DNA of 64,000 nucleotides from Synechococcus sp. Cruz-7E5. GTDB lineage: Bacteria; Cyanobacteriota; Cyanobacteriia; PCC-6307; Cyanobiaceae. The stretch's first letter is position 1; each line of letters opens with the position of its first letter. Shown here piece by piece: positions 1 to 64,000 of this stretch. The DNA lies in the NCBI RefSeq assembly GCF_024345995.1, contig NZ_JAGQCE010000006.1, forward strand, positions 62,001 through 126,000, read 5' to 3'. Position numbers and translations under genes: made by a program. The notes beneath the pieces are model-generated. The model was not told where the DNA came from, made no database searches, and saw nothing but the letters and a program-made list of their open reading frames with translations.

Positions 1-1431
1 GGCACGGTCCTCCGCCTGCTCGGTGTCGCCCGGGGTCCAGGGCCTCTCCAGCAGGACCACGTGGCTGGCACGGTGCAGGGTGAAGCCGAGGCCCGCCACC
101 GCAAAGGTGGCCACCAGCAGGGGCACCCGGCCCGCCTGGAAGGACTCCACCTGGCGCTGCCGCTGCGGCGGCCTTAGCCGGCCTGTGAGCACGGCACCAC
201 CCAGGTTCGCGGCCAGCCGCTCGGCAGGGGCCACGAAAGCCGTGAACACCACCACCGCCGCGCCGCCTGCAAGCAGCTCCGTCACCAGAGCCTGGGCTGC
301 CGGCAGTTTGTATGCAGCTCCGATCTGCCTGAGGGCCGTGAGCATCGCCAGGGATTCCGCATCGCGGCGCACCTCGCCGCGGGCGGCCCGCAGGCGGTAG
401 TGCTCCACACGCTGCTGCAATTCATGCTCGAACCCCTGGGCCTGGCTGGGATCGAGTGTCACGGGGCAGATCAGGCGGCGCTTTGGGGGGAGGTCGAGGC
501 AATCCTGCTTGCGCCTGTGCAGCACCAGTGGCTGAATCAGACGGTGCAGATCCTCCAGGCGTTCAGCGCCGTTGGCCTGCCAGTGGCGGCGCCCGCCGCT
601 TTCGCGCCAATGGCCCTGGCAGTAGGTCTGCTCAAAGCTGAGCTGATCCCGCCCGAGGGGGTGATCGATCGCCGCCAGCAGGGGGAACAGCTGCGATGGG
701 CGGCCGTTCTTCATCGGGGTGCCGCTCAGAAGCCAGATCGCCCGCAGGCGCGGATGACGGGCCAGGCGCAGCAGCGCCCGGGTGCGCAATGCCCCCAGAT
801 TCTGCGCGAAGTGGGCCTCATCCACGATCAGGACGGTGCCGGCGGGGGGCAGCTCCACTGGCAGCAGCGCCCAGCTGAACAGCTCCACGGCCAGTTCCAG
901 GGCCAGGGACTCCTGCCGCCAGAGATCGTGAAGACCCACCGGGGCCACCACGGCAATGCGGCAGTCGGCGCAGCGAGACAGGGACCGTGCCGCCACCAGA
1001 GCTGTGAGGGTCTTGCCGAGACCCATCGCATGGGCCAGCACCGCCCCACGGCGAGCAAGCAGCCAGCGAGCCGCCGTACGTTGGTGGCCGAAAAGCTGCC
1101 GCCCATCCGGCAAGGGATCATCCAGCTGGGCCGCGGCCACCAGCTGACGGTGCGGCGGCAGGGGGGGCAGGGGCTGGCGCAGCCAGGCCATCCACTGGGC
1201 CAGGTCGGGCTCGATCGCGAAGCGACCCGCCAGCAGTGCCTCCAGCTGACCTGCTGCCTCCAGCGGAAACTCCCAGCCAGGGCGCTGGGGCCGCCAGCGG
1301 CCCGCCGGCCTGATCCTGCGCAGCTGAGCCTGAGTGACCGGATCAAACGGCGAAATCACCTCGATCAGGCCGCAGGATCCAAGCCGCAGCTGGCAGCGTG
1401 ACGGCGTCCCTCGCGTGGCTCCCAGGGACAC
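1..1431 (-). CDS. SNF2/DEAD-like helicase, C-terminus cut by window edge
   Basis: A superfamily 2 ATPase/helicase of the SNF2 type, probably remodelling DNA or protein-DNA complexes. The reverse-strand frame stays open for about 477 codons to the window edge. It shows Walker A GLGKT near residue 137, the Walker B box VDEAH near 202, and motif III SGTP near 235. A helicase C-terminal domain follows with VLTGRL and LLVATFAVAGLGF, and the sequence stops inside motif VI (EQAEDRA), where the family usually continues HRIGQ. Only the last part of the protein is missing. The start is uncertain: an in-frame TGA lies just upstream, so the GTG at 1431 is the first possible start, and a later GTG (GTGATTTCG) is an alternative. 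Family is clear, biological role is not. Confidence 0.8.
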   Translation of the reverse strand, partial: MSLGATRGTPSRCQLRLGSCGLIEVISPFDPVTQAQLRRIRPAGRWRPQRPGWEFPLEAAGQLEALLAGRFAIEPDLAQWMAWLRQPLPPLPPHRQLVAAAQLDDPLPDGRQLFGHQRTAARWLLARRGAVLAHAMGLGKTLTALVAARSLSRCADCRIAVVAPVGLHDLWRQESLALELAVELFSWALLPVELPPAGTVLIVDEAHFAQNLGALRTRALLRLARHPRLRAIWLLSGTPMKNGRPSQLFPLLAAIDHPLGRDQLSFEQTYCQGHWRESGGRRHWQANGAERLEDLHRLIQPLVLHRRKQDCLDLPPKRRLICPVTLDPSQAQGFEHELQQRVEHYRLRAARGEVRRDAESLAMLTALRQIGAAYKLPAAQALVTELLAGGAAVVVFTAFVAPAERLAANLGGAVLTGRLRPPQRQRQVESFQAGRVPLLVATFAVAGLGFTLHRASHVVLLERPWTPGDTEQAEDRA

Positions 1432-1563
1432 CGCCGCGCTTCATGGATGCGAAGTCTAGTCAGACTGCCACCGTGAACCAGCCTTGGCGATCAGCTTGGG
1501 GAATTGAAGTCGTCGACACATTGACAGAACAGAAGCCATGGGCAAACTGTCCGCAACCGAGGC

Positions 1564-1980
1564 ATGGGAATGCAGGTCAGGGATGCGGTCTTCCTTGAGG
1601 ATCTCTGCCCCAAGTTGCGTGTAAGGCGCTGGAGACAATCCCTGCACAAACAGACCCAACATCGCTGTATTTACTGCGGCAGTCGTTCCGAATCGATTGA
1701 TCATCTGCTGCCACGCTGCCGCGGCGGTCTGAGCGTGACCGAAAACTGCGTTCCCGCCTGCCTGGCCTGCAACGGCCACAAAAGCGACGCCGATGCCTTC
1801 GACTGGTACCGGCGTCAGCGCTTTTACGACCCACGCCGGGCAATGGCGATCCGGGCCTGGATGGATGGTGACCTGCGTCTGGCCGTACGCCTGCTGCAGT
1901 GGGCCACTCCCGAACCAGCGGCAGCAATCCAGGGCTCGGTCCTGCCCCAGGGCCCGACCATGACCCTGCAGGCTGCCTGA
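1564..1980 (+). CDS. HNH endonuclease family protein
   Basis: A 138-residue HNH nuclease. The zinc-binding pair CIYC is at residues 35-38, the catalytic region SIDHLLPRCRGG (D46, H47) follows, and the second CxxC (CLAC, 66-69) leads into NGHK with the third H/N position. This is the compact McrA-like/RRXRR-free HNH fold common as a stand-alone gene in cyanobacteria. The ATG at 1564 is followed two codons later by another ATG, so the start is uncertain by two residues. No methylase or restriction partner is adjacent. It is divergent from the helicase gene with about 130 bp between. Such solitary HNH proteins are conserved core genes in picocyanobacteria, so a housekeeping role is as likely as defence. 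Confidence 0.8.
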   Translation: MGMQVRDAVFLEDLCPKLRVRRWRQSLHKQTQHRCIYCGSRSESIDHLLPRCRGGLSVTENCVPACLACNGHKSDADAFDWYRRQRFYDPRRAMAIRAWMDGDLRLAVRLLQWATPEPAAAIQGSVLPQGPTMTLQAA

Positions 1981-2005
1981 AGCCAAGAGGCAGTCCATAA
2001 CCCCA

Positions 2006-2224
2006 TCACCAGACTCGGCAGGCCGCAGGTCCGTTGTGGCGTTCGCAGATTGCTCCGAGTTGATCGGGCTGCTCAGGCGCCACCAAGGCGGCCGTGAGCA
2101 CCAGGCCCACCAACAACAGCGGAAGAGCAGCAACGGCATGGGGGGAGCTCCAGGGGCGTGCCCGGCCGGGACGAACCAGGCTCGCGGGGAGGAGACGGGG
2201 TGTAGAGAAGCAGGAGGCGGCCAT
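2006..2224 (-). CDS. Small single-pass membrane protein, hypothetical
   Basis: A 72-residue reading frame with an Arg/Pro-rich N-terminus, one hydrophobic segment (about residues 31-49) and a short exported-looking tail containing two cysteines (60 and 69) and ending CRVW. The start chosen is the ATG at 2224; a TTG four codons upstream is also in frame. Hydrophobic segment plus Cys-containing C-terminus is a pattern I associate with a small conserved picocyanobacterial protein, but I do not know a function. It is divergent from the epimerase-like gene, with only about 32 bp between the starts. The two cysteines could form a disulfide on the outside of the membrane (inference). Confidence 0.55.
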   Translation of the reverse strand: MAASCFSTPRLLPASLVRPGRARPWSSPHAVAALPLLLVGLVLTAALVAPEQPDQLGAICERHNGPAACRVW

Positions 2225-2256
2225 CCAGGGAATCAAGCAGTGATACAGGTGTACTC

Positions 2257-3177
2257 ATGGTGAGTGTCGTTGTCAACCGCAGCCCGTGGAGCGGGGCCTC
2301 CGGCCGGATGCTGGTGCTTGGTGGCGGCTACAGCGGCAAGAACTTCGCCGTGGCCGTGGCCGCCACCGGCATGCCGGTGCTGATCAGCCACCGTCCCGGT
2401 GGCGCTCCCGTGGTCGGGGAAGGAATCAACCCAGTGGCCTTCACCAGCGAGCTCAGGCCGGGACTCGAGCTCACCGCCCTGGAGGACGTGACCCATGTGC
2501 TGGTCACCATTCCCCCCGCCCGTGACGGCAGGGATCCTGTGCTGGAGAGCCTGGGCGCCATCCTGGCCGACCTGCCGCTGCAATGGCTGGGCTACCTCTC
2601 CACCTCCGGGGTCTATGGCGATCGCGACGGCGCCTGGGTCCAGGAAAGCGACACCCCCGCACCGGGACTGCCCCGCAGCCGGGCACGGCTGGCCTGCGAA
2701 CTGGCGTGGCAGGCCACTGGCCTGCCCCTGCAGGTGTTCCGCCTGCCGGCGATCTATGGACCCGGCCGCTGCCCGTTCAAGGGCCTACGCAGCGGCAGCA
2801 GTCGCCTGATCCACAAACCCGCCCAGGTGTTCAGCCGCATCCACGTCGATGACATCACTGGAGCCCTGCTGCACAACCTCGCCCTGCCGTCTGCCCAGCG
2901 GCCGGCAGTGCTCAATCTGGCGGACGACAGACCCTGCCCATCCAGTGAAACCCTGGGCTACGCCGCCCACCTGCTGAACTGCAAATTGCCCGAGGTGGAA
3001 CCCTATGGGCGGATCCAGGAGAGCCTCAGTCCAATGGCCCGCAGCTTCTGGAGCGAGAACCGGCGCACCAGCAACCGGCGCCTGTGCGTCGAGCTCGGCT
3101 ACCAGTTGCGCTACCCCAGCTACCGGGAAGGGTTCAGGGCCTGCCTGCTGGAGGAAGAACGCCGGGCTGGAGGCTGA
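2257..3177 (+). CDS. NAD(P)-binding SDR/epimerase-like protein
   Basis: A 306-residue Rossmann-fold protein of the atypical or extended short-chain dehydrogenase type (YeeZ-like). The nucleotide-binding glycine motif GGGYSGKN is at residues 22-29. A central YLSTSGVYGD segment matches the Ser-Thr-Ser...Tyr active-site region of epimerases, but the usual YxxxK lysine is not obvious. Later come RLPAIYGPGR and a VDDI motif typical of the family. The annotated ATG gives 17 extra residues before the fold; the internal ATG at 2308 places the start right at the beta strand (MLVLGGGY) and may be the true one. Substrate is unknown; sugar-nucleotide epimerase or dehydratase is only a family-level guess. 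Confidence 0.75.
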   Translation: MVSVVVNRSPWSGASGRMLVLGGGYSGKNFAVAVAATGMPVLISHRPGGAPVVGEGINPVAFTSELRPGLELTALEDVTHVLVTIPPARDGRDPVLESLGAILADLPLQWLGYLSTSGVYGDRDGAWVQESDTPAPGLPRSRARLACELAWQATGLPLQVFRLPAIYGPGRCPFKGLRSGSSRLIHKPAQVFSRIHVDDITGALLHNLALPSAQRPAVLNLADDRPCPSSETLGYAAHLLNCKLPEVEPYGRIQESLSPMARSFWSENRRTSNRRLCVELGYQLRYPSYREGFRACLLEEERRAGG

Positions 3178-3210
3178 CACCAAGGGCCCGGGCAGCTGCC
3201 GCCAGCGGGC

Positions 3211-3390
3211 TCAGCGGGGGGCTGGCTCCCCCTGCTCCGGGCACACCGGAGTCGCCAGCGGTTGAAGATTGGTGAGGCTGGGAATGTTCAGATCAGCGTT
3301 CAAACGGCACCAGTCGATCACCACCCATTTCTTCTGCAACCCGTGAGCCAGGCCCAGCACCAGTCCCCCCAGCAGCAACCAGCGGATCAT
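3211..3390 (-). CDS. Small N-terminally anchored membrane protein, hypothetical
   Basis: A 59-residue frame beginning MIRWLLLGGLVLG. A single hydrophobic helix (residues 3-15) is followed by a soluble tail with WVVIDWCRLN and NIPSLTNL. A longer frame opens upstream inside pdxA, but the ATG at 3390 gives a sensible membrane-anchor start. That ATG shares its bases with the pdxA ATG on the other strand (CATG at 3388-3391), so the two genes are divergent and overlap by two bases. No recognised domain. The arrangement and composition look genuine, but without homologues at hand this remains a hypothetical protein. Confidence 0.5.
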   Translation of the reverse strand: MIRWLLLGGLVLGLAHGLQKKWVVIDWCRLNADLNIPSLTNLQPLATPVCPEQGEPAPR

Positions 3391-4411
3391 GACTCTCCAA
3401 GCCACCGGCAAGAACGCTAAGCAAGGCGTGATCGCCGTGGCCATGGGTGATCCCGCCGGCATCGGCGCTGAGGTGACCCTCAAGTCCCTGGCGGCCCTGA
3501 AGGCGAAGGGCGCAGCTGTGGATGTGGTGCTGGTGGGCTGCCGCCGCTGGCTGGAGCAGACCTACATGGACCTGCGCGACCGCAGCGGGACGCCGCTGGC
3601 GGATCCAGCTGGCTTCCCCATCCATGATCTGCCCCTGCAGGCGAGGATCGACCCGGGCCAGGGGACCGCGGCCAGTGGTGACGCCAGCTTCGCCTGGTTG
3701 AGTGCGGCTGCGGATCTGGTGCTCAGCGGCCAGGCCCTGGCTCTGACCACGGCACCCATCGCCAAACATGCCTGGCACGCCGCCGGTCATCGCTACCCGG
3801 GTCAGACCGAGCGGCTGGCGGAACTCTGCGGGCGGGAGCAGGCCTCGATGCTGTTCACCGCCCGCTCACCAGGCGGCACCTGGCGGCTGAACACGTTGCT
3901 GGCCACCACCCACATCCCCCTGGCCCGGGTTCCCCTGGCCCTCAACCCCGCCCTTGTGGAGCATCAACTGGATGTGCTTCTGGCGTTCTGCCAGCGCTTT
4001 GTCGCCCATCCCAGCCTGACGGTGGCCGGTCTGAATCCCCATGCCGGCGAAGGCGGCCAGTTGGGGAAGGAGGAGCAGGACTGGCTGATTCCCCTGCTGG
4101 AGAGCTGGCGGCAGCGACACCCCAAGGTGACCTTGAGGGGGCCGCTGCCGCCTGACAGCTGCTGGCTGGGGGCAGCGGCTGCCTGGCGAGGCGAAGGGCA
4201 GGGAGCCGACGGTTACCTGGCGCTGTATCACGATCAGGGCCTGATCCCGGTCAAGCTGCTTGCCTTTGATGCGGCCGTGAACACCACCCTGGGGCTGCCC
4301 TTCCTGCGCACCTCTCCGGATCACGGCACCGGCTTCGACATTGCCGGTTCAGGCCTGGCCCGAGCCGACAGCATGGTGGCGGCCCTGGAAACGGCCTGGG
4401 AGCTGGCCTGA
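3389..4411 (+). CDS. pdxA: 4-hydroxythreonine-4-phosphate dehydrogenase PdxA
   Basis: Oxidises 4-phosphohydroxy-L-threonine with NAD in the DXP-dependent pyridoxal phosphate pathway (cytoplasm). The 340-residue protein carries the family hallmarks: GDPAGIGAEVTLK near the N-terminus, GHRYPGQTE with the first metal-binding His, GLNPHAGEGG with the second, and YHDQGLIPVK with the third. It ends with the characteristic TSPDHGTGFDIAG region. Length is normal (about 330). The ATG at 3389 is taken as start; it leaves about 10 residues before the first strand, and an internal GTG at the VIAVAMGD segment is an alternative. It converges with accB and seems to be a single transcription unit. Confidence 0.95.
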   Translation: MTLQATGKNAKQGVIAVAMGDPAGIGAEVTLKSLAALKAKGAAVDVVLVGCRRWLEQTYMDLRDRSGTPLADPAGFPIHDLPLQARIDPGQGTAASGDASFAWLSAAADLVLSGQALALTTAPIAKHAWHAAGHRYPGQTERLAELCGREQASMLFTARSPGGTWRLNTLLATTHIPLARVPLALNPALVEHQLDVLLAFCQRFVAHPSLTVAGLNPHAGEGGQLGKEEQDWLIPLLESWRQRHPKVTLRGPLPPDSCWLGAAAAWRGEGQGADGYLALYHDQGLIPVKLLAFDAAVNTTLGLPFLRTSPDHGTGFDIAGSGLARADSMVAALETAWELA

Positions 4412-4450
4412 GCCGAGACACTGTCGGAGAAAACTCATGGCCGGGGGACT

Positions 4451-4939
4451 TCAGGCGGGCTTGACCCGCAGCAGCACCTGGCCGAACTCCACCGGTGTGC
4501 CGTTCTCCACCAGAATCTCCACGAGTTCACCGCTGACTTCGGCCTCCAGCTCGTTCATGAGCTTCATGGCCTCGAGGATGCAAACAGGCTGTCCAACACT
4601 GATGCGGCTGCCGATTTCCACGAAGGGGGGATCGGCAGGCGAGGGGGAGCGATAGAAGGTGCCAACCATCGGGGCGGTGATGTCGACCAGATCGGCCCGG
4701 AGCGCCGATGGGGCCGGCGGCGGGCTGGATGGAGCCGTGACACCGGCTGAACCCGGCGCCGGAGCAGCTGGCACCACCATGGGGGGTGGCGGAGGCAGCT
4801 GAGCTGGGGCAGCCACCGGGGCCGGCAGGTTGCGGCGCACCTCCAGGCGGAAGTCGTCACCCTCGAGCTTCAGCTCCTGGATGTCGCTCTGCTCCAGGAA
4901 GATGAGGAGTTGATGCAGTTGGTCGTTGTCGAGCTGCAT
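4451..4939 (-). CDS. accB: Biotin carboxyl carrier protein of acetyl-CoA carboxylase
   Basis: Carries the biotin cofactor between the biotin carboxylase and carboxyltransferase halves of acetyl-CoA carboxylase, the first step of fatty acid synthesis. The 162-residue protein has the usual layout: an N-terminal helix, a flexible Pro/Ala-rich linker (about 40-80), and the biotinyl domain with [13 protein letters not shown] and the biotinylation site EAMKLMNE, the target lysine being K126. It starts five bases after the efp stop codon on the same strand, so efp-accB is an operon, an arrangement common in cyanobacteria. Confidence 0.96.
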
Positions 4940-4944
4940 GGCAA

Positions 4945-5505
4945 TCAGGACTCTCGCCCGAGATACGTGTCGTTACGCGTGTCGATCTTGATCTTCTCGC
5001 CGATGGTGATGAACAGGGGCACCATCACCTGGGCACCGGTCTCGACGATGGCGGGCTTGGTCCCCCCGGTGGCAGTGTCACCCTTGACGCCAGGATCGGT
5101 CTGGGTGACCTCGAGCACCACAGAGTTGGGCAGCTCCACTTCAAGGGGGGAGCCGTTCCAGGACACCACATTCACCTCCATGCCCTCCTTCAGGTATTTG
5201 CGCCCATCACCGATCTGCTTAGCGGTGAGGCGGGTCTCCTCGTAAGAGGCCATATCCATGAAGACGTACTCCTCGGCCTCCATGTAGGTGTGTTGCAAGG
5301 TTGATTTCTCGAGCTGGGCCTGGGCAACGGTTTCGCCGGCGCGGAAGGTCTTCTCGACCACGTTGCCGCTCTGCACGGCCTTGAGCTTGGTGCGCACGAA
5401 AGCAGAACCCTTGCCGGGCTTGACGTGCAGGAACTCGACGACCCTCCAGACCTGTCCATCGAGCTCGATGGTGGTGCCAGTTCGGAAGTCGTTGCTCGAG
5501 ATCAT
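4945..5505 (-). CDS. efp: Translation elongation factor P
   Basis: Relieves ribosome stalling at polyproline stretches. The 186-residue protein begins [10 protein letters not shown] and has the domain I loop KPGKGSAF, where Lys32 is the position modified in families that have a modifying enzyme. Three beta-barrel domains and the C-terminal [14 protein letters not shown] are typical. The open frame extends 44 codons upstream, but that part has no EF-P similarity and the ATG at 5505 gives the standard N-terminus. It is divergent from the cyclophilin gene (start 5636), with a 130-bp intergenic region that should hold both promoters. Confidence 0.96.
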
Positions 5506-5635
5506 TCCGGCGAAACGGGTGAGCGGGATTGTACGGCTGGCCGTTGAACCCCCCTTTGGGACTGGATCTGGGGCCCATCGAGCTGTGCCAAAGTCCGAGG
5601 TACGGCAGAACGTCCGGAGATCGGCAGGGACAGCC

Positions 5636-6778
5636 ATGAACAGGAGTTCGCAACAATCTCAGACCCCCCGGCCGGAGCAGCAGCCGACCGAGCAGCGTCG
5701 GAGCCCTTGGCGGGTCATCACGCTTCTGCTGATGGCGCTGGTGCTCGCCTGCGGCACCAGCTTTGGCCGAATCAGCCCGGCGGCGGCGGCCCTGCCTCCG
5801 GGGAACGCTGTCACCGATCCAGCCGCCCTGCTGCGCAACGCCTTGCCGATCGAGCAGCCGGATCTGCAGAAGCTGCAACATCGCCTCGAAGACAGCAGCG
5901 ACGACCTGCGTGCCAAGCGCTGGAACGCCCTCACCGGCAATGCCCGCAAAACCCAGGCGCAGCTCAGCAGCCGTCGCTCCGCCCTGCTGGCAGCCTTCCA
6001 GCCAGAGCAGCGCGAGCAGGCCACGGCCCTGCTGGCCAACCTTGAGTCTGAATTGCAGGCCGTGGCCGAGGCCGCCGAGCGACAGGACCGCGAGGCCTTC
6101 CTGACCGCTCGCCGCAGGGCCCTGAGCACCATCGGTACAGCGGAAGCCCTGCTGGTGGGGCCGTTCCCCTTCGAGATTCCGGAACAGTTCTCCGACCTGC
6201 CAAGGCTGCTGGGTCGCGCCACTGTGAAGCTCACCACCACAAAAGGTGACCTGACCGCCGTGGTGGATGGCTACAACGCCCCACTGACAGCCGGAGCCTT
6301 CGTCGACCTGGTGCAGCGGGGCTTCTACGACGACCTGCCCTTCATCCGCGCCGAGGACTTCTACGTCCTGCAGACCGGCGACCCGAAAGGATCCGCCAGC
6401 GGCTATGTGGACGCCTCCGGCAAGGAAAGGAAGGTGCCACTGGAGATCATGGTGCCGGGTCAGACCAAGCCCTTCTACAACCAGACCTTTGAGGACCTGG
6501 GCCTGTTCAAGGCCACACCTGTGCTGCCGTTCGCCACCAAGGGAACCCTGGGCTGGGCCCACTCAGATACAGCCCTCGACGATGGCTCTTCCCAGTTCTT
6601 CCTCTTCCTGTTCGAAGCGGAACTCACCCCGGCGGGCCTCAACCTGATCGACGGCCGCTACGCCGCCTTTGGCTACGTGGTTGAAGGCTTCGATGTCCTC
6701 GAGGAGCTCACTGCCGACGACGGCATCGTCAAGGCGACCGTGGTGGATGGGGCTGGCAACCTGCGGCCCCATGGCTGA
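5636..6778 (+). CDS. Lumenal peptidyl-prolyl isomerase (TLP40/CYP38-like)
   Basis: A cyclophilin-type peptidyl-prolyl cis-trans isomerase, probably in the thylakoid lumen or periplasm. The 380-residue protein has a basic start, a hydrophobic signal sequence (residues 25-45, ending near ISPAAAA), an alpha-helical N-terminal domain (about 60-190) as in plant CYP38/TLP40, and a C-terminal cyclophilin domain ([18 protein letters not shown], then [28 protein letters not shown]). The usual catalytic FHR reads PFIR, as in the TLP40 group, so strong isomerase activity is doubtful. In plants this family helps assemble photosystem II. The ATG at 5636 was preferred because upstream codons in the frame are antisense to efp. 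The gene overlaps thiL by eight bases. Confidence 0.88.
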
Positions 6779-7793
6779 GGGCGTCAGCAACGCGCCCACA
6801 CTCGCTGATCTGGGGGAATGGGAGCTGATCAGGCGGTTGGGAGCCTTCGCTCCTCCCGGTCAGTTCGCCGATGATGCTGCCCTGCTGTATGGCCGTTCGG
6901 AGCGGGCACTGGTGGTGAACACCGACGTCCTGGTCGAGGGAATCCATTTCAGTGACACCACCATGGCCGCAGAAGATGTGGGTTGGCGGGCAGCGGCGGC
7001 CAACCTCTCGGACCTCGCTGCCATGGGCTGCCGGGAAGTGCTGGGGCTGACGGTGGCCCTGGTGGCGCCGGCTGCCACCCCCTGGGCGTGGGTGGAGGGG
7101 GTTTACCAGGGGCTGAGCACTGCGTTGAGGTGTTATGGCGGCACGCTGCTGGGGGGGGATTGCAGTGGCGGTGGCCAGCGCCTGCTGGCCGTCACGGCCC
7201 TGGGACGGCTCGGAGCGGACGGACCGATCCGCCGCCTCGATGGACGCCCCGGTGATGCCCTGCTGAGTACGGGACCCCATGGGCTCAGCCGCCTGGGCCT
7301 CGCGGCGCTGCTGCAGGAGGTCCCGTCTCCGGCCGCTCCCAACTGGCACCAGGCCGCTCCGGCCCTGCTGGAGCGAAGCGTTCAGGCCCACCGCAGGCCG
7401 CGACCCCGGCTGGATGCGGTGGCAGCACTGGCCTCATGCCGGCCAGTGGGCTGCCCCTGGCGAGTGGCAGGCACCGACAGCAGCGATGGACTGGCGGCAG
7501 CGCTGAAGGTGCTGACCCAGGGGAGCGACTGCGACGCTCTTCTGGGGCGGCGGGACCTTCCGCTCGACCCCGAGATGGTGGCCCTGGCCAGGGCCGAATC
7601 CTGGTGCCTGAACGGGGGTGAAGACTTTGAACTGGTGTTGGCACTCAATCCCGCCTGGGCCCGTCAGCTGATCCAGGCCCTGCCCGGGGCCCGCCGGATC
7701 GGATCACTGGCCACGGGCTCTGGGATTCTGCGCTGGGCCGACGACGGTTCACCCCTGGCTGATGCCAGTGGAGGCTTCACACATTTTCACTGA
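6771..7793 (+). CDS. thiL: Thiamine-monophosphate kinase ThiL
   Basis: Phosphorylates thiamine monophosphate to the active cofactor thiamine diphosphate using ATP. The 340-residue protein has the family features: DDAALLYG near the N-terminus, VNTDVLVEGIHFS (metal/ATP aspartates), AANLSDLAAMG, LLGGDCSGG, GTDSSDGLAAAL and a C-terminal NGGEDFELV. The start at 6771 overlaps the end of the cyclophilin gene (stop at 6776-6778), indicating translational coupling. Length is slightly above the usual 320-330. Confidence 0.94.
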   Translation: MAEGVSNAPTLADLGEWELIRRLGAFAPPGQFADDAALLYGRSERALVVNTDVLVEGIHFSDTTMAAEDVGWRAAAANLSDLAAMGCREVLGLTVALVAPAATPWAWVEGVYQGLSTALRCYGGTLLGGDCSGGGQRLLAVTALGRLGADGPIRRLDGRPGDALLSTGPHGLSRLGLAALLQEVPSPAAPNWHQAAPALLERSVQAHRRPRPRLDAVAALASCRPVGCPWRVAGTDSSDGLAAALKVLTQGSDCDALLGRRDLPLDPEMVALARAESWCLNGGEDFELVLALNPAWARQLIQALPGARRIGSLATGSGILRWADDGSPLADASGGFTHFH

Positions 7794-7812
7794 GTACGTT
7801 GCATGAGCCATG

Positions 7813-7840
7813 AAAAAGCCGCCCCCAAAGAGGGACGGCC
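7813..7840 (-). terminator. Rho-independent terminator of gap2
   Basis: Read on the minus strand, an 8-bp GC-rich stem (GCCGTCCC with GGGGCGGC, one G-T wobble) with a six-base loop is followed directly by five Ts. It lies about 30 bases after the gap2 stop codon and so fits an intrinsic terminator for that gene. For thiL, which arrives from the other side, only the hairpin without a T tract is present. Confidence 0.7.
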
Positions 7841-7867
7841 GGTGATGAAGAGCTCAGGGAGCGGAAC

Positions 7868-8890
7868 TCACTTCCAGTTCTGGGCCACCACTTCGGCCAG
7901 ATCAACTACCCGCTGGCTGTAACCCCACTCGTTGTCGTACCAGGAGATCACCTTGACCATGTTGTCCCCCATCACCAGAGTGAGGTCGGAATCAACGATT
8001 GTGGATTCGTCAGTGCCGGCGTGGTCAGAGGAAACCAGAGGCAGATCCGAGTACTTGATGATCCCCTTCATGGCACCTTCGGAAGCTGCCTTAAGCACAG
8101 CATTCACTTCGTCCCGGTTGGTGGGGCGGCCCACTTCCAGCACCATGTCCACAACCGAAACGTTGGGGGTCGGCACACGCATGGCGATGCCGTTGAGCTT
8201 GCCCTTCATCGGCGGATAAACCAGGGCTACGGCCTGGGCGGCGCCCGTGCTGGTGGGCACGATGTTCACCGCCGCTGCTCGGGCCCGGCGCAGGTCGCGG
8301 TGGGAAGCGTCCAGAATTCGTTGGTCGCCGGTGTAACTGTGAGTAGTGGTCATCGTGCCCTTGACGATGCCGAAGGTCTGATCGAGAACCTTCACCAGAG
8401 GCGCCATGCAGTTCGTGGTGCAACTGGCGTTGCTGAGGATGTCGAAATCCTCGTGCCGGTACTGATCAGCGTTCACACCCACCACGAAGGTGCCCACACC
8501 GGCACCCTTGCCGGGGGCGGTGAGGATGACTTTACTGGCGCCTGCTTGAAGGTGCTTGCTGGCGCCCACGTCGTCGTTGAAGACACCAGTGGACTCGATC
8601 ACAAGATCGACACCCCAATCCTTCCAGGGAAGGTTGAGGGGATTGCGGTCAGAGAAGCACTTGATGTGACTGCCATTGACTACAATGGTGTTATCGGTGT
8701 GGCTCACCTCAGCATTGCGGATGCGGCCGAGCATCGAGTCGTACTCAAGTAGATGAGCATTAGTACGCGGATCGGAAGTGTCATTCAGACCGACCACCTC
8801 AATGCCAGTATTTTCGCCACGGCTGAGCCAACAACGCATAAAGTTGCGACCGATCCGGCCGAATCCATTGATCGCAACGCGCAGGGTCAT
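7868..8890 (-). CDS. gap2: Glyceraldehyde-3-phosphate dehydrogenase, Gap2 (Calvin cycle) type
   Basis: Reduces 1,3-bisphosphoglycerate to glyceraldehyde 3-phosphate in the Calvin cycle, accepting NADPH and NADH in the cyanobacterial Gap2 class. The 340-residue protein begins [17 protein letters not shown] (NAD-binding), has the catalytic cysteine in SNASCTTNC and the downstream [11 protein letters not shown] motif, and ends [16 protein letters not shown], typical of photosynthetic GapA/Gap2. The frame is open for 37 more codons upstream, but the ATG at 8890 gives the canonical start. Its expected partner enzymes are elsewhere. It is divergent from murC. Confidence 0.96.
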
Positions 8891-8909
8891 GGCTGGAACG
8901 GGAAACCCG

Positions 8910-8938
8910 TTGACAAGGGGAGTTTGGGAGCAGATCAT
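8910..8938 (+). promoter_or_regulatory. Possible sigma70-type promoter upstream of murC
   Basis: A perfect -35 hexamer TTGACA at 8910-8915 is followed after 17 bases by GATCAT at 8933-8938 (four of six matches to TATAAT). It points towards murC, about 115 bases before its ATG, in the gap2-murC divergent region. Seen by eye only; the -10 is weak, so this is tentative. Confidence 0.35.
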
Positions 8939-9052
8939 ACAGAAATGGTCCCCCCCTCCTGGAGCCGCTCCGGCAGCGGATCCATTCGCGGAGCCAAACA
9001 AGCGTTAAAGGGGAGAGACAAGCGCAGCGTCAACACCTACCTTCGGGTGCGC

Positions 9053-10528
9053 ATGGAGACGCATTTGGCACCGCTGCTCGACCACCGGGCTCCCCTTCAC
9101 TTCATCGGGGTCGGCGGCATAGGGATGTCGGCATTGGCCGGAATCCTGGCCGACCGCGGTTTTCAGGTGAGTGGATCCGATCCGCGGGACAGTCCCGTGC
9201 TCGAGTCCCTGCGCCGCCGTGGGGTACGGGTGTTCGCCCACCAGGATGCAGACACCATTGCGACTTTGAACAGTGATGTCGGCACCTCACCGCTGGTTGT
9301 GATCAGCACAGCGGTGCCGGCTGGCAATCCCGAACTGATGGCAGCCCGCGAGGCCGGCCTGACCATCTGCCACCGCTCCGACGTGCTGGCGGCCCTGATC
9401 AACGCCCAGCCATCGATCGCCGTGGCCGGGAGCCACGGCAAGACCACCACCAGCACCCTGATCGCCACCCTGCTGGCGGCCACCGACCAGGACCCCACCG
9501 CCGTGATCGGTGGCATCGTGCCTGCGTTTCAGAGCAATGCCCGCAGCGGCCGCGGTCGCGTGCTGGTGGCCGAAGCCGATGAATCCGATGGCTCCCTGGT
9601 GAAATTCAGATCCAGCCTCGGGCTGATCACCAACCTGGAGCTCGACCACACCGATCACTACCCCGACCTCGAGGCTCTGATCCAGACGCTCCAGCGCTTC
9701 GCGGCCGGCTGCGGCTCCCTGCTCGCCAATGCCGACTGCCCGGTACTGCGCCAGAATTTCCAGCCCGGCGCCTGGTGGTCGATCGAGAGCAGCGAAGGGG
9801 TCGAGTTCGCCGCCCTGGCGGTGGAAGAGCACGGCGAAGGCACCGTTGCCGACTTTTACGAAAACGGAGAACTGGTGGGGCGCTTCAGCCTGCCCCTGCC
9901 GGGCCGCCACAATCTCAGCAACGCCACGGCCGCCCTGGCTGCCTGCCGGCTGGAGGGCGTGCCGTTCGCCGCCCTGGCCACGGAAATCGGAACCCTGCGC
10001 TCCCCAGGGCGCCGCTTCGACTTCCGGGGCCGCTGGGCCGGCCGCCAGGTGGTCGACGACTATGCCCACCACCCCAGCGAGGTGGAAGCAACGCTGCACA
10101 TGGCCCGCCTGATGGTGACCAGCGGCCGCAGCCCCCTGCCGGAGGTGCCCCAGCGGCTGGTGGCCGTCTTCCAGCCCCACCGCTACAGCCGCACCGCCGA
10201 ATTTCTGGATGCTTTTGCGTCTGCCCTCTCTCTCGCAGACATGGTGCTGCTTGCCCCGCTCTACTCCGCTGGAGAAGTGCCCATCCCCGGTGTCGACAGC
10301 CAGTCCCTGGCTGATCGTATGCAGCAACTGCGACCTGACCTGCCACTGATGGTGAGCGCCACGCTCGATGAGCTGGCCGAACAGGTCGTGAGGCAGAGCC
10401 AGCCCGGCGATCTGGTGTTGGTGATGGGAGCGGGCGATGTGAACGGCGTCTGGGCTCGACTCGAGACCCTCGCAGAACTGAAGTCGTCCGATGCGCCGGA
10501 TGCCCCCGCCGCTCGCCTGGCCGCCTGA
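9053..10528 (+). CDS. murC: UDP-N-acetylmuramate--L-alanine ligase MurC
   Basis: Adds L-alanine to UDP-MurNAc, the first amino acid of the peptidoglycan stem peptide (cytoplasm, ATP-dependent). The 491-residue protein has the N-terminal [14 protein letters not shown] motif, the ATP loop [17 protein letters not shown], the [10 protein letters not shown] motif, [13 protein letters not shown], and the C-terminal [12 protein letters not shown] and [10 protein letters not shown] segments. The frame runs 100 codons further upstream, but the ATG at 9053 places the Rossmann motif at the usual distance. The following murB starts three bases after the stop, so the two are an operon. Confidence 0.96.
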
Positions 10529-10531
10529 GCC

Positions 10532-11485
10532 GTGCCCCTCATCCCGGCTCGCGATCCAGTCCAAAACCAGGTGTCACTGGCCGACTACACCACCTGGAAG
10601 GTGGGCGGACCAGCTGAATGGTTCGCCGAACCGGCCAGTCGCGATGAACTGATGGCGCTGGCCCGCTGGGCTCGGGCGGAGAACCTGCCCCTGCGTCTGA
10701 TCGGAGCAGGCTCGAACCTGCTGGTCAGCGACGGCGGCCTTGATGGGCTCACCCTCTGCAACCGCAGGCTGCAGGGCAGCGTGATCGAGCCGAGCACGGG
10801 ACTGGTGGAGGCCCAGGCCGGCGAACCGATCCCCACCCTGGCGCGCAAGGCAGCAAGGGCTGGCCTGAGCGGACTGGAGTGGGCGGTGGGCATCCCCGGC
10901 ACCGTGGGTGGTGCCGCTGTAATGAATGCCGGCGCCCAGGGTGGCTGTACGGCGGACTGCCTCCAGGAGGTGACGGTGCTCGATCCAGCAGGTGGGGATG
11001 AGCCTTTCGTGCTTCAGAGCAGCGAGCTGGAGTTCGCCTACCGCCACAGCCGACTGCAGCAGGAGCCCCTGCTGGTGCTGTCGGCCCGGTTCCGTCTCAG
11101 CTTCGGCCATGATCCAGCCGAGATCAGCCGGCGCACCAGCGCCAACCTCTCCAGCCGCACCAGCAGCCAGCCCTACCAGCAGCCCAGCTGTGGCAGCGTC
11201 TTCCGCAATCCCGAACCCCGCAAAGCCGGCCAGTTGATCGAGCAGCTCGGGCTCAAGGGCCTGGCCGTGGGCGGGGCGATGGTCTCACCGATCCATGCCA
11301 ACTTCATCGTCAACACCGGCGGCGCCAGCGCCCACGACATCGACCAGCTGATCCGGCTGGTCCAGCAGCGGGTCTTCAGCGCCCACGGCATCGAGCTCCA
11401 CACCGAGGTGAAGCGTCTCGGGCACTTCCCTGCCCCTGACAGCGCGGCAAGGAACCTGAGCGTCGAAGGGGAGGCCGTAGCCTGA
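10532..11485 (+). CDS. murB: UDP-N-acetylenolpyruvoylglucosamine reductase MurB
   Basis: FAD-dependent enzyme that reduces UDP-GlcNAc-enolpyruvate to UDP-MurNAc, the substrate of MurC just upstream. The 317-residue protein starts with GTG and shows the FAD-domain motifs [23 protein letters not shown] and [14 protein letters not shown], the catalytic serine region CGSVFRNP, and a C-terminal HANFIVN. The short form without the extra Tyr loop suggests a type II MurB, as in many Gram-positive and cyanobacterial species. It sits three bases after murC and 21 bases before ybaB. Confidence 0.95.
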
Positions 11486-11506
11486 ACCGGTGCTCTTGGT
11501 TCCCGC

Positions 11507-11842
11507 ATGGCCGGCTTCGGACTTCCCAACTTCGGACAGCTGACCGAAGCCTTTCGCAAGGCCCAGCAGATCCAGCAGGATGCTCAGAAGCTCCAGGACG
11601 AGCTCGACGCCATGGAACTGGAGGGCAGCAGCGCCGATGGCAGGGCCAGCGTCTGGCTGACCGGCAACCAGCAACCGCTGAAGGTGCGGCTCTCCCCCGA
11701 ACTGCTGGCCGATGGTGCGGAGGCCACCGAAGCCGCCACGCTCGAGGCCCTGAAGGCCGCCTATGACGTTTCCACCGGCACGATGAAGGAGCGGATGGAA
11801 GAACTCACCGGCGGCCTGAATCTTCCCGGCCTGGGGGGCTGA
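11507..11842 (+). CDS. YbaB/EbfC family nucleoid-associated protein
   Basis: A 111-residue DNA-binding protein of the YbaB/EbfC family, a dimeric nucleoid-associated protein. It contains the central [16 protein letters not shown] helix and the strand pattern [10 protein letters not shown] typical of the family. It follows murC-murB closely on the same strand and is probably co-transcribed. A role in chromosome structure or regulation is expected from the family; no specific targets can be read here. Confidence 0.9.
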
Positions 11843-11855
11843 TGCGGCCCTGGGC

Positions 11856-12833
11856 TCAGCCCAGATCAGGGGCCTCCTGTCGCTGACGGCGACGGGAGGG
11901 GCCGCTTGGTTGCCGCTGGAAGCGGGTCTCCACGGCCGCGGGGCTGGCGTGCAGCAACTCCTCCAGGCCCTCGGCGTAATAGGCATAGCGGTCCCAGGCC
12001 GTTCCCACCTGGCAACCGGGATCCCCTCGGTGCTGGCAGTTGCTGAAGCGGCAGGGACCACCCTGCCGCAGGGCTTCCACGATTTCTGGGAAGAGCGCCG
12101 GCAGAACAGCGGGATCGCGCGGCAGCTCGGGCCTGTTGAAGCCAGGGGTGTCAGCAATCAGGGCACCGGAGGCGAGGGGGAAGAGCTCCACGTGCCGGGT
12201 GGTGTGGCGTCCGCGCCTGAGCCGACCGGACACGGTGCCGACCCGCAGGGCCAGAGCCGGCACCAGGGCATTGAGCAGGCTGCTCTTGCCCACCCCTGAA
12301 GGACCGCAGAGCACGGAGATTCCGGGCCGGGCAAGCCGCTGTTTCAGTGAGGCCATGCCTTCACCGCTGGCTGCGCTGACCGCGATCGGGTCATAGCCCC
12401 AGCTCCTCAGTCGTTGACACCAGCTCTCGAGCTGTACAACTGGAACCAGATCCACCTTGGAGAACACCACCTGCACCGGCTGACCGCTGTGCTCTGCGGT
12501 GATCAGAAAACGGCTGAGTTGCTCAGGATCCGGAGCAGGATCGGCCATCGCAATGACCACCACGATCCGATCACAGTTGGCCACTGGTGGCCGCCCCAGC
12601 AGGCTGGTGCGCGGCAGCAGATCGCCAACGGCGGCACGACCCGCCGGCCAGTCGATACCCTCCAGCGCCACCCGATCACCCACGTGGATGCGCGCACCCG
12701 CCTGACCCAGCCGGCTGCGCCGGGTGCAGAGCAACTGGTCGAGTCCGCCGGGGCCAGGGATCTCCAGGCTCACCTGGCAGAAGTTGGCCTGAATCGCAGT
12801 GACCAGACCCTTGACCATGGCCTCAGCCCCCAT
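11856..12833 (-). CDS. rsgA: Ribosome small-subunit biogenesis GTPase RsgA
   Basis: A circularly permuted GTPase that helps mature the 30S subunit. The N-terminal OB-fold is followed by the permuted order of GTPase motifs: G4 FSKVDLV, then G1 GPSGVGKSSL, then G3 DTPGFNRPEL. The C-terminal zinc site is CRFSNCQHRGDPGC. The start at 12833 (ATGGGGGCTGA) overlaps the stop of the TusA-like gene upstream by 11 bases; an ATG at 12818 would avoid overlap and begin MVKGLVTAIQ. The overlapping starts suggest translational coupling with the TusA-like gene. The end converges with ybaB, 13 bases apart. Confidence 0.93.
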   Translation of the reverse strand: MGAEAMVKGLVTAIQANFCQVSLEIPGPGGLDQLLCTRRSRLGQAGARIHVGDRVALEGIDWPAGRAAVGDLLPRTSLLGRPPVANCDRIVVVIAMADPAPDPEQLSRFLITAEHSGQPVQVVFSKVDLVPVVQLESWCQRLRSWGYDPIAVSAASGEGMASLKQRLARPGISVLCGPSGVGKSSLLNALVPALALRVGTVSGRLRRGRHTTRHVELFPLASGALIADTPGFNRPELPRDPAVLPALFPEIVEALRQGGPCRFSNCQHRGDPGCQVGTAWDRYAYYAEGLEELLHASPAAVETRFQRQPSGPSRRRQRQEAPDLG

Positions 12834-13116
12834 GGCGGCAAATCCAGAACCGGACCCCCTCCTCGACGTCAGCGTCCTGAGCGCCTGAGGCCTCTCTCGA
12901 CAGGCGCTCAACCCGGTGGCCCTCCTGGCGCAGGCCCTCAGCCACCATCAACTCTGGTTCGCCGGTATCGAGGTCGAGCTGGAGCCACTCACCCGCAGCA
13001 ATCGACTCGAGCGCCAGTCGGCTGCGGATGAAGTTGAGAGGGCAGGGAGTACCACGCAGATCAAGCCGCAGGGTGGGTTCCACCGGCGGGGACCCCGATG
13101 CAGGGCTGCAGGTCAC
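12823..13116 (-). CDS. TusA/SirA family sulfur-carrier-like protein
   Basis: A 97-residue protein of the TusA family, which carries sulfur as a persulfide. The signature LDLRGTPCPLNFIRSRL has the conserved CP dipeptide (the active cysteine) near residue 26. It starts with GTG and lies between dnaJ and rsgA on the same strand. Its actual partner enzymes (a TusE/TusD or an IscS-type desulfurase) are not in the window, so tRNA thiolation is possible but not shown. The family is clear, the substrate is not. Confidence 0.82.
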   Translation of the reverse strand: MTCSPASGSPPVEPTLRLDLRGTPCPLNFIRSRLALESIAAGEWLQLDLDTGEPELMVAEGLRQEGHRVERLSREASGAQDADVEEGVRFWICRHGG

Positions 13117-13131
13117 AGGCAGACCATCGCG

Positions 13132-14253
13132 CTAACCGAACAGCCCGCCGAACAGGCCGCTCTTGTGAGGATGGTCCTTGGCGGAATGGTGACCGGCCAG
13201 CTGCTCGAGCAGCTCCCGTTCGTGGCTGCTGAGCTTGGTGGGCACCTGCACCTTCACCGTGAAGAGATGGTTGCCCCGGGCCACCGGGTTGCCCAGCTTG
13301 GGAACTCCCTTGCCAGTGAGGGTGAGGGTGGTGCCGGGTTGGGTGCCTGCCGGAATCTCAAGGGTGGCCGCACCATCCACCGTGTCCACCTCGATCTTGT
13401 CGCCGAGGATCGCCTGGAGGTAGTTCACCGCCACTTCGGAGTGAATATGGATCCCGTCGCGGCGCAGCTTGTCGTGGGCCTGAACGAACAGGTACACGTA
13501 GAGGTCCCCGGCGGGACCGCCGCGCTGGCCCGCATTGCCCTCGCCAGCCACGCGCAGGCGGGTGCCGGAGTCGACACCGGCAGGAATGGTGATCCGAAGC
13601 TTCTTGCGCACCTGCTGGACCCCCTGGCCGCCACAGGCGCCGCAGGGATCGGCGATCACCTGGCCGGTTCCCTCACAGGTGGGGCAGGGGGCCACCTGGG
13701 TGAAGCTGCCGAAGGGGGTTCGGGTGGCCCGGCGCACCTGACCCTGACCGCCGCAGGTGCCGCAGGTGGTGGGTCCGCTGCCGCTCTTGGCGCCGCTGCC
13801 CTGACAGGTTGCGCAGGTTTCCAGATGACGGATCTGCACCTCCTTCTCCTGGCCAAAGACCGCCTCGTTGAAGCTGATGCTCAGATCTAGGCGGAGGTCA
13901 TCCCCCTGGCGGGGACCACGGCGGCGGGGGCCGGCTCCAGCTCCGCCGCCAGCAGCGGCACCTCCGAAACCACTGAAGAACGTCTCGAAAAGGTCGGCGA
14001 ACCCTCCCATGTCGCCCATGTCGGGCGCGCCGGCACCGGAAACACCCGCTTCACCGAACTGGTCGTAGCGGGCCCGGGTCTGCGGATCACTGAGCACCTC
14101 GTAGGCCCGGCCGATCTCCTTGAAGCGGTCCTCCGCGCCGGACTCCTTGTTGATGTCAGGGTGGTATTGGCGGGCGAGGCGTCGATAGGCCCGCTTCAGG
14201 GTGTCGGCATCCGCGTCGCGGGACACCCCCAGCAGGTCGTAGTACTCGGCCAT
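13132..14253 (-). CDS. dnaJ: Molecular chaperone DnaJ
   Basis: The J-protein partner of DnaK. The 373-residue protein has a J domain with HPD (QYHPDINKE), a Gly-rich linker (residues about 70-110), the four zinc-finger repeats [24 protein letters not shown] and CGACGGQG, and the substrate-binding C-terminal domains. It is a type I (classical) DnaJ. Its ATG overlaps the grpE stop codon (ATGA arrangement), so grpE-dnaJ is a coupled operon. The DnaK partner is about 44 kb away. Confidence 0.96.
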
Positions 14254-14948
14254 CAGCTGGATTCCTCACCACCCACTGTCCCGTCCTGGGCCGGGGACGC
14301 GGCCCCCTCCGAGGCCCCGGGACCCGGTCCCATCGAGACTTTGACCAGAGCATGGCGCAGCACGCGCCCATTCAGCTGATAGCCGCGCTGGAGTTCCTCA
14401 ATCACCAGGTCCTCGTTCACCAGGTCACTGGGCTCGCGCAGCACCGCTTCGTGCAGGTTGGGATCAAACGGTTCACCCTCCACCCGCATCGGGGCCACTC
14501 CCAGCTGCTTGAAGGCATCCACCAGCTGCTTGTAGAGACCCTGATAGCTGCGATGGAGGCCCAGGGCCTCCTCACTCTGGGGATCGAGCTGCTGGCGGGC
14601 ACGGTCGAAGTTGTCGACGACGGGCAGAATCTCGCTGAGGGTGGAGCAGGCGATCTGCAGGCGCAGGTCCTCCTGATCGCGGCTCTGGCGTTTGCGGAAG
14701 TTGTCGAAGTCGGCGGCGATGCGCATGTACTGACCGCGCAGGGTCTCATGCTCACGCCGCAGGGTCTCGAGTTCCGCGGACAGTCGCTGGGCCACGGACT
14801 CCGCGTCCGTCTCGGCACCGGCAGCTGCCGCAGCCTGCGGAGCGCCGGTGTCGGCCGGAGTATCCACCCCCGACTGGTCAAGGTTTTGAATCAGGGAGTC
14901 CGCCTCGGCGGAGAGATCCTGTGGGAAGGGAGTGGCTTCGCCGCTCAT
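14253..14948 (-). CDS. grpE: Nucleotide exchange factor GrpE
   Basis: Releases ADP from DnaK. The 231-residue protein has an acidic, Ala-rich N-terminus (1-50), a long coiled-coil ([20 protein letters not shown]) and the GrpE signature with FDNFRKRQ and [11 protein letters not shown]-type sequence, ending in [13 protein letters not shown]. The open frame continues upstream towards pilB on the opposite strand, but the ATG at 14948 gives the usual length. It precedes dnaJ with a one-base overlap. A divergent 102-bp region separates it from pilB. Confidence 0.95.
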
Positions 14949-15050
14949 GCTGACTGCAACGCCAATCGGTCCTAAACATGTTGATGGTCGACGGGCTCCT
15001 CCCACAAGCGGCGGAAGCCCGCACCTGATCCCTTCGGCCCCGTCCTGGCC

Positions 15051-16859
15051 ATGACCCTCTCGGCGACACGCCCGGTCCCTGCGGCCGAAACGCTCCAGCA
15101 CAGGCGCCTGGAGGCCGAGCTGCTCAGCGGTGAAAAGCTTCTGCTGCCAGTCGAGCTGCAGCTGGCCGATCCACGGGCCGCCGAAGCCTGCCCCACGATC
15201 GAAGCCCAGCAATGGCGCGAATGGGTGGCCCTGCCCCTGGTGCGCCAGGGGGAGCGGCTCCAGGTCGCGATCCCCAGCCATTGGCAGGCGCAGCAGCGCC
15301 AGCAGCTGGAGGAGGCCGTGCTGGCCAACGGCATCACCCCCGACTTGCGCCTGGGGCTGGAAGAGGAGATCAGCGAGGCGCTGAAGCAGACAATGGCCGA
15401 CCGTCGTCATCGCCCCAGCGAAGACACCGCCCTGGCCTCCCAGCCCAACGGCCTTTCCCTGCTGGAGGGCCTCAGTCTGGAGAGCCGCCTGGAGGAGGCC
15501 CCCGCCGATCAGGAGCAGGAGCTGGATCTGGAGGAGAGCCTCAGGGCCTCCAACGCCTCACCGGTGGTGAGCCTGGTGAACCGCATCCTGATCCAGGCGA
15601 TGGAGTCGGAGTCGAGCGACATCCACGTGGAGCCGGAGGAGGACGGGCTGCGGATCCGCTTTCGCCAGGACGGGGTGCTGCATCCCGTCGAACACCTGCC
15701 CAGGAGCCTGGCACCAGCGGTCACCTCCCGCCTCAAGATCATGGCCGAGCTGGACATCGCCGAGCGGCGGATGCCCCAGGACGGCCGCATCCGCCGGATG
15801 TTCCGCGGCCGCACGATCGAACTGCGGGTGAGCACCCTGCCGGGCCGCTGGGGAGAGAAGGTGGTGCTGCGGCTGCTCGACAGCGGCAGCACACGTCTGG
15901 GCCTCGACCGGCTGATCACCGAGCCCGCCACCCTGTCGACGGTTCGCTCCATGGGCGCGAGGCCCTTCGGGATGGTGCTGGTGACCGGGCCCACCGGCTC
16001 GGGCAAGTCGACCACGCTCTATTCCCTGCTGGCGGAGAGGAACGAACCCAGCATCAACATCTCCACCGTCGAGGATCCGATCGAGTACATGCTCAAGGGG
16101 ATCACCCAGACCCAGGTGAACCGCGACAAGGGGTACGACTTCAGCACCGCCCTGCGGGCCTTCATGCGCCAGGACCCGGACGTGCTGCTGGTGGGGGAAA
16201 CCCGCGATGGGGAAACGGCCAAGACCGCCATCGAGGCGGCCCTGACCGGCCACCTGGTGCTCACGACCCTGCACTGCAACGACGCCCCCAGTGCCATCGC
16301 CCGGCTCAGCGAGATGGGGGTGGAGCCCTTCATGGTGAGTGCCTCCCTGATCGGGATCGTCTCCCAACGGTTGCTGCGCAAAGTCTGCGGGACCTGCCGT
16401 GTGCCCTACCACCCAGGGGAGGAAGAGCTGGGCCATTTCGGCCTCTTCGCCAGCCAGGAGCAGTCGATCACCTTCTACAAAGCCCGAAGGGGACCCAGGG
16501 CCGACGGCAGCAGCTGTCCCACCTGCCAGGGACGGGGCTACAAGGGCCGCATCGGCGTCTATGAAGTGCTGAGGATCAACGACAACCTCGCCAGCGCCAT
16601 CGCAAAGGGCGCCAGCACCGACGTGATCCGCAATCTTTCGATCGAGACCGGCATGAAAACCCTGCTGGTCTATGGCCTGGAACTGGTCCGTCACGGCCAG
16701 ACCACCCTCGAGGAAGTGGAGCGGATGCTGCTCACCGACACGGAACTGGAGTTACAGCGACGCACCCAGGCACTCACCACCTTGACCTGCCAGGGCTGCG
16801 GGGCGGGCCTCAGGGATGAATGGCTGGAGTGCCCCTACTGCCTGACCCCCCGTCGCTGA
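15051..16859 (+). CDS. pilB: Type IV pilus extension ATPase PilB, with C-terminal zinc-ribbon-like motif
   Basis: Powers pilus polymerisation and DNA uptake as the GspE/PilB-type hexameric ATPase at the inner membrane. The 602-residue protein has an N-terminal MshEN-like domain, Walker [10 protein letters not shown] (about 313-321), the Asp and His boxes, Walker B, and the tetracysteine metal site CGTC ... CPTC (about 446 and 490) characteristic of the GspE/PilB family. After the standard end it carries a further motif, [18 protein letters not shown] (580-597), resembling a zinc ribbon. It is the first gene of pilB-pilT-pilC. Confidence 0.93.
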
Positions 16860-16906
16860 GTGTTGCGGGCCACCGGGGCGAGACTCAGAATCCAGATCAA
16901 CCCGGC

Positions 16907-17995
16907 ATGGTCCCGATGGAGCTCCAGATCGAGGAGTTGATGGAAGAGCTGGTCGAGCTGAAGGGCAGCGACCTTCACCTCTCAGCGGGCCAGCAACCCT
17001 ACGGACGCTTCAACGGGGAACTCCGGCCGATGCGGGAGCAGGCCCTGAGCGAGGAATCCTGCAACCGCATGATTTTCTCGATCCTCACCAACTCCCAGCG
17101 CAAGCAACTGGAACAGACCTGGGAACTCGACTGCTCCTACGGCCTGCGCGGCCTGGCCCGCTTCCGCATCAACGTTTTCAGCCAGCGCGGCACCTACGCC
17201 GCCTCCATGCGAGCCCTGAACAGCAAGGTGCCCACCCCCCAGGAGCTTGGCCTGCCTCCGGTGGTGGTGGAGATCACCAAGCGGCCTTCGGGGCTGGTGC
17301 TGGTGACGGGGCCGACTGGATCGGGCAAGAGCACCACCCTGGCCTCGCTGCTCGATTACATCAACCACAGCCGGGCCGAGCACATCATCACGATCGAAGA
17401 TCCGATCGAATTCGCCTACATCAATGACAAGAGCCTGATCCATCAGCGCCAGCTCAACGAAGACACCAAAAGTTTCAGCAATGCCCTCAGGGCAGCCCTG
17501 AGGGAGGACCCCGATGTGATTCTGGTGGGGGAAATGCGTGATCTGGAAACGATTCAGCTCGCCATCACCGCAGCCGAAACCGGTCACCTGGTATTCGCCA
17601 CCCTGCACACCAGTTCCGCCGCCCAGACCGTGGACCGCATGGTGGATGTGTTTCCGGCGGGCCAGCAGGCCCAGATCTGCACCCAGCTCAGCAGCAGCCT
17701 GGCCGCGATCTTCGCCCAGACGCTCTGCCGCCGGAGTTCACCCTCCAGCCACAGCTACGGCCGGGTGATGGCCCAGGAGATCATGGTCAACACGCCGGCC
17801 ATGGCCAACCTGATCCGGGAGGCAAAAACCGCCCAGATCTATTCCCAGATTCAGACCGGAGGCCAACTGGGCATGCAGACTCTGGAAAAAGCCCTGGCCG
17901 ACATGGTCAAGCAGGGGGACATTGCCCTGGAGGAGGCCCGCACCCACTCAACCAAGCCGGATGAGTTGAATCGGCTGCTCAGCAACTCTCTCTGA
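16907..17995 (+). CDS. pilT: Type IV pilus retraction ATPase PilT
   Basis: Depolymerises the pilus, giving twitching motility and DNA uptake. The 362-residue protein has the PAS-like N-terminal region (KGSDLHLSAGQQP), Walker [10 protein letters not shown] (about 136-144), EDPIEF, HQRQ, the LREDPDVILVGEMRDLET box and the C-terminal AxxNLIRE motif (AMANLIRE). There is an upstream longer frame, but the ATGs at 16907 and 16916 match the normal PilT N-terminus. It follows pilB by 47 bases and precedes pilC by 12 bases. Confidence 0.93.
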   Translation: MVPMELQIEELMEELVELKGSDLHLSAGQQPYGRFNGELRPMREQALSEESCNRMIFSILTNSQRKQLEQTWELDCSYGLRGLARFRINVFSQRGTYAASMRALNSKVPTPQELGLPPVVVEITKRPSGLVLVTGPTGSGKSTTLASLLDYINHSRAEHIITIEDPIEFAYINDKSLIHQRQLNEDTKSFSNALRAALREDPDVILVGEMRDLETIQLAITAAETGHLVFATLHTSSAAQTVDRMVDVFPAGQQAQICTQLSSSLAAIFAQTLCRRSSPSSHSYGRVMAQEIMVNTPAMANLIREAKTAQIYSQIQTGGQLGMQTLEKALADMVKQGDIALEEARTHSTKPDELNRLLSNSL

Positions 17996-18007
17996 TCCGT
18001 ATCCTCC

Positions 18008-19411
18008 ATGCCTGCCTATCTGGCCACTTACACCAGCAGCCAAGGCGACCAGCGTGAGCTGCGGCTGGAAGCCTCCGATCTGCCCGCGGCCCGCCGCAAC
18101 CTGCGCCGGCGAGGAATCCTTGCCAGCTCCCTGGTGCCGGCGCAGGAAGGATCCACCCCGATCTTCACCGCCACCTACGCCAATCAACGGGGCCAGCAGA
18201 AGGTGATCCAGCTGAAAGCCCCTGATCTGGCCAGCGCCAAGCGGGACCTGCGCCGACGCGGCATTGCCGCAACCTCCGTTGTGCCGATGGCCTCGACCCG
18301 CTCGGTGCAGGCCAGCGGCGGCAAGGGGAGCACCAGTCTGTTCAGCCGGGATCTGGGGACGATGTTCCAGGCCAGGCCTTCTGTGCGGGAGAAGGCGCTG
18401 TTCGCCAGCAAGCTCTCAGCGCTGGTGGATTCTGGCGTGCCGATTGTCCGGGGCCTCACCCTGGTGGCCAAGCAGCAGAAGAAACCGATCTTCCGGCAGG
18501 CCCTCCAAGCCGTCGCCAGCGAGGTGAGCCAGGGGGTGAGCCTGGGCGCAGCGATGCGCCGCTGGCCCAAGGTCTTCGATCGGCTCACCATCGCCATGGT
18601 CGAAGCCGGCGAGCTTGGAGGGGTTCTGGATCAAACTCTGAAGCGGCTGGCCCTGTTGCTGGAGCAGAACGCCAAGCTGCAGAATCAGATCAAGGGAGCC
18701 CTGGCCTATCCGGTGATCGTGCTGATGATCGCCATTGCCGTCTTTCTCGGCATGACGATTTTCCTGATCCCCACCTTTGCCGATCTCTACGCATCGCTGG
18801 GTGCGGAGCTGCCTGTCTTCACCCAGATGATGGTGAATCTGAGCGCCCTGCTTCGCTCGGCATTCTCTTTGTTTCTGATCGCCTTTCTGATCCTGGCCGG
18901 ATGGCTGTTGGTGGTTGTTTACAACACTCCCCTGGGCAAACGGCGGATCGACGGCTTCATCCTGAAGCTTCCCCTGTTCGGCGACCTTATACAGAAAACC
19001 GAAACAGCCCAGTTCTGCCGAACCTTCAGCTCCCTGAGCAAAGCGGGTGTGCCGATTCTTATGAGTCTGGAACTTGTTCGAGACACCTCTCGCAACTCAA
19101 TCTTTGCCGATGCGATCGAGGACTGCCGGGTGGAGATTCAGGACGGCATTCCCGTGAGTGTGGCCCTCTCCCGCAAGAACGTGTTTCCAGAGATGGCTCT
19201 GAGCATGTTGGCGATTGGCGAAGAAACGGGAGAAATGGATGCCATGCTATCCAAGGTCGCTGATTTCTACGAAGACGAGGTGGAGGTGGCAGTCAAAGCG
19301 CTCACCTCTCTCCTGGAGCCCATCATGATCGTGATCGTCGGCATCATCGTGGGTGTGATTCTCGTGGCCATGTATCTCCCGATGTTCTCAATCTTCGACA
19401 AGATTCGCTGA
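18008..19411 (+). CDS. pilC: Type IV pilus inner-membrane platform protein PilC, N-terminal module duplicated
   Basis: Inner-membrane platform of the type IV pilus on which PilB and PilT act. The 467-residue protein has two GspF domains (about 140-265 and 340-465), each with membrane helices and containing MIAIAVFLGMTIFLIPTF and IVGIIVGVILVAMYLPMF. It starts with two similar N-terminal modules: residues 4-44 and 53-93 align without gaps, offset 49, with 21 of 41 identical, each ending NLRRRG/DLRRRG then I...VVP-type sequence. Typical PilC has a single such module. It is the last gene of the cluster. Confidence 0.92.
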   Translation: MPAYLATYTSSQGDQRELRLEASDLPAARRNLRRRGILASSLVPAQEGSTPIFTATYANQRGQQKVIQLKAPDLASAKRDLRRRGIAATSVVPMASTRSVQASGGKGSTSLFSRDLGTMFQARPSVREKALFASKLSALVDSGVPIVRGLTLVAKQQKKPIFRQALQAVASEVSQGVSLGAAMRRWPKVFDRLTIAMVEAGELGGVLDQTLKRLALLLEQNAKLQNQIKGALAYPVIVLMIAIAVFLGMTIFLIPTFADLYASLGAELPVFTQMMVNLSALLRSAFSLFLIAFLILAGWLLVVVYNTPLGKRRIDGFILKLPLFGDLIQKTETAQFCRTFSSLSKAGVPILMSLELVRDTSRNSIFADAIEDCRVEIQDGIPVSVALSRKNVFPEMALSMLAIGEETGEMDAMLSKVADFYEDEVEVAVKALTSLLEPIMIVIVGIIVGVILVAMYLPMFSIFDKIR

Positions 19412-19426
19412 ACTTCTACGCACCGC

Positions 19427-20707
19427 TCAGTCCGCCCGGGCCGCCCGGGCCGCCCGGGCGATGGCGCCTCCGGCCAGCCAGCCGCTGGTCCAGCAGTGCT
19501 GGAAGTTGAAGCCGCCGGTGACTCCGTCCACATCAAGCAGTTCTCCGGCGAAGTACAAGCCGGGCTGCTTTCGGCTCTCCATCGTGGCCAGGTTCACTTC
19601 CCCCAACGTGACACCGCCAGCCGTGACGAATTCCTCGCCGAAGGGGCCGCGGCCGCCCACCGCGTAGGAGCTGGAGCGCAGGGCGCCCAGCAGATTGTCC
19701 TCGTCGCGCCGGCGCAGATCAGCCCAACGCTGGTCGAGAGCCACACCATGACGGTCCAGGAGGTGAATCCAGAGCCGGCGGCTGAGCTCGGGCCAGGGGC
19801 GGGCATTCAGCAACTGGCGACGGGCCTGCTGAGCGCGGGCGTTCCGGAAACGTTGCCTGAGCTCATCGGCGGAGCAGCCGCCGCTCCAGTCGATGGAGAG
19901 CTCGGCCCGGTAGCCGCTGTCTTTCAGTGCCCGGGCCGCAAAGGCGGTGAGCCGCAGGGTGGCCGGACCGCTCACCCCCCAGCCGGTGATCAACAGCACC
20001 CCGCGCTCACGAAAGCGCCCTGAGGGCAGCCGCAGCTCCAGTCCCACCGGATCCATCACCACTCCGCGCAGGGCGGCCAGGGGATTGGCCTCCAGGGCCA
20101 GGGTGAACAGGGAGGGCACCGGTGCCACCACGGCATGGCCCAACTGACTGGCCAGCTGACGGCCACTGGGATGGCCCCCGGTGGCGAGCAGCAGGCGATC
20201 GGCGCTGAGGGTGCTGGAAGCCCCATGGGCCAGCCCCGGTGCCAGGCGCAGCCGCAGGTTGAAGCCACCACCCTCAAGCGGATCCACCTGGCGCAGGGAG
20301 GCCCCCCTCCACACCGTCACCCCGGCGGCGGCCGCCGCCGCCTCAAGCACGGCCACCACGCTGCTGGAGCGGTTGCTGCGGGGGAAGAGGCGGCCGTCGG
20401 GTTCCTCCACCAGTTCCAGTCCGCGCTCGGCGAACCAGGCCAGGCAGTCGCCGGGGGCGAAACGGCTGAACGGCCCGCGCAGGGCCCGCGACCCACGTGG
20501 ATAGTGCCCCACCAGAGCCAGCGGATCCCAGCAGGCATGGGTGACGTTGCAGCGCCCGCCGCCGCTGATCAGCACCTTGCCCAGCGGCTGGGGTGTGGCC
20601 TCCAGCAGCAACACCCCCGCCAGCCCCTGCTCCGCGGCGGTGATGGCCGCCATGTAGCCGGCGGGCCCGCCCCCGGCGACCACCAGGGACCAGTCGACAG
20701 GCAGCAT
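19427..20707 (-). CDS. BaiN/HI0933-family flavoprotein
   Basis: A 426-residue FAD-dependent oxidoreductase of the HI0933/YhiN (BaiN) family, whose physiological substrate is generally unknown. The dinucleotide-binding VVAGGGPAGYMAA sits at the N-terminus, followed by the family hallmark ISGGGRCNVTHA. A C-terminal FAD-binding GLYFAGELLDVDGVTGGFNFQ ends the core. The tail is Ala/Arg-rich (RAARAARAD), encoded by a short run of CCCGGGCCG units. The start chosen is the ATG at 20707; the frame stays open far upstream as shadow of dusA. It is divergent from dusA, only six bases between the two starts. Confidence 0.88.
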   Translation of the reverse strand: MLPVDWSLVVAGGGPAGYMAAITAAEQGLAGVLLLEATPQPLGKVLISGGGRCNVTHACWDPLALVGHYPRGSRALRGPFSRFAPGDCLAWFAERGLELVEEPDGRLFPRSNRSSSVVAVLEAAAAAAGVTVWRGASLRQVDPLEGGGFNLRLRLAPGLAHGASSTLSADRLLLATGGHPSGRQLASQLGHAVVAPVPSLFTLALEANPLAALRGVVMDPVGLELRLPSGRFRERGVLLITGWGVSGPATLRLTAFAARALKDSGYRAELSIDWSGGCSADELRQRFRNARAQQARRQLLNARPWPELSRRLWIHLLDRHGVALDQRWADLRRRDEDNLLGALRSSSYAVGGRGPFGEEFVTAGGVTLGEVNLATMESRKQPGLYFAGELLDVDGVTGGFNFQHCWTSGWLAGGAIARAARAARAD

Positions 20708-20713
20708 GGGGGA

Positions 20714-23133
<2,420 letters not shown>

Positions 23134-23189
23134 CGAAGCCAAACCGTGCCGCGAAGCGTCAGCTTGGCATCCGACCCTGGCGGCCGCAC

Positions 23190-24554
23190 TCAGCCAGGCA
23201 GGGACGGAAGCACCACCTCCTCACGCACCTTCAGCACCACCATCGAGGCATCGTCGTTCAGCTGATGGTCAGCACCCACGAAGCGATCGAGCCGGTCGAA
23301 CAGTGCATCGAGAACACCCTGGGCGCTCTTGCCCGCCCGGCAGGCTTCTGCCAGGTGCCGCTGCAGCCGCTCCTCCTCGAAGCGTTCGCCCGTGAGGCCG
23401 AGGGCTTCACTGACCCCATCGGTGTAATAGAGCACCACATCACCGGGCTCCAGCAGCACCCGCTCGCAGCCGTACTGGGCCTCCGGTTGCAGGCCGATCA
23501 GCAGCCCGGGAGCGTCGAGGCGCTCCACCCCATGGCGCTGGTGCCGCCAGAGCAGGGGCGGATTGTGGGCGGCGTTGGCATAGCGCAGCAGGCGGCTGCG
23601 GGGATCGAAGTCGGAATAGAAGAGGGTGACGAAGCGGTGCGAGTGAGCCAGATCCTCCTGCGCCAGTTCGTTGAGGTCATGCAGAATCCGGTCGGGTGCA
23701 TGGCCGCTGAGCACCTCGGCCCGCAGCATCCCTCGCAGCAGGGTCATCAGCAGACCGGCTGGCACCCCCTTGCCCATCACATCGCCCATCACCAGGGCCC
23801 AGCGGGAAGTTTCGCGGCGGCGTCCGCTGAGCTGGGGCCGGGTCGGGATGAAGTCGTAGTAATCGCCCCCCACCTCGAAGGCCGGTCGGCAGCGGGCGGC
23901 CAGCTCCACCCCCTCAATCACCGGACAGTGGTCGGGGAGCAGCTGCGCCTGGATCTCGGCGCCCGTGTTGAGCTGGCGATCCAGGCGCTCATGACGGCGG
24001 CGGTCCTCCTGCAGCAGCTCGGTTTCAATCGCCACGCCTGTCAGGTCGGCCACCAGCTGCACGTGGCGGCGGTGGACATCGCTCCAGGTCAGGCCTTCGG
24101 CGCTGCCAAAGACGTAAAGGCGACCGCGGGCCCGGTTGCGGGCCACCACGGAGGTGCCGAACAGCTGCACCTCCCCCAGCAGACGGCGCACCTGCAGATC
24201 GAGCTGGGAGACCTCCTCCTCCTCAGCCAGACCAGCGGGCAGATCCAGCTCCCCCAGCAGGCGCACCAGTTCGCCGCTGCGGGCCGCGGGACTGGCCTGG
24301 GTGTGCTCCCGCCAGAGGCGCCCATCGGGGTGGAAGACCACCAACAGGCTGGCCTCGGCTCCCACCAGGCGAGAGGAGACCAAAGGAACCAGCTCCAGGA
24401 AGCGGTTCAGGTTGGTGAAGCTGCGTAGGGCAAAACCCAGGGAAGCCAGCAGCTCCTGATTGCGCCGTTGTTCGCGGCTGAGGCTATCGAGCAGTTGCCG
24501 CAGAGAAGCCGATGCCGTGAGGGCCTGGTGGGGCCGGGGCGATGGCAGAGGCAC
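23190..24554 (-). CDS. PP2C (SpoIIE/RsbU-type) serine phosphatase with N-terminal sensor region
   Basis: A 454-residue protein with a GAF-like sensor region (about residues 45-200), a short linker helix, and a C-terminal PP2C/SpoIIE phosphatase domain (about 220-445). The catalytic metal motifs [21 protein letters not shown] and YYTDGVSEA are intact. Such enzymes activate anti-sigma-factor antagonists. No antagonist or anti-sigma gene lies next to it, so its target is unknown. The start is uncertain because the reading frame runs into ftsY; the GTG at 24554 is the first start downstream of the ftsY stop. Confidence 0.85.
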
Positions 24555-24630
24555 GCGGCTGGCGGAATGCGGCTCGAAACAGGCGGCCGCAGGGGCCGAA
24601 CGGTAGCAGTATTCCCTCAGTGGCTGCCGC

Positions 24631-26277
24631 TCAGCTGGAGAGGAGAGCTTCGACGAACTCGAAGCTGTTGAAGGGCCGCAGGTCACGGATGCCTTCGCCG
24701 GCACCCACGAAACGGATCGGCAAGCCGGCTTCGGAGGCCACCGCCAGCGCCACGCCTCCGCGGGCGCTGCCATCGAGCTTGGTCAGCACCACCCCCGTAA
24801 GCCCGGCAGCGCTGGCAAAGGCCATGGCCTGGCGCAGGCCATTCTGCCCCTGGCTGGCATCGAGCACGAGCAGGGATTCCACCACCGCCTCCGGAGCCAG
24901 CTTGTCAACGATGCGCCGCACCTTGCTCAGTTCCTCCATCAGGTTGTTCTTGGTCTGCAGCCGACCGGCGGTATCCACCAGCACCAGCTCGATGCCTTTG
25001 GAGCGGGCCGCGCCGATGGCGTCATAGACCACGGCGGCCGGGTCGGCATTGGCGCTGGGGTTGGCGATCACCTGCACACCACTGCGCTCGCCCCAGATGG
25101 TGACCTGCTGCACAGCGGCAGCACGGAAGGTGTCGGCAGCGGCGATCAGGCAGCTGTAGCCACTGCGCACCGCCAGATTGGCCAGCTTGCCGAGGGTGGT
25201 GGTCTTGCCCACTCCGTTCACTCCCACCAGCAACCAGACGTTGAGCCGGTCCCGCTGTGGGGCCAGCAGGGGCTCGCCACTGGCCGCGATCGGCGCCTCG
25301 AGCAACCCGCACAACTGCTCCTTGAGAAAGCGCAGACCCTCAGCCGGCTCCACCACCTCTTCGTTCAGGCGCCTGCGCAGGGCCTCGATCACCTGATCGG
25401 TAGCCTGCACGCCCACGTCGGCACGCAGCAGACTGGTTTCCAGATCGTCGAGCACCTCCGGGGTGAGGGGATCGTCGCCCAGGGTGTCGAGCAGCTGGGT
25501 GACCAGGCCGCGACGGGTCTTCTCCAGGCCGCGTCGCAGGCGGCTGAGCCAGTCGATCTCCTCGAGCGACACCTGATCGACGCGCCGGCCCTGGGCCGCC
25601 AGCACCTCGGCCGACCAGGTGAAGTCGGCATCGAAGGACCCCAGTTGCGGGCTGGCTTCCTCACTCGAGGGGGCAGGAGCGGCGGGAGCCTGCGTGGGGA
25701 TGGCAACGGCACTCGGCTCGGCCCTGGGCGGCGGGTCGGTGCTGGGGGCGAGCACGGTCTGCTGGCGCTCGGCCCGGCTGGCCGCGGCCAGCTCCAGCAG
25801 GGAGGGGCCGGCGGGGCTGCGACCCTCCAGCATTGGAGCTGATGGTGACTCCAGCGTTGGCAGCGGGGCGGGCACGGGCTCAGCCGCGTCAACTGGATCG
25901 GGTTGAGGGGCGGTGGTCTCATTCGCTTCAGGCGTTGGTTCAGACGCCTCGTGGACGGCAGACGCCTCGGGGACGGCAGCCGGCTGGCTGCGCTCCTGCT
26001 CCGCCTTGAGGCGGGCATAGGCCTGACGAGCCCAGTCCAGGGCGTCCTGATCCACAGCGGCGGCTGAGGCGGTGGCGGCTGAGACGGCTGAAGGCTGAGG
26101 TGCCTCCTCAGGCACGCTGGGGGGACCAGCGGCAGTTTGAGCTTCAGATTCAGCTCCAGATTCAGCCGTGTCTTTGCCTGTGTCTTCGGCTGTGTCTTCG
26201 CCAACCCCGGAGGCCGCGGCAGGCTCAGACGCCGCCTCGGTTGTGTTGGGGCGCCGCCGGAACCAGTCGAAGACCAT
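24631..26277 (-). CDS. ftsY: Signal recognition particle receptor FtsY
   Basis: Docks the signal recognition particle on the membrane so that membrane proteins are inserted co-translationally. The 548-residue protein has a long acidic, Ala/Glu-rich, low-complexity N-terminal A region (about 1-230), then the N domain and the SRP-type GTPase G domain: GVNGVGKTTT, ADTFRAAAVQQ, LVDTAGRLQ, LTKLDGSARGG and the final GVGEGIRDLRPF-type motif (VGAGEGIRDLRPF). The A region is variable across species. The gene lies between nusB and the PP2C gene, all minus strand. Confidence 0.95.
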   Translation of the reverse strand: MVFDWFRRRPNTTEAASEPAAASGVGEDTAEDTGKDTAESGAESEAQTAAGPPSVPEEAPQPSAVSAATASAAAVDQDALDWARQAYARLKAEQERSQPAAVPEASAVHEASEPTPEANETTAPQPDPVDAAEPVPAPLPTLESPSAPMLEGRSPAGPSLLELAAASRAERQQTVLAPSTDPPPRAEPSAVAIPTQAPAAPAPSSEEASPQLGSFDADFTWSAEVLAAQGRRVDQVSLEEIDWLSRLRRGLEKTRRGLVTQLLDTLGDDPLTPEVLDDLETSLLRADVGVQATDQVIEALRRRLNEEVVEPAEGLRFLKEQLCGLLEAPIAASGEPLLAPQRDRLNVWLLVGVNGVGKTTTLGKLANLAVRSGYSCLIAAADTFRAAAVQQVTIWGERSGVQVIANPSANADPAAVVYDAIGAARSKGIELVLVDTAGRLQTKNNLMEELSKVRRIVDKLAPEAVVESLLVLDASQGQNGLRQAMAFASAAGLTGVVLTKLDGSARGGVALAVASEAGLPIRFVGAGEGIRDLRPFNSFEFVEALLSS

Positions 26278-26283
26278 GCTTGC

Positions 26284-26898
26284 TCAAGAGACGGAGGTGG
26301 TGAGCCGGCGCAGGATCCCGTTGATCATCCGGCGGCCCTGATCATCGCTGTAGCGGTTGGCCAGCTCCACAGCCTCATTGCAGGCCACCGGAGCCGGGGT
26401 TCCGAAGGTGTGAAGATCCACAGCCGCCAGCCGCAGAATGTCGCGGTCGATGCGGGGCAGCCGGCCGAGGCGCCAGCCTTCCATCACTGCATCAAGCTGA
26501 GAATCCAGGGCTTCGCGGTCCTGAAGGACGGCACGGGTGCGGGCGAGGGCCCCTTCGCGGATCTCGCTCTGGTCGGCAAGCATCAGCAGACGGGGCAGCT
26601 CCAGGCTGGCGGAGAGCCGATTGAGCGCCAACTCGGCATGGGTCAGACCCTGCTGCAGGTAATCCCGCACCCGCGGCAATTGATCGGCCGCATCGATCAG
26701 TTCACTCTCGAGCAGTTGCTGCTGTGCCTGCTGCAGATCGATCTCAGCATTGTCGAGGGCCTCACGCACGTGCTGGGCCAAGCTGGCCAAGGCCTGCTGC
26801 AGCAGAGTCTCCAGCGGCAGATCAGCCGGTGGAACGCGGTCATTGACCTGGCCCAGCATCAGAAGGGCCAGTTCTCTGGAGATGGATCGACTCGGCAT
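26284..26898 (-). CDS. nusB: Transcription antitermination factor NusB
   Basis: All-helical RNA-binding protein that with NusE/S10 promotes antitermination on rRNA operons. The 204-residue protein is longer than the usual 140 because of an extra helical N-terminal region (residues 1-90), also seen in cyanobacterial NusB. The family core is LDAVMEGWRLGRLPRIDRDILRLA, VACNEAVELANRYSDDQGRRMINGIL. The ATG at 26898 (MPSRSISREL) is preferred over a start seven codons upstream. It ends six bases before ftsY and follows the DUF502 gene, forming a minus-strand cluster. Confidence 0.92.
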   Translation of the reverse strand: MPSRSISRELALLMLGQVNDRVPPADLPLETLLQQALASLAQHVREALDNAEIDLQQAQQQLLESELIDAADQLPRVRDYLQQGLTHAELALNRLSASLELPRLLMLADQSEIREGALARTRAVLQDREALDSQLDAVMEGWRLGRLPRIDRDILRLAAVDLHTFGTPAPVACNEAVELANRYSDDQGRRMINGILRRLTTSVS

Positions 26899-26927
26899 CG
26901 GGTGGGTCGAGGGTGGCAAGCCGCAGA

Positions 26928-27680
26928 TCAGGGCTTGTTGGGGGGAGAGGACGAGAACACAGGAGCACGCAGCTGGGCAAGCAGGCTGGAGAAGCTGCGG
27001 CTGGCTGGGATTTCTCGATCATCATCAGGGCTGACAATCCCTGCGGAGATGATCGTGCGAAACGCATCCTCCACCGAGAGGTCAAGATCGCGGACCGCGG
27101 TTTCCGGCACAACGGCGTACCAACCGGTGGTGGGGTTGGGAGCCGTGGGAATGAACACGCTCAGCATCGGTTGGTCGAAGCTTCCCTGCAAAGCACTGCC
27201 GAGGACACCGGTGACGAAACCGAGGGCAAACAGACCTTTGCGCGGATATTCCACCAGGACGACCCGCCGAAAGCGAGTGGAATTGTCACGGAAAACTGTT
27301 TCGAGCAGTTGCTTGAGTGTCTTGTAGACAGAGCCGGCAAGGGGAATGCGCTGGAGTGTTCCCTCGCCGAAATCCAACAGCCAGCGGCCGACGATGTTGC
27401 GGGCCATCAGGCCGATCAACAGAATTCCCAGCAAGGGAACCAGTAACCCGACACCCAGATTAATCAACTCTTGCAGGAGTGGATTAAGGGTATTGAAAGG
27501 ATTGAACTGCTTGGGAATCGAGGTCAGGAATGCGAGCACAAAACGGCTCACCGTGGTCGCCAACCAGATGGTGGTGGCCAGGGGTATGACCACCAGCAGA
27601 CCGGCGATCAGATCGTTTTTAAGGTCCTGCTGCAACCGGGTCCCCAACGGTTGATCAGGTCTGGGGCTCGACTGCACCAA
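26928..27680 (-). CDS. DUF502 family membrane protein
   Basis: A 250-residue integral membrane protein of the DUF502 family, with two hydrophobic segments (LIAGLLVVIPLATTIWLA near 25-42 and LGVGLLVPLLGILLIGLMA near 75-93). The conserved body follows: GEGTLQRIPLAGSVYKTLKQLLET and VEYPRKGLFALGFVTG, then FIPTAPNPTTGW. A plant homologue (LCV/COV family) acts in vascular patterning, but the bacterial function is unknown. The first codon is TTG with GTG following. It precedes nusB on the same strand, as in picocyanobacteria. Confidence 0.88.
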   Translation of the reverse strand: MVQSSPRPDQPLGTRLQQDLKNDLIAGLLVVIPLATTIWLATTVSRFVLAFLTSIPKQFNPFNTLNPLLQELINLGVGLLVPLLGILLIGLMARNIVGRWLLDFGEGTLQRIPLAGSVYKTLKQLLETVFRDNSTRFRRVVLVEYPRKGLFALGFVTGVLGSALQGSFDQPMLSVFIPTAPNPTTGWYAVVPETAVRDLDLSVEDAFRTIISAGIVSPDDDREIPASRSFSSLLAQLRAPVFSSSPPNKP

Positions 27681-27773
27681 GGATGGTCCCGGTTGTCCGG
27701 TTTTCGAATTGCTCAGATCAACCTAGCCAGCCGCCTGGTGCAGCAGCAGCTTCAGGATGGCTTCAAGGGATTC

Positions 27774-28421
27774 TCAGAGCAAAGCGGCCAGAGCCAGCAG
27801 GGTGAACGCCACAGCCAGCACCGCGGCTGAGCCGGTGCCTGCGTAACGGCGCTGATTCACCGCCAGACCCTGAGCCCGCTCCGCTTCCTGGACCTGCTGC
27901 TCCATCTGCTGCAGCTGGCGGTCGATGAAACCGCGGGCAGCCTGCTGCTTCTGCTCGTCAGTGGCCTGGGGCGGGACCTGACCCGACTGCTCGGCCTGGC
28001 GCACCAGTTGCTCCAACACCTGGGGATTCTGGCTCTGCTGCTTGGCCATCTCCAGCTGGCTGCGCTGGGCGGTCAAGGTCTGCTCGTTCTTGGCAGTCAG
28101 CACACCATCGCCGCTGATCGCCACCGGCACCGACACCGCCAGGCCAATGGCAAGCAGAGCAGCCAGAGCAGCCACGAGCCAACGCAGGGGGGTGCGGGAG
28201 TCGGTCTGATCGAGGCGTGAGCCGAACAGGGCCAGCAGCAGGCCCACCAGGGCCATCGGTGACTGGGTGATCAGGCGCTCGATCACCATCTGGCGGAAGG
28301 CCTCCTCCTGCCAGCTCCAGGCGGAAACCACCGCCGCCAGCTGCAGCACCAACAGCACGACAAGGGTGAGGCCGAGCCAGCGCAGGAGATAGCCGAGTCG
28401 GCCAGTTGAGGCAGGAGTCAC
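27774..28421 (-). CDS. HpsJ-like membrane protein, hypothetical
   Basis: A 215-residue membrane protein with four likely transmembrane helices: about residues 12-30, 53-66, 80-97 and 197-215 (C-terminal, ending LLALAALL). A cytoplasmic or periplasmic Gln/Glu-rich helical segment of about 85 residues (LEMAKQQSQNPQVLEQL to QEAERAQG) lies between TM3 and TM4. The fold pattern and the RLITQSPMALVGLLLALFG segment resemble the HpsJ-like family of cyanobacteria, which is linked to exopolysaccharide secretion, though I could not confirm this. The start is GTG. It is divergent from queG with 31 bp between. Confidence 0.55.
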   Translation of the reverse strand: MTPASTGRLGYLLRWLGLTLVVLLVLQLAAVVSAWSWQEEAFRQMVIERLITQSPMALVGLLLALFGSRLDQTDSRTPLRWLVAALAALLAIGLAVSVPVAISGDGVLTAKNEQTLTAQRSQLEMAKQQSQNPQVLEQLVRQAEQSGQVPPQATDEQKQQAARGFIDRQLQQMEQQVQEAERAQGLAVNQRRYAGTGSAAVLAVAFTLLALAALL

Positions 28422-28452
28422 AGCAGGATGACAATCAGCGGCAACTGTACGG

Positions 28453-29451
28453 GTGAGATCAGGCCATCCCCAGCAACCGGCCGCAACGCCCGAATCTGAG
28501 CTCCGCCTTCAGGAGCTGGCGATTGCACTCAAGGAACAGGCCAGGTCCCTGGGCTTCGAGCCGGTGGGGCTGGCAGCCTTACCAGGCGATGGGCGGATGC
28601 CCCTGCGCACTGCGGCGCTGGAACGCTGGCTGGAGGCCGGTCACCAGGCCGGCATGGCCTGGATGGCCGATCCCCGACGCCGCGAAGTCACCAGCCTGCT
28701 GCCCGGCGTGCGCAGCCTGCTGGCCGTGGGTCTCAACTATCACGTGGCCATAGGGCGTAAGCCGGGCAGCCTGGCCGTCGCCCGCTACGGCTGGGGCAGG
28801 GATTATCACCGGGTGATTGATGGACGTCTGCGTCGGCTGGGGCGCTGGCTGGAGGAGCAGTGCCCTGGCGTGGCCTGGCGGGCCTGCGTCGACAGCGCCC
28901 CCCTGCTGGACAAGGCCTGGGCCGAACAGGCGGGTCTTGGCTGGATCGGCAAGAACGGCAACCTGATCCACCCCCGACGGGGATCGTGGATGCTGATCGG
29001 CCACCTGCTCACCACGGCCGATCTGCCTGGCGATGCTCCATCTGAACCTCTCTGCGGCCGCTGCAGCCGCTGCCTCGAGGCCTGCCCCACCGGGGCCATC
29101 AGCGAGCCCTTTGTGGTGGATGCCAACCGCTGCCTCGCTTATCACACGATTGAAAACCGAGACGACACGCTTCCGGCGGCCATGACAGCGGCCATGGGTC
29201 CCTGGGTGGCTGGCTGCGACATCTGTCAGGACGTCTGCCCCTGGAACCAGCAGTCGCTTCCCAGCTCGGAGGATCCAGACCTGCAGCCCAGGCACTGGCT
29301 GCTCAACCTGCACGCCGAGGAGGCCCTCACCTGGAGTGATGCCGAGTGGGACGAGCGGCTGAGGGGGTCGGCCCTGCGACGGATCAAGCCCTGGATGTGG
29401 CGGCGCAATCTTCGGTCGGCCCAGGCCGAGACCCCAGAAGCAGACCCCTAG
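28453..29451 (+). CDS. queG: Epoxyqueuosine reductase QueG
   Basis: Reduces epoxyqueuosine to queuosine in tRNA anticodons, using cobalamin and two [4Fe-4S] clusters. The 332-residue protein has the QueG features YHVAIG, a catalytic-Asp region CVDSAPLLDKAWAEQAGLGWIGKN, and the two ferredoxin-like cluster motifs CGRCSRCLEACPTGAI and CDICQDVCPWNQ. It starts with GTG at 28453. It is not next to other queuosine genes. In the picocyanobacterial gene order this gene (often called a 4Fe-4S protein) sits next to the TPR gene. Confidence 0.93.
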   Translation: MRSGHPQQPAATPESELRLQELAIALKEQARSLGFEPVGLAALPGDGRMPLRTAALERWLEAGHQAGMAWMADPRRREVTSLLPGVRSLLAVGLNYHVAIGRKPGSLAVARYGWGRDYHRVIDGRLRRLGRWLEEQCPGVAWRACVDSAPLLDKAWAEQAGLGWIGKNGNLIHPRRGSWMLIGHLLTTADLPGDAPSEPLCGRCSRCLEACPTGAISEPFVVDANRCLAYHTIENRDDTLPAAMTAAMGPWVAGCDICQDVCPWNQQSLPSSEDPDLQPRHWLLNLHAEEALTWSDAEWDERLRGSALRRIKPWMWRRNLRSAQAETPEADP

Positions 29452-29459
29452 GCTGAACC

Positions 29460-30380
29460 ATGGATCTCATAGCTGGCATGGCTCCGCGCTGGTTCAACTC
29501 TCTGGCGTCGGCTCCCCTGGCCCTGGCCCTGGCCATCGGCCCAGCAGCTTCGGCGCAGGCCCTCGTTCCTTATGTCTACGTGCCCAGGGCAGAGGAACTG
29601 GAGGCGGCGGGACTGGGCATCGCCCAGGCGGCCACGCGGCTGCTGCGGCTGGGCCAGGCCGACGACGCGGCCCGGTTGGCGGGCCTGACGGTGCAGCTCC
29701 TGCCCAACGACCCCCGCGGCTGGGTGCTGCTGGCGGAAGCGCAGCTGCGCAGCAACCAGATCAAACCCGCCGGCCAGTCGCTGGCGCGGGCAAAGGAACT
29801 CGATCCGCGCAACCCCGGCATCTGGTTCGCGGAAGGCTCTCTGGCCCTGCGGGATGGTCAGCCCGGCCAGGCGGTCGGTCTGCTGGAAACCGGTCTGAAG
29901 TTAGACGGCAAGAATCCCGGCGCCCACTTCGACCTTGGCAACGCCCACCTGCTGCTCAACAATCCCCAGGCGGCGCTGGGGTCATTTGACCGGGCCTCGG
30001 GCCTGCGCAAGGATTTCTGGGAAGCGATCAACAACCAGGGGCTGGTGCTCTATGAGCTCGGCCGCAACGACGACGCCATCCGGCGCTGGCGCAGGGCCCT
30101 GGCGATCAATCCCAAGGCCGCCGAACCCATGCTCGCTCTGGCTGCGGCACTCCACACCCGGCCGGGCGACCAGAAAGAAGCCCTGGAGATGGCCAGCCAG
30201 GCCCTGGCGATCGAGCCCAACTACGTACTGGATGCATATCAGAAGGAGCAACTCTGGGGTCCGCGGCTGCGCAGCAGCACCCGCGTCCTGCTTGAGAACC
30301 CGGCAATGAAGGCCGCCACCGACCGGGCCAATGCCAACGCCACTGGCAGCAGCGATGGGGAAGACTCCGGGGAGGAGTGA
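29460..30380 (+). CDS. TPR-repeat protein with signal sequence
   Basis: A 306-residue protein with a signal peptide-like hydrophobic N-terminus (residues 8-35, ending ASAQA) and six or so tetratricopeptide repeats over residues 45-265, recognisable by AARLAGLTVQLLPNDPRGWVLLAEAQLR and GAHFDLGNAHLLLNNPQAALGSFDRA. The tail is acidic (SSDGEDSGEE). TPR proteins act as binding scaffolds; in cyanobacteria some (Ycf37-like) help photosystem I assembly, but this assignment is not shown. It lies eight bases after queG and 76 bases before gyrA on the same strand. Confidence 0.85.
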   Translation: MDLIAGMAPRWFNSLASAPLALALAIGPAASAQALVPYVYVPRAEELEAAGLGIAQAATRLLRLGQADDAARLAGLTVQLLPNDPRGWVLLAEAQLRSNQIKPAGQSLARAKELDPRNPGIWFAEGSLALRDGQPGQAVGLLETGLKLDGKNPGAHFDLGNAHLLLNNPQAALGSFDRASGLRKDFWEAINNQGLVLYELGRNDDAIRRWRRALAINPKAAEPMLALAAALHTRPGDQKEALEMASQALAIEPNYVLDAYQKEQLWGPRLRSSTRVLLENPAMKAATDRANANATGSSDGEDSGEE

Positions 30381-30456
30381 GGCCGGACGCTGGATGGGGC
30401 CCCACCAGAGAGGATCTGTAGGCTGAGCGCCTTCCGCCCTCAGATCCCAGAACCGG

Positions 30457-32919
30457 ATGGCCGAGGAGCGCGTCCAGCCCATCGCCCTGCATCAGGAGAT
30501 GCAGCGTTCATACCTCGAGTACGCGATGAGCGTGATCGTGGGCCGCGCCCTGCCCGATGTGCGTGATGGCCTCAAGCCCGTGCAGCGCCGGATCCTGTTC
30601 GCGATGCATGAACTGGGGCTGACCCCGGACCGGCCATACCGCAAATGCGCCCGGGTGGTGGGCGACGTGCTGGGCAAATACCACCCCCATGGCGACCAGG
30701 CGGTCTACGACGCCCTGGTGCGCCTGGTGCAGACCTTCGCCAGCCGCCATCCGCTGCTGGATGGCCACGGCAACTTCGGCTCGGTTGACGACGACCCGCC
30801 GGCCGCTATGCGCTACACCGAGACCAGGCTGGCACCGATCGCCCACCAGGCGATGCTCGATGAGATCGGCAACGACACCGTTGATTTCGCTTCCAACTTC
30901 GACGGATCCCAACAAGAGCCCACCGTGCTGCCGGCCCAGCTGCCGTTCCTGCTGCTCAACGGCTGCTCTGGCATCGCGGTGGGCATGGCCACCAGCATTC
31001 CTCCCCACAATCTGGGCGAGGTGGTGGAGGCACTGATCGCTCTGATCCGCAAGCCGGAGCTGGGCGACGAGAAGCTGCTGGAGCTGGTGCCCGGGCCCGA
31101 CTTCCCCACCGGCGGGGAGGTGCTGGTAAGCAGCGGTGTGCGCGACACCTATCTGCTGGGGCGCGGCAGCATCCCCATGCGGGGAATTGCCCACATCGAG
31201 GAGGTGCAGCCCGGCAAGGGTCGTCACCGCCGCAGCGCTGTGGTGGTCACCGAGTTGCCCTATCAGCTGAGCAAGGCGGGCTGGATCGAGAAGCTCGCCG
31301 AGCAGGTGAACGACGGCAAGATCGGCGGCATCGCCGACATCCGTGACGAGAGCGACCGAGATGGTATGCGGGTGGTGATCGAGCTGCGCAGGGATGCCGA
31401 GGCCAGCAAGGTGCTCGCCGACCTGCAAAGGCGCACCTCCCTGCAGAGCAATTTCGGCGCCATCCTGCTCGCCCTGGTGAATGGCCAGCCCCAGCAGCTC
31501 AGCCTGCGCCAGATGCTCAACCACTTCCTGGAGTACCGGGAACACACCCTGATCCGCCGCACCAGCCATGCTCTGCGGCGTGCGGAAGACCGGCTCGAGG
31601 TGGTTGAGGGCCTGATCCGAGCCCTCGAAGCCCTGCCCGAGGTGATCGAGCGAATCCAGGCGGCAGCGGACGCCTCCAGTGCCAGAGCCAGCCTGCAGGT
31701 GCACTTCGACCTGAGCGAACGCCAGGCCGATGCCGTCCTGGCCATGCCCCTGCGACGGCTCACGAGCCTGGAGCAGGACGGGCTGCGCCAGGAGTCGGGG
31801 GAACTGCAGGAGGAGCGGGAGCGGTTGCGCCACCTGCTCGACGATAGACCAGCCCTGCTCGATGCCATGGTGGCCGAACTCAAGGCCCTCAAAAAGCGCT
31901 ACTTCACCCCCCGCCGCACCCGGCTGGTGGCCGGCGGCGACGACCTGCTAGCCCAGAGGGCGGCGGCTGTGCGGCCCAACACCGAGCTGCAGCGCCAGCA
32001 GGCTCTCGATGCCCTGCCCGGAGATGGACGACTGCTGATTCAAGCCGATGGTGTGGTGCGGATCGTGGCACCCCAGGCACTGGGGCGACTGCACCTCGAT
32101 GAAGCAACGCCCCTCGGAGAACATCCGGCCCCGGCACGCCTGATCCTGCCCGTGTCCGAGAGGCCTTCCCTGCTGGCCTTCAGCGCCAGTGGCAGGGTGG
32201 CCATGCTGCGTTGGGAATTCGCCGCCCAGCAGCCCGGTTCCCTGGAGAAATTCCTGCCCGAAAGCCTGGTGGGTGATCCGATCGTGGAAGTACTGCCCCT
32301 GCCGCAGACGCCAACGGGAACACTGGGTCTGCTCAGCAGCGATGGCCGCTTCAAACGGCTGCCACTGGAAACGTTCCGCGAACTATCCGGCCGGGCCGCC
32401 ACCGTACTGAAGCTCAAAGACGGTGTGCGACTGCGCCGGGTCGTGCCGTGCACAGACGGTCAGGATCTGGTGGTGGCCAGCACCACAGGTCGTCTGCTCA
32501 GGTTGGCCGTGAATGACAACACCCTCCCGCTGATGGGCAAGGCTGCGCAGGGTCCAACGCTGTTGCGACTGCTGCCTGGCGAAAGCGTGGTGGGGGCGGC
32601 CTGCGTCGATCCGGGGACCGATGTGCTGCTGGTCAGCCGCCACAGCCAGCTGAGACGGCTGGAGGTGGAGAGCCTGCGCCGCTGTGAGCGTGGAGACCTC
32701 GGTCAGATCGGACTGCGCTTCCTCCAGCGGGATGATGAATTGGTCGATCTGCAGGCTGGAAGCGCCACGATCGTGGGCCTGAGGTTCTCCACGGGCCGAA
32801 GCCTGCGGCTGGCGATGGCCGAACTCCAGCGCAGCACTGGCGAGGAGGGACCGAAAGAACCGCTCTGGACCTGCTCAGCCGATGAAACCGTGATTGACCT
32901 GGTGCCCTTGTTCAGCTGA
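30457..32919 (+). CDS. GyrA/ParC-family type IIA topoisomerase subunit A
   Basis: DNA-cleaving subunit of a type II topoisomerase. The 820-residue protein has the GyrA start [28 protein letters not shown], the breakage-reunion region [20 protein letters not shown], the catalytic tyrosine in AMRYTETR (Tyr120), and a beta-propeller C-terminal domain. The canonical GyrA box, normally near the start of the C-terminal domain and needed for DNA wrapping in gyrase, is not visible. This fits a ParC-like or degenerate paralogue. Cyanobacteria commonly have two subunit A genes, so it may be called gyrA or parC. A partner B subunit is not in the window. Confidence 0.9.
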
Positions 32920-32929
32920 TCAGCCTGGA

Positions 32930-34411
32930 TCAGACAAGGGCCGCCATCCCCGTGGGCTCAAGCATCAACTTGCTGGAGCGCACTGAGTCGTCCATTTCGA
33001 TCGGGTAGTTGCCGTCGAAACAGGCGGTGCAGAAGTGAGAGGAGTTGTCGTGGGCAGCCTCGAGCATGCCCTCCTTGCTCAGGTAGGCCAGGGAATCAAC
33101 CCGAAGGTGATCGGTGATCTCCTGGAGATTGAGGCGTGCAGCGATCAGCTGTTCCTGGTTGTCGGTGTCAATGCCGTAGAAGCAGGGGTGGGTGACCGGA
33201 GGCGAGCTGATGCGCATGTGCACCTCGGTGGCACCGGCCTCGCGCAGGGCGATCACCAGCTTGCGGCTTGTGGTGCCTCGCACGATCGAGTCGTCGATCA
33301 CCACCACCCGCTTGCCGGAGAGCACATCCGGAAGGGGATTGAGCTTGACGCGGATGCCGGCCTCCCGCATCGCCTGGGTGGGTTGGATGAAGGTGCGGCC
33401 CACATAGCGGTTCTTGATCAGACCATCGGCGAAGGGAATGCCGCTGGCCTTGGAGAAACCGATGGCAGCGGGAATGCCGGAATCGGGCACGCCGATCACG
33501 ATGTCGGCTTCCACCGCCGTTTCCCGCGCCAGCACCTCACCGATGCGGTGGCGATAGCTGTAGAGAGATTCGCCGAAGAAGCGGCTGTCTGGCCGGGCGA
33601 AGTAGATCATCTCGAACACGCAGAGCTTGGTGGGCTCTTCGCACCAGCGCTGGCGGGCCGGCACCGGATCGCCGGCGCTGAAGCGGATCAGCTCACCGGG
33701 GCCCACGTCACCGTCGTAAGCGGCGCCGATGATGTCGAGCCCGCAGGTCTCACTGCTCACCACCCACTGACCCTGGTGCTTATCGCCGATGTGGCCGAAC
33801 ACCAGGGGCCGCACCCCATGGCCATCGCGCAGAGCGAACAGCCCAGTAGGGGTACCGATCGCCAGGCTGAAGGCGCCGCGGCAGCGGCCTGCCGCATCGC
33901 GGATCGCCTCCTCCCAACCCAGTCCCCCATCAACCGCGTGTTGCAGGGCGAAGGCGATCAGCTCGGAATCGGTTGTGGAGGTGAACTGAATCGCACTGGC
34001 CTGGACCGACTGGCGCAGATCCTCGACGTTGACGAGATTGCCGTTGTGGGCGAGCGCGAACGGACCGAGGCGGGTCATCAGCACCACCGGCTGGGCGTTG
34101 CAGACACGGCTGCTGCCGGTGGTGGAGTAGCGGTTGTGGCCCACGGCAAGATCACCGGGCATGCGCTCGAGCACGTCCTGATCGAAGACCTGGCTCACCA
34201 GGCCCATGTCCTTGTGCAGCCGCACCTTGTCGCCGTTGAACACAGCGATCCCTGCCGACTCCTGACCCCGGTGCTGCAAGGCGTAGAGGCCGAAGTAGGT
34301 GAGGTTGGCCACCTGCTGGCCAGGGGCGTAAACGGCGAAGACCCCACAGGCCTCCTCCATCCGGTCGGGCCGTTCCGGAGTGGGGTGCGCGCTTGCCACA
34401 GGCCCGTTCAC
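32930..34411 (-). CDS. purF: Amidophosphoribosyltransferase PurF
   Basis: Commits phosphoribosyl pyrophosphate to purine synthesis, forming phosphoribosylamine. The 493-residue protein has an N-terminal Ntn-hydrolase domain whose nucleophile is the Cys of EEACGVFAVY (Cys22), preceded by a propeptide that must be removed, as in Bacillus-type PurF. Four further cysteines (KLCVFE, HPCFYG, FCTAC) match the [4Fe-4S] ligands of that class. The PRPP loop VVIDDSIVRGTTSRK is present. The start is GTG at 34411, or ATG at 34360, which would leave only four residues before the Cys. purL lies 25 bases upstream. Confidence 0.95.
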   Translation of the reverse strand: MNGPVASAHPTPERPDRMEEACGVFAVYAPGQQVANLTYFGLYALQHRGQESAGIAVFNGDKVRLHKDMGLVSQVFDQDVLERMPGDLAVGHNRYSTTGSSRVCNAQPVVLMTRLGPFALAHNGNLVNVEDLRQSVQASAIQFTSTTDSELIAFALQHAVDGGLGWEEAIRDAAGRCRGAFSLAIGTPTGLFALRDGHGVRPLVFGHIGDKHQGQWVVSSETCGLDIIGAAYDGDVGPGELIRFSAGDPVPARQRWCEEPTKLCVFEMIYFARPDSRFFGESLYSYRHRIGEVLARETAVEADIVIGVPDSGIPAAIGFSKASGIPFADGLIKNRYVGRTFIQPTQAMREAGIRVKLNPLPDVLSGKRVVVIDDSIVRGTTSRKLVIALREAGATEVHMRISSPPVTHPCFYGIDTDNQEQLIAARLNLQEITDHLRVDSLAYLSKEGMLEAAHDNSSHFCTACFDGNYPIEMDDSVRSSKLMLEPTGMAALV

Positions 34412-34436
34412 CTTTCTTTTACCTTTTCATTGTGCC

Positions 34437-36815
34437 TCAGCCGGCTGCGGCCAGTCGGCGCGGCAGAGCGTTCTCGTAGCTCATGCGCAGGTCCTCCTCC
34501 ACTGCCAGCGTCAGAAGGCAGCTGCCGGCCTGCTTGAAGCTCAGTGCATCTCCGGCCTCACCCACCCGACCGATCGGCCTGGCCAGCGCTTCCTGCTCCC
34601 CTGGCCGCTGCATGCCCAGCAGCTCCTGCCAGGCCCGCTCCTGATCTGGCTTGATCGACACCAGCACCCTGGCGCCCCCTTCAGCGAACAACAAGCGATC
34701 AAGGCGGCCCGCGTCAGCGGGCATCTCCAGGACGGCGCCAAGGCCAGAAGCGATGCAGGCCTCGGCGGCCGCCACCGCCAGACCCCCGTCACTGAGATCG
34801 TGGGCAGAGGCCACCAGGCCCGTCGTGATCGCCTGGCGCAACAGGGCTTGCACGGCCCGCTCCAGCTTCAGGTCGGTCAGAGGAGGTCGGCCCGTGGCCA
34901 GACCATGGACGCTCTCCAGATAACTGGAAGCAGCCAGGCCCAGCCGCCCGTCGCCATCGCTTGTGGCCAGAGGCACCCCCAGCAACCAGATGGGATCGCC
35001 CGGGGCCTGCCAACCCAGACCAGTGACGTGATTGAGGTCATGCACAAGGCCAACCATGCCCACCACGGGGGTGGGATGGATCGGCTGCAGGCTGCCATCG
35101 GGCCTCCGGGTTTCGTTGTAGAGGGAGACGTTGCCGCCGGTGACGGGGGTGTCAAGTGCCCGGCAGGCTTCCGACAGGCCGCGGCAGGCCATGGCCAGCT
35201 GCCAGTAGCCGGTGGGGGTATCCGGCGAGGGGAAGTTGAGGTTATCGGTGACCGCAAGCGGTTCGGCACCGACGCAGCTGAGATTGCGGGCGGCTTCGGC
35301 CACCGCCGCTGCAGCCCCCCGCTCCGGATCCAGAGCCACCCAGCGATTGGGACAGTCGACGGTGGCGGCCACCCCACGGCTGGCAGCAGCCATGGCGCCT
35401 TCACCCCGCTGGGGCCGCAGGCGCACCACGGCCGCATCGGCGCCACCGGGAGGCATCACCGTGTTGGCCTGCACCTGGTGGTCGTACTGGCGGTAGACCC
35501 AGCGCTTGCTGGCGATGGTGGGGTCATCGAGCAGGCGAAGCAGCACAGAGCCCCAATCCAGGGGCTGGCCTGCCAGGGGACCACCCGTCGGTGTGATCCC
35601 TTCGGCGGTGGCGGCAGGCAGGTCGGCTTCGCTCCAGCGCCAGTGGGCCTGGATGGCAGCCGGCGGCTCACTGATCAGCTCGTGGTGGTTGATCGGAGTG
35701 TCATCGGCGAGGGCGCTGGCAGGCACCTCCGCAGCCACTGCACCTCCCTGCAGCACCCGCACCACGTTGTCGGCCAGCACGCGGCCCACCACAGCGGCCT
35801 GCAGACCCCAGCGGCGGAAGCGGGCCATCAGGGCCTCCTCGCATCCGGGTTTGACCACGAACAGCATCCGCTCCTGCGACTCGCTGAGCAGGAACTCATA
35901 GGCGCTCATGCCGGTCTCCCGGGCCGGTACCCGGTCGAGATCAAGCTCGATGCCAAGCCCCCCCTTGGCGGCCATCTCCGAGCAGCTGCAGGTGAGGCCA
36001 GCGGCGCCCATGTCCTGGGCAGCGAGCACATCACCACTCTGGAAGGCCTCCAGGCAGGCCTCGATCAGTCCCTTCTCCAGGAAGGGGTCACCCACCTGCA
36101 CTGCCGGACGGTCATCCAGTGATGCAGCACTCAGCTCCGCCGAAGCGAAGCTGGCGCCACCCATGCCGTCGCGGCCGGTGGTGCTGCCCACGTACACCAC
36201 CGGATTGCCCACCCCAACTGCACCGGAGCAAACAATCTCCTCGGTTTCCATCAGACCCAGGGCCATGGCGTTCACCAGAGGGTTGCCGGAATAGCTGGGG
36301 TCAAAGGCCACCTCACCACCCACGGTGGGGACCCCCACGCAATTGCCGTAGTGGGCGATGCCTGCCACCACCCCCTCCATCAGGCCCACGTTGCGCTCAT
36401 CCTCAAGGGGACCGAAGCGCAGGGCATTGAGCAGGGCGATTGGCCTGGCGCCCATCGTGAAGATGTCGCGGAGGATGCCACCCACACCGGTGGCAGCACC
36501 CTGGAACGGCTCCACCGCCGAAGGGTGGTTGTGGCTTTCGATCTTGAAGGCCAGCCTCTGGCCCTCACCCAGATCCACCACACCGGCATTTTCGCCGGGG
36601 CCCACCAGGATGCGTGGCCCACTGGTAGGGAAGCCCTGAAGCAAGGGCCTGGAGTTGCGGTAGCAGCAATGCTCCGACCACATCACCCCGAACATGCCCA
36701 GCTCGGCGCGATTGGGCTCACGACCGAGCCGGCGACGGATCTCCTCGTAGTCGGCCTGGCTGAGGCCCTCCTGGCGCAGGGCCTCAGCGACCAGAAAAGA
36801 GGGTGTGGCAACCAC
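34437..36815 (-). CDS. purL: FGAM synthase subunit PurL
   Basis: Converts FGAR to FGAM in step four of purine synthesis, drawing ammonia from glutamine through PurQ. The 792-residue length marks the small-type PurL, which needs separate PurQ and PurS subunits; neither is in the window. Features include [19 protein letters not shown] at the N-terminus, the ATP-binding [17 protein letters not shown] and [25 protein letters not shown] motifs, and [13 protein letters not shown] near the end. It starts with GTG and forms purL-purF with a 25-bp gap. Confidence 0.96.
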
Positions 36816-36880
36816 AGCATGGAATCATCAGGGCTCCAGTGTGGCCGAGCCCGTGGCCCCGGCCGGCCACCGGTCAGGGT

Positions 36881-37693
36881 TCAGATCCAGGGATCTTCCG
36901 GCTCGATTGGATCGGCATCCAGGGGCCGTCGCCGCTCACTCCCGGCCCTGCGCCGTGGCGGGGCCGAAACCTCCCGTACCGGCTCCCCCCAGGCCTCCGG
37001 GTCATCCCAGTCCTCCTCCTCGTCAAGCCGATTCAGGGGGAGATCATCTGGACGTGATTTTGATTCGAGGGGATCAGGCCCCTGCCAGGGCGGCTCCTCC
37101 AGCCAGCCCTCCAACCGTTCCTCGAAGCGCCCACCCACCTCCTCGAACTGCTCCCGCCAGCGGCGGGAGCGCCTCAGGAACTCCTGACGCACGCTGGCCC
37201 GCGCCAGGGGCAGATCATCGAGGCCCTGCAGAGCAGTCATCACCTGGCCGGGCTGCTGATCGACGATGCGCTCGGGCGAGAGCAGCCAACGGCTGCTGCC
37301 AGGCAGACGCGGATCGCTGCGGGCAACCAGATAGTCGAGGATCAGGCCGCTGCGCAACTCCACGTTGGCGTCGGCGATCACACCCAGCAGTTGGTTGTCG
37401 GTACCGAGCAGGGCCGCATCCAGAAGGGTGGGCAAGCGCTCCAATGTGGCGGGTTCGGTCTCTGCGGGCTCTCCCAGCACCAGAGCCTCCTGATCGGTGA
37501 GACCGCGCAGCTGGTTGAGCCGCCAGACCAGCCGGCGGGTCCCGAAAGCCGAAGGCTTGCTCACCCAGCCCAGCAGACGGTGCACGGGCGGGTGCATCCA
37601 GCCCAGCAGACCAGCGCCATGATCGATCCCCTGGTTGCAGCGCACCCGGCGGCGCAGCAGGTCGCTGAGCAGCAGTTGCTCGGGCAGGGTCAC
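36881..37693 (-). CDS. PRC-barrel-like protein, conserved between dnaN and purL
   Basis: A 270-residue protein found, in picocyanobacterial gene order, immediately after dnaN and before purL. The middle (about residues 80-170) contains NQLLGVIADANVELRSG and SDPRLPGSSRWLLSPERI, matching the strand-turn pattern of PRC-barrel domains known from RNA maturation and photosynthetic reaction-centre proteins. The C-terminal third is acidic and low-complexity (LDEEEDWDDPE), probably disordered. It starts with GTG four bases after the dnaN stop, so it is co-transcribed with dnaN. Function is unknown. Confidence 0.75.
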   Translation of the reverse strand: MTLPEQLLLSDLLRRRVRCNQGIDHGAGLLGWMHPPVHRLLGWVSKPSAFGTRRLVWRLNQLRGLTDQEALVLGEPAETEPATLERLPTLLDAALLGTDNQLLGVIADANVELRSGLILDYLVARSDPRLPGSSRWLLSPERIVDQQPGQVMTALQGLDDLPLARASVRQEFLRRSRRWREQFEEVGGRFEERLEGWLEEPPWQGPDPLESKSRPDDLPLNRLDEEEDWDDPEAWGEPVREVSAPPRRRAGSERRRPLDADPIEPEDPWI

Positions 37694-37697
37694 GGGC

Positions 37698-38840
37698 TCA
37701 GCTGCGGATCTGAACTGGCATCACCAGGTAGGTGAAGGTCGGATCCTGCACAGAGGTCAGCACCGCCGGGGTGGTGGGGGCATTGCAGCGCAGCTCCACC
37801 CGCTCGGATGTCATCGCCTTGAGCCCATCGAGGATGTAGCGGACATTGAAGGCGATCTCGATCGGATCACCGCTGATCACCGCCGGCAGGTCTTCGGAGC
37901 CGCTGCCCACATCCTGGGCATCGGCACTGATGTGAAGCTGACCGCTGCCGGGATCACTGCTGAGCTTGACGACATTGTTGTGTTGGTCGGCGAGGACAGC
38001 CACCCGCTCGAGTGCCTGCACGAAACCACGGCGATCAAGCTCCAGGGTTCGGGTGAAGCGATCGGGGATCAGCTGGCGGTAGTTGGGATAGGTGCCATCG
38101 AGACTGCGGCTGGTGAGCACCTGGTCAGCCCAGAGGAACACCACCTGCCCGCGATCGCAGTAGAGGCTCACCGGATCGTCACTGCTGCAGGCGGAAAGCA
38201 GCCGCTCCAGTTCCCTCAGGGAGCGGGCTGGCACAGTGACCGCAAAAGGCTCACTGCCATCCTCGGCGCCGGAGAAGGCCTTCTCGAGGCGCAGAACCGA
38301 AAGGCGATGCCCATCGGTGGCGGCGCATTCGAGATCCTGATCCGCCAGGCCGAGGTGGACGCCGGTGAGCAGCTGCTTGGCCTCATCACCGCTGCTGGCA
38401 AAAAGGGTGGCCCGCAACCCCTTCACCAGCGCCTCCGGTTGGAGGCGCAGCGGAGTTCCGCTCTGAACCAGGGGCAGATCGGGAAAGTCCTCGGCAGAAA
38501 GACCGCGCATCTGGTAGCTGCCGGAGCGACTGGTGAGCTCCACCTGCTCCTGACCTTCTTCGCAGCTCAGGCTGATCGGACTGTCGCTGGAGAGGCGAGC
38601 CACGATCTCACCGAACAGGCGTGAAGGCAGGGTGATGGTGCCGCTGCTCTCAACGGAAGCGGGAAGGCTGGTCTGGATGCCAAGGCTGAGATCGAAGCCA
38701 GTGAGGCTGAGCCGGCCAGTGCCGGCATCGGCGGTGAGCAGCACATTCGCGAGAACCGGGTGGGTTGGGCGTGAAGCCACGGCACGGCTGACCAGCTGAA
38801 GGCTGGCGCTCAGTTCCGCCTGAGAGCAGACCAGCTTCAT
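37698..38840 (-). CDS. dnaN: DNA polymerase III beta sliding clamp
   Basis: Forms the ring clamp that tethers the replicative polymerase to DNA. The 380-residue protein starts MKLVCSQAELSASLQLVSRAV, consists of three similar domains and shows TNYRQLIP-type sequence (YPNYRQLIPDRF) and the C-terminal YLVMPVQIR. The frame opens 18 codons further upstream, but the ATG at 38840 gives the known N-terminus. It is the first gene of picocyanobacterial chromosomes by convention, next to the presumed origin at 38841-39344. dnaA itself is not adjacent. Confidence 0.97.
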   Translation of the reverse strand: MKLVCSQAELSASLQLVSRAVASRPTHPVLANVLLTADAGTGRLSLTGFDLSLGIQTSLPASVESSGTITLPSRLFGEIVARLSSDSPISLSCEEGQEQVELTSRSGSYQMRGLSAEDFPDLPLVQSGTPLRLQPEALVKGLRATLFASSGDEAKQLLTGVHLGLADQDLECAATDGHRLSVLRLEKAFSGAEDGSEPFAVTVPARSLRELERLLSACSSDDPVSLYCDRGQVVFLWADQVLTSRSLDGTYPNYRQLIPDRFTRTLELDRRGFVQALERVAVLADQHNNVVKLSSDPGSGQLHISADAQDVGSGSEDLPAVISGDPIEIAFNVRYILDGLKAMTSERVELRCNAPTTPAVLTSVQDPTFTYLVMPVQIRS

Positions 38841-39282
38841 CTCGATACGACTCCAGAGAGGACCAGCCCGCCAGGGGCAACACCACGCTTCCACACCGCT
38901 GTCGGAAGCGCAACGAGTTCCAGCTTGCTCGAACCGGTCTGCAGCTGCCCTCTCCCCAATCCTGTTACTGGTTTTGTCTAAATCCAGAAGAAAACAAATC
39001 CAATCCGTAGTCGTAGGGGCTGGGGAAAAAGCGGAAAAGATCCATATGCCAGTCCCAGTCTCAGATTTTGCGAATCAGAACTGAGGAAAGAGCGCCGGAA
39101 TATCGGCTGAAAACATGGTTTTCCACTCTTTCCCGGATCTGGGGAAAACGTCGACATTTCAGGAGTGCTCGCTTTGCTCCTTTTTTCCCCGTGTTGAGGC
39201 TGTTTTTCCCGTGGACGCTTTGATCAGTGCACCCCAGCTCTGTTTCGATCCGCAAGGGCGGCCAGGGGTTCTCCACAGTCCA
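38841..39282. other. Probable chromosomal replication origin (oriC) region
   Basis: The longest non-coding stretch in the window. It separates dnaN and thrC, where the replication origin of picocyanobacteria is generally placed. The central part (38960-39240) is noticeably richer in A/T than the flanking genes. By eye it holds near matches to the cyanobacterial DnaA box TTTTCCACA: TTTTCCACT at 39119-39127, TTCTCCACA at 39269-39277, two TGGGGAAAA sites (39021-39029 and 39140-39148, reverse of TTTTCCCCA), and GCTTCCACA at 38887-38895. No open reading frame of interest was found here. Inferred from location and sequence; not demonstrated. Confidence 0.65.
39109..39123. repeat. Palindrome overlapping a DnaA-box-like site
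   Basis: GAAAAC-ATG-GTTTTC, a six-base inverted repeat with a three-base spacer. Its right arm runs straight into the TTTTCCACT site at 39119-39127. Confidence 0.4.
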
Positions 39283-39315
39283 AAGCCCCGCACCGGAAAC
39301 TCCGGTGCGGGGCTT
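39283..39315 (-). terminator. Intrinsic terminator of thrC
   Basis: A perfect 15-bp inverted repeat, AAGCCCCGCACCGGA / TCCGGTGCGGGGCTT, with a three-base loop (AAC). It lies 30 bases downstream of the thrC stop on the minus strand and ends the origin gap. Its strength would shield the origin and dnaN from transcription coming out of thrC. Confidence 0.85.
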
Positions 39316-39344
39316 ATTGAGCTGTTGTCTTCAGATTTTCGCGT

Positions 39345-40403
39345 TCAGAAGCCCATCACCTTGGCCACCACATCCACCTCAGGGGCCAGGCCGGCATGGA
39401 AGGCCCCATCGCAGTTGTCGATGGCAGTGTTGGGATCCTTCAGACCGTTGCCAGTGAGCACGCAAACCACCGTGGCTCCGGCGGGCACCTGGTCGGCCTG
39501 CTGGAGCAGACCGGCAACGGAGGCAGCGCTGGCTGGTTCGCAGAACACTCCTTCCTCCCGGCCGAGCAACTGGTAGGCCTCAAGAATGTCCTGGTCGCTG
39601 ACAGCGTGGAAGGAGCCGCCGCTCTGTTCGCGCACGCTGAGGGCTTTCTCGCGGTTGGCAGGATTGCCGATCCGGATCGCGGTGGCGATCGTGTCGGGTT
39701 GCTCGACTGTGTGACCCAGCACCAGCGGCGCGGAACCACTGGCCTGGAAGCCCATCATCCGGGGCAGGCGTCGGCTGTGGCCTGCCTGCCGGTACTCCTG
39801 GAAGCCCATCCAGTAAGCACTGATGTTGCCCGCATTGCCCATGGGGATACAGAGCCAGTCCGGGGCGTCACCTAGGGCATCCACCACCTCGAATGCGGCG
39901 GTCTTCTGCCCCTGCAGGCGGTAGGGGTTGAGGGAATTCACCAGCGTGACCGGGTAGGCATCGGCGACTTCGCGCACGATCGCCAGGGCACGATCGAAGT
40001 TCCCCTTCACTGCCAGCACTTCGGCGCCGTAAACCAGGGCCTGGGCCAGCTTGCCCTGGGCCACATAGCCGTCGGGGATCAGCACGAAGGCGCGCATGCC
40101 GCCGCGGCGGGCGTAGGCGGCGGCCGCCGCACTGGTGTTGCCGGTGCTGGCGCAGATCACCGCTTCGGCGCCTGCTTCCCGGGCCTTGCTCACCGCCATA
40201 GTCATCCCCCGGTCCTTGAAGCTGCCGGTGGGGTTGAGGCCGTCGTATTTCAGGAACACCTTGATGCCACGGCCCAGCCGTGCCGCCACCGACGGCGCCG
40301 GGATCAAGGGAGTCGCCCCTTCCCGCAGGGTGATCACAGGCGTGGCATCACTTACCGGCAACCAGCGGCGGTAGGCCTCGATCAGCCCCGGCCAGTCCTG
40401 CAT
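39345..40403 (-). CDS. thrC: Threonine synthase ThrC
   Basis: PLP-dependent last step of threonine synthesis, making threonine from O-phosphohomoserine. The 352-residue protein starts [16 protein letters not shown], has the PLP lysine in [12 protein letters not shown], the phosphate-binding [14 protein letters not shown] and the [13 protein letters not shown] segment. Another 82 in-frame codons upstream have no ThrC similarity and are Pro/Arg-rich, so the ATG at 40403 is chosen. It reads towards the origin and is followed by a strong terminator. Confidence 0.94.
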
Positions 40404-40521
40404 CGTTGGTTGCTGGCCCAGTCGCCGAAGAGCTGAAAGCAGGGGCACGTCGACCGGAGGACAGGCTGATACGAATCTACGCGCCCAGTTCCCAGCAGCT
40501 CCCTGCAACGAGATCGGTGTT

Positions 40522-41160
40522 TCAGGGGGCCGGCGACGGGGTCGTTGGCTGGGCTGCTGGGGAGCTGGCTCTAGGCGCTTTGCCGCCGGACTGGGCAGCT
40601 CCATCCCCGCGTAACCCATCAAGGGGCGATTCGGAGAAAAAGCGCACAAGATCGGAGATTGAGCTTGCTTTGCTGATCACCCCCAGCAGGGCCGGAATGT
40701 TCACCGCCAGCTCCTGGGACGGATAGGCCTGCAGAAACCCAGTGGCGCTGAGGCTGCCGTTGCCGTTGGCCAGGCCCGTGATCAGGGCGCCCCGGATGGC
40801 CTGGACCCCCTTCTGGGGTGTCCGCAAGGGAGAGAAAATCCCCGCGAGTCGCTGAAGTAGCGCTTCGCCGATCCGCGTGGAGAGCAGCCGGCTGGTCAGC
40901 ACGATCGGCAGGGTGAGTTGTTGGTTCAGCAACTTGGCCACCGAGGCCGGCTCCTGATTGCTGAAACGCAGTACATCCGCCAGAAGGCCCCGGGCCTGAC
41001 CCGTCTGGGCCAGGTGTTCCAGGTCGGCCACCGGAATCGAGCGCCGGAAGGCTCCACTCACGAACACCACCTGTTCGGCGGCCTGCACCTGCAGCCCTGG
41101 CGTGACTGCACTCAATGAAAGGCCCAGCAGGACGGCCAGGAGTTTGGGCGGACGGGCCAA
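40522..41160 (-). CDS. DUF1400-family exported protein
   Basis: A 212-residue protein with a signal peptide (about residues 7-28, ending VQA) and a body resembling DUF1400, the domain normally placed in front of cyanobacterial alpha/beta hydrolases: [23 protein letters not shown] and [27 protein letters not shown]. No hydrolase domain follows, so it is a stand-alone DUF1400 unit. A longer protein with the same domain and a hydrolase lies at 48008-49582. The C-terminus is Ala/Pro/Ser-rich. The start is TTG (41160). Function unknown. Confidence 0.7.
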
Positions 41161-41187
41161 GATTTAAGACCTGGTGGTGACTTGACT

Positions 41188-43146
41188 CTAAGAGCTGCCG
41201 GTGGCGCTGAGTACGGCGCTCTGGCGAAGCTCCGGAGCCACCAGGACATCGCGCAGCAGGCGCACCACGCTGCGCTCCGCCAGGCCCTGGGCCAGCTGCA
41301 CGCCCATGCGGCGCAGGTCTGGTTCGCCCAGAAGCCTGGGCAGACGTCGCAATAGCAGCTGGGGCTCGAAGCCGGGCAGCTGACGCAGGATCATCAGCAG
41401 TTGCTGGACCGGCTCCAGACTGAGCAGGGCCTCCTCGCTGCTCTCGAGGCGGGGACTGCGCAGTCCGGGAGGTTGCAGGCGGCGGGGCAGGCGGCTGCCC
41501 AGCCGACGAAAGGCCCGCCAGCTGATCGCATCCACCCGGTCCACCAGGGCGTCCACCAGCTGCTGGCGCAGCAGGCCGCCCTTGGAGGAGAAGAGAAAGT
41601 CGAGTACCTGATCAAGCAGTCCCTCCAGGTCCAGCTGGTCCTGAAGGGAGGCGCTGCTGATCAGGTTCTCCAGGCGCTGCCAGCGGAACTCTTCGCCGTC
41701 GAAGAGCATCTCGCGAAGGCTGCTGCGCAGGGCCGGATCCGGGTCCTCCATCAGCCTGCGGGCGAAATAGGGGTAAGCAGCACCGAGGATCTTGAAGTCT
41801 GGGTCCACACTCAGTGCAATGCCTTCCAGTGTCACCAAAGAGCGGATGATCAGGGCGTAGTAAGGCGGCACCTGGAAGGGGAACTTGTACATCACACCGG
41901 AGAGATCGTCGGTGACTGCCTTGAAGTCCATACGGCTGACTCCCATCTCCAGAGCCTGGCCGAACACATTCTCGAAGGCCGGAATGATGGGCTCGAGATT
42001 CACCTCCTCTCCGAGAAATCCGAGGTTCACGAAATCTCGTGAGAGGGAGCTGAAATTACGGTTCACCAGATGCACCACCGCCTGGATCAGCCCCGTTCTC
42101 GACTCGCGGCTCACCTCGCTCATCATGCCGAAGTCGAGATAGGCCAGCCGGCCATCGGGCAGGGCCAGCAGGTTGCCGGGATGGGGATCGGCATGGAAGA
42201 AACCGTGTTCCAGCAATTGCTGCAGGCTGCAGTTAACGCCCACCTGCACCATGTCGTCTGGGTTGATGCCCAGGGAGCGCACTGCCTCGAGGTTGGTCAG
42301 CTTCACTCCCTCGATCCACTCCATCGTCAGCACCCGGCGGCTGGTGAGTCTGTGGTAGATGCGCGGAACGGCGATGCGGGGATTATGCAGGTGCAGGCGA
42401 GCGAAGTGTTCGGCGTTGCTGGCTTCGTTGACGTAGTCCATCTCTTCGAAGACCCGTTTGCCGAGCTCATCGATCAGGGCCACCAGATCACTGCGGATCA
42501 AGCGCACGTTCCGGTTCAGCCAGGCCGCGATCTGGCGAACGATGTAAAGGTCGAGGGTGATCTGCTCACGCAGCCCCGGCCGCTGCACTTTCACCGCCAC
42601 GGCCTCGCCGCTGAGCAGGACCCCGCGGTGCACCTGGCCGAGGGAGGCAGCTGAGATCGGCTCCCGGTCCAGCTGCTGGAACAAGCTGCTGACCGGTGCG
42701 CCGAGGTCTTCCTCGATGCATGCCATCGCCAGGGAGCTATCGAAGCCGGGCAGCTGATCCTGCAGCTGGGCCAGTTCTTCCAGCAGCAGCGGCGGGATGA
42801 TGTCCGGCCGGGTGGAAAGGGCCTGGCCGGCTTTGATGAAGGCCGGCCCCAGGGCCGCCAGAAGTTCGGTGAATTCCCGTGCACGCTCGCGGGCGCGCTC
42901 CTCATTGCTGAGTACCCCGAAAAACTTGTCAAAGCCCACCCCGATCAGAAACAGGCTGATGGGCACCAGGGTCTGCCAGAGACGCCTCAGCAGCCGCTTG
43001 GGGTGTCCGGCGTAGATCCGCGTGATGGCCTGTGGGTCGTAGCTCAGCAGACCGGCGGCTTCGATGAAGTCGCTGAGTTCCTCGGGGCTGCTGGTTTGTT
43101 CGGCGATCGTGTCCCCGGTGATCGTGGCCTGATCCGAGCGGACCAT
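41188..43146 (-). CDS. UbiB/ABC1 family atypical kinase
   Basis: A 652-residue atypical kinase of the ABC1/ADCK/UbiB family. The N-terminal KxGQ motif appears as FIKAGQALSTRPDIIPP, the nucleotide-binding Ala-loop as ISAASLGQVHRG, VKVQRPG contains the Lys, and HADPHPGN plus LDFGMM provide catalytic residues. In cyanobacteria members of this family influence quinone or plastoquinone metabolism and stress tolerance. A segment near the C-terminus may hold membrane-associated helices. The upstream open frame (to 43620) is antisense to recN; the ATG at 43146 is the realistic start. It is divergent from recN with 76 bp between. Confidence 0.9.
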   Translation of the reverse strand: MVRSDQATITGDTIAEQTSSPEELSDFIEAAGLLSYDPQAITRIYAGHPKRLLRRLWQTLVPISLFLIGVGFDKFFGVLSNEERARERAREFTELLAALGPAFIKAGQALSTRPDIIPPLLLEELAQLQDQLPGFDSSLAMACIEEDLGAPVSSLFQQLDREPISAASLGQVHRGVLLSGEAVAVKVQRPGLREQITLDLYIVRQIAAWLNRNVRLIRSDLVALIDELGKRVFEEMDYVNEASNAEHFARLHLHNPRIAVPRIYHRLTSRRVLTMEWIEGVKLTNLEAVRSLGINPDDMVQVGVNCSLQQLLEHGFFHADPHPGNLLALPDGRLAYLDFGMMSEVSRESRTGLIQAVVHLVNRNFSSLSRDFVNLGFLGEEVNLEPIIPAFENVFGQALEMGVSRMDFKAVTDDLSGVMYKFPFQVPPYYALIIRSLVTLEGIALSVDPDFKILGAAYPYFARRLMEDPDPALRSSLREMLFDGEEFRWQRLENLISSASLQDQLDLEGLLDQVLDFLFSSKGGLLRQQLVDALVDRVDAISWRAFRRLGSRLPRRLQPPGLRSPRLESSEEALLSLEPVQQLLMILRQLPGFEPQLLLRRLPRLLGEPDLRRMGVQLAQGLAERSVVRLLRDVLVAPELRQSAVLSATGSS

Positions 43147-43222
43147 CAGCGAGGAGTTCAACTGTTTCTCTTCTAAACGAAAGCGACCGCCGCTACGGTC
43201 TTGGCAATCACCGGAGACCGGC

Positions 43223-44911
43223 GTGCTCACGGGTCTGCGTCTGGAGAACATCGCCCTGATCGATGCTCTGGATCTCAGCTTCAGGCCCGGCTTCACCGTT
43301 CTCACCGGGGAGACCGGGGCGGGTAAATCTCTCCTTCTCGATGCCCTCGATGCCCTTCTCGGCGGTGCCCAGGGGGTTGAGGGCCTGCGGCTGCTGCGAC
43401 CTGGCTGCGAGCGGGCCTGCATCGAAGCCGGTTTCTCCTGCTCGGAGCCTGTGCGGGCCTGGCTGATCCAGCAGGACCTCGAGCCGGAAGACTCCGATCT
43501 GATCATCAGCCGGGAGTGGCGCCAGCAGGAGGAACGCAGCCGCAGCCGCAGCCGTATCAACGGGGTGATCGTCAACCGCGCCCAGTTGCAGGAGCTGCGC
43601 CCCCTGCTGCTGGATCTCACCGTTCAGGGGCAGACCCAGCAGCTGGCGCGCCCGGGGCAGCAGCGCCGCTGGCTGGATCGCTTCGGTGGAGAGCCGGTCA
43701 GCGAGGCACTGCTGGCGGCCCGCTCGGCGGTTCGTGCCTGGAAAGCAGCGGCGCTGGCCCTGCACACCGCCAGGGCTGAGCAGCAGCGCCAGCAGCTCGA
43801 CCGTCAACAGCGTCTTCAGTTGCTGGAGGATCTGGAGGCGGCGCAGCTCGAGGATCCCAACGAGCGGCAGCGGCTGCAGCGTGAGCAGGACCGTCTGGCC
43901 CATGCCGTTCGCCTGCAGGAGGGGGTGATGATCGTGACGGGACGGCTGGTGGAGGGCCTGGACGGGGGACCGTCGGTGCTTGATCACCTCGCCGCCATCG
44001 AGCAGGAGCTTCAGCATCTGCAGGGGTTCGATGCAAGCCTGCAGCCCTGGCTGGAGCGCTGCTGTGAGGCTGCTCAGCTGCTGCAGGAGCTGGCTTCAGG
44101 CCTCGATCGCTACGGCGGTGGCCTGGAGAGCGATCCTGAAACCCTTTCGGGCCTGCAGGAGCGGATGGCCCAGCTCAAGGCTCTGGAGCGTCGTCACGGA
44201 CAGGAGCTGGGGGCCCTGATCGCCCTGCGCGACGACCTCCGCTGCCAGTTCGATGCCCATGGGCTGGAGGCCTCGCTGCGGCAACTGGAGCAGCAGGAGG
44301 AGAGCAGCCGCCTGCTGCGCGACCGGGCCTGCGCCCGGCTCACCCAGCGGCGGCAGGCTGCCGCCACCGCCCTGGAGCGGCAATTGATGGACACCCTGCG
44401 GCCCCTGGGGCTGGCCCATGTGCGCTTCTCGGTCTCGATCGAGCCGGCCCCTCCCTCTGATGAAGGGGCTGATGCGATTGGATTCCTGTTTTCGGCCAAC
44501 CCTGGTCAGCCGCTGGCCCCCCTGCAGGAGGTGGCCTCCGGCGGGGAGATGAGCCGCTTCCTGCTCGCCCTGAAAACCTGTCTGGCGGCGGCCGATTCCC
44601 AGGTCACCTTGCTGTTTGATGAAATTGACAGCGGCGTCAGTGGCCGGGTCAGTGGGGCCATCGCCGTCCTGCTGCGCCGTCTTGCCGAGCAGCACCAGGT
44701 GTTCTGTGTCACCCACCAGCCCCTGGTGGCCGCCATGGCCCAGCACCACTTCCGCGTGAGCAAACAGGTGGAGGCGGGGCGTACCCGCACCGGGGTGACG
44801 GCCCTGCAGGAGAGCGATGAGCGGGAGCGGGAACTGGCCGAACTCGCCGGGGGCGATTCCGGAGAAACCCGCAGCTATGTCGCCAGCCTGCTGCAGCAGG
44901 GAGCTTCGTAA
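43223..44911 (+). CDS. recN: DNA repair protein RecN
   Basis: An SMC-like ATPase that binds DNA ends and assists double-strand break repair. The 562-residue protein begins (GTG) MLTGLRLENIALIDALDLSF, has Walker A GETGAGKS at the N-terminus, a coiled-coil arm (about 150-380), the ABC signature LQEVASGGEMSRF and Walker B LLFDEIDSGVSG. It is followed by uvrA 44 bases later on the same strand, so both repair genes may be co-transcribed. No LexA-type box was seen by eye upstream. Confidence 0.95.
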   Translation: MLTGLRLENIALIDALDLSFRPGFTVLTGETGAGKSLLLDALDALLGGAQGVEGLRLLRPGCERACIEAGFSCSEPVRAWLIQQDLEPEDSDLIISREWRQQEERSRSRSRINGVIVNRAQLQELRPLLLDLTVQGQTQQLARPGQQRRWLDRFGGEPVSEALLAARSAVRAWKAAALALHTARAEQQRQQLDRQQRLQLLEDLEAAQLEDPNERQRLQREQDRLAHAVRLQEGVMIVTGRLVEGLDGGPSVLDHLAAIEQELQHLQGFDASLQPWLERCCEAAQLLQELASGLDRYGGGLESDPETLSGLQERMAQLKALERRHGQELGALIALRDDLRCQFDAHGLEASLRQLEQQEESSRLLRDRACARLTQRRQAAATALERQLMDTLRPLGLAHVRFSVSIEPAPPSDEGADAIGFLFSANPGQPLAPLQEVASGGEMSRFLLALKTCLAAADSQVTLLFDEIDSGVSGRVSGAIAVLLRRLAEQHQVFCVTHQPLVAAMAQHHFRVSKQVEAGRTRTGVTALQESDERERELAELAGGDSGETRSYVASLLQQGAS

Positions 44912-44955
44912 GCAGCAGCTACAGCCCGTAGACTCCAGGTTGTCAGGGTGACTGA

Positions 44956-47976
<3,021 letters not shown>

Positions 47977-48007
47977 CGTACCGGACCACAGGCGGTCAGG
48001 GGAGATC

Positions 48008-49582
48008 ATGGAGACTCTCGGGTGCCATCACGTGCGCACGCTTCGTTCCGCTCCGGCTGCTTCGCTATTGCTCACCGTCGCCGGGCTGCTTGGCGCCGCG
48101 CCATTTCTTTCAGCTCCAGCCCGTGCTCTGGAGCAGGTGGAGATGCGCTTGCCGTTTCTCGAAACCAGCTTCAGGGTGAAGCTGGAGGAGTTGAGCAATC
48201 CGGCGAGGCTGATCAGCGGCACCAGTGATTTGGCCGAACTCGATCAGGCCACCGACGGTGCCATTGGCCGACAGCTGGTGGCCCTCTTCAATGCACCACT
48301 GCCGCTGCAGGTGCCGGCGGTGGTCAATGAGGCTCAGGGATCGCCGATGCTCAACCAGGCGTTGCTGCTGATCTCCGCCCTCGGCGGTATCGATGGACTG
48401 CCTGCCCAGTTGGACAGCAACGACCTCTCCATGGTGCTGGACAAGGCGGCGGCCAATGGACCTCCCACCATGCTCAGCGTGATGCAGGCTCTGCCTGGCA
48501 CCACGGCCTCGGTGGATCTGGGCCGGGCGCTGTATTCGGTACAGCGTCTGGCTTCCCAGCAAAGGCCGGCCGATCGCCTCCTGACGGGCCAGAGGCCTGC
48601 CGGCGTTGATCCGGCCCTCAGCCAGCCCGGTCCCCTCACGGTGGAGCGGAAGCTGATCTCGATCTCAGCGTCCCACCGGCCCAAGCCCCTGCAGGTGATA
48701 CAGATCAGCCCCTCGAAAGCTGCGAGCGGTCGGCTGGTGGTGATCTCCCATGGGCTCTGGGATGGACCGGAGAGTTTCGAGGGGTGGGCCAGCCATTTGG
48801 CCAGCCATGGCTTCACGGTGCTGTTGCCCTTCCACCCCGGCAGTGATCAGGATCAGCAGCAGGCCATGCTCTCCGGCAAAGTGCCGCCCCCTGGGGCGGA
48901 GGAACTGCGTTTGAGGCCCCTGGATGTTTCGGCAGTGATCGACGGGGCAGCGGCTGGTCTGCTCGGACCGAGCACCCGCGTGAACACCGAATTCGTGGCG
49001 GTGCTCGGTCACTCCTGGGGGGCTACCACCGTTCTGCAGCTGACGGGGGCGAAGCCGAGCGATGCCGGGCTCAAGGAGCGCTGCGATGAGGTCTTCGATC
49101 CGGAGCGGAACCTCAGCTGGGTACTGCAGTGCAGTTTTGTTGGCACGGCAGATCAGGCGGCCCTGAGCGACCCCCGCGTCAAGGTGGGCGCGGCTGTGAG
49201 TCCGCCGATGTCGCTGCTGTTCAACACAGGGGCCGGACAGGCGATGCATGCCCGGGTGTTGCTGGTGAGCGGCACCCGAGACTGGGTGGTGCCGCCTGAA
49301 CCGGAGGCCATTCGCCCGATGCGCCTGGAGGCCAGCCGTGGCGGCGCGGGCCATCGCCTGGTACTGGCGCAGGGAGGCGATCACTTCAACCTGCGCTCCA
49401 CCCTTTCTGAGGGAGGGGGGCCCCTGCGTGGGTTGCTGCTGGCCTGGACCAACGCTGCCTTCGCTGCTGGTGCCGCCGTTCAACCTGGTCCCGGAGCTCC
49501 AGAACTTCTGCCGGACAATGGTTGGGGCGATGCGTCCATGCCCCTGGTGGGGATATCCCGTGATCAGCTGGGGGCGCCCTGA
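48008..49582 (+). CDS. Exported alpha/beta hydrolase with DUF1400
   Basis: A 524-residue protein with a signal peptide (about residues 12-40, ending PARA), a DUF1400 region (about 45-190) and an alpha/beta hydrolase domain. The nucleophile elbow is GHSWGAT (Ser about residue 335), and VVISHGLWDGPESF and the late GGDHFN histidine fit the catalytic triad. It is probably periplasmic. It lies 32 bases after uvrA but is functionally unrelated. The family is common in cyanobacteria with unknown substrate. Confidence 0.83.
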   Translation: METLGCHHVRTLRSAPAASLLLTVAGLLGAAPFLSAPARALEQVEMRLPFLETSFRVKLEELSNPARLISGTSDLAELDQATDGAIGRQLVALFNAPLPLQVPAVVNEAQGSPMLNQALLLISALGGIDGLPAQLDSNDLSMVLDKAAANGPPTMLSVMQALPGTTASVDLGRALYSVQRLASQQRPADRLLTGQRPAGVDPALSQPGPLTVERKLISISASHRPKPLQVIQISPSKAASGRLVVISHGLWDGPESFEGWASHLASHGFTVLLPFHPGSDQDQQQAMLSGKVPPPGAEELRLRPLDVSAVIDGAAAGLLGPSTRVNTEFVAVLGHSWGATTVLQLTGAKPSDAGLKERCDEVFDPERNLSWVLQCSFVGTADQAALSDPRVKVGAAVSPPMSLLFNTGAGQAMHARVLLVSGTRDWVVPPEPEAIRPMRLEASRGGAGHRLVLAQGGDHFNLRSTLSEGGGPLRGLLLAWTNAAFAAGAAVQPGPGAPELLPDNGWGDASMPLVGISRDQLGAP

Positions 49583-49618
49583 TGTCGCGGCAGGAGAGCC
49601 GCCGGATCCTCAGCGCAG

Positions 49619-50659
49619 CTAGTTCGGCTGGCTGAGGTCAGCGTCACCGGTTTCCGGCTCCAGAGACTCGGCGTGCTGGGTGTTCAGATCCGGCATCCAG
49701 TAGCTCAGGTCGTCGTGCCAGTAAAGCCGGCCGGCCAGCCGATTGGTGCTGAGTCTGGTGCTGCCCAGTTTGTTGATCAGGTTCCCCAGCTCCAGCGGCG
49801 AGAGATCGGTGCTGATGTCGTTGCCGGCGATCCTGAGCAGCTCAGGCAGGCGGGTCACGGAGCTGGGTTGGGCCAGTTTGTGGAACACCTCGCGGAGCAC
49901 CAGCTGCTGGCGTTCCATCCGGCCGATGTCGCCCAGCTCGTCGTTGCGGAAGCGCAGGAACCCCTCCAGGTCCTTGCCCTTGAGCAACTGCACGCCCGGG
50001 TAGAGATCGATGTAAAGATCCTGGCGGGTGTCGGTGTAGTACATCCGATTGGGAACATCCACCTCGACACCCCCCAGGGCTTCGGCGAGGTTCTGCACAG
50101 CATCCAGGTTCACCAGCAGGTAACGGTCCACCGGGTTGCCGAGCAGGGCGGTGAGCTCCTCCTTGACGGCTTCCACCCCACCGGAGGCGTAAAGGGCGTT
50201 GGCCTTGAGCACCCCGAAGCGACTGGATTCAATGAACGTGTCCCGCGGCACCTGGGTGAGCGTGGTGGTGCCGTCGTGGATGTCGGCGACCACCATCACA
50301 TCGGTGCTGCCGCTGATCTGGTCGGTGCCCAGGATCAGGATGCGGTGTTGATTGATCGGCAGCGGCGGCACCAGCTCGCCCAGCGTTGGCGCCAGGTGGC
50401 TCAGGGCCGCCAGGGCGGGACCGATCAGCTTTGGCAGCGGGCCCGCCAAGCCGTAGCCAAGGCCGATACCGCTGGCGAAGGCCACCAGAATGGCCGGCCG
50501 CAGGCTCCGCCTGAGAAGAGCCAAGGGACTGGGCTTGGCCTCGCCGCGACCCTGGCGGCGGCTGAGGGCGATCACGGTGGCGGCCGCTCGCTCAGCATGA
50601 TTGCCAGCGTCGCCCTTGCCGGTGCTTGAACGGTTGGGGCGACGCTGGGCCTGGGCCAT
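49619..50659 (-). CDS. LytR/CpsA/Psr (LCP) family protein
   Basis: A 346-residue membrane-anchored protein with an N-terminal cytoplasmic region, one transmembrane helix (about residues 50-75) and an extracytoplasmic LCP domain (about 105-300). Motifs ILILGTDQISGSTDVMVVADI and LTQVPRDTFIE, with the arginine-rich LEGFLRFRND, match the family, which transfers glycopolymers from lipid carriers to peptidoglycan. This fits with the peptidoglycan genes murB, murC and mraY in the window. Seven cyanobacterial paralogues are not distinguishable here. Confidence 0.88.
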   Translation of the reverse strand: MAQAQRRPNRSSTGKGDAGNHAERAAATVIALSRRQGRGEAKPSPLALLRRSLRPAILVAFASGIGLGYGLAGPLPKLIGPALAALSHLAPTLGELVPPLPINQHRILILGTDQISGSTDVMVVADIHDGTTTLTQVPRDTFIESSRFGVLKANALYASGGVEAVKEELTALLGNPVDRYLLVNLDAVQNLAEALGGVEVDVPNRMYYTDTRQDLYIDLYPGVQLLKGKDLEGFLRFRNDELGDIGRMERQQLVLREVFHKLAQPSSVTRLPELLRIAGNDISTDLSPLELGNLINKLGSTRLSTNRLAGRLYWHDDLSYWMPDLNTQHAESLEPETGDADLSQPN

Positions 50660-50721
50660 AGGGAATCCTTACCGGCGCACCATAAAACCGAAAACAGCTC
50701 CAGGCCAGTGGGCAGCGCTGC

Positions 50722-51909
50722 TCATCCCGGCGCGACCACGGTGATTCGCTCGGCGGCACGATCAGCCCGTGCACGCGCCTCGGCCACGTCCGCCCCGGTC
50801 GCCAGGGCCACCCCCATGCGGCGATTGGGGCGGGCGTTGGGTTTGCCGAAGAGCAGCACCTGGGTGCCCGGTTCCGCCAGGGCATCGGCCACCCCGGTGT
50901 AGGCCACGCTGTCGAGGGTCTTATCCGCCAGGATCACCCGGCTGGCGGCGTTGGAGCTGGAGCGGATGGCCGGGATCGGCAGGCCCAGTACGGCCCGCAG
51001 GTGCAGCTCGAATTCGCTCAGGTTCTGCCCCATCAGTGTGACGAGGCCTGTGTCGTGGGGGCGGGGGGAGAGCTCGGAGAAGACCACCTCCTCCCGGCCG
51101 GGCTCGCCGCAGAGGAAGAACTCGACACCAAACAGCCCGGCGCCCCCCAGCTCGTCGGTGACGGCCAGGGCCATGGCCTGGGCGGCCGCCAGCTGTGCTT
51201 CGCCCATAGCGGCCGGCTGCCAGCTGCACTGGTAGTCGCCGCGCTCCTGAAGATGGCCGATCGGCGGGCAGAAGAGGGTGGGGCCCGACCAGGGCCTGAC
51301 CGTGAGCAGGGTGATCTCCAGCTCAAAGGGCAGGAACTCCTCCACGATCACGCGGGAGCCGGCGCCCCGGGCCCCGTCGAGGGCCGCCTGCCAGGCGGCG
51401 GCGAGGCCCTCCTCAGAACGCACCACGCTCTGGCCCTTGCCGGATGAGCTCATCACTGGCTTGACCACCACGGGCCAGCCCAGGGGAGCCGCCACGGCCA
51501 CCAGTTCCTCGGCACTTTCGGCGTAGGCGAACCGGGCTGTGCGCAGGCCGAGCTTGCCGGCGGCCAGATCCCGGATACGGTCGCGGTTCATGGTCATGGC
51601 CGTGGCCCGTGCGGTGGGAATCACCGTGATCCCCTCCGCTTCGACCTCAGCAAGGGCGTCCACCGCAAGGGCCTCGATTTCCGGGATGACCAGATCGGGA
51701 CGGTGGCGTCTCACGACTGCCTTGAGAGCCTCCGGGTCGGTCATGGCAATCACCTCCGCCTGATCGGACACCTGCATCGCCGGCGCACCGGGGTAACGGT
51801 CGACAGCGATCACCCGGCAACCCAGCCGCTGGGCGGCGATGGCCACCTCCTTGCCCAGCTCACCGCTGCCCAGCAGCATCAGGGTTCGCGGCAAGTATTG
51901 GGCGGCCAT
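50722..51909 (-). CDS. purT: Formate-dependent phosphoribosylglycinamide formyltransferase PurT
   Basis: Converts GAR and formate to FGAR with ATP, an alternative to the folate-dependent PurN. The 395-residue ATP-grasp protein starts [30 protein letters not shown] and has the [28 protein letters not shown] and [13 protein letters not shown] segments. Twenty more codons open upstream; the ATG at 51909 matches PurT starts. Together with purU at 62950, which releases formate from formyl-THF, it can supply purine carbon. Confidence 0.95.
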
Positions 51910-51984
51910 GGGGCTCGTGGAGATCTCACATCGATCTTCGCCCCCGGTAAAGCCTGCTAGAGAAGGCATCCGCGCCTGACCGTC

Positions 51985-52146
51985 TTGCAGAGCCTGCTGT
52001 TCGCCTTCTCCACTGCCGGTGATGCCGATGCCGGACTGGTGTTCGGTCAGGACATCGCCACGTTCCAGAAGTGGGCCCTGATCTACCTGGTGCTCTCCTC
52101 GCTGGGGTTTGTGGCCGTGTGGGTGGTGGGTTACCTGCGTCGCTGA
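51985..52146 (+). CDS. Small single-pass membrane protein, hypothetical
   Basis: A 53-codon frame beginning with TTG, just after an in-frame TAG (51958), ending TGA at 52144. The product has a polar middle ([16 protein letters not shown]) and one strong transmembrane helix near the C-terminus ([21 protein letters not shown]), ending in two arginines (positive-inside). It was not in any large frame call because of its size. It resembles small photosynthetic-complex or stress membrane proteins in style, but no family was recognised. It is upstream of and divergent from purT. Confidence 0.5.
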
Positions 52147-52161
52147 GGGCCCTGGAGCCGC

Positions 52162-52404
52162 TCAGCCTCCGGGGATCAGATCCAGCTGGCGCACCGGCGG
52201 TTCCTCGCTGATGAATCCGTAGGCCTCGAACACGCCCGCATCGGGATGGGTGATGTGCTGCCCGTCGCTGTGCCGCTCCAGGCTGAACCCCTCAGAGGCC
52301 ATGCGTCGCATCAGCGCCGCCGCCTCCTCGAAGCGGGCCGCCATGGCCTCGAGGCTGGCGCAGTCGGCGGTCAGACCCTTTTCCTTCCAGGTGAAGTAGG
52401 CCAC
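52162..52404 (-). CDS. Small conserved hypothetical protein
   Basis: An 80-residue soluble protein starting with GTG: ADCASLEAMAARFEEAAALMRRMASEGFSLER is amphipathic, followed by a short beta segment HITHPDAGVFEAYGFIS and a Gly-ended tail. No TM segment and no catalytic motif visible. It is the downstream gene after mraY (same strand), 49 bases apart. I believe this is a picocyanobacterial conserved small protein, without known function. Confidence 0.6.
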   Translation of the reverse strand: MAYFTWKEKGLTADCASLEAMAARFEEAAALMRRMASEGFSLERHSDGQHITHPDAGVFEAYGFISEEPPVRQLDLIPGG

Positions 52405-52453
52405 CTCAGTCTCCTGTTGCTTCAGTCACCCCTGAATTCTGCTGCGGATTCGC

Positions 52454-53542
52454 TCAGGGCATCAACAGCAATCCCAGCAGCACCAGCAGTGCGCTTGCCA
52501 CCCAGAAGCGCATAACCACCGTCAGCTCGGGCAGGCCACCCAGCTCGAAATGGTGGTGCAGCGGTGCCATGCGGAAGAGGCGACGGCCCTGGCCATCCGG
52601 GCCCTTGGTGGCCTTGAACACCCACACCTGCAGGATCACCGAGAGCGATTCCGCCAGGAACACGCCTCCCATCAGCAGCAGCGGCCAGAGGCTGTCGCTG
52701 AGCAGGGCCACCGCGCTCAGGGCCGCTCCCATCGCCAGGGAGCCGGTGTCGCCCATGAACACCCTGGCCGGGTGGCGGTTGTGGGCCAGGAACCCCAGCC
52801 AGGCCCCGGCCATGGCGGCGCAGAAACCGGCCATGGCCGGATCCCCCAGAGACCCCCGCACCATCAGCTGGGCGCCGAAGCCGGTGAAGACGATGGCGCC
52901 GCAGCCGGCCGCCAGGCCATCGAGGCCGTCGGTGAGGTTGGTGGCGTTGCTCTCCGCCAGAAACACGAACAATCCCAGCGGCAGGATCAGCAGACCGAGG
53001 GGCAGCACCCAGCCCAGGGCCAGGGAGACATCCGGGCGGATCCAGAGGTTCCACTGGGCCCAGGCCAGGAACAGGGCCGCCGCCAGGGCCTGCAGCAGCA
53101 GCTTGCCCCGTGGGGTCAGTCCGGTGTTGGTCTGGCGGGTGAGACTGCGCCAGTCGTCGATGCCGCCGATGGCCAGGTAGGCCAGGGTGATCGCCGCCAC
53201 CGCCAGCAGCCGGTCATCGCCTGGTGAGACCAGCCCACCCACGATCACCCCCACCGGCACCACCAGCAAGCCACCCATGGTGGGCGTTCCGGCCTTGCCG
53301 TGGTGGCCCTGGGGACCCTCCTCCCGGATCACCTGGCCGAGCTTCAGGACCCGCAGCCTGGGAATCCCCCATTGGCAGAGCGCCCAGCTCACCAGGGCTG
53401 CCACCAGCAGGGGCGGTGTGAGCTGGGGAGCGCCGCTGAGGCGGTCAACGAGCACGCAGGCGACCAGCACGGCCGCGGCCAGCAAAAGGGTGCTTGGCCG
53501 ACCATCGGCTGGGGTTGCTGGAGACCCTGCTGGGGCCGGCAT
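52454..53542 (-). CDS. mraY: Phospho-N-acetylmuramoyl-pentapeptide-transferase MraY
   Basis: Membrane enzyme that transfers phospho-MurNAc-pentapeptide to undecaprenyl phosphate, making lipid I. The 362-residue protein has about ten transmembrane helices. Conserved motifs include [13 protein letters not shown], the Asp-rich [11 protein letters not shown], and [18 protein letters not shown], with HHHFELGG in the last loop. The ATG at 53542 was chosen; a TTG six codons upstream is in frame. It is separate from murB-murC but belongs to the same pathway. Confidence 0.95.
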
Positions 53543-53615
53543 TTGGGTTGTTCTGGCCAAGACTCCTGGCGCCGCCGCGGCGCTGTGGCGATGCGGCCGG
53601 ACCTTAGGTCAGGAC

Positions 53616-53867
53616 TCAGTCCTCCCAGTTCTCGTCGGACTGCTCATCGGCCTGGTTGTACTCCTCCTTCTCGCCCATCAGAGCCGAAAGCTCCTCTTCT
53701 TCCACCGTGCTCACATCCGGAGCTGCCGTTTCCTCATCGGCCACCAGGCGTCCACTGCTCTCCAGCCAGCTGAGCAGATCGGGCTCATCCCGCAGTGGTA
53801 GCACCGGAGCCGGCTCATCCCGCCGGTAGCGGGTGAGCGAGGGGTTGATGCTGTCGAGGGTGCTCAT
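53616..53867 (-). CDS. DUF3134 family protein
   Basis: An 83-residue acidic protein: SLTRYRRDEPAPVLPL near the N-terminus, then LLSWLESSGRLVA and an ELSALMGEKEEY segment with an acidic tail (EQSDENWED). This pattern is that of DUF3134, a small conserved protein family found mainly in cyanobacteria. Function unknown. It is on the minus strand upstream of mraY, 73 bp away, and could share its transcript. Confidence 0.75.
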   Translation of the reverse strand: MSTLDSINPSLTRYRRDEPAPVLPLRDEPDLLSWLESSGRLVADEETAAPDVSTVEEEELSALMGEKEEYNQADEQSDENWED

Positions 53868-53938
53868 GGAAGGCCTGTTAAGCGTGCAACCGTTGGACGC
53901 CGATCGACCAGCATAAGCCAGCAGCTCGAATCCTTACC

Positions 53939-54127
53939 TTGATCACCGGCAAACTCACCACGCTGGTCTTCGGCTGGAGCCTGGCCCTGCTTATCAGTGC
54001 CCTGCTGGTGTCAGCAGGCCAGCGCTGGCCCGACCCTCTGCCCGTGGTGGCCTGGCAGGTGTGGGGATTGGTGCTCATCCCGCCACTGCTGATGGGGGTC
54101 TGGATCGCCAGCCGCTGGCGCCGGTGA
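53939..54127 (+). CDS. Small two-helix membrane protein, hypothetical
   Basis: A 62-residue frame, TTG start, with two hydrophobic segments ([18 protein letters not shown] and [22 protein letters not shown]) and a basic C-terminus (SRWRR). No recognised family. It ends 44 bases before argG and is on the same strand, so it may be co-transcribed. Composition supports a real membrane protein, but its size and non-ATG start make it moderate. Confidence 0.45.
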
Positions 54128-54171
54128 CAAGGGACAATCCTGCAACAGCTCGCACGCACAGGACTGACGGG

Positions 54172-55395
54172 ATGGCACAGGAGCAGGGCGCCAGGGCAAA
54201 ACGGGTGGTGCTCGCCTACTCCGGCGGGGTGGACACCAGTGTCTGCATTCCCTACCTGAAGCAGGAATGGGGCGTGGAGGAGGTGATCACCTTCGCCGCC
54301 GACCTCGGCCAGGGCGATGAGCTGGAGCCGATCCGCCAGAAGGCGCTCGACTCCGGCGCCAGCCAGTCGATCGTGGGGGATCTGATCGATCCCTTCATCC
54401 GCGAGTTCGCCTTTCCGGCCATCCGTGCCAATGCCCTCTATGAGGGGCGTTATCCCCTCTCCACGGCCCTGGCCCGGCCCTTGATCGCCCGTCGGTTGGT
54501 GGAGGTGGCCCGCGAACTGGGCGCCGATGCCGTGGCCCATGGCTGCACGGGCAAAGGCAATGATCAGGTGCGTTTCGATGTGGCGATCGGCGCCCTGGCT
54601 CCCGATCTGAAGGTGCTCACCCCGGCGCGGGAATGGGCCATGAGCCGTGAGGAAACGATCGCCTACGGCGAGCGCTGCGGCATACCGGCGCCGGTGAGCA
54701 AGGCGAACCCCTATTCGATCGATCTCAACCTGCTGGGCCGCAGCATCGAGGCGGGTCCGCTGGAGGATCCGCTGGTGGAGCCTCCGGAAGAGGTGTTTGC
54801 CATGACCCGCTCGATCCGCGACACACCTGAGGAGCCACAGGTGGTGGAGGTCACTTTCGAGCAGGGCAACCCAGTCGCGATCGATGGCGTCAGCCTCGAT
54901 CCCGTCAGTGTGATCCGCCGTGCCAATGAGCTGGCCGGCCTCCATGGCTTCGGCCGCCTTGACATCATCGAGAACCGGGTGGTCGGGATCAAGTCGAGGG
55001 AGATCTATGAAACTCCTGGTCTGCTGTTACTGATCCGTGCCCACCAGGAGCTCGAAAGTCTCACCCTGGCGGCCGACGTGGTGCGCTACAAGCGCCAGAT
55101 CGAGTCCAGCTGGGCAGATCTCGTCTACCAGGGACTCTGGTTTGGTCCGCTCAAGCAGGCGCTCGATGGTTTCATGGATTGCACCCAGGCCACAGTCAAC
55201 GGCATGGTGCGTCTGCGGCTGCACAAGGGCAATGCCGTGGTGATCGGCCGCACCAGCAGCAGCGACAGTCTTTATGTGCCCTCGATGGCCACCTATGGCA
55301 GCGACGATCGCTTCGATCACCGGGCTGCAGAGGGCTTCATCTATGTGTGGGGGATGCCGACCCGGCTGTGGGCTGCCAGCCGGCGCCAGGCCTGA
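54172..55395 (+). CDS. argG: Argininosuccinate synthase ArgG
   Basis: Joins citrulline and aspartate with ATP to argininosuccinate, the substrate of ArgH. The 407-residue protein has the P-loop [34 protein letters not shown], and [14 protein letters not shown]. The 37 upstream codons in frame belong to the preceding small gene's other frame, and the ATG at 54172 gives the standard N-terminus. argH is on the other side of the origin region. Confidence 0.96.
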
Positions 55396-55427
55396 GGCTG
55401 CTCGAATCGCCCTGGCCTGGTGTTGAT

Positions 55428-55901
55428 TCAGGCAGGAGGTTGACCACGCCTGAGCCAGCGCTGCCGCAGGGCCCGCAATGGCTCAAAAGCAGACTGCTGA
55501 TTTGAGCCTCGCGCTGGTCTGAGCTCGTTCTCAGGGGCTGGTGGGGGAGGCGGTGGTGCCGGAGGCAACAGGCGCCTGGCCTGCTCCCTGAGGGCGTGAT
55601 TGTCCTGGGCCAGCAGCTGCTGCTGATCGAGCAGCGGCTGCAGGCGCTGATGAAATTTTCGCTCGAAGATCTGGGGCAGATCTCTGATCAGCTCCTCGAG
55701 ATCGGCCAGTTGACGTCTTGCCCGCTCCAGGTCCTGCTGGCAGGTGATCAGCTGAGCCTTGGTGGCCTCCAGCTCCAGACTGGTCTCCCGCAGAGCGCTC
55801 CTGAGCCGATCGTTCAGTGGCTGCGACTCCGGCTCTGGACTCTGCAGTTCGGCCGGAATCGGCACTGGCGGGGTTCCTGGCCTGGGGAGGTCGTTAACCA
55901 T
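55428..55901 (-). CDS. Coiled-coil protein, hypothetical
   Basis: A 157-residue protein with a Pro-rich N-terminus (residues 5-30), a long coiled-coil (about 30-115: RSALRETSLELEATKAQLI to LLAQDNHALREQARRLL), a polyproline run (PAPPPPPPAP, about 117-125), and a basic C-terminus. No catalytic motif. It sits between argG and rpsF, converging with argG. Function unknown; the polyproline run would be an EF-P-dependent site. Confidence 0.6.
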   Translation of the reverse strand: MVNDLPRPGTPPVPIPAELQSPEPESQPLNDRLRSALRETSLELEATKAQLITCQQDLERARRQLADLEELIRDLPQIFERKFHQRLQPLLDQQQLLAQDNHALREQARRLLPPAPPPPPPAPENELRPARGSNQQSAFEPLRALRQRWLRRGQPPA

Positions 55902-55969
55902 CAGTTGGCCAGGGTTGGTGGCTGATCCATCATCCCCAGGTTGGGCGGGATCTGTTGATTTCCGCTGGT

Positions 55970-56323
55970 TCAGCTTTCAGCTGCCACCGGTTCTGCGGCC
56001 GCAGGAGCACTGCGAGGAGTGGGTAGCGGACCGTCCTGCTTGACGGTGAGATAGCGGATCACGTCTTCACTGAGGCGCATGGCGCGCTCAAGAAGTGCCA
56101 CCTGCTGCCCGTCACCGTCGTGGTTGAGCTGCACGTAAATGCCTTCGCGGTGCTTGGCAATCGTGTAGGCCAGGCGACGTTTGCCGCGCATCTGGCAATC
56201 CAGCACTTCAGCACCCGCCTCGGTGAGCAGATCGCGGTACTTGGCAACATGGGTTTCCACCTCTTCCTCCGGGATGTCCGGACGAAGGATGTACATGGTT
56301 TCGTAGTAAGGCTTCTGAGACAT
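55970..56323 (-). CDS. rpsF: 30S ribosomal protein S6
   Basis: A small-subunit ribosomal protein that binds the S18-containing platform. The 117-residue protein contains [17 protein letters not shown] and [20 protein letters not shown], typical of S6. The C-terminus is short (AEPVAAES). The frame extends upstream by 58 codons without S6 similarity; the ATG at 56323 is used. It is not next to rpsR here. Confidence 0.95.
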
Positions 56324-56438
56324 GGGGGCTGAGGCTCCGTGATGGGCTCTTGGGAGGCCGGCGGCAGTACGCTGCCAGCAACGGACTGACCAGCCTACCT
56401 GCCTGTCTCCTCCGAATCCCGCTCTGCCGCCACTGGTG

Positions 56439-56906
56439 TCAGTAGAGCTGCATCCGCACCGCTTCCGAGACCGTGGGGATGTCGGCTTCACGGCCACGGA
56501 TGCTCTGAACCACCGAGAACACCACCAGCAGCAGGGTGGCGAGGAACACTGTGTTGCTGAGGGTGCGCAGAGCGAAGCCGGCCCCCAGCGGGCGCAGCAG
56601 AACGCTGAAGGCCAACGAGAGCAGGATCAGCACGATGTCGATCAGGATCGCCTGCAGCACGTTGAAGCGGACGAAATAAGGCACCCGGGCATTGCGGACC
56701 ACCGCCAGGAACAGCACCAGGAACAACAGAAACCCTCCGAAGGGAATCTGCTGCTGCAGGGCCATCAGCGGCAGGGCCGGCAGCACCAGCCACTGCAGGG
56801 CCGGCACCAGGCTGAACAGGGCCTCACCGAAGGGCACCCCGTCACTCCAGGGCAGCAGATAGGCCAGCACGGCCAGGAGCCGTTGCCAGAGCGGGGGGCC
56901 TTCCAT
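56439..56906 (-). CDS. Tic20-family membrane protein
   Basis: A 155-residue membrane protein with four predicted transmembrane helices. The conserved core is [36 protein letters not shown], and a terminal [22 protein letters not shown]. In plants Tic20 is a protein-import channel component of the chloroplast inner envelope; cyanobacterial members are of unknown function. It lies 63 bp downstream of aroE on the same strand. Confidence 0.88.
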
Positions 56907-56969
56907 TGATGAGGGGCGCGTTTGCTGAATTCCGGCCAGGCTAGGTGGGTAGCCCCTGGTGACTGGGAA

Positions 56970-57908
56970 TCAGGCGCTGCTGAGCTGATCGAGCGCGGCC
57001 TGGCGCATCGCCGCCAGCGGCAGTGCCAGCGGCGTGGTTTCGAACTGGCTCGGCGCTGAGAGCCAGAGCCGCAGGGCGGCGGCTCCCTGCTGCACCAACA
57101 TTTCCAGGCCATCGAGCACACTGCAGCCCCGCTGGCGGGCCTCCAGCAGCAGGCGGCTCGGCCGGGGGGTGTAGATCAGGTCGTAGATCAGGCTGCCTGG
57201 GCGCAGGGCGTCGAGGTCAGCCGCCTCCAGAGGGCAGGCGCCTGCGTTGGCTCCCATGCCCACCGGCGTGGTGTTCACCACCAGATCTGCCTCAGCCAGC
57301 GCCTGGAGCAGGTCGCCGCGCCCATGGTCCGCCGCCGGCCAGGTCACCCCGCTGAGCTGGGGTGCCCATGACCCGCACTCCGCCAGGAACGCCGCCAGGG
57401 CGTCGGGCCGACGTCCGGCCAGCTGAATGCGCTCCAGTCCCAGCTCCACCAGGGCCGCCACCACGGCCCGGGCGCTGCCGCCGCAGCCCAGCACCAGGGC
57501 CCGCCCCCCCGCCAGGTCTGGCACTGAACCCGGTTCTTGGCCGACGCTGGCCCGCAGCGGCGCGATAAACCCTTCCACGTCGGTGTTGGTGCCCAGCCAG
57601 CCGCCGCCCTCGCGTCTCACCAGGGTGTTCACGGCCCCGACCCGCCGGGCCAGGGGGGTGAGCTCCGCCGCCAGCTCCGCCACCGCCCGCTTGTGGGGCA
57701 GGGTCACGTTCAGTCCACGACAGTCGATGGCCTCCAGGGCCCGCATCACCACCGCCAGGTCACTTGCCTGCACCGGCAGGGCCAGGTAGATCCAGTCGAG
57801 GCCCAGCTCCCGCAGGGCGGCGTTGTGCATCGCCGGCGAGAGGGAATGGCGCACCGGATCGCCGAGAACAGCCACGAGCGAGGTGTGGGCGGAGATCTCA
57901 AGGGGCAT
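56970..57908 (-). CDS. aroE: Shikimate dehydrogenase AroE
   Basis: NADPH-dependent reduction of dehydroshikimate to shikimate in aromatic amino acid synthesis. The 312-residue protein shows GDPVRHSLSPAMHNAAL, LNVTLPHKRAVAELA (catalytic Lys) and NTLVRREGGGWLGTNTDVEG, then the nucleotide-binding LVLGCGGSARAVVAAL. It is divergent from dnaK, separated by about 154 bp, and upstream of the Tic20 gene. Confidence 0.95.
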   Translation of the reverse strand: MPLEISAHTSLVAVLGDPVRHSLSPAMHNAALRELGLDWIYLALPVQASDLAVVMRALEAIDCRGLNVTLPHKRAVAELAAELTPLARRVGAVNTLVRREGGGWLGTNTDVEGFIAPLRASVGQEPGSVPDLAGGRALVLGCGGSARAVVAALVELGLERIQLAGRRPDALAAFLAECGSWAPQLSGVTWPAADHGRGDLLQALAEADLVVNTTPVGMGANAGACPLEAADLDALRPGSLIYDLIYTPRPSRLLLEARQRGCSVLDGLEMLVQQGAAALRLWLSAPSQFETTPLALPLAAMRQAALDQLSSA

Positions 57909-58046
57909 GGCGGCTGGTATCAGGGGCGATGCCGGGAACGAAATGTACGGACCTGGCCGTCACCCGCCCGCCCTCTGTTCGGAAACCACACCTCGCCTGC
58001 GGTGGCCCCCACTGCTGAAGATGCATGGGACAGAACATTCAATTCA

Positions 58047-58058
58047 GAGGAGGTGAGA
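58047..58058 (+). promoter_or_regulatory. Strong ribosome binding site of dnaK
   Basis: GAGGAGGTGAG lies five to eight bases before the dnaK ATG at 58063 and is a near-perfect match to the 16S anti-Shine-Dalgarno, unusually strong for this window, fitting a highly expressed chaperone. No CIRCE-type inverted repeat was seen upstream. Confidence 0.7.
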
Positions 58059-58062
58059 ACCC

Positions 58063-59979
<1,917 letters not shown>

Positions 59980-60049
59980 ACGGGTGGTGATCGTGGCCGG
60001 GTGGCTCTTGCTGCCTCCCGCCTAGATCGTCGACCATCGCCTCAACCAA

Positions 60050-60083
60050 AAAAGCCCTCTTTGCTAGTGCAAAGAGGGCTTTT
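60050..60083. terminator. Bidirectional intrinsic terminator between dnaK and pstS
   Basis: A perfect 15-bp inverted repeat, AAAAGCCCTCTTTGC / GCAAAGAGGGCTTTT, with a four-base loop (TAGT). Because both ends have A/T runs it can end dnaK transcripts from the left and pstS transcripts from the right. Confidence 0.9.
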
Positions 60084-60130
60084 CTGCTCCGGTACCGGAA
60101 TGAGGTCCCGGAGCGATCGACTGGCGGGGA

Positions 60131-61147
60131 TTACTTGCCGATGCTGGCCACGGCTTCCTTGGCCTTGGTCACCACTTCGGGGGGCAGGCTCACGTAGCCC
60201 AGCTCGGGAGCCAGTGACTGGGCTTTGGGCGAGAGGGTGTGCTCGAACACCTTCTGGAGCAGCTCGGTCTTGTCGCCGTTGCCGGTTTTGTAGAGCAGGA
60301 TCCAGGTGAAGGTCACGATCGGGTAGCCGGCAGCCGGATTCGGATCGCTGCCCACCAGATCCGGACCGATGTCGATCGAGCCCAACGCCGCACTGGCGGT
60401 TTCGTTCGTGGGTTTGAGCATCTCACCGCTCTTGTTCTGCACGGCAGCCGCCTGCAGTTCTCCCTGCACGTAGGCGGTTTCCACATAGCCGATGCCGCCG
60501 GGTGTCTGCTTCAACGTGGCGGCGATGCCTTCATTACCCTTGGCACCCACGCCGGTGGGCCAGGCCACCGACTTGTCCGCCCCGGGTCCGTTCTTCCACT
60601 CGTCGCTGAAGGCCGCCAGGCTGTTGGTGAAGTTGTAGGTGGTGCCGGAGCCATCGGAGCGGTGCACCACGGTGATCGGCTTGTCGGCGCAGCCCAGATC
60701 CTTGTAGTTCTTGATCTTGCCGAGGAACACTCCCACCACCTGCTCCTGGCTGAGTTTTAGATCACAACCCGGCAGGTTGTACGCCACGGCGATGGCGCCC
60801 GCCGTCATCGGCACCTGAACCACGCCTCGCTTGACCTTGGCGATGTCGTCCGCCTTCATCGGCGCGTCGGAGGCGCCGAAATCGATGGTGCCCGCCACGA
60901 ACTGACGCACGCCAGCTCCTGACCCCACCGACTGGTAGTTGACGTTGATGCCCTCGCTGGCCAGATCCTGGAACCAGCGCTGATAGATCGCGGCCGGGAA
61001 GGAGGCTCCGGCTCCATTGAGGCTGCCTGTGACGCCGCCGCCGCCACCACCGCTGCCGCCGCAGGCGGAGAGGGCCAGGCTGAGGCTGAGGCTTAGACCC
61101 AGGGCCGTACCGACCTTGGCGAGGGAATTGGGCTGGCTTGGTTTCAT
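60131..61147 (-). CDS. pstS: Phosphate ABC transporter substrate-binding protein PstS
   Basis: Periplasmic phosphate-binding lipoprotein of the high-affinity Pst uptake system. The 338-residue protein has a signal peptide ending in the lipobox LSAC (Cys about residue 29), then the poly-Gly stretch and the binding-fold motifs GAGASFPAAIYQRWF, GSGAGVRQFVAGTIDFGASDAP and HRSDGSGTTYNFT. The transporter genes pstCAB are not in the window, so this is a solitary copy. The ATG at 61147 was preferred over an earlier start. Confidence 0.95.
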   Translation of the reverse strand: MKPSQPNSLAKVGTALGLSLSLSLALSACGGSGGGGGGVTGSLNGAGASFPAAIYQRWFQDLASEGINVNYQSVGSGAGVRQFVAGTIDFGASDAPMKADDIAKVKRGVVQVPMTAGAIAVAYNLPGCDLKLSQEQVVGVFLGKIKNYKDLGCADKPITVVHRSDGSGTTYNFTNSLAAFSDEWKNGPGADKSVAWPTGVGAKGNEGIAATLKQTPGGIGYVETAYVQGELQAAAVQNKSGEMLKPTNETASAALGSIDIGPDLVGSDPNPAAGYPIVTFTWILLYKTGNGDKTELLQKVFEHTLSPKAQSLAPELGYVSLPPEVVTKAKEAVASIGK

Positions 61148-61210
61148 GGTGGGGAGAAAACTCTTCGGGCCTGCGGTCACCCGGTGACGCTATCCAGCCA
61201 TCTCCCCCGA

Positions 61211-61230
61211 TTCGTTAACAACAGGTAAGG
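61211..61230 (-). promoter_or_regulatory. Possible Pho-box-like element upstream of pstS
   Basis: On the minus strand CCTTACCTGTTGTTAACGAA contains CTTACCTG and a nearby GTTAACGA, weakly like the cyanobacterial Pho repeat (C/T)TTAA(C/T)(C/T)(T/A) with spacing of about ten. It overlaps the end of the oxidase gene and lies about 65-85 bases before the pstS ATG. The match is imperfect, so this is only tentative. Confidence 0.25.
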
Positions 61231-62285
61231 GAACTTTCGATCTGCTCCACGGCCCACTGGGCGGAGGCCGGTGCCAGCAGCACACCATTGCGGTAGTGAC
61301 CACTCAGCAGCAGCAGTCCATGCTCCAGATGCTCCAGCAGCGGGGCTGGCCTGCCGAGGGGCCTGGCGCGCAGGCCCTGCCAGCGGCGGATCACTGTCGC
61401 CTCCCGCAGCCAGTCGCAGCCCAGGGCCCTGCTGGTGAGCTGTCGCATCGGCCCCAGCAGCTCCGGGTCGGCCTGATCCCCCGGCTCCAGGGTTGCCCCC
61501 AGCCAGAGACCCCCGCCTGGTCGCGGTACCAGGTTGAGCCCTTGCCAGACCACTGGGCAGGGCCAGCGGATCGCTGTGCTGGTCGCCAGCTCCAGGCACT
61601 GGCCCAGCACGGGCTGCAGCGGTCGCTGGTGTCCCAGGGGGGCCAGAAGCCCTTCGCTGGCCAGGCCCGCTGCCACCACCACCCAGTCGGCCTCGATGGC
61701 CTGCGCGGCTGAGTGGCCGTGCACCTTCCAGCCTGCCGGCTGCCGCTCCAGCCCCACCACCCGGTCGCTGAGCAGCTCCAGGCCCTGCCGCAGGCCATCA
61801 CGGCGAAACGCGTCCATGGCGGCCAGGGGATCCAGCTGTCCGTCCTGGGCGGAGTGGAGGCCACCCACGTTGTTATTGGTTTCAGCCAGACTCAGACCCA
61901 GCTCCTGCAGCCGAGATGGCTCCCACCAGCTCAGGGGCAGACCGAGGGCCTGGCGTTCCTGCAGCAGCTGGCGCAGCCGTTTGACGTCGCCGATGTCCTG
62001 CGGCAGCAGAAGCAGGCCGGCCTGGAAGGGGATCGGCCAGCCACGCCCGCTCAGCTGCTGGCGCCACTCAGTCCAGAGGCTCAGGGAGATCTGGCGCAGG
62101 TGCCAGGCGCGGCCCCTGCTGCGCTGGAACACCTGGGCCATCAACACCCCCAGGGCCGCGGCACTGCCGTTGCCGCAATCCTGCGGATCAGGCCCATGGC
62201 CATCGGGTGCGATCAGCCGCACCCGATGGCCGCGGCCCTGAAGCAGCCAGGCCGTGGCCAGGGCGACGATGCCGGCGCCTATCAC
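61215..62285 (-). CDS. DAO-family FAD-dependent oxidoreductase (ThiO-like)
   Basis: A 356-residue FAD oxidase of the D-amino-acid oxidase family. The dinucleotide motif MIGAGIVALATAWLL is right at the N-terminus (GTG start at 62285), and the C-terminus has GLRARPLGRPAPL and LLLSGHYRNGVLLAP, matching the pattern of glycine oxidase ThiO. In that case it would supply iminoglycine for thiazole synthesis, but this is an inference. It lies 50 bases after psbQ on the same strand. Confidence 0.82.
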   Translation of the reverse strand: MIGAGIVALATAWLLQGRGHRVRLIAPDGHGPDPQDCGNGSAAALGVLMAQVFQRSRGRAWHLRQISLSLWTEWRQQLSGRGWPIPFQAGLLLLPQDIGDVKRLRQLLQERQALGLPLSWWEPSRLQELGLSLAETNNNVGGLHSAQDGQLDPLAAMDAFRRDGLRQGLELLSDRVVGLERQPAGWKVHGHSAAQAIEADWVVVAAGLASEGLLAPLGHQRPLQPVLGQCLELATSTAIRWPCPVVWQGLNLVPRPGGGLWLGATLEPGDQADPELLGPMRQLTSRALGCDWLREATVIRRWQGLRARPLGRPAPLLEHLEHGLLLLSGHYRNGVLLAPASAQWAVEQIESSLTCC

Positions 62286-62335
62286 CGCGACCGAGCGAGG
62301 CTCGGCCGGACGCTCAGGATGTGCTGGGGAAGCGC

Positions 62336-62833
62336 TCAGGCTGCGGAGCCGCTGGGCAGCGCAGCGGCGGGGAGCACTTCGGCGTAGGAACCGAAGCCCC
62401 TGGCCACCTTGATATAGCCCTTACGCAGCCGTTCTCCGTCCTGGAGGCGCGCGGCCTCATCGAGCTCGGCCAGAGCGCTCTTGAGCTGTTTGGCCCTGGC
62501 GGTGGCTTCGGCGCGGTCGGCGGGCAGAAGGCGCTGGTTGATATAAAGCATTTCTCGGCCCACTTCCTGCATGGGGCCGTGGATCAGATTGCGGGTGAAC
62601 ACCCAGTTCCTGTCGTTCACCAGTGAGGCCAGCTCGGGCAGCCGGTCCTTGGCTGCCAGGAATCCCTCGGCCTGCCGCTGGATGATCGCCAGATCGGCTG
62701 GACTGATGCTTGGGGCTTTCTTGGCCTGGCCGCCATCGCAGGCAACCAATCCGAAGCTGAGCACCACGGCGAGGGCCAGGAGGCCCATCTGCCTCAGCGC
62801 TTGACGAAGGGTGGAAACCAGCTGAACGGCCAT
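62336..62833 (-). CDS. psbQ: Photosystem II lipoprotein PsbQ (CyanoQ)
   Basis: Extrinsic lumenal subunit of photosystem II that stabilises the oxygen-evolving complex. The 165-residue protein has a signal peptide ending in the lipobox LVAC (about residue 32), then a four-helix-bundle body with VNDRNWVFTRNLIHGPMQEVGREM, LLPADRAEATARAKQLKSALAELDEAA and FGSYAEVLPAA. The N-W...IHGP pattern matches cyanobacterial PsbQ. The ATG at 62833 is preferred; a GTG three codons before it is also in frame. Confidence 0.88.
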   Translation of the reverse strand: MAVQLVSTLRQALRQMGLLALAVVLSFGLVACDGGQAKKAPSISPADLAIIQRQAEGFLAAKDRLPELASLVNDRNWVFTRNLIHGPMQEVGREMLYINQRLLPADRAEATARAKQLKSALAELDEAARLQDGERLRKGYIKVARGFGSYAEVLPAAALPSGSAA

Positions 62834-62949
62834 GGTGAGCACCGAAGTCAGGCGCGACTGTACGTCGCACCGGCATGGCTATCTGCCTTGCTGGCGACTG
62901 GCCTGGAGAGCGCCGGGCACAATGCCCTTCGAGACAGGCCCTGGTACCG

Positions 62950-63804
62950 ATGAGCGTGCCCACAGCAATCCTGCAGGTGATCTGCCCCGACCGTCCGGGT
63001 CTGGTCAGTGAGCTCTCCGGCTGGGTGGCGGCCAACGGTGGCAACATCCGCCATGCCGATCACCACACCGACGCCGGCGCTGGGCTGTTCCTCAGCCGGA
63101 TCGAGTGGCAGCTGGAGGGTTTCGGACTGCCGCGGGAGGCGGTGGCGCCGGCGGTGACGGCCCTGGCGGAGCGGCTCGGTGGTGACGGCCAGGTCCATTT
63201 CTCCGATGCCGCAGCACGGGTCGCGATCTTCGTGAGCAAACAGGATCATTGTCTGGTGGATCTGCTCTGGCGCACCCGGGCAGGGGAGTTGCCGATGCAG
63301 GTGCCGCTGGTGATCTCCAATCACTCAGATCTGCAGTCCCTGGCCGAGGATTTCGGCGCACGCTTCGTCCATCTGCCGGTGCTGCCCGACTCCAAGCAGG
63401 AGGCAGAGCGGGCGCAGTTGCAGTTGCTCGAAGACCACGGCATCGAGCTGGTGGTCCTGGCCAAGTACATGCAGGTACTCAGCCCCGACTTTCTGTCCCG
63501 CTTTCCCACGGTTATCAACATCCACCATTCCTTCCTGCCGGCCTTCAAGGGCGCTCAGCCCTATCACCGGGCCTGGGAGCGGGGCGTGAAGCTGATCGGA
63601 GCCACGGCCCACTACGTGACCGAAGATCTAGACGGCGGTCCGATCATCGAGCAGGCCACCGTGCCCGTCAGTCACCGGGATGACGTGGAGGACCTGATCC
63701 GCAAGGGCCGTGACATGGAGCGGCTGGCCCTTGCCCGGGCCCTGCGGCTGCACCTGCGCCGCCAGGTGATGGTCTACCGAGGTCGCACCGCCGTGTTCTC
63801 GTGA
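62950..63804 (+). CDS. purU: Formyltetrahydrofolate deformylase PurU
   Basis: Hydrolyses 10-formyl-THF to formate and THF. The 284-residue protein has an N-terminal ACT-like regulatory domain (about 1-80: LQVICPDRPGLVSELSGWVA) and a C-terminal formyltransferase fold (about 90-284) with VPLVISNHSDLQSLA, the catalytic motif INIHHSFLPAFKGAQPYHRA and HYVTEDLDGGPIIEQ. It starts with ATG at 62950, in a divergent arrangement with psbQ (116 bp). Its formate can feed PurT. Confidence 0.95.
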   Translation: MSVPTAILQVICPDRPGLVSELSGWVAANGGNIRHADHHTDAGAGLFLSRIEWQLEGFGLPREAVAPAVTALAERLGGDGQVHFSDAAARVAIFVSKQDHCLVDLLWRTRAGELPMQVPLVISNHSDLQSLAEDFGARFVHLPVLPDSKQEAERAQLQLLEDHGIELVVLAKYMQVLSPDFLSRFPTVINIHHSFLPAFKGAQPYHRAWERGVKLIGATAHYVTEDLDGGPIIEQATVPVSHRDDVEDLIRKGRDMERLALARALRLHLRRQVMVYRGRTAVFS

Positions 63805-64000
63805 GGCAGGAGTGGCTGCGGCGCCTTGATGCGACCAGGCCCGAGGGCACCTCGCCCCTGGGCTGGCGTTGTTTTCAGCTGGGCTTGCTTTTGCTGGCCA
63901 GTTCAGCCCTGCTGGCCGGAGTCCTCTTGCTGGTGGCGCTGATCCTTGGTTGCCGCCAGCGCCTGCCCTGGTGGCGGGATCGGGTCAATCAGGTGCTGCT
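63801..64000 (+). CDS. O-antigen ligase/polymerase-like membrane protein, N-terminal part
   Basis: A frame opening with GTG at 63801, overlapping the purU stop by four bases (GTGA), and running off the window after 66 codons. The visible part has a polar lead of about 25 residues, then hydrophobic helix residues LGLLLLASSALLAGVLLLVALILG, then QRLPWW. The pattern resembles the first membrane helix of cyanobacterial O-antigen-ligase or IctB-like proteins. The coupled overlap with purU suggests it is translated from the same message. The identity is tentative because most of the protein is missing. Confidence 0.5.
   Translation, partial: MRQEWLRRLDATRPEGTSPLGWRCFQLGLLLLASSALLAGVLLLVALILGCRQRLPWWRDRVNQVL

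Follow-up and report, generated by a model that had tools for sequence, protein, structure and literature searches.

A probable dnaN-linked replication origin with candidate cytosine-bearing DnaA-trios in GC-rich picocyanobacteria

Replication origins that adjoin dnaN and carry TTTTCCACA-type DnaA boxes are established for cyanobacteria, and that of Synechococcus elongatus has been mapped by experiment and found bound by DnaA (PMC7198777, PMC4674748; here and below, citations refer to parts of the papers named). S. elongatus DnaA opens its own origin scaffold by way of boxes and trios, and the same source gives the rule for a basal unwinding system (BUS), co-oriented boxes beside trios with a spacer of at most 16 nt (PMC8287927). 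In Bacillus subtilis, adjacent DnaA molecules capture two bases of each trio and leave the third pointing away; Asn187 contacts the amino group of the middle base, and replacement of the middle A by C gives near-native strand separation, unlike G or T, with faster growth than either of these (PMC10721633). The authors of that work suggest that DnaA homologs could recognise a range of single-stranded sequences, and Pelliciari 2021 (PMC8287927) suspects deviant trios that lack the middle adenine. Some cyanobacteria, Synechococcus sp. PCC 7002 among them, replicate without DnaA (PMC7198777).

The locus described here lies in a 64-kb window (the whole stretch of DNA that was analysed, G000:C28:62001-126000) from a 3.16-Mb draft genome of 31 contigs, whose nearest named relatives by dnaN are Synechococcus sp. 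1G10, J7-Johnson and WH 5701 (100, 99 and 98% protein identity). Like the oriC of S. elongatus PCC 7942 and Cyanothece ATCC 51142, the gap between dnaN and thrC in this window is intergenic, adjoins dnaN and carries a cluster of TTTTCCACA-type boxes (one mismatch allowed), two marks of dnaN-linked cyanobacterial origins, a further one being the shift point of strand skew; it differs from both in having no perfect box, with TTTTCCCCA variants instead. The gap is very probably the chromosomal replication origin, and the type of origin is itself ordinary and already known. We hold with considerable confidence that this origin is opened by DnaA through boxes and cytosine-bearing trios, where binding, opening and dependence on DnaA are predicted from sequence. 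The elements of the gap and the two flanking genes are listed in the order in which they occur from thrC to dnaN:

38841..39344, no strand: probable oriC region, the entire dnaN/thrC intergenic gap, 504 nt (synteny in relatives; skew in closed relatives)
39345..40403, minus strand: thrC, threonine synthase by the name taken from the sequence-only reading, with a PLP-dependent enzyme domain (PF00291)
39283..39315, no strand: perfect hairpin, 15 bp with a 3-nt loop, fold z -7.6
39204..39222, minus strand: conserved block CAAAGCGTCCACGGGAAAA, weakly box-like (9-genome alignment)
39118..39149, no strand: convergent DnaA box pair, GTTTTCC...GGAAAAC, made of TTTTCCCCA (minus, 39140-39148) and TTTTCCACT (plus, 39119-39127)
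39030..39038, minus strand: tandem DnaA box 1 of the opening module, TTTTCCGCT, 2 mismatches
39021..39029, minus strand: tandem DnaA box 2, TTTTCCCCA, 1 mismatch
39017..39020, minus strand: GC spacer GCCC, 4 nt, a spacing found in 91/99 box-anchored loci
39005..39016, plus strand: candidate hybrid DnaA-trios 3'-GAT GCT GAT GCC-5'; the minus strand reads CTACGACTACGG
38965..39004, no strand: A/T-rich stretch beyond the trios, 70% A+T, the highest 40-mer of the gap; a probable DNA-unwinding element
38881..38916, minus strand: conserved block ahead of dnaN, TCGTTGCGCTTC...GTGTGGAAGCGTGGTG, which includes a 2-mismatch box at 38887-38895; a possible dnaN promoter or leader
37698..38840, minus strand: dnaN, DNA polymerase III beta clamp (Pfam PF00712, PF02767, PF02768)

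The dnaN ATG start occupies 38840-38838 on the minus strand and thrC ends at 39345. An earlier, sequence-only reading of this DNA had proposed the gap as oriC and described it as the largest gene-free stretch of the window and as A/T-rich, and both descriptions are borne out: under a self-trained gene model the 504 nt of 38841-39344 exceed every other gap in the 64 kb (runners-up 399, 375 and 327 nt), the gap has a GC content of 54%, compared with 66% across the 64 kb, and no 500-nt interval (50-nt steps) is poorer in GC than the one that begins at 38951 (53.6%). The near matches to TTTTCCACA that it had noticed on both strands are likewise present. Four of the eight one-mismatch matches in the 64 kb (both strands) fall within the gap, namely TTTTCCCCA at 39021-39029 and again at 39140-39148 (both minus), TTTTCCACT at 39119-39127 (plus) and TTCTCCACA at 39269-39277 (plus), and the gap holds four further boxes with two mismatches; a perfect TTTTCCACA box occurs on neither strand of the 64-kb window. 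In 79 named relatives, 172 box matches were counted in 36,570 nt of gap and 67 in 1,423,386 nt of flank, a 100-fold enrichment, compared with a median of 1.4-fold and a maximum of 18-fold for 40 permuted motifs. Alignment of nine genomes shows that the box array is kept within the genus and that the convergent pair at 39118-39149 is nearly invariant among these nine; a comparable pair at like spacing is found in many family members, not all.

Two further elements that had been noticed with the boxes stand only in part. The palindrome described beside a box, GAAAAC-3nt-GTTTTC at 39109-39123, is an interrupted repeat that is absent from the 8 aligned relatives and was dropped as an origin element; the box at 39269-39277, also lacking in the aligned relatives, was dropped as well. 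The perfect hairpin that closes the gap is real (39283-39315, 15 bp) but sits about 30 nt past the thrC stop, and 8/9 aligned same-genus genomes retain, as judged by eye, a hairpin at a like place with altered letters, for which reason it is read as probably the thrC transcription terminator and not an origin element. The terminator scan did not list this hairpin, its sole output being a weak plus-strand site at 39161-39181 where 0.8 were expected. No sigma-70-like promoter was found by a promoter scan of 38800-39400, and Rfam gave no match above cut-off over 37600-40700 (one at E 0.16), so that the conservation has no explanation among the families of that library. The dnaN frame remains open upstream across 38841-38894 as far as a GTG at 38894 that falls within the genus-conserved block ahead of dnaN; this may be an alternative start or a leader.

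The origin assignment is supported by gene order and a box array that recur in relatives, and by skew in closed genomes. In 92/95 loci thrC shares the strand of dnaN and lies no more than 3 kb upstream of it, the remaining 3 loci beginning only 173-490 nt before dnaN and hence being unable to tell; thrC is likewise upstream on that strand in all 16 loci of a second set that had first been skipped for orientation. Together the two sets comprise 108 intervals, with some genomes represented twice because they draw on two collections, and omit L001 (a dnaA locus) and L016, L029 and L076 (thrC out of reach). The sequence-only reading had remarked on the absence of dnaA from the neighbourhood. The gene, which encodes domains I, III and IV, is indeed on another contig (C1:49249), but such separation is usual: dnaA is far from dnaN in 6/6 closed family members, and 1.1-1.5 Mb from it in the records of G003, G017 and G031 (about 0.9 Mb by the shorter arc in G017).

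Because the genome under study is a draft, the whole-chromosome skew check proposed with the oriC reading was run on samples from three closed relatives, G003 (same genus), G017 and G031. Combined skew places the origin at or near dnaN in 3/3. The keto (GC + AT) half-genome contrast at dnaN ranks 9th of 321 grid positions in G003, 1st of 242 in G017 and 1st of 386 in G031 (permutations 0/2000, 0/2000 and 9/2000, respectively), and the contrast at the dnaA position is negative in all three. GC skew alone is less regular. It flips in G017 between the 1450 and 1570 kb bins, with dnaN at 1491 kb and 0/300 permutations as strong, but is weak or displaced in the other two (permutations at dnaN 235/2000 in G003 and 205/2000 in G031): when the GC split is left unconstrained, it lacks significance in G003 (187/300) and, in G031 (5/300), puts the origin near 1.52 Mb versus dnaN at 1.13 Mb, with cumulative minima at 1.72 Mb for GC (0.6 Mb from dnaN) and 0.77 Mb for keto (0.36 Mb from dnaN). 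GC skew within the 64-kb window alone has its cumulative minimum near 20 kb. The deposited records of G003, G017 and G031 (L132-L134) begin at dnaA and the combined skew origin lies at or near dnaN, about 0.9-1.4 Mb along the circle; position 1 of those records would not be the origin. G003 also contains 16 extra weak Bac_DnaA matches, many of them equal in score and frame length, which suggests that they are probably IstB-type insertion-sequence genes.

The opening module at 39005-39038 consists of two tandem boxes, 4 nt, and then 3'-GAT GCT GAT GCC-5', at a place where 3'-GAT GAT GAT-5' is found in many cyanobacteria. It resembles the B. subtilis BUS in its tandem co-oriented boxes, in a first trio that reads 3'-GAT-5' and lies 13 nt beyond the end of box 1, in the A/T-rich stretch beyond the trios and in the pocket residues kept by DnaA, and differs from it in the cytosine that forms the middle base of candidate trios 2 and 4 (39005-39016). 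DnaA would bind the off-consensus boxes of the gap, and the tandem boxes at 39021-39038 would seed a filament extending through the 4-nt GC spacer onto the plus strand, there to capture the first two bases of each trinucleotide of the trio element; the A/T-rich stretch on the dnaN side (38965-39004) would then be opened. Within this GC-rich lineage, cytosine would have taken the place of the adenine captured at the middle of trios 2 and 4, with retention of the amino group contacted by the DnaA pocket. Cytosine likewise stands for captured adenine in the engineered B. subtilis trios of Pelliciari 2023 (PMC10721633), where trios 1-3 were altered by design, whereas here the change is natural and trio 1 keeps its A (84/84). 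The shift from A/T to G/C in the boxes of GC-rich cyanobacteria has been described for Cyanobium gracile PCC 6307 in DoriC 10, an account that in its consulted part does not mention a parallel change in trios (PMC6323995). Literature searches gave no account of cytosine trios in nature, nor is there one in the consulted parts of PMC7198777, PMC4674748, PMC8287927, PMC10721633, PMC6323995, PMC10225481 and PMC13220808, supplementary tables aside.

Trios of relatives were aligned by anchoring on the boxes alone, taking the best tandem pair 110-260 nt before dnaN. CT stands exactly 4 nt past box 2 in 91/99 box-anchored loci, a count in which several anchors rely on poor boxes; the other 8 were left unanchored and out of what follows, and removal of seven repeats from the 91 left 84 distinct segments. 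Over their 336 middle positions the bases number A 193, C 134, G 2 and T 7. The middle base of trio 1 is A in 84/84; that of trio 2 is C in 45, A in 36, T in 2 and G in 1; of trio 3, A in 51, C in 30 and T in 3; and of trio 4, C in 59, A in 22, T in 2 and G in 1. On the trio strand, G occupies the first position in 84, 78, 82 and 82 of the 84 segments (trios 1-4), and the third position mostly carries T or C. All 12 distinct segments below 50% GC have A at the first three middle positions. Farther afield, 13 of 20 wider loci (19 class-level genomes and G025; G038, G049, G052 and G058, 4 of the 23 class-level genomes, are absent) carry three canonical 3'-GAT-5' trios in the same register, so the canonical form is likely the ancestral one. 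The trios of L119 appear one base out of register, and six wider loci (L112, L113, L116, L123, L124, L128) have none near dnaN; in four of these the upstream DNA contains 7 to 16 box matches, and the six may differ in origin layout or in the form of their trios.

Under the published BUS rule the module is split between its two parts. The boxes at 39021-39038 and the 4 nt that follow conform to one or two co-oriented boxes with a spacer of at most 16 nt, and 3'-GAT GCT GAT GCC-5' in register does not supply the three or more consecutive 3'-NAN-5' expected beside them; a simplified NAN rule applied to the gap picks two out-of-register candidates. The simplified rule fails in register at 70/76 CT-anchored loci of at least 60% GC, 36 of the 70 having no NAN candidate anywhere in the gap and 34 having out-of-register candidates only. 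We therefore file the module as a putative BUS variant and not as a member, since it resembles a BUS in anatomy yet fails the published sequence definition. A box-plus-trio pattern has a single perfect match in the genome, at the 39005-39038 module; with up to 2 mismatches it has 4 matches against 6 for a reversed control, so only the perfect match counts. Strict patterns, which miss many true loci, were also run over 388 genomes of the class (64 family members, this genome included, and 324 others). Canonical trios, counted genome-wide irrespective of proximity to dnaN, were matched in 177/388 (17 family, 160 others), leaving 211/388 without the strict canonical pattern; the strict cytosine form was matched in 13 genomes (12 family and one other, G356) and a guanine-middle control in 2 (none in the family; G295 and G338). 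Backward-read controls of the canonical, cytosine and guanine patterns matched about 8, 1 and 15 genomes, and single matches outside the family may be due to chance.

The DnaA of this genome aligns with the B. subtilis BUS complex 8btg at E 4e-123. Residues E183, N187, I190, I193, R202, K222, E223 and E228 (B. subtilis numbering) are identical in 33/33 cyanobacterial DnaAs, at least 9 of which come from the window's own genus; around the captured bases, 8/8 positions checked agree with B. subtilis. Position 196 contacts the third base in B. subtilis, where it is Asn; the cyanobacterial proteins have Asp (32) or Gly (1) there. Given identical pocket residues, the change in the trios needed no visible change at those positions.

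It is unlikely that the origin is here and the trinucleotide element has simply drifted with GC, unread by DnaA. Drift would account for the rise of the element's C count with GC (rho 0.67, p 5e-12, with relatedness left in) and could claim the few middle changes of C>G (2) and C>T (4). It should, however, favour A>G over A>C, as is the case at the fourfold sites of dnaN, which share the strand and start some 165 nt off (A>G 130, A>C 71), and parsimony on the dnaN protein tree counts 13 A>C and no A>G in the middle trio columns (Fisher p 2.9e-6). The middle columns changed 36 times, 29 times between A and C and once, besides the C>G and C>T already given, from T to A; first bases changed 9 times and third bases 41 times. 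Nor does drift sit well with a first base that stays G in trios 2-4 (78, 82 and 82 of 84). These counts fit a model in which the G and an amino-bearing middle base are captured and the third base is not, and A>C without A>G accords with B. subtilis, where the captured adenine can be exchanged for C and not for G or T. A>G remained 0 in all 20 random resolutions of each of four set-ups, comprising two rootings, GC-rich loci only and clean-register loci only (83/91), with largest p of 1.5e-5, 4.3e-5, 0.0028 (GC-rich only, where A>C and A>G average 7:0) and 7e-5 (clean-register). The strength of this comparison must be tempered by its small counts, a tree built from one protein and an input of all 91 anchored loci, close relatives included.

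A start at this origin that is independent of DnaA, as in Synechococcus sp. PCC 7002, with the boxes serving only to regulate dnaN, we regard as very improbable. Such cyanobacteria do exist (PMC7198777), the boxes here are imperfect and the skew of same-genus G003 is weak; yet the genome has a dnaA that encodes domains I, III and IV, the box register and the trios are under constraint, and the consulted part of PMC7198777 ties species of this kind to irregular skew, whereas G017 shows a clear V. Least credible of all, with only a slight chance of being correct, is that the gap is no more than the promoter and leader of dnaN and the origin lies elsewhere. The conserved block 41-76 nt ahead of dnaN and the G031 GC minimum 0.6 Mb away would suit it, but combined skew in 3/3 closed relatives and the negative value at the dnaA position in all three speak against it. 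We know of no promoter layout in which a box cluster is followed by a trio element.

The reading we prefer is that of an origin opened by DnaA, with the candidate trio element taken for a naturally occurring, GC-rich version of the basal unwinding system. By extension, we think it likely from these comparisons that hybrid trios with C for A are in natural use among GC-rich picocyanobacteria (Cyanobium and freshwater-type Synechococcus), the amino group being kept and G and T avoided, a code that would be written 3'-G(A/C)N-5'. If true, this would broaden the recognition code of bacterial origin opening, origins left without an opening module by the NAN rule may have one, and some of the origins reported to lack trios (15%) could be explained. 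The lineage forms a graded natural series from 3'-GAT GAT GAT-5' to 3'-GAT GCT GCT-5', and supplies ready test pairs that share the same initiator pocket and differ in their trios.

Elsewhere in the window, the gene directly downstream of dnaN (36881-37693) has no Pfam match at E 1e-5. The second-lowest GC of the window (about 55%) is found at 18600-19400, mostly within a predicted plus-strand gene at 18008-19411 that was perhaps acquired.
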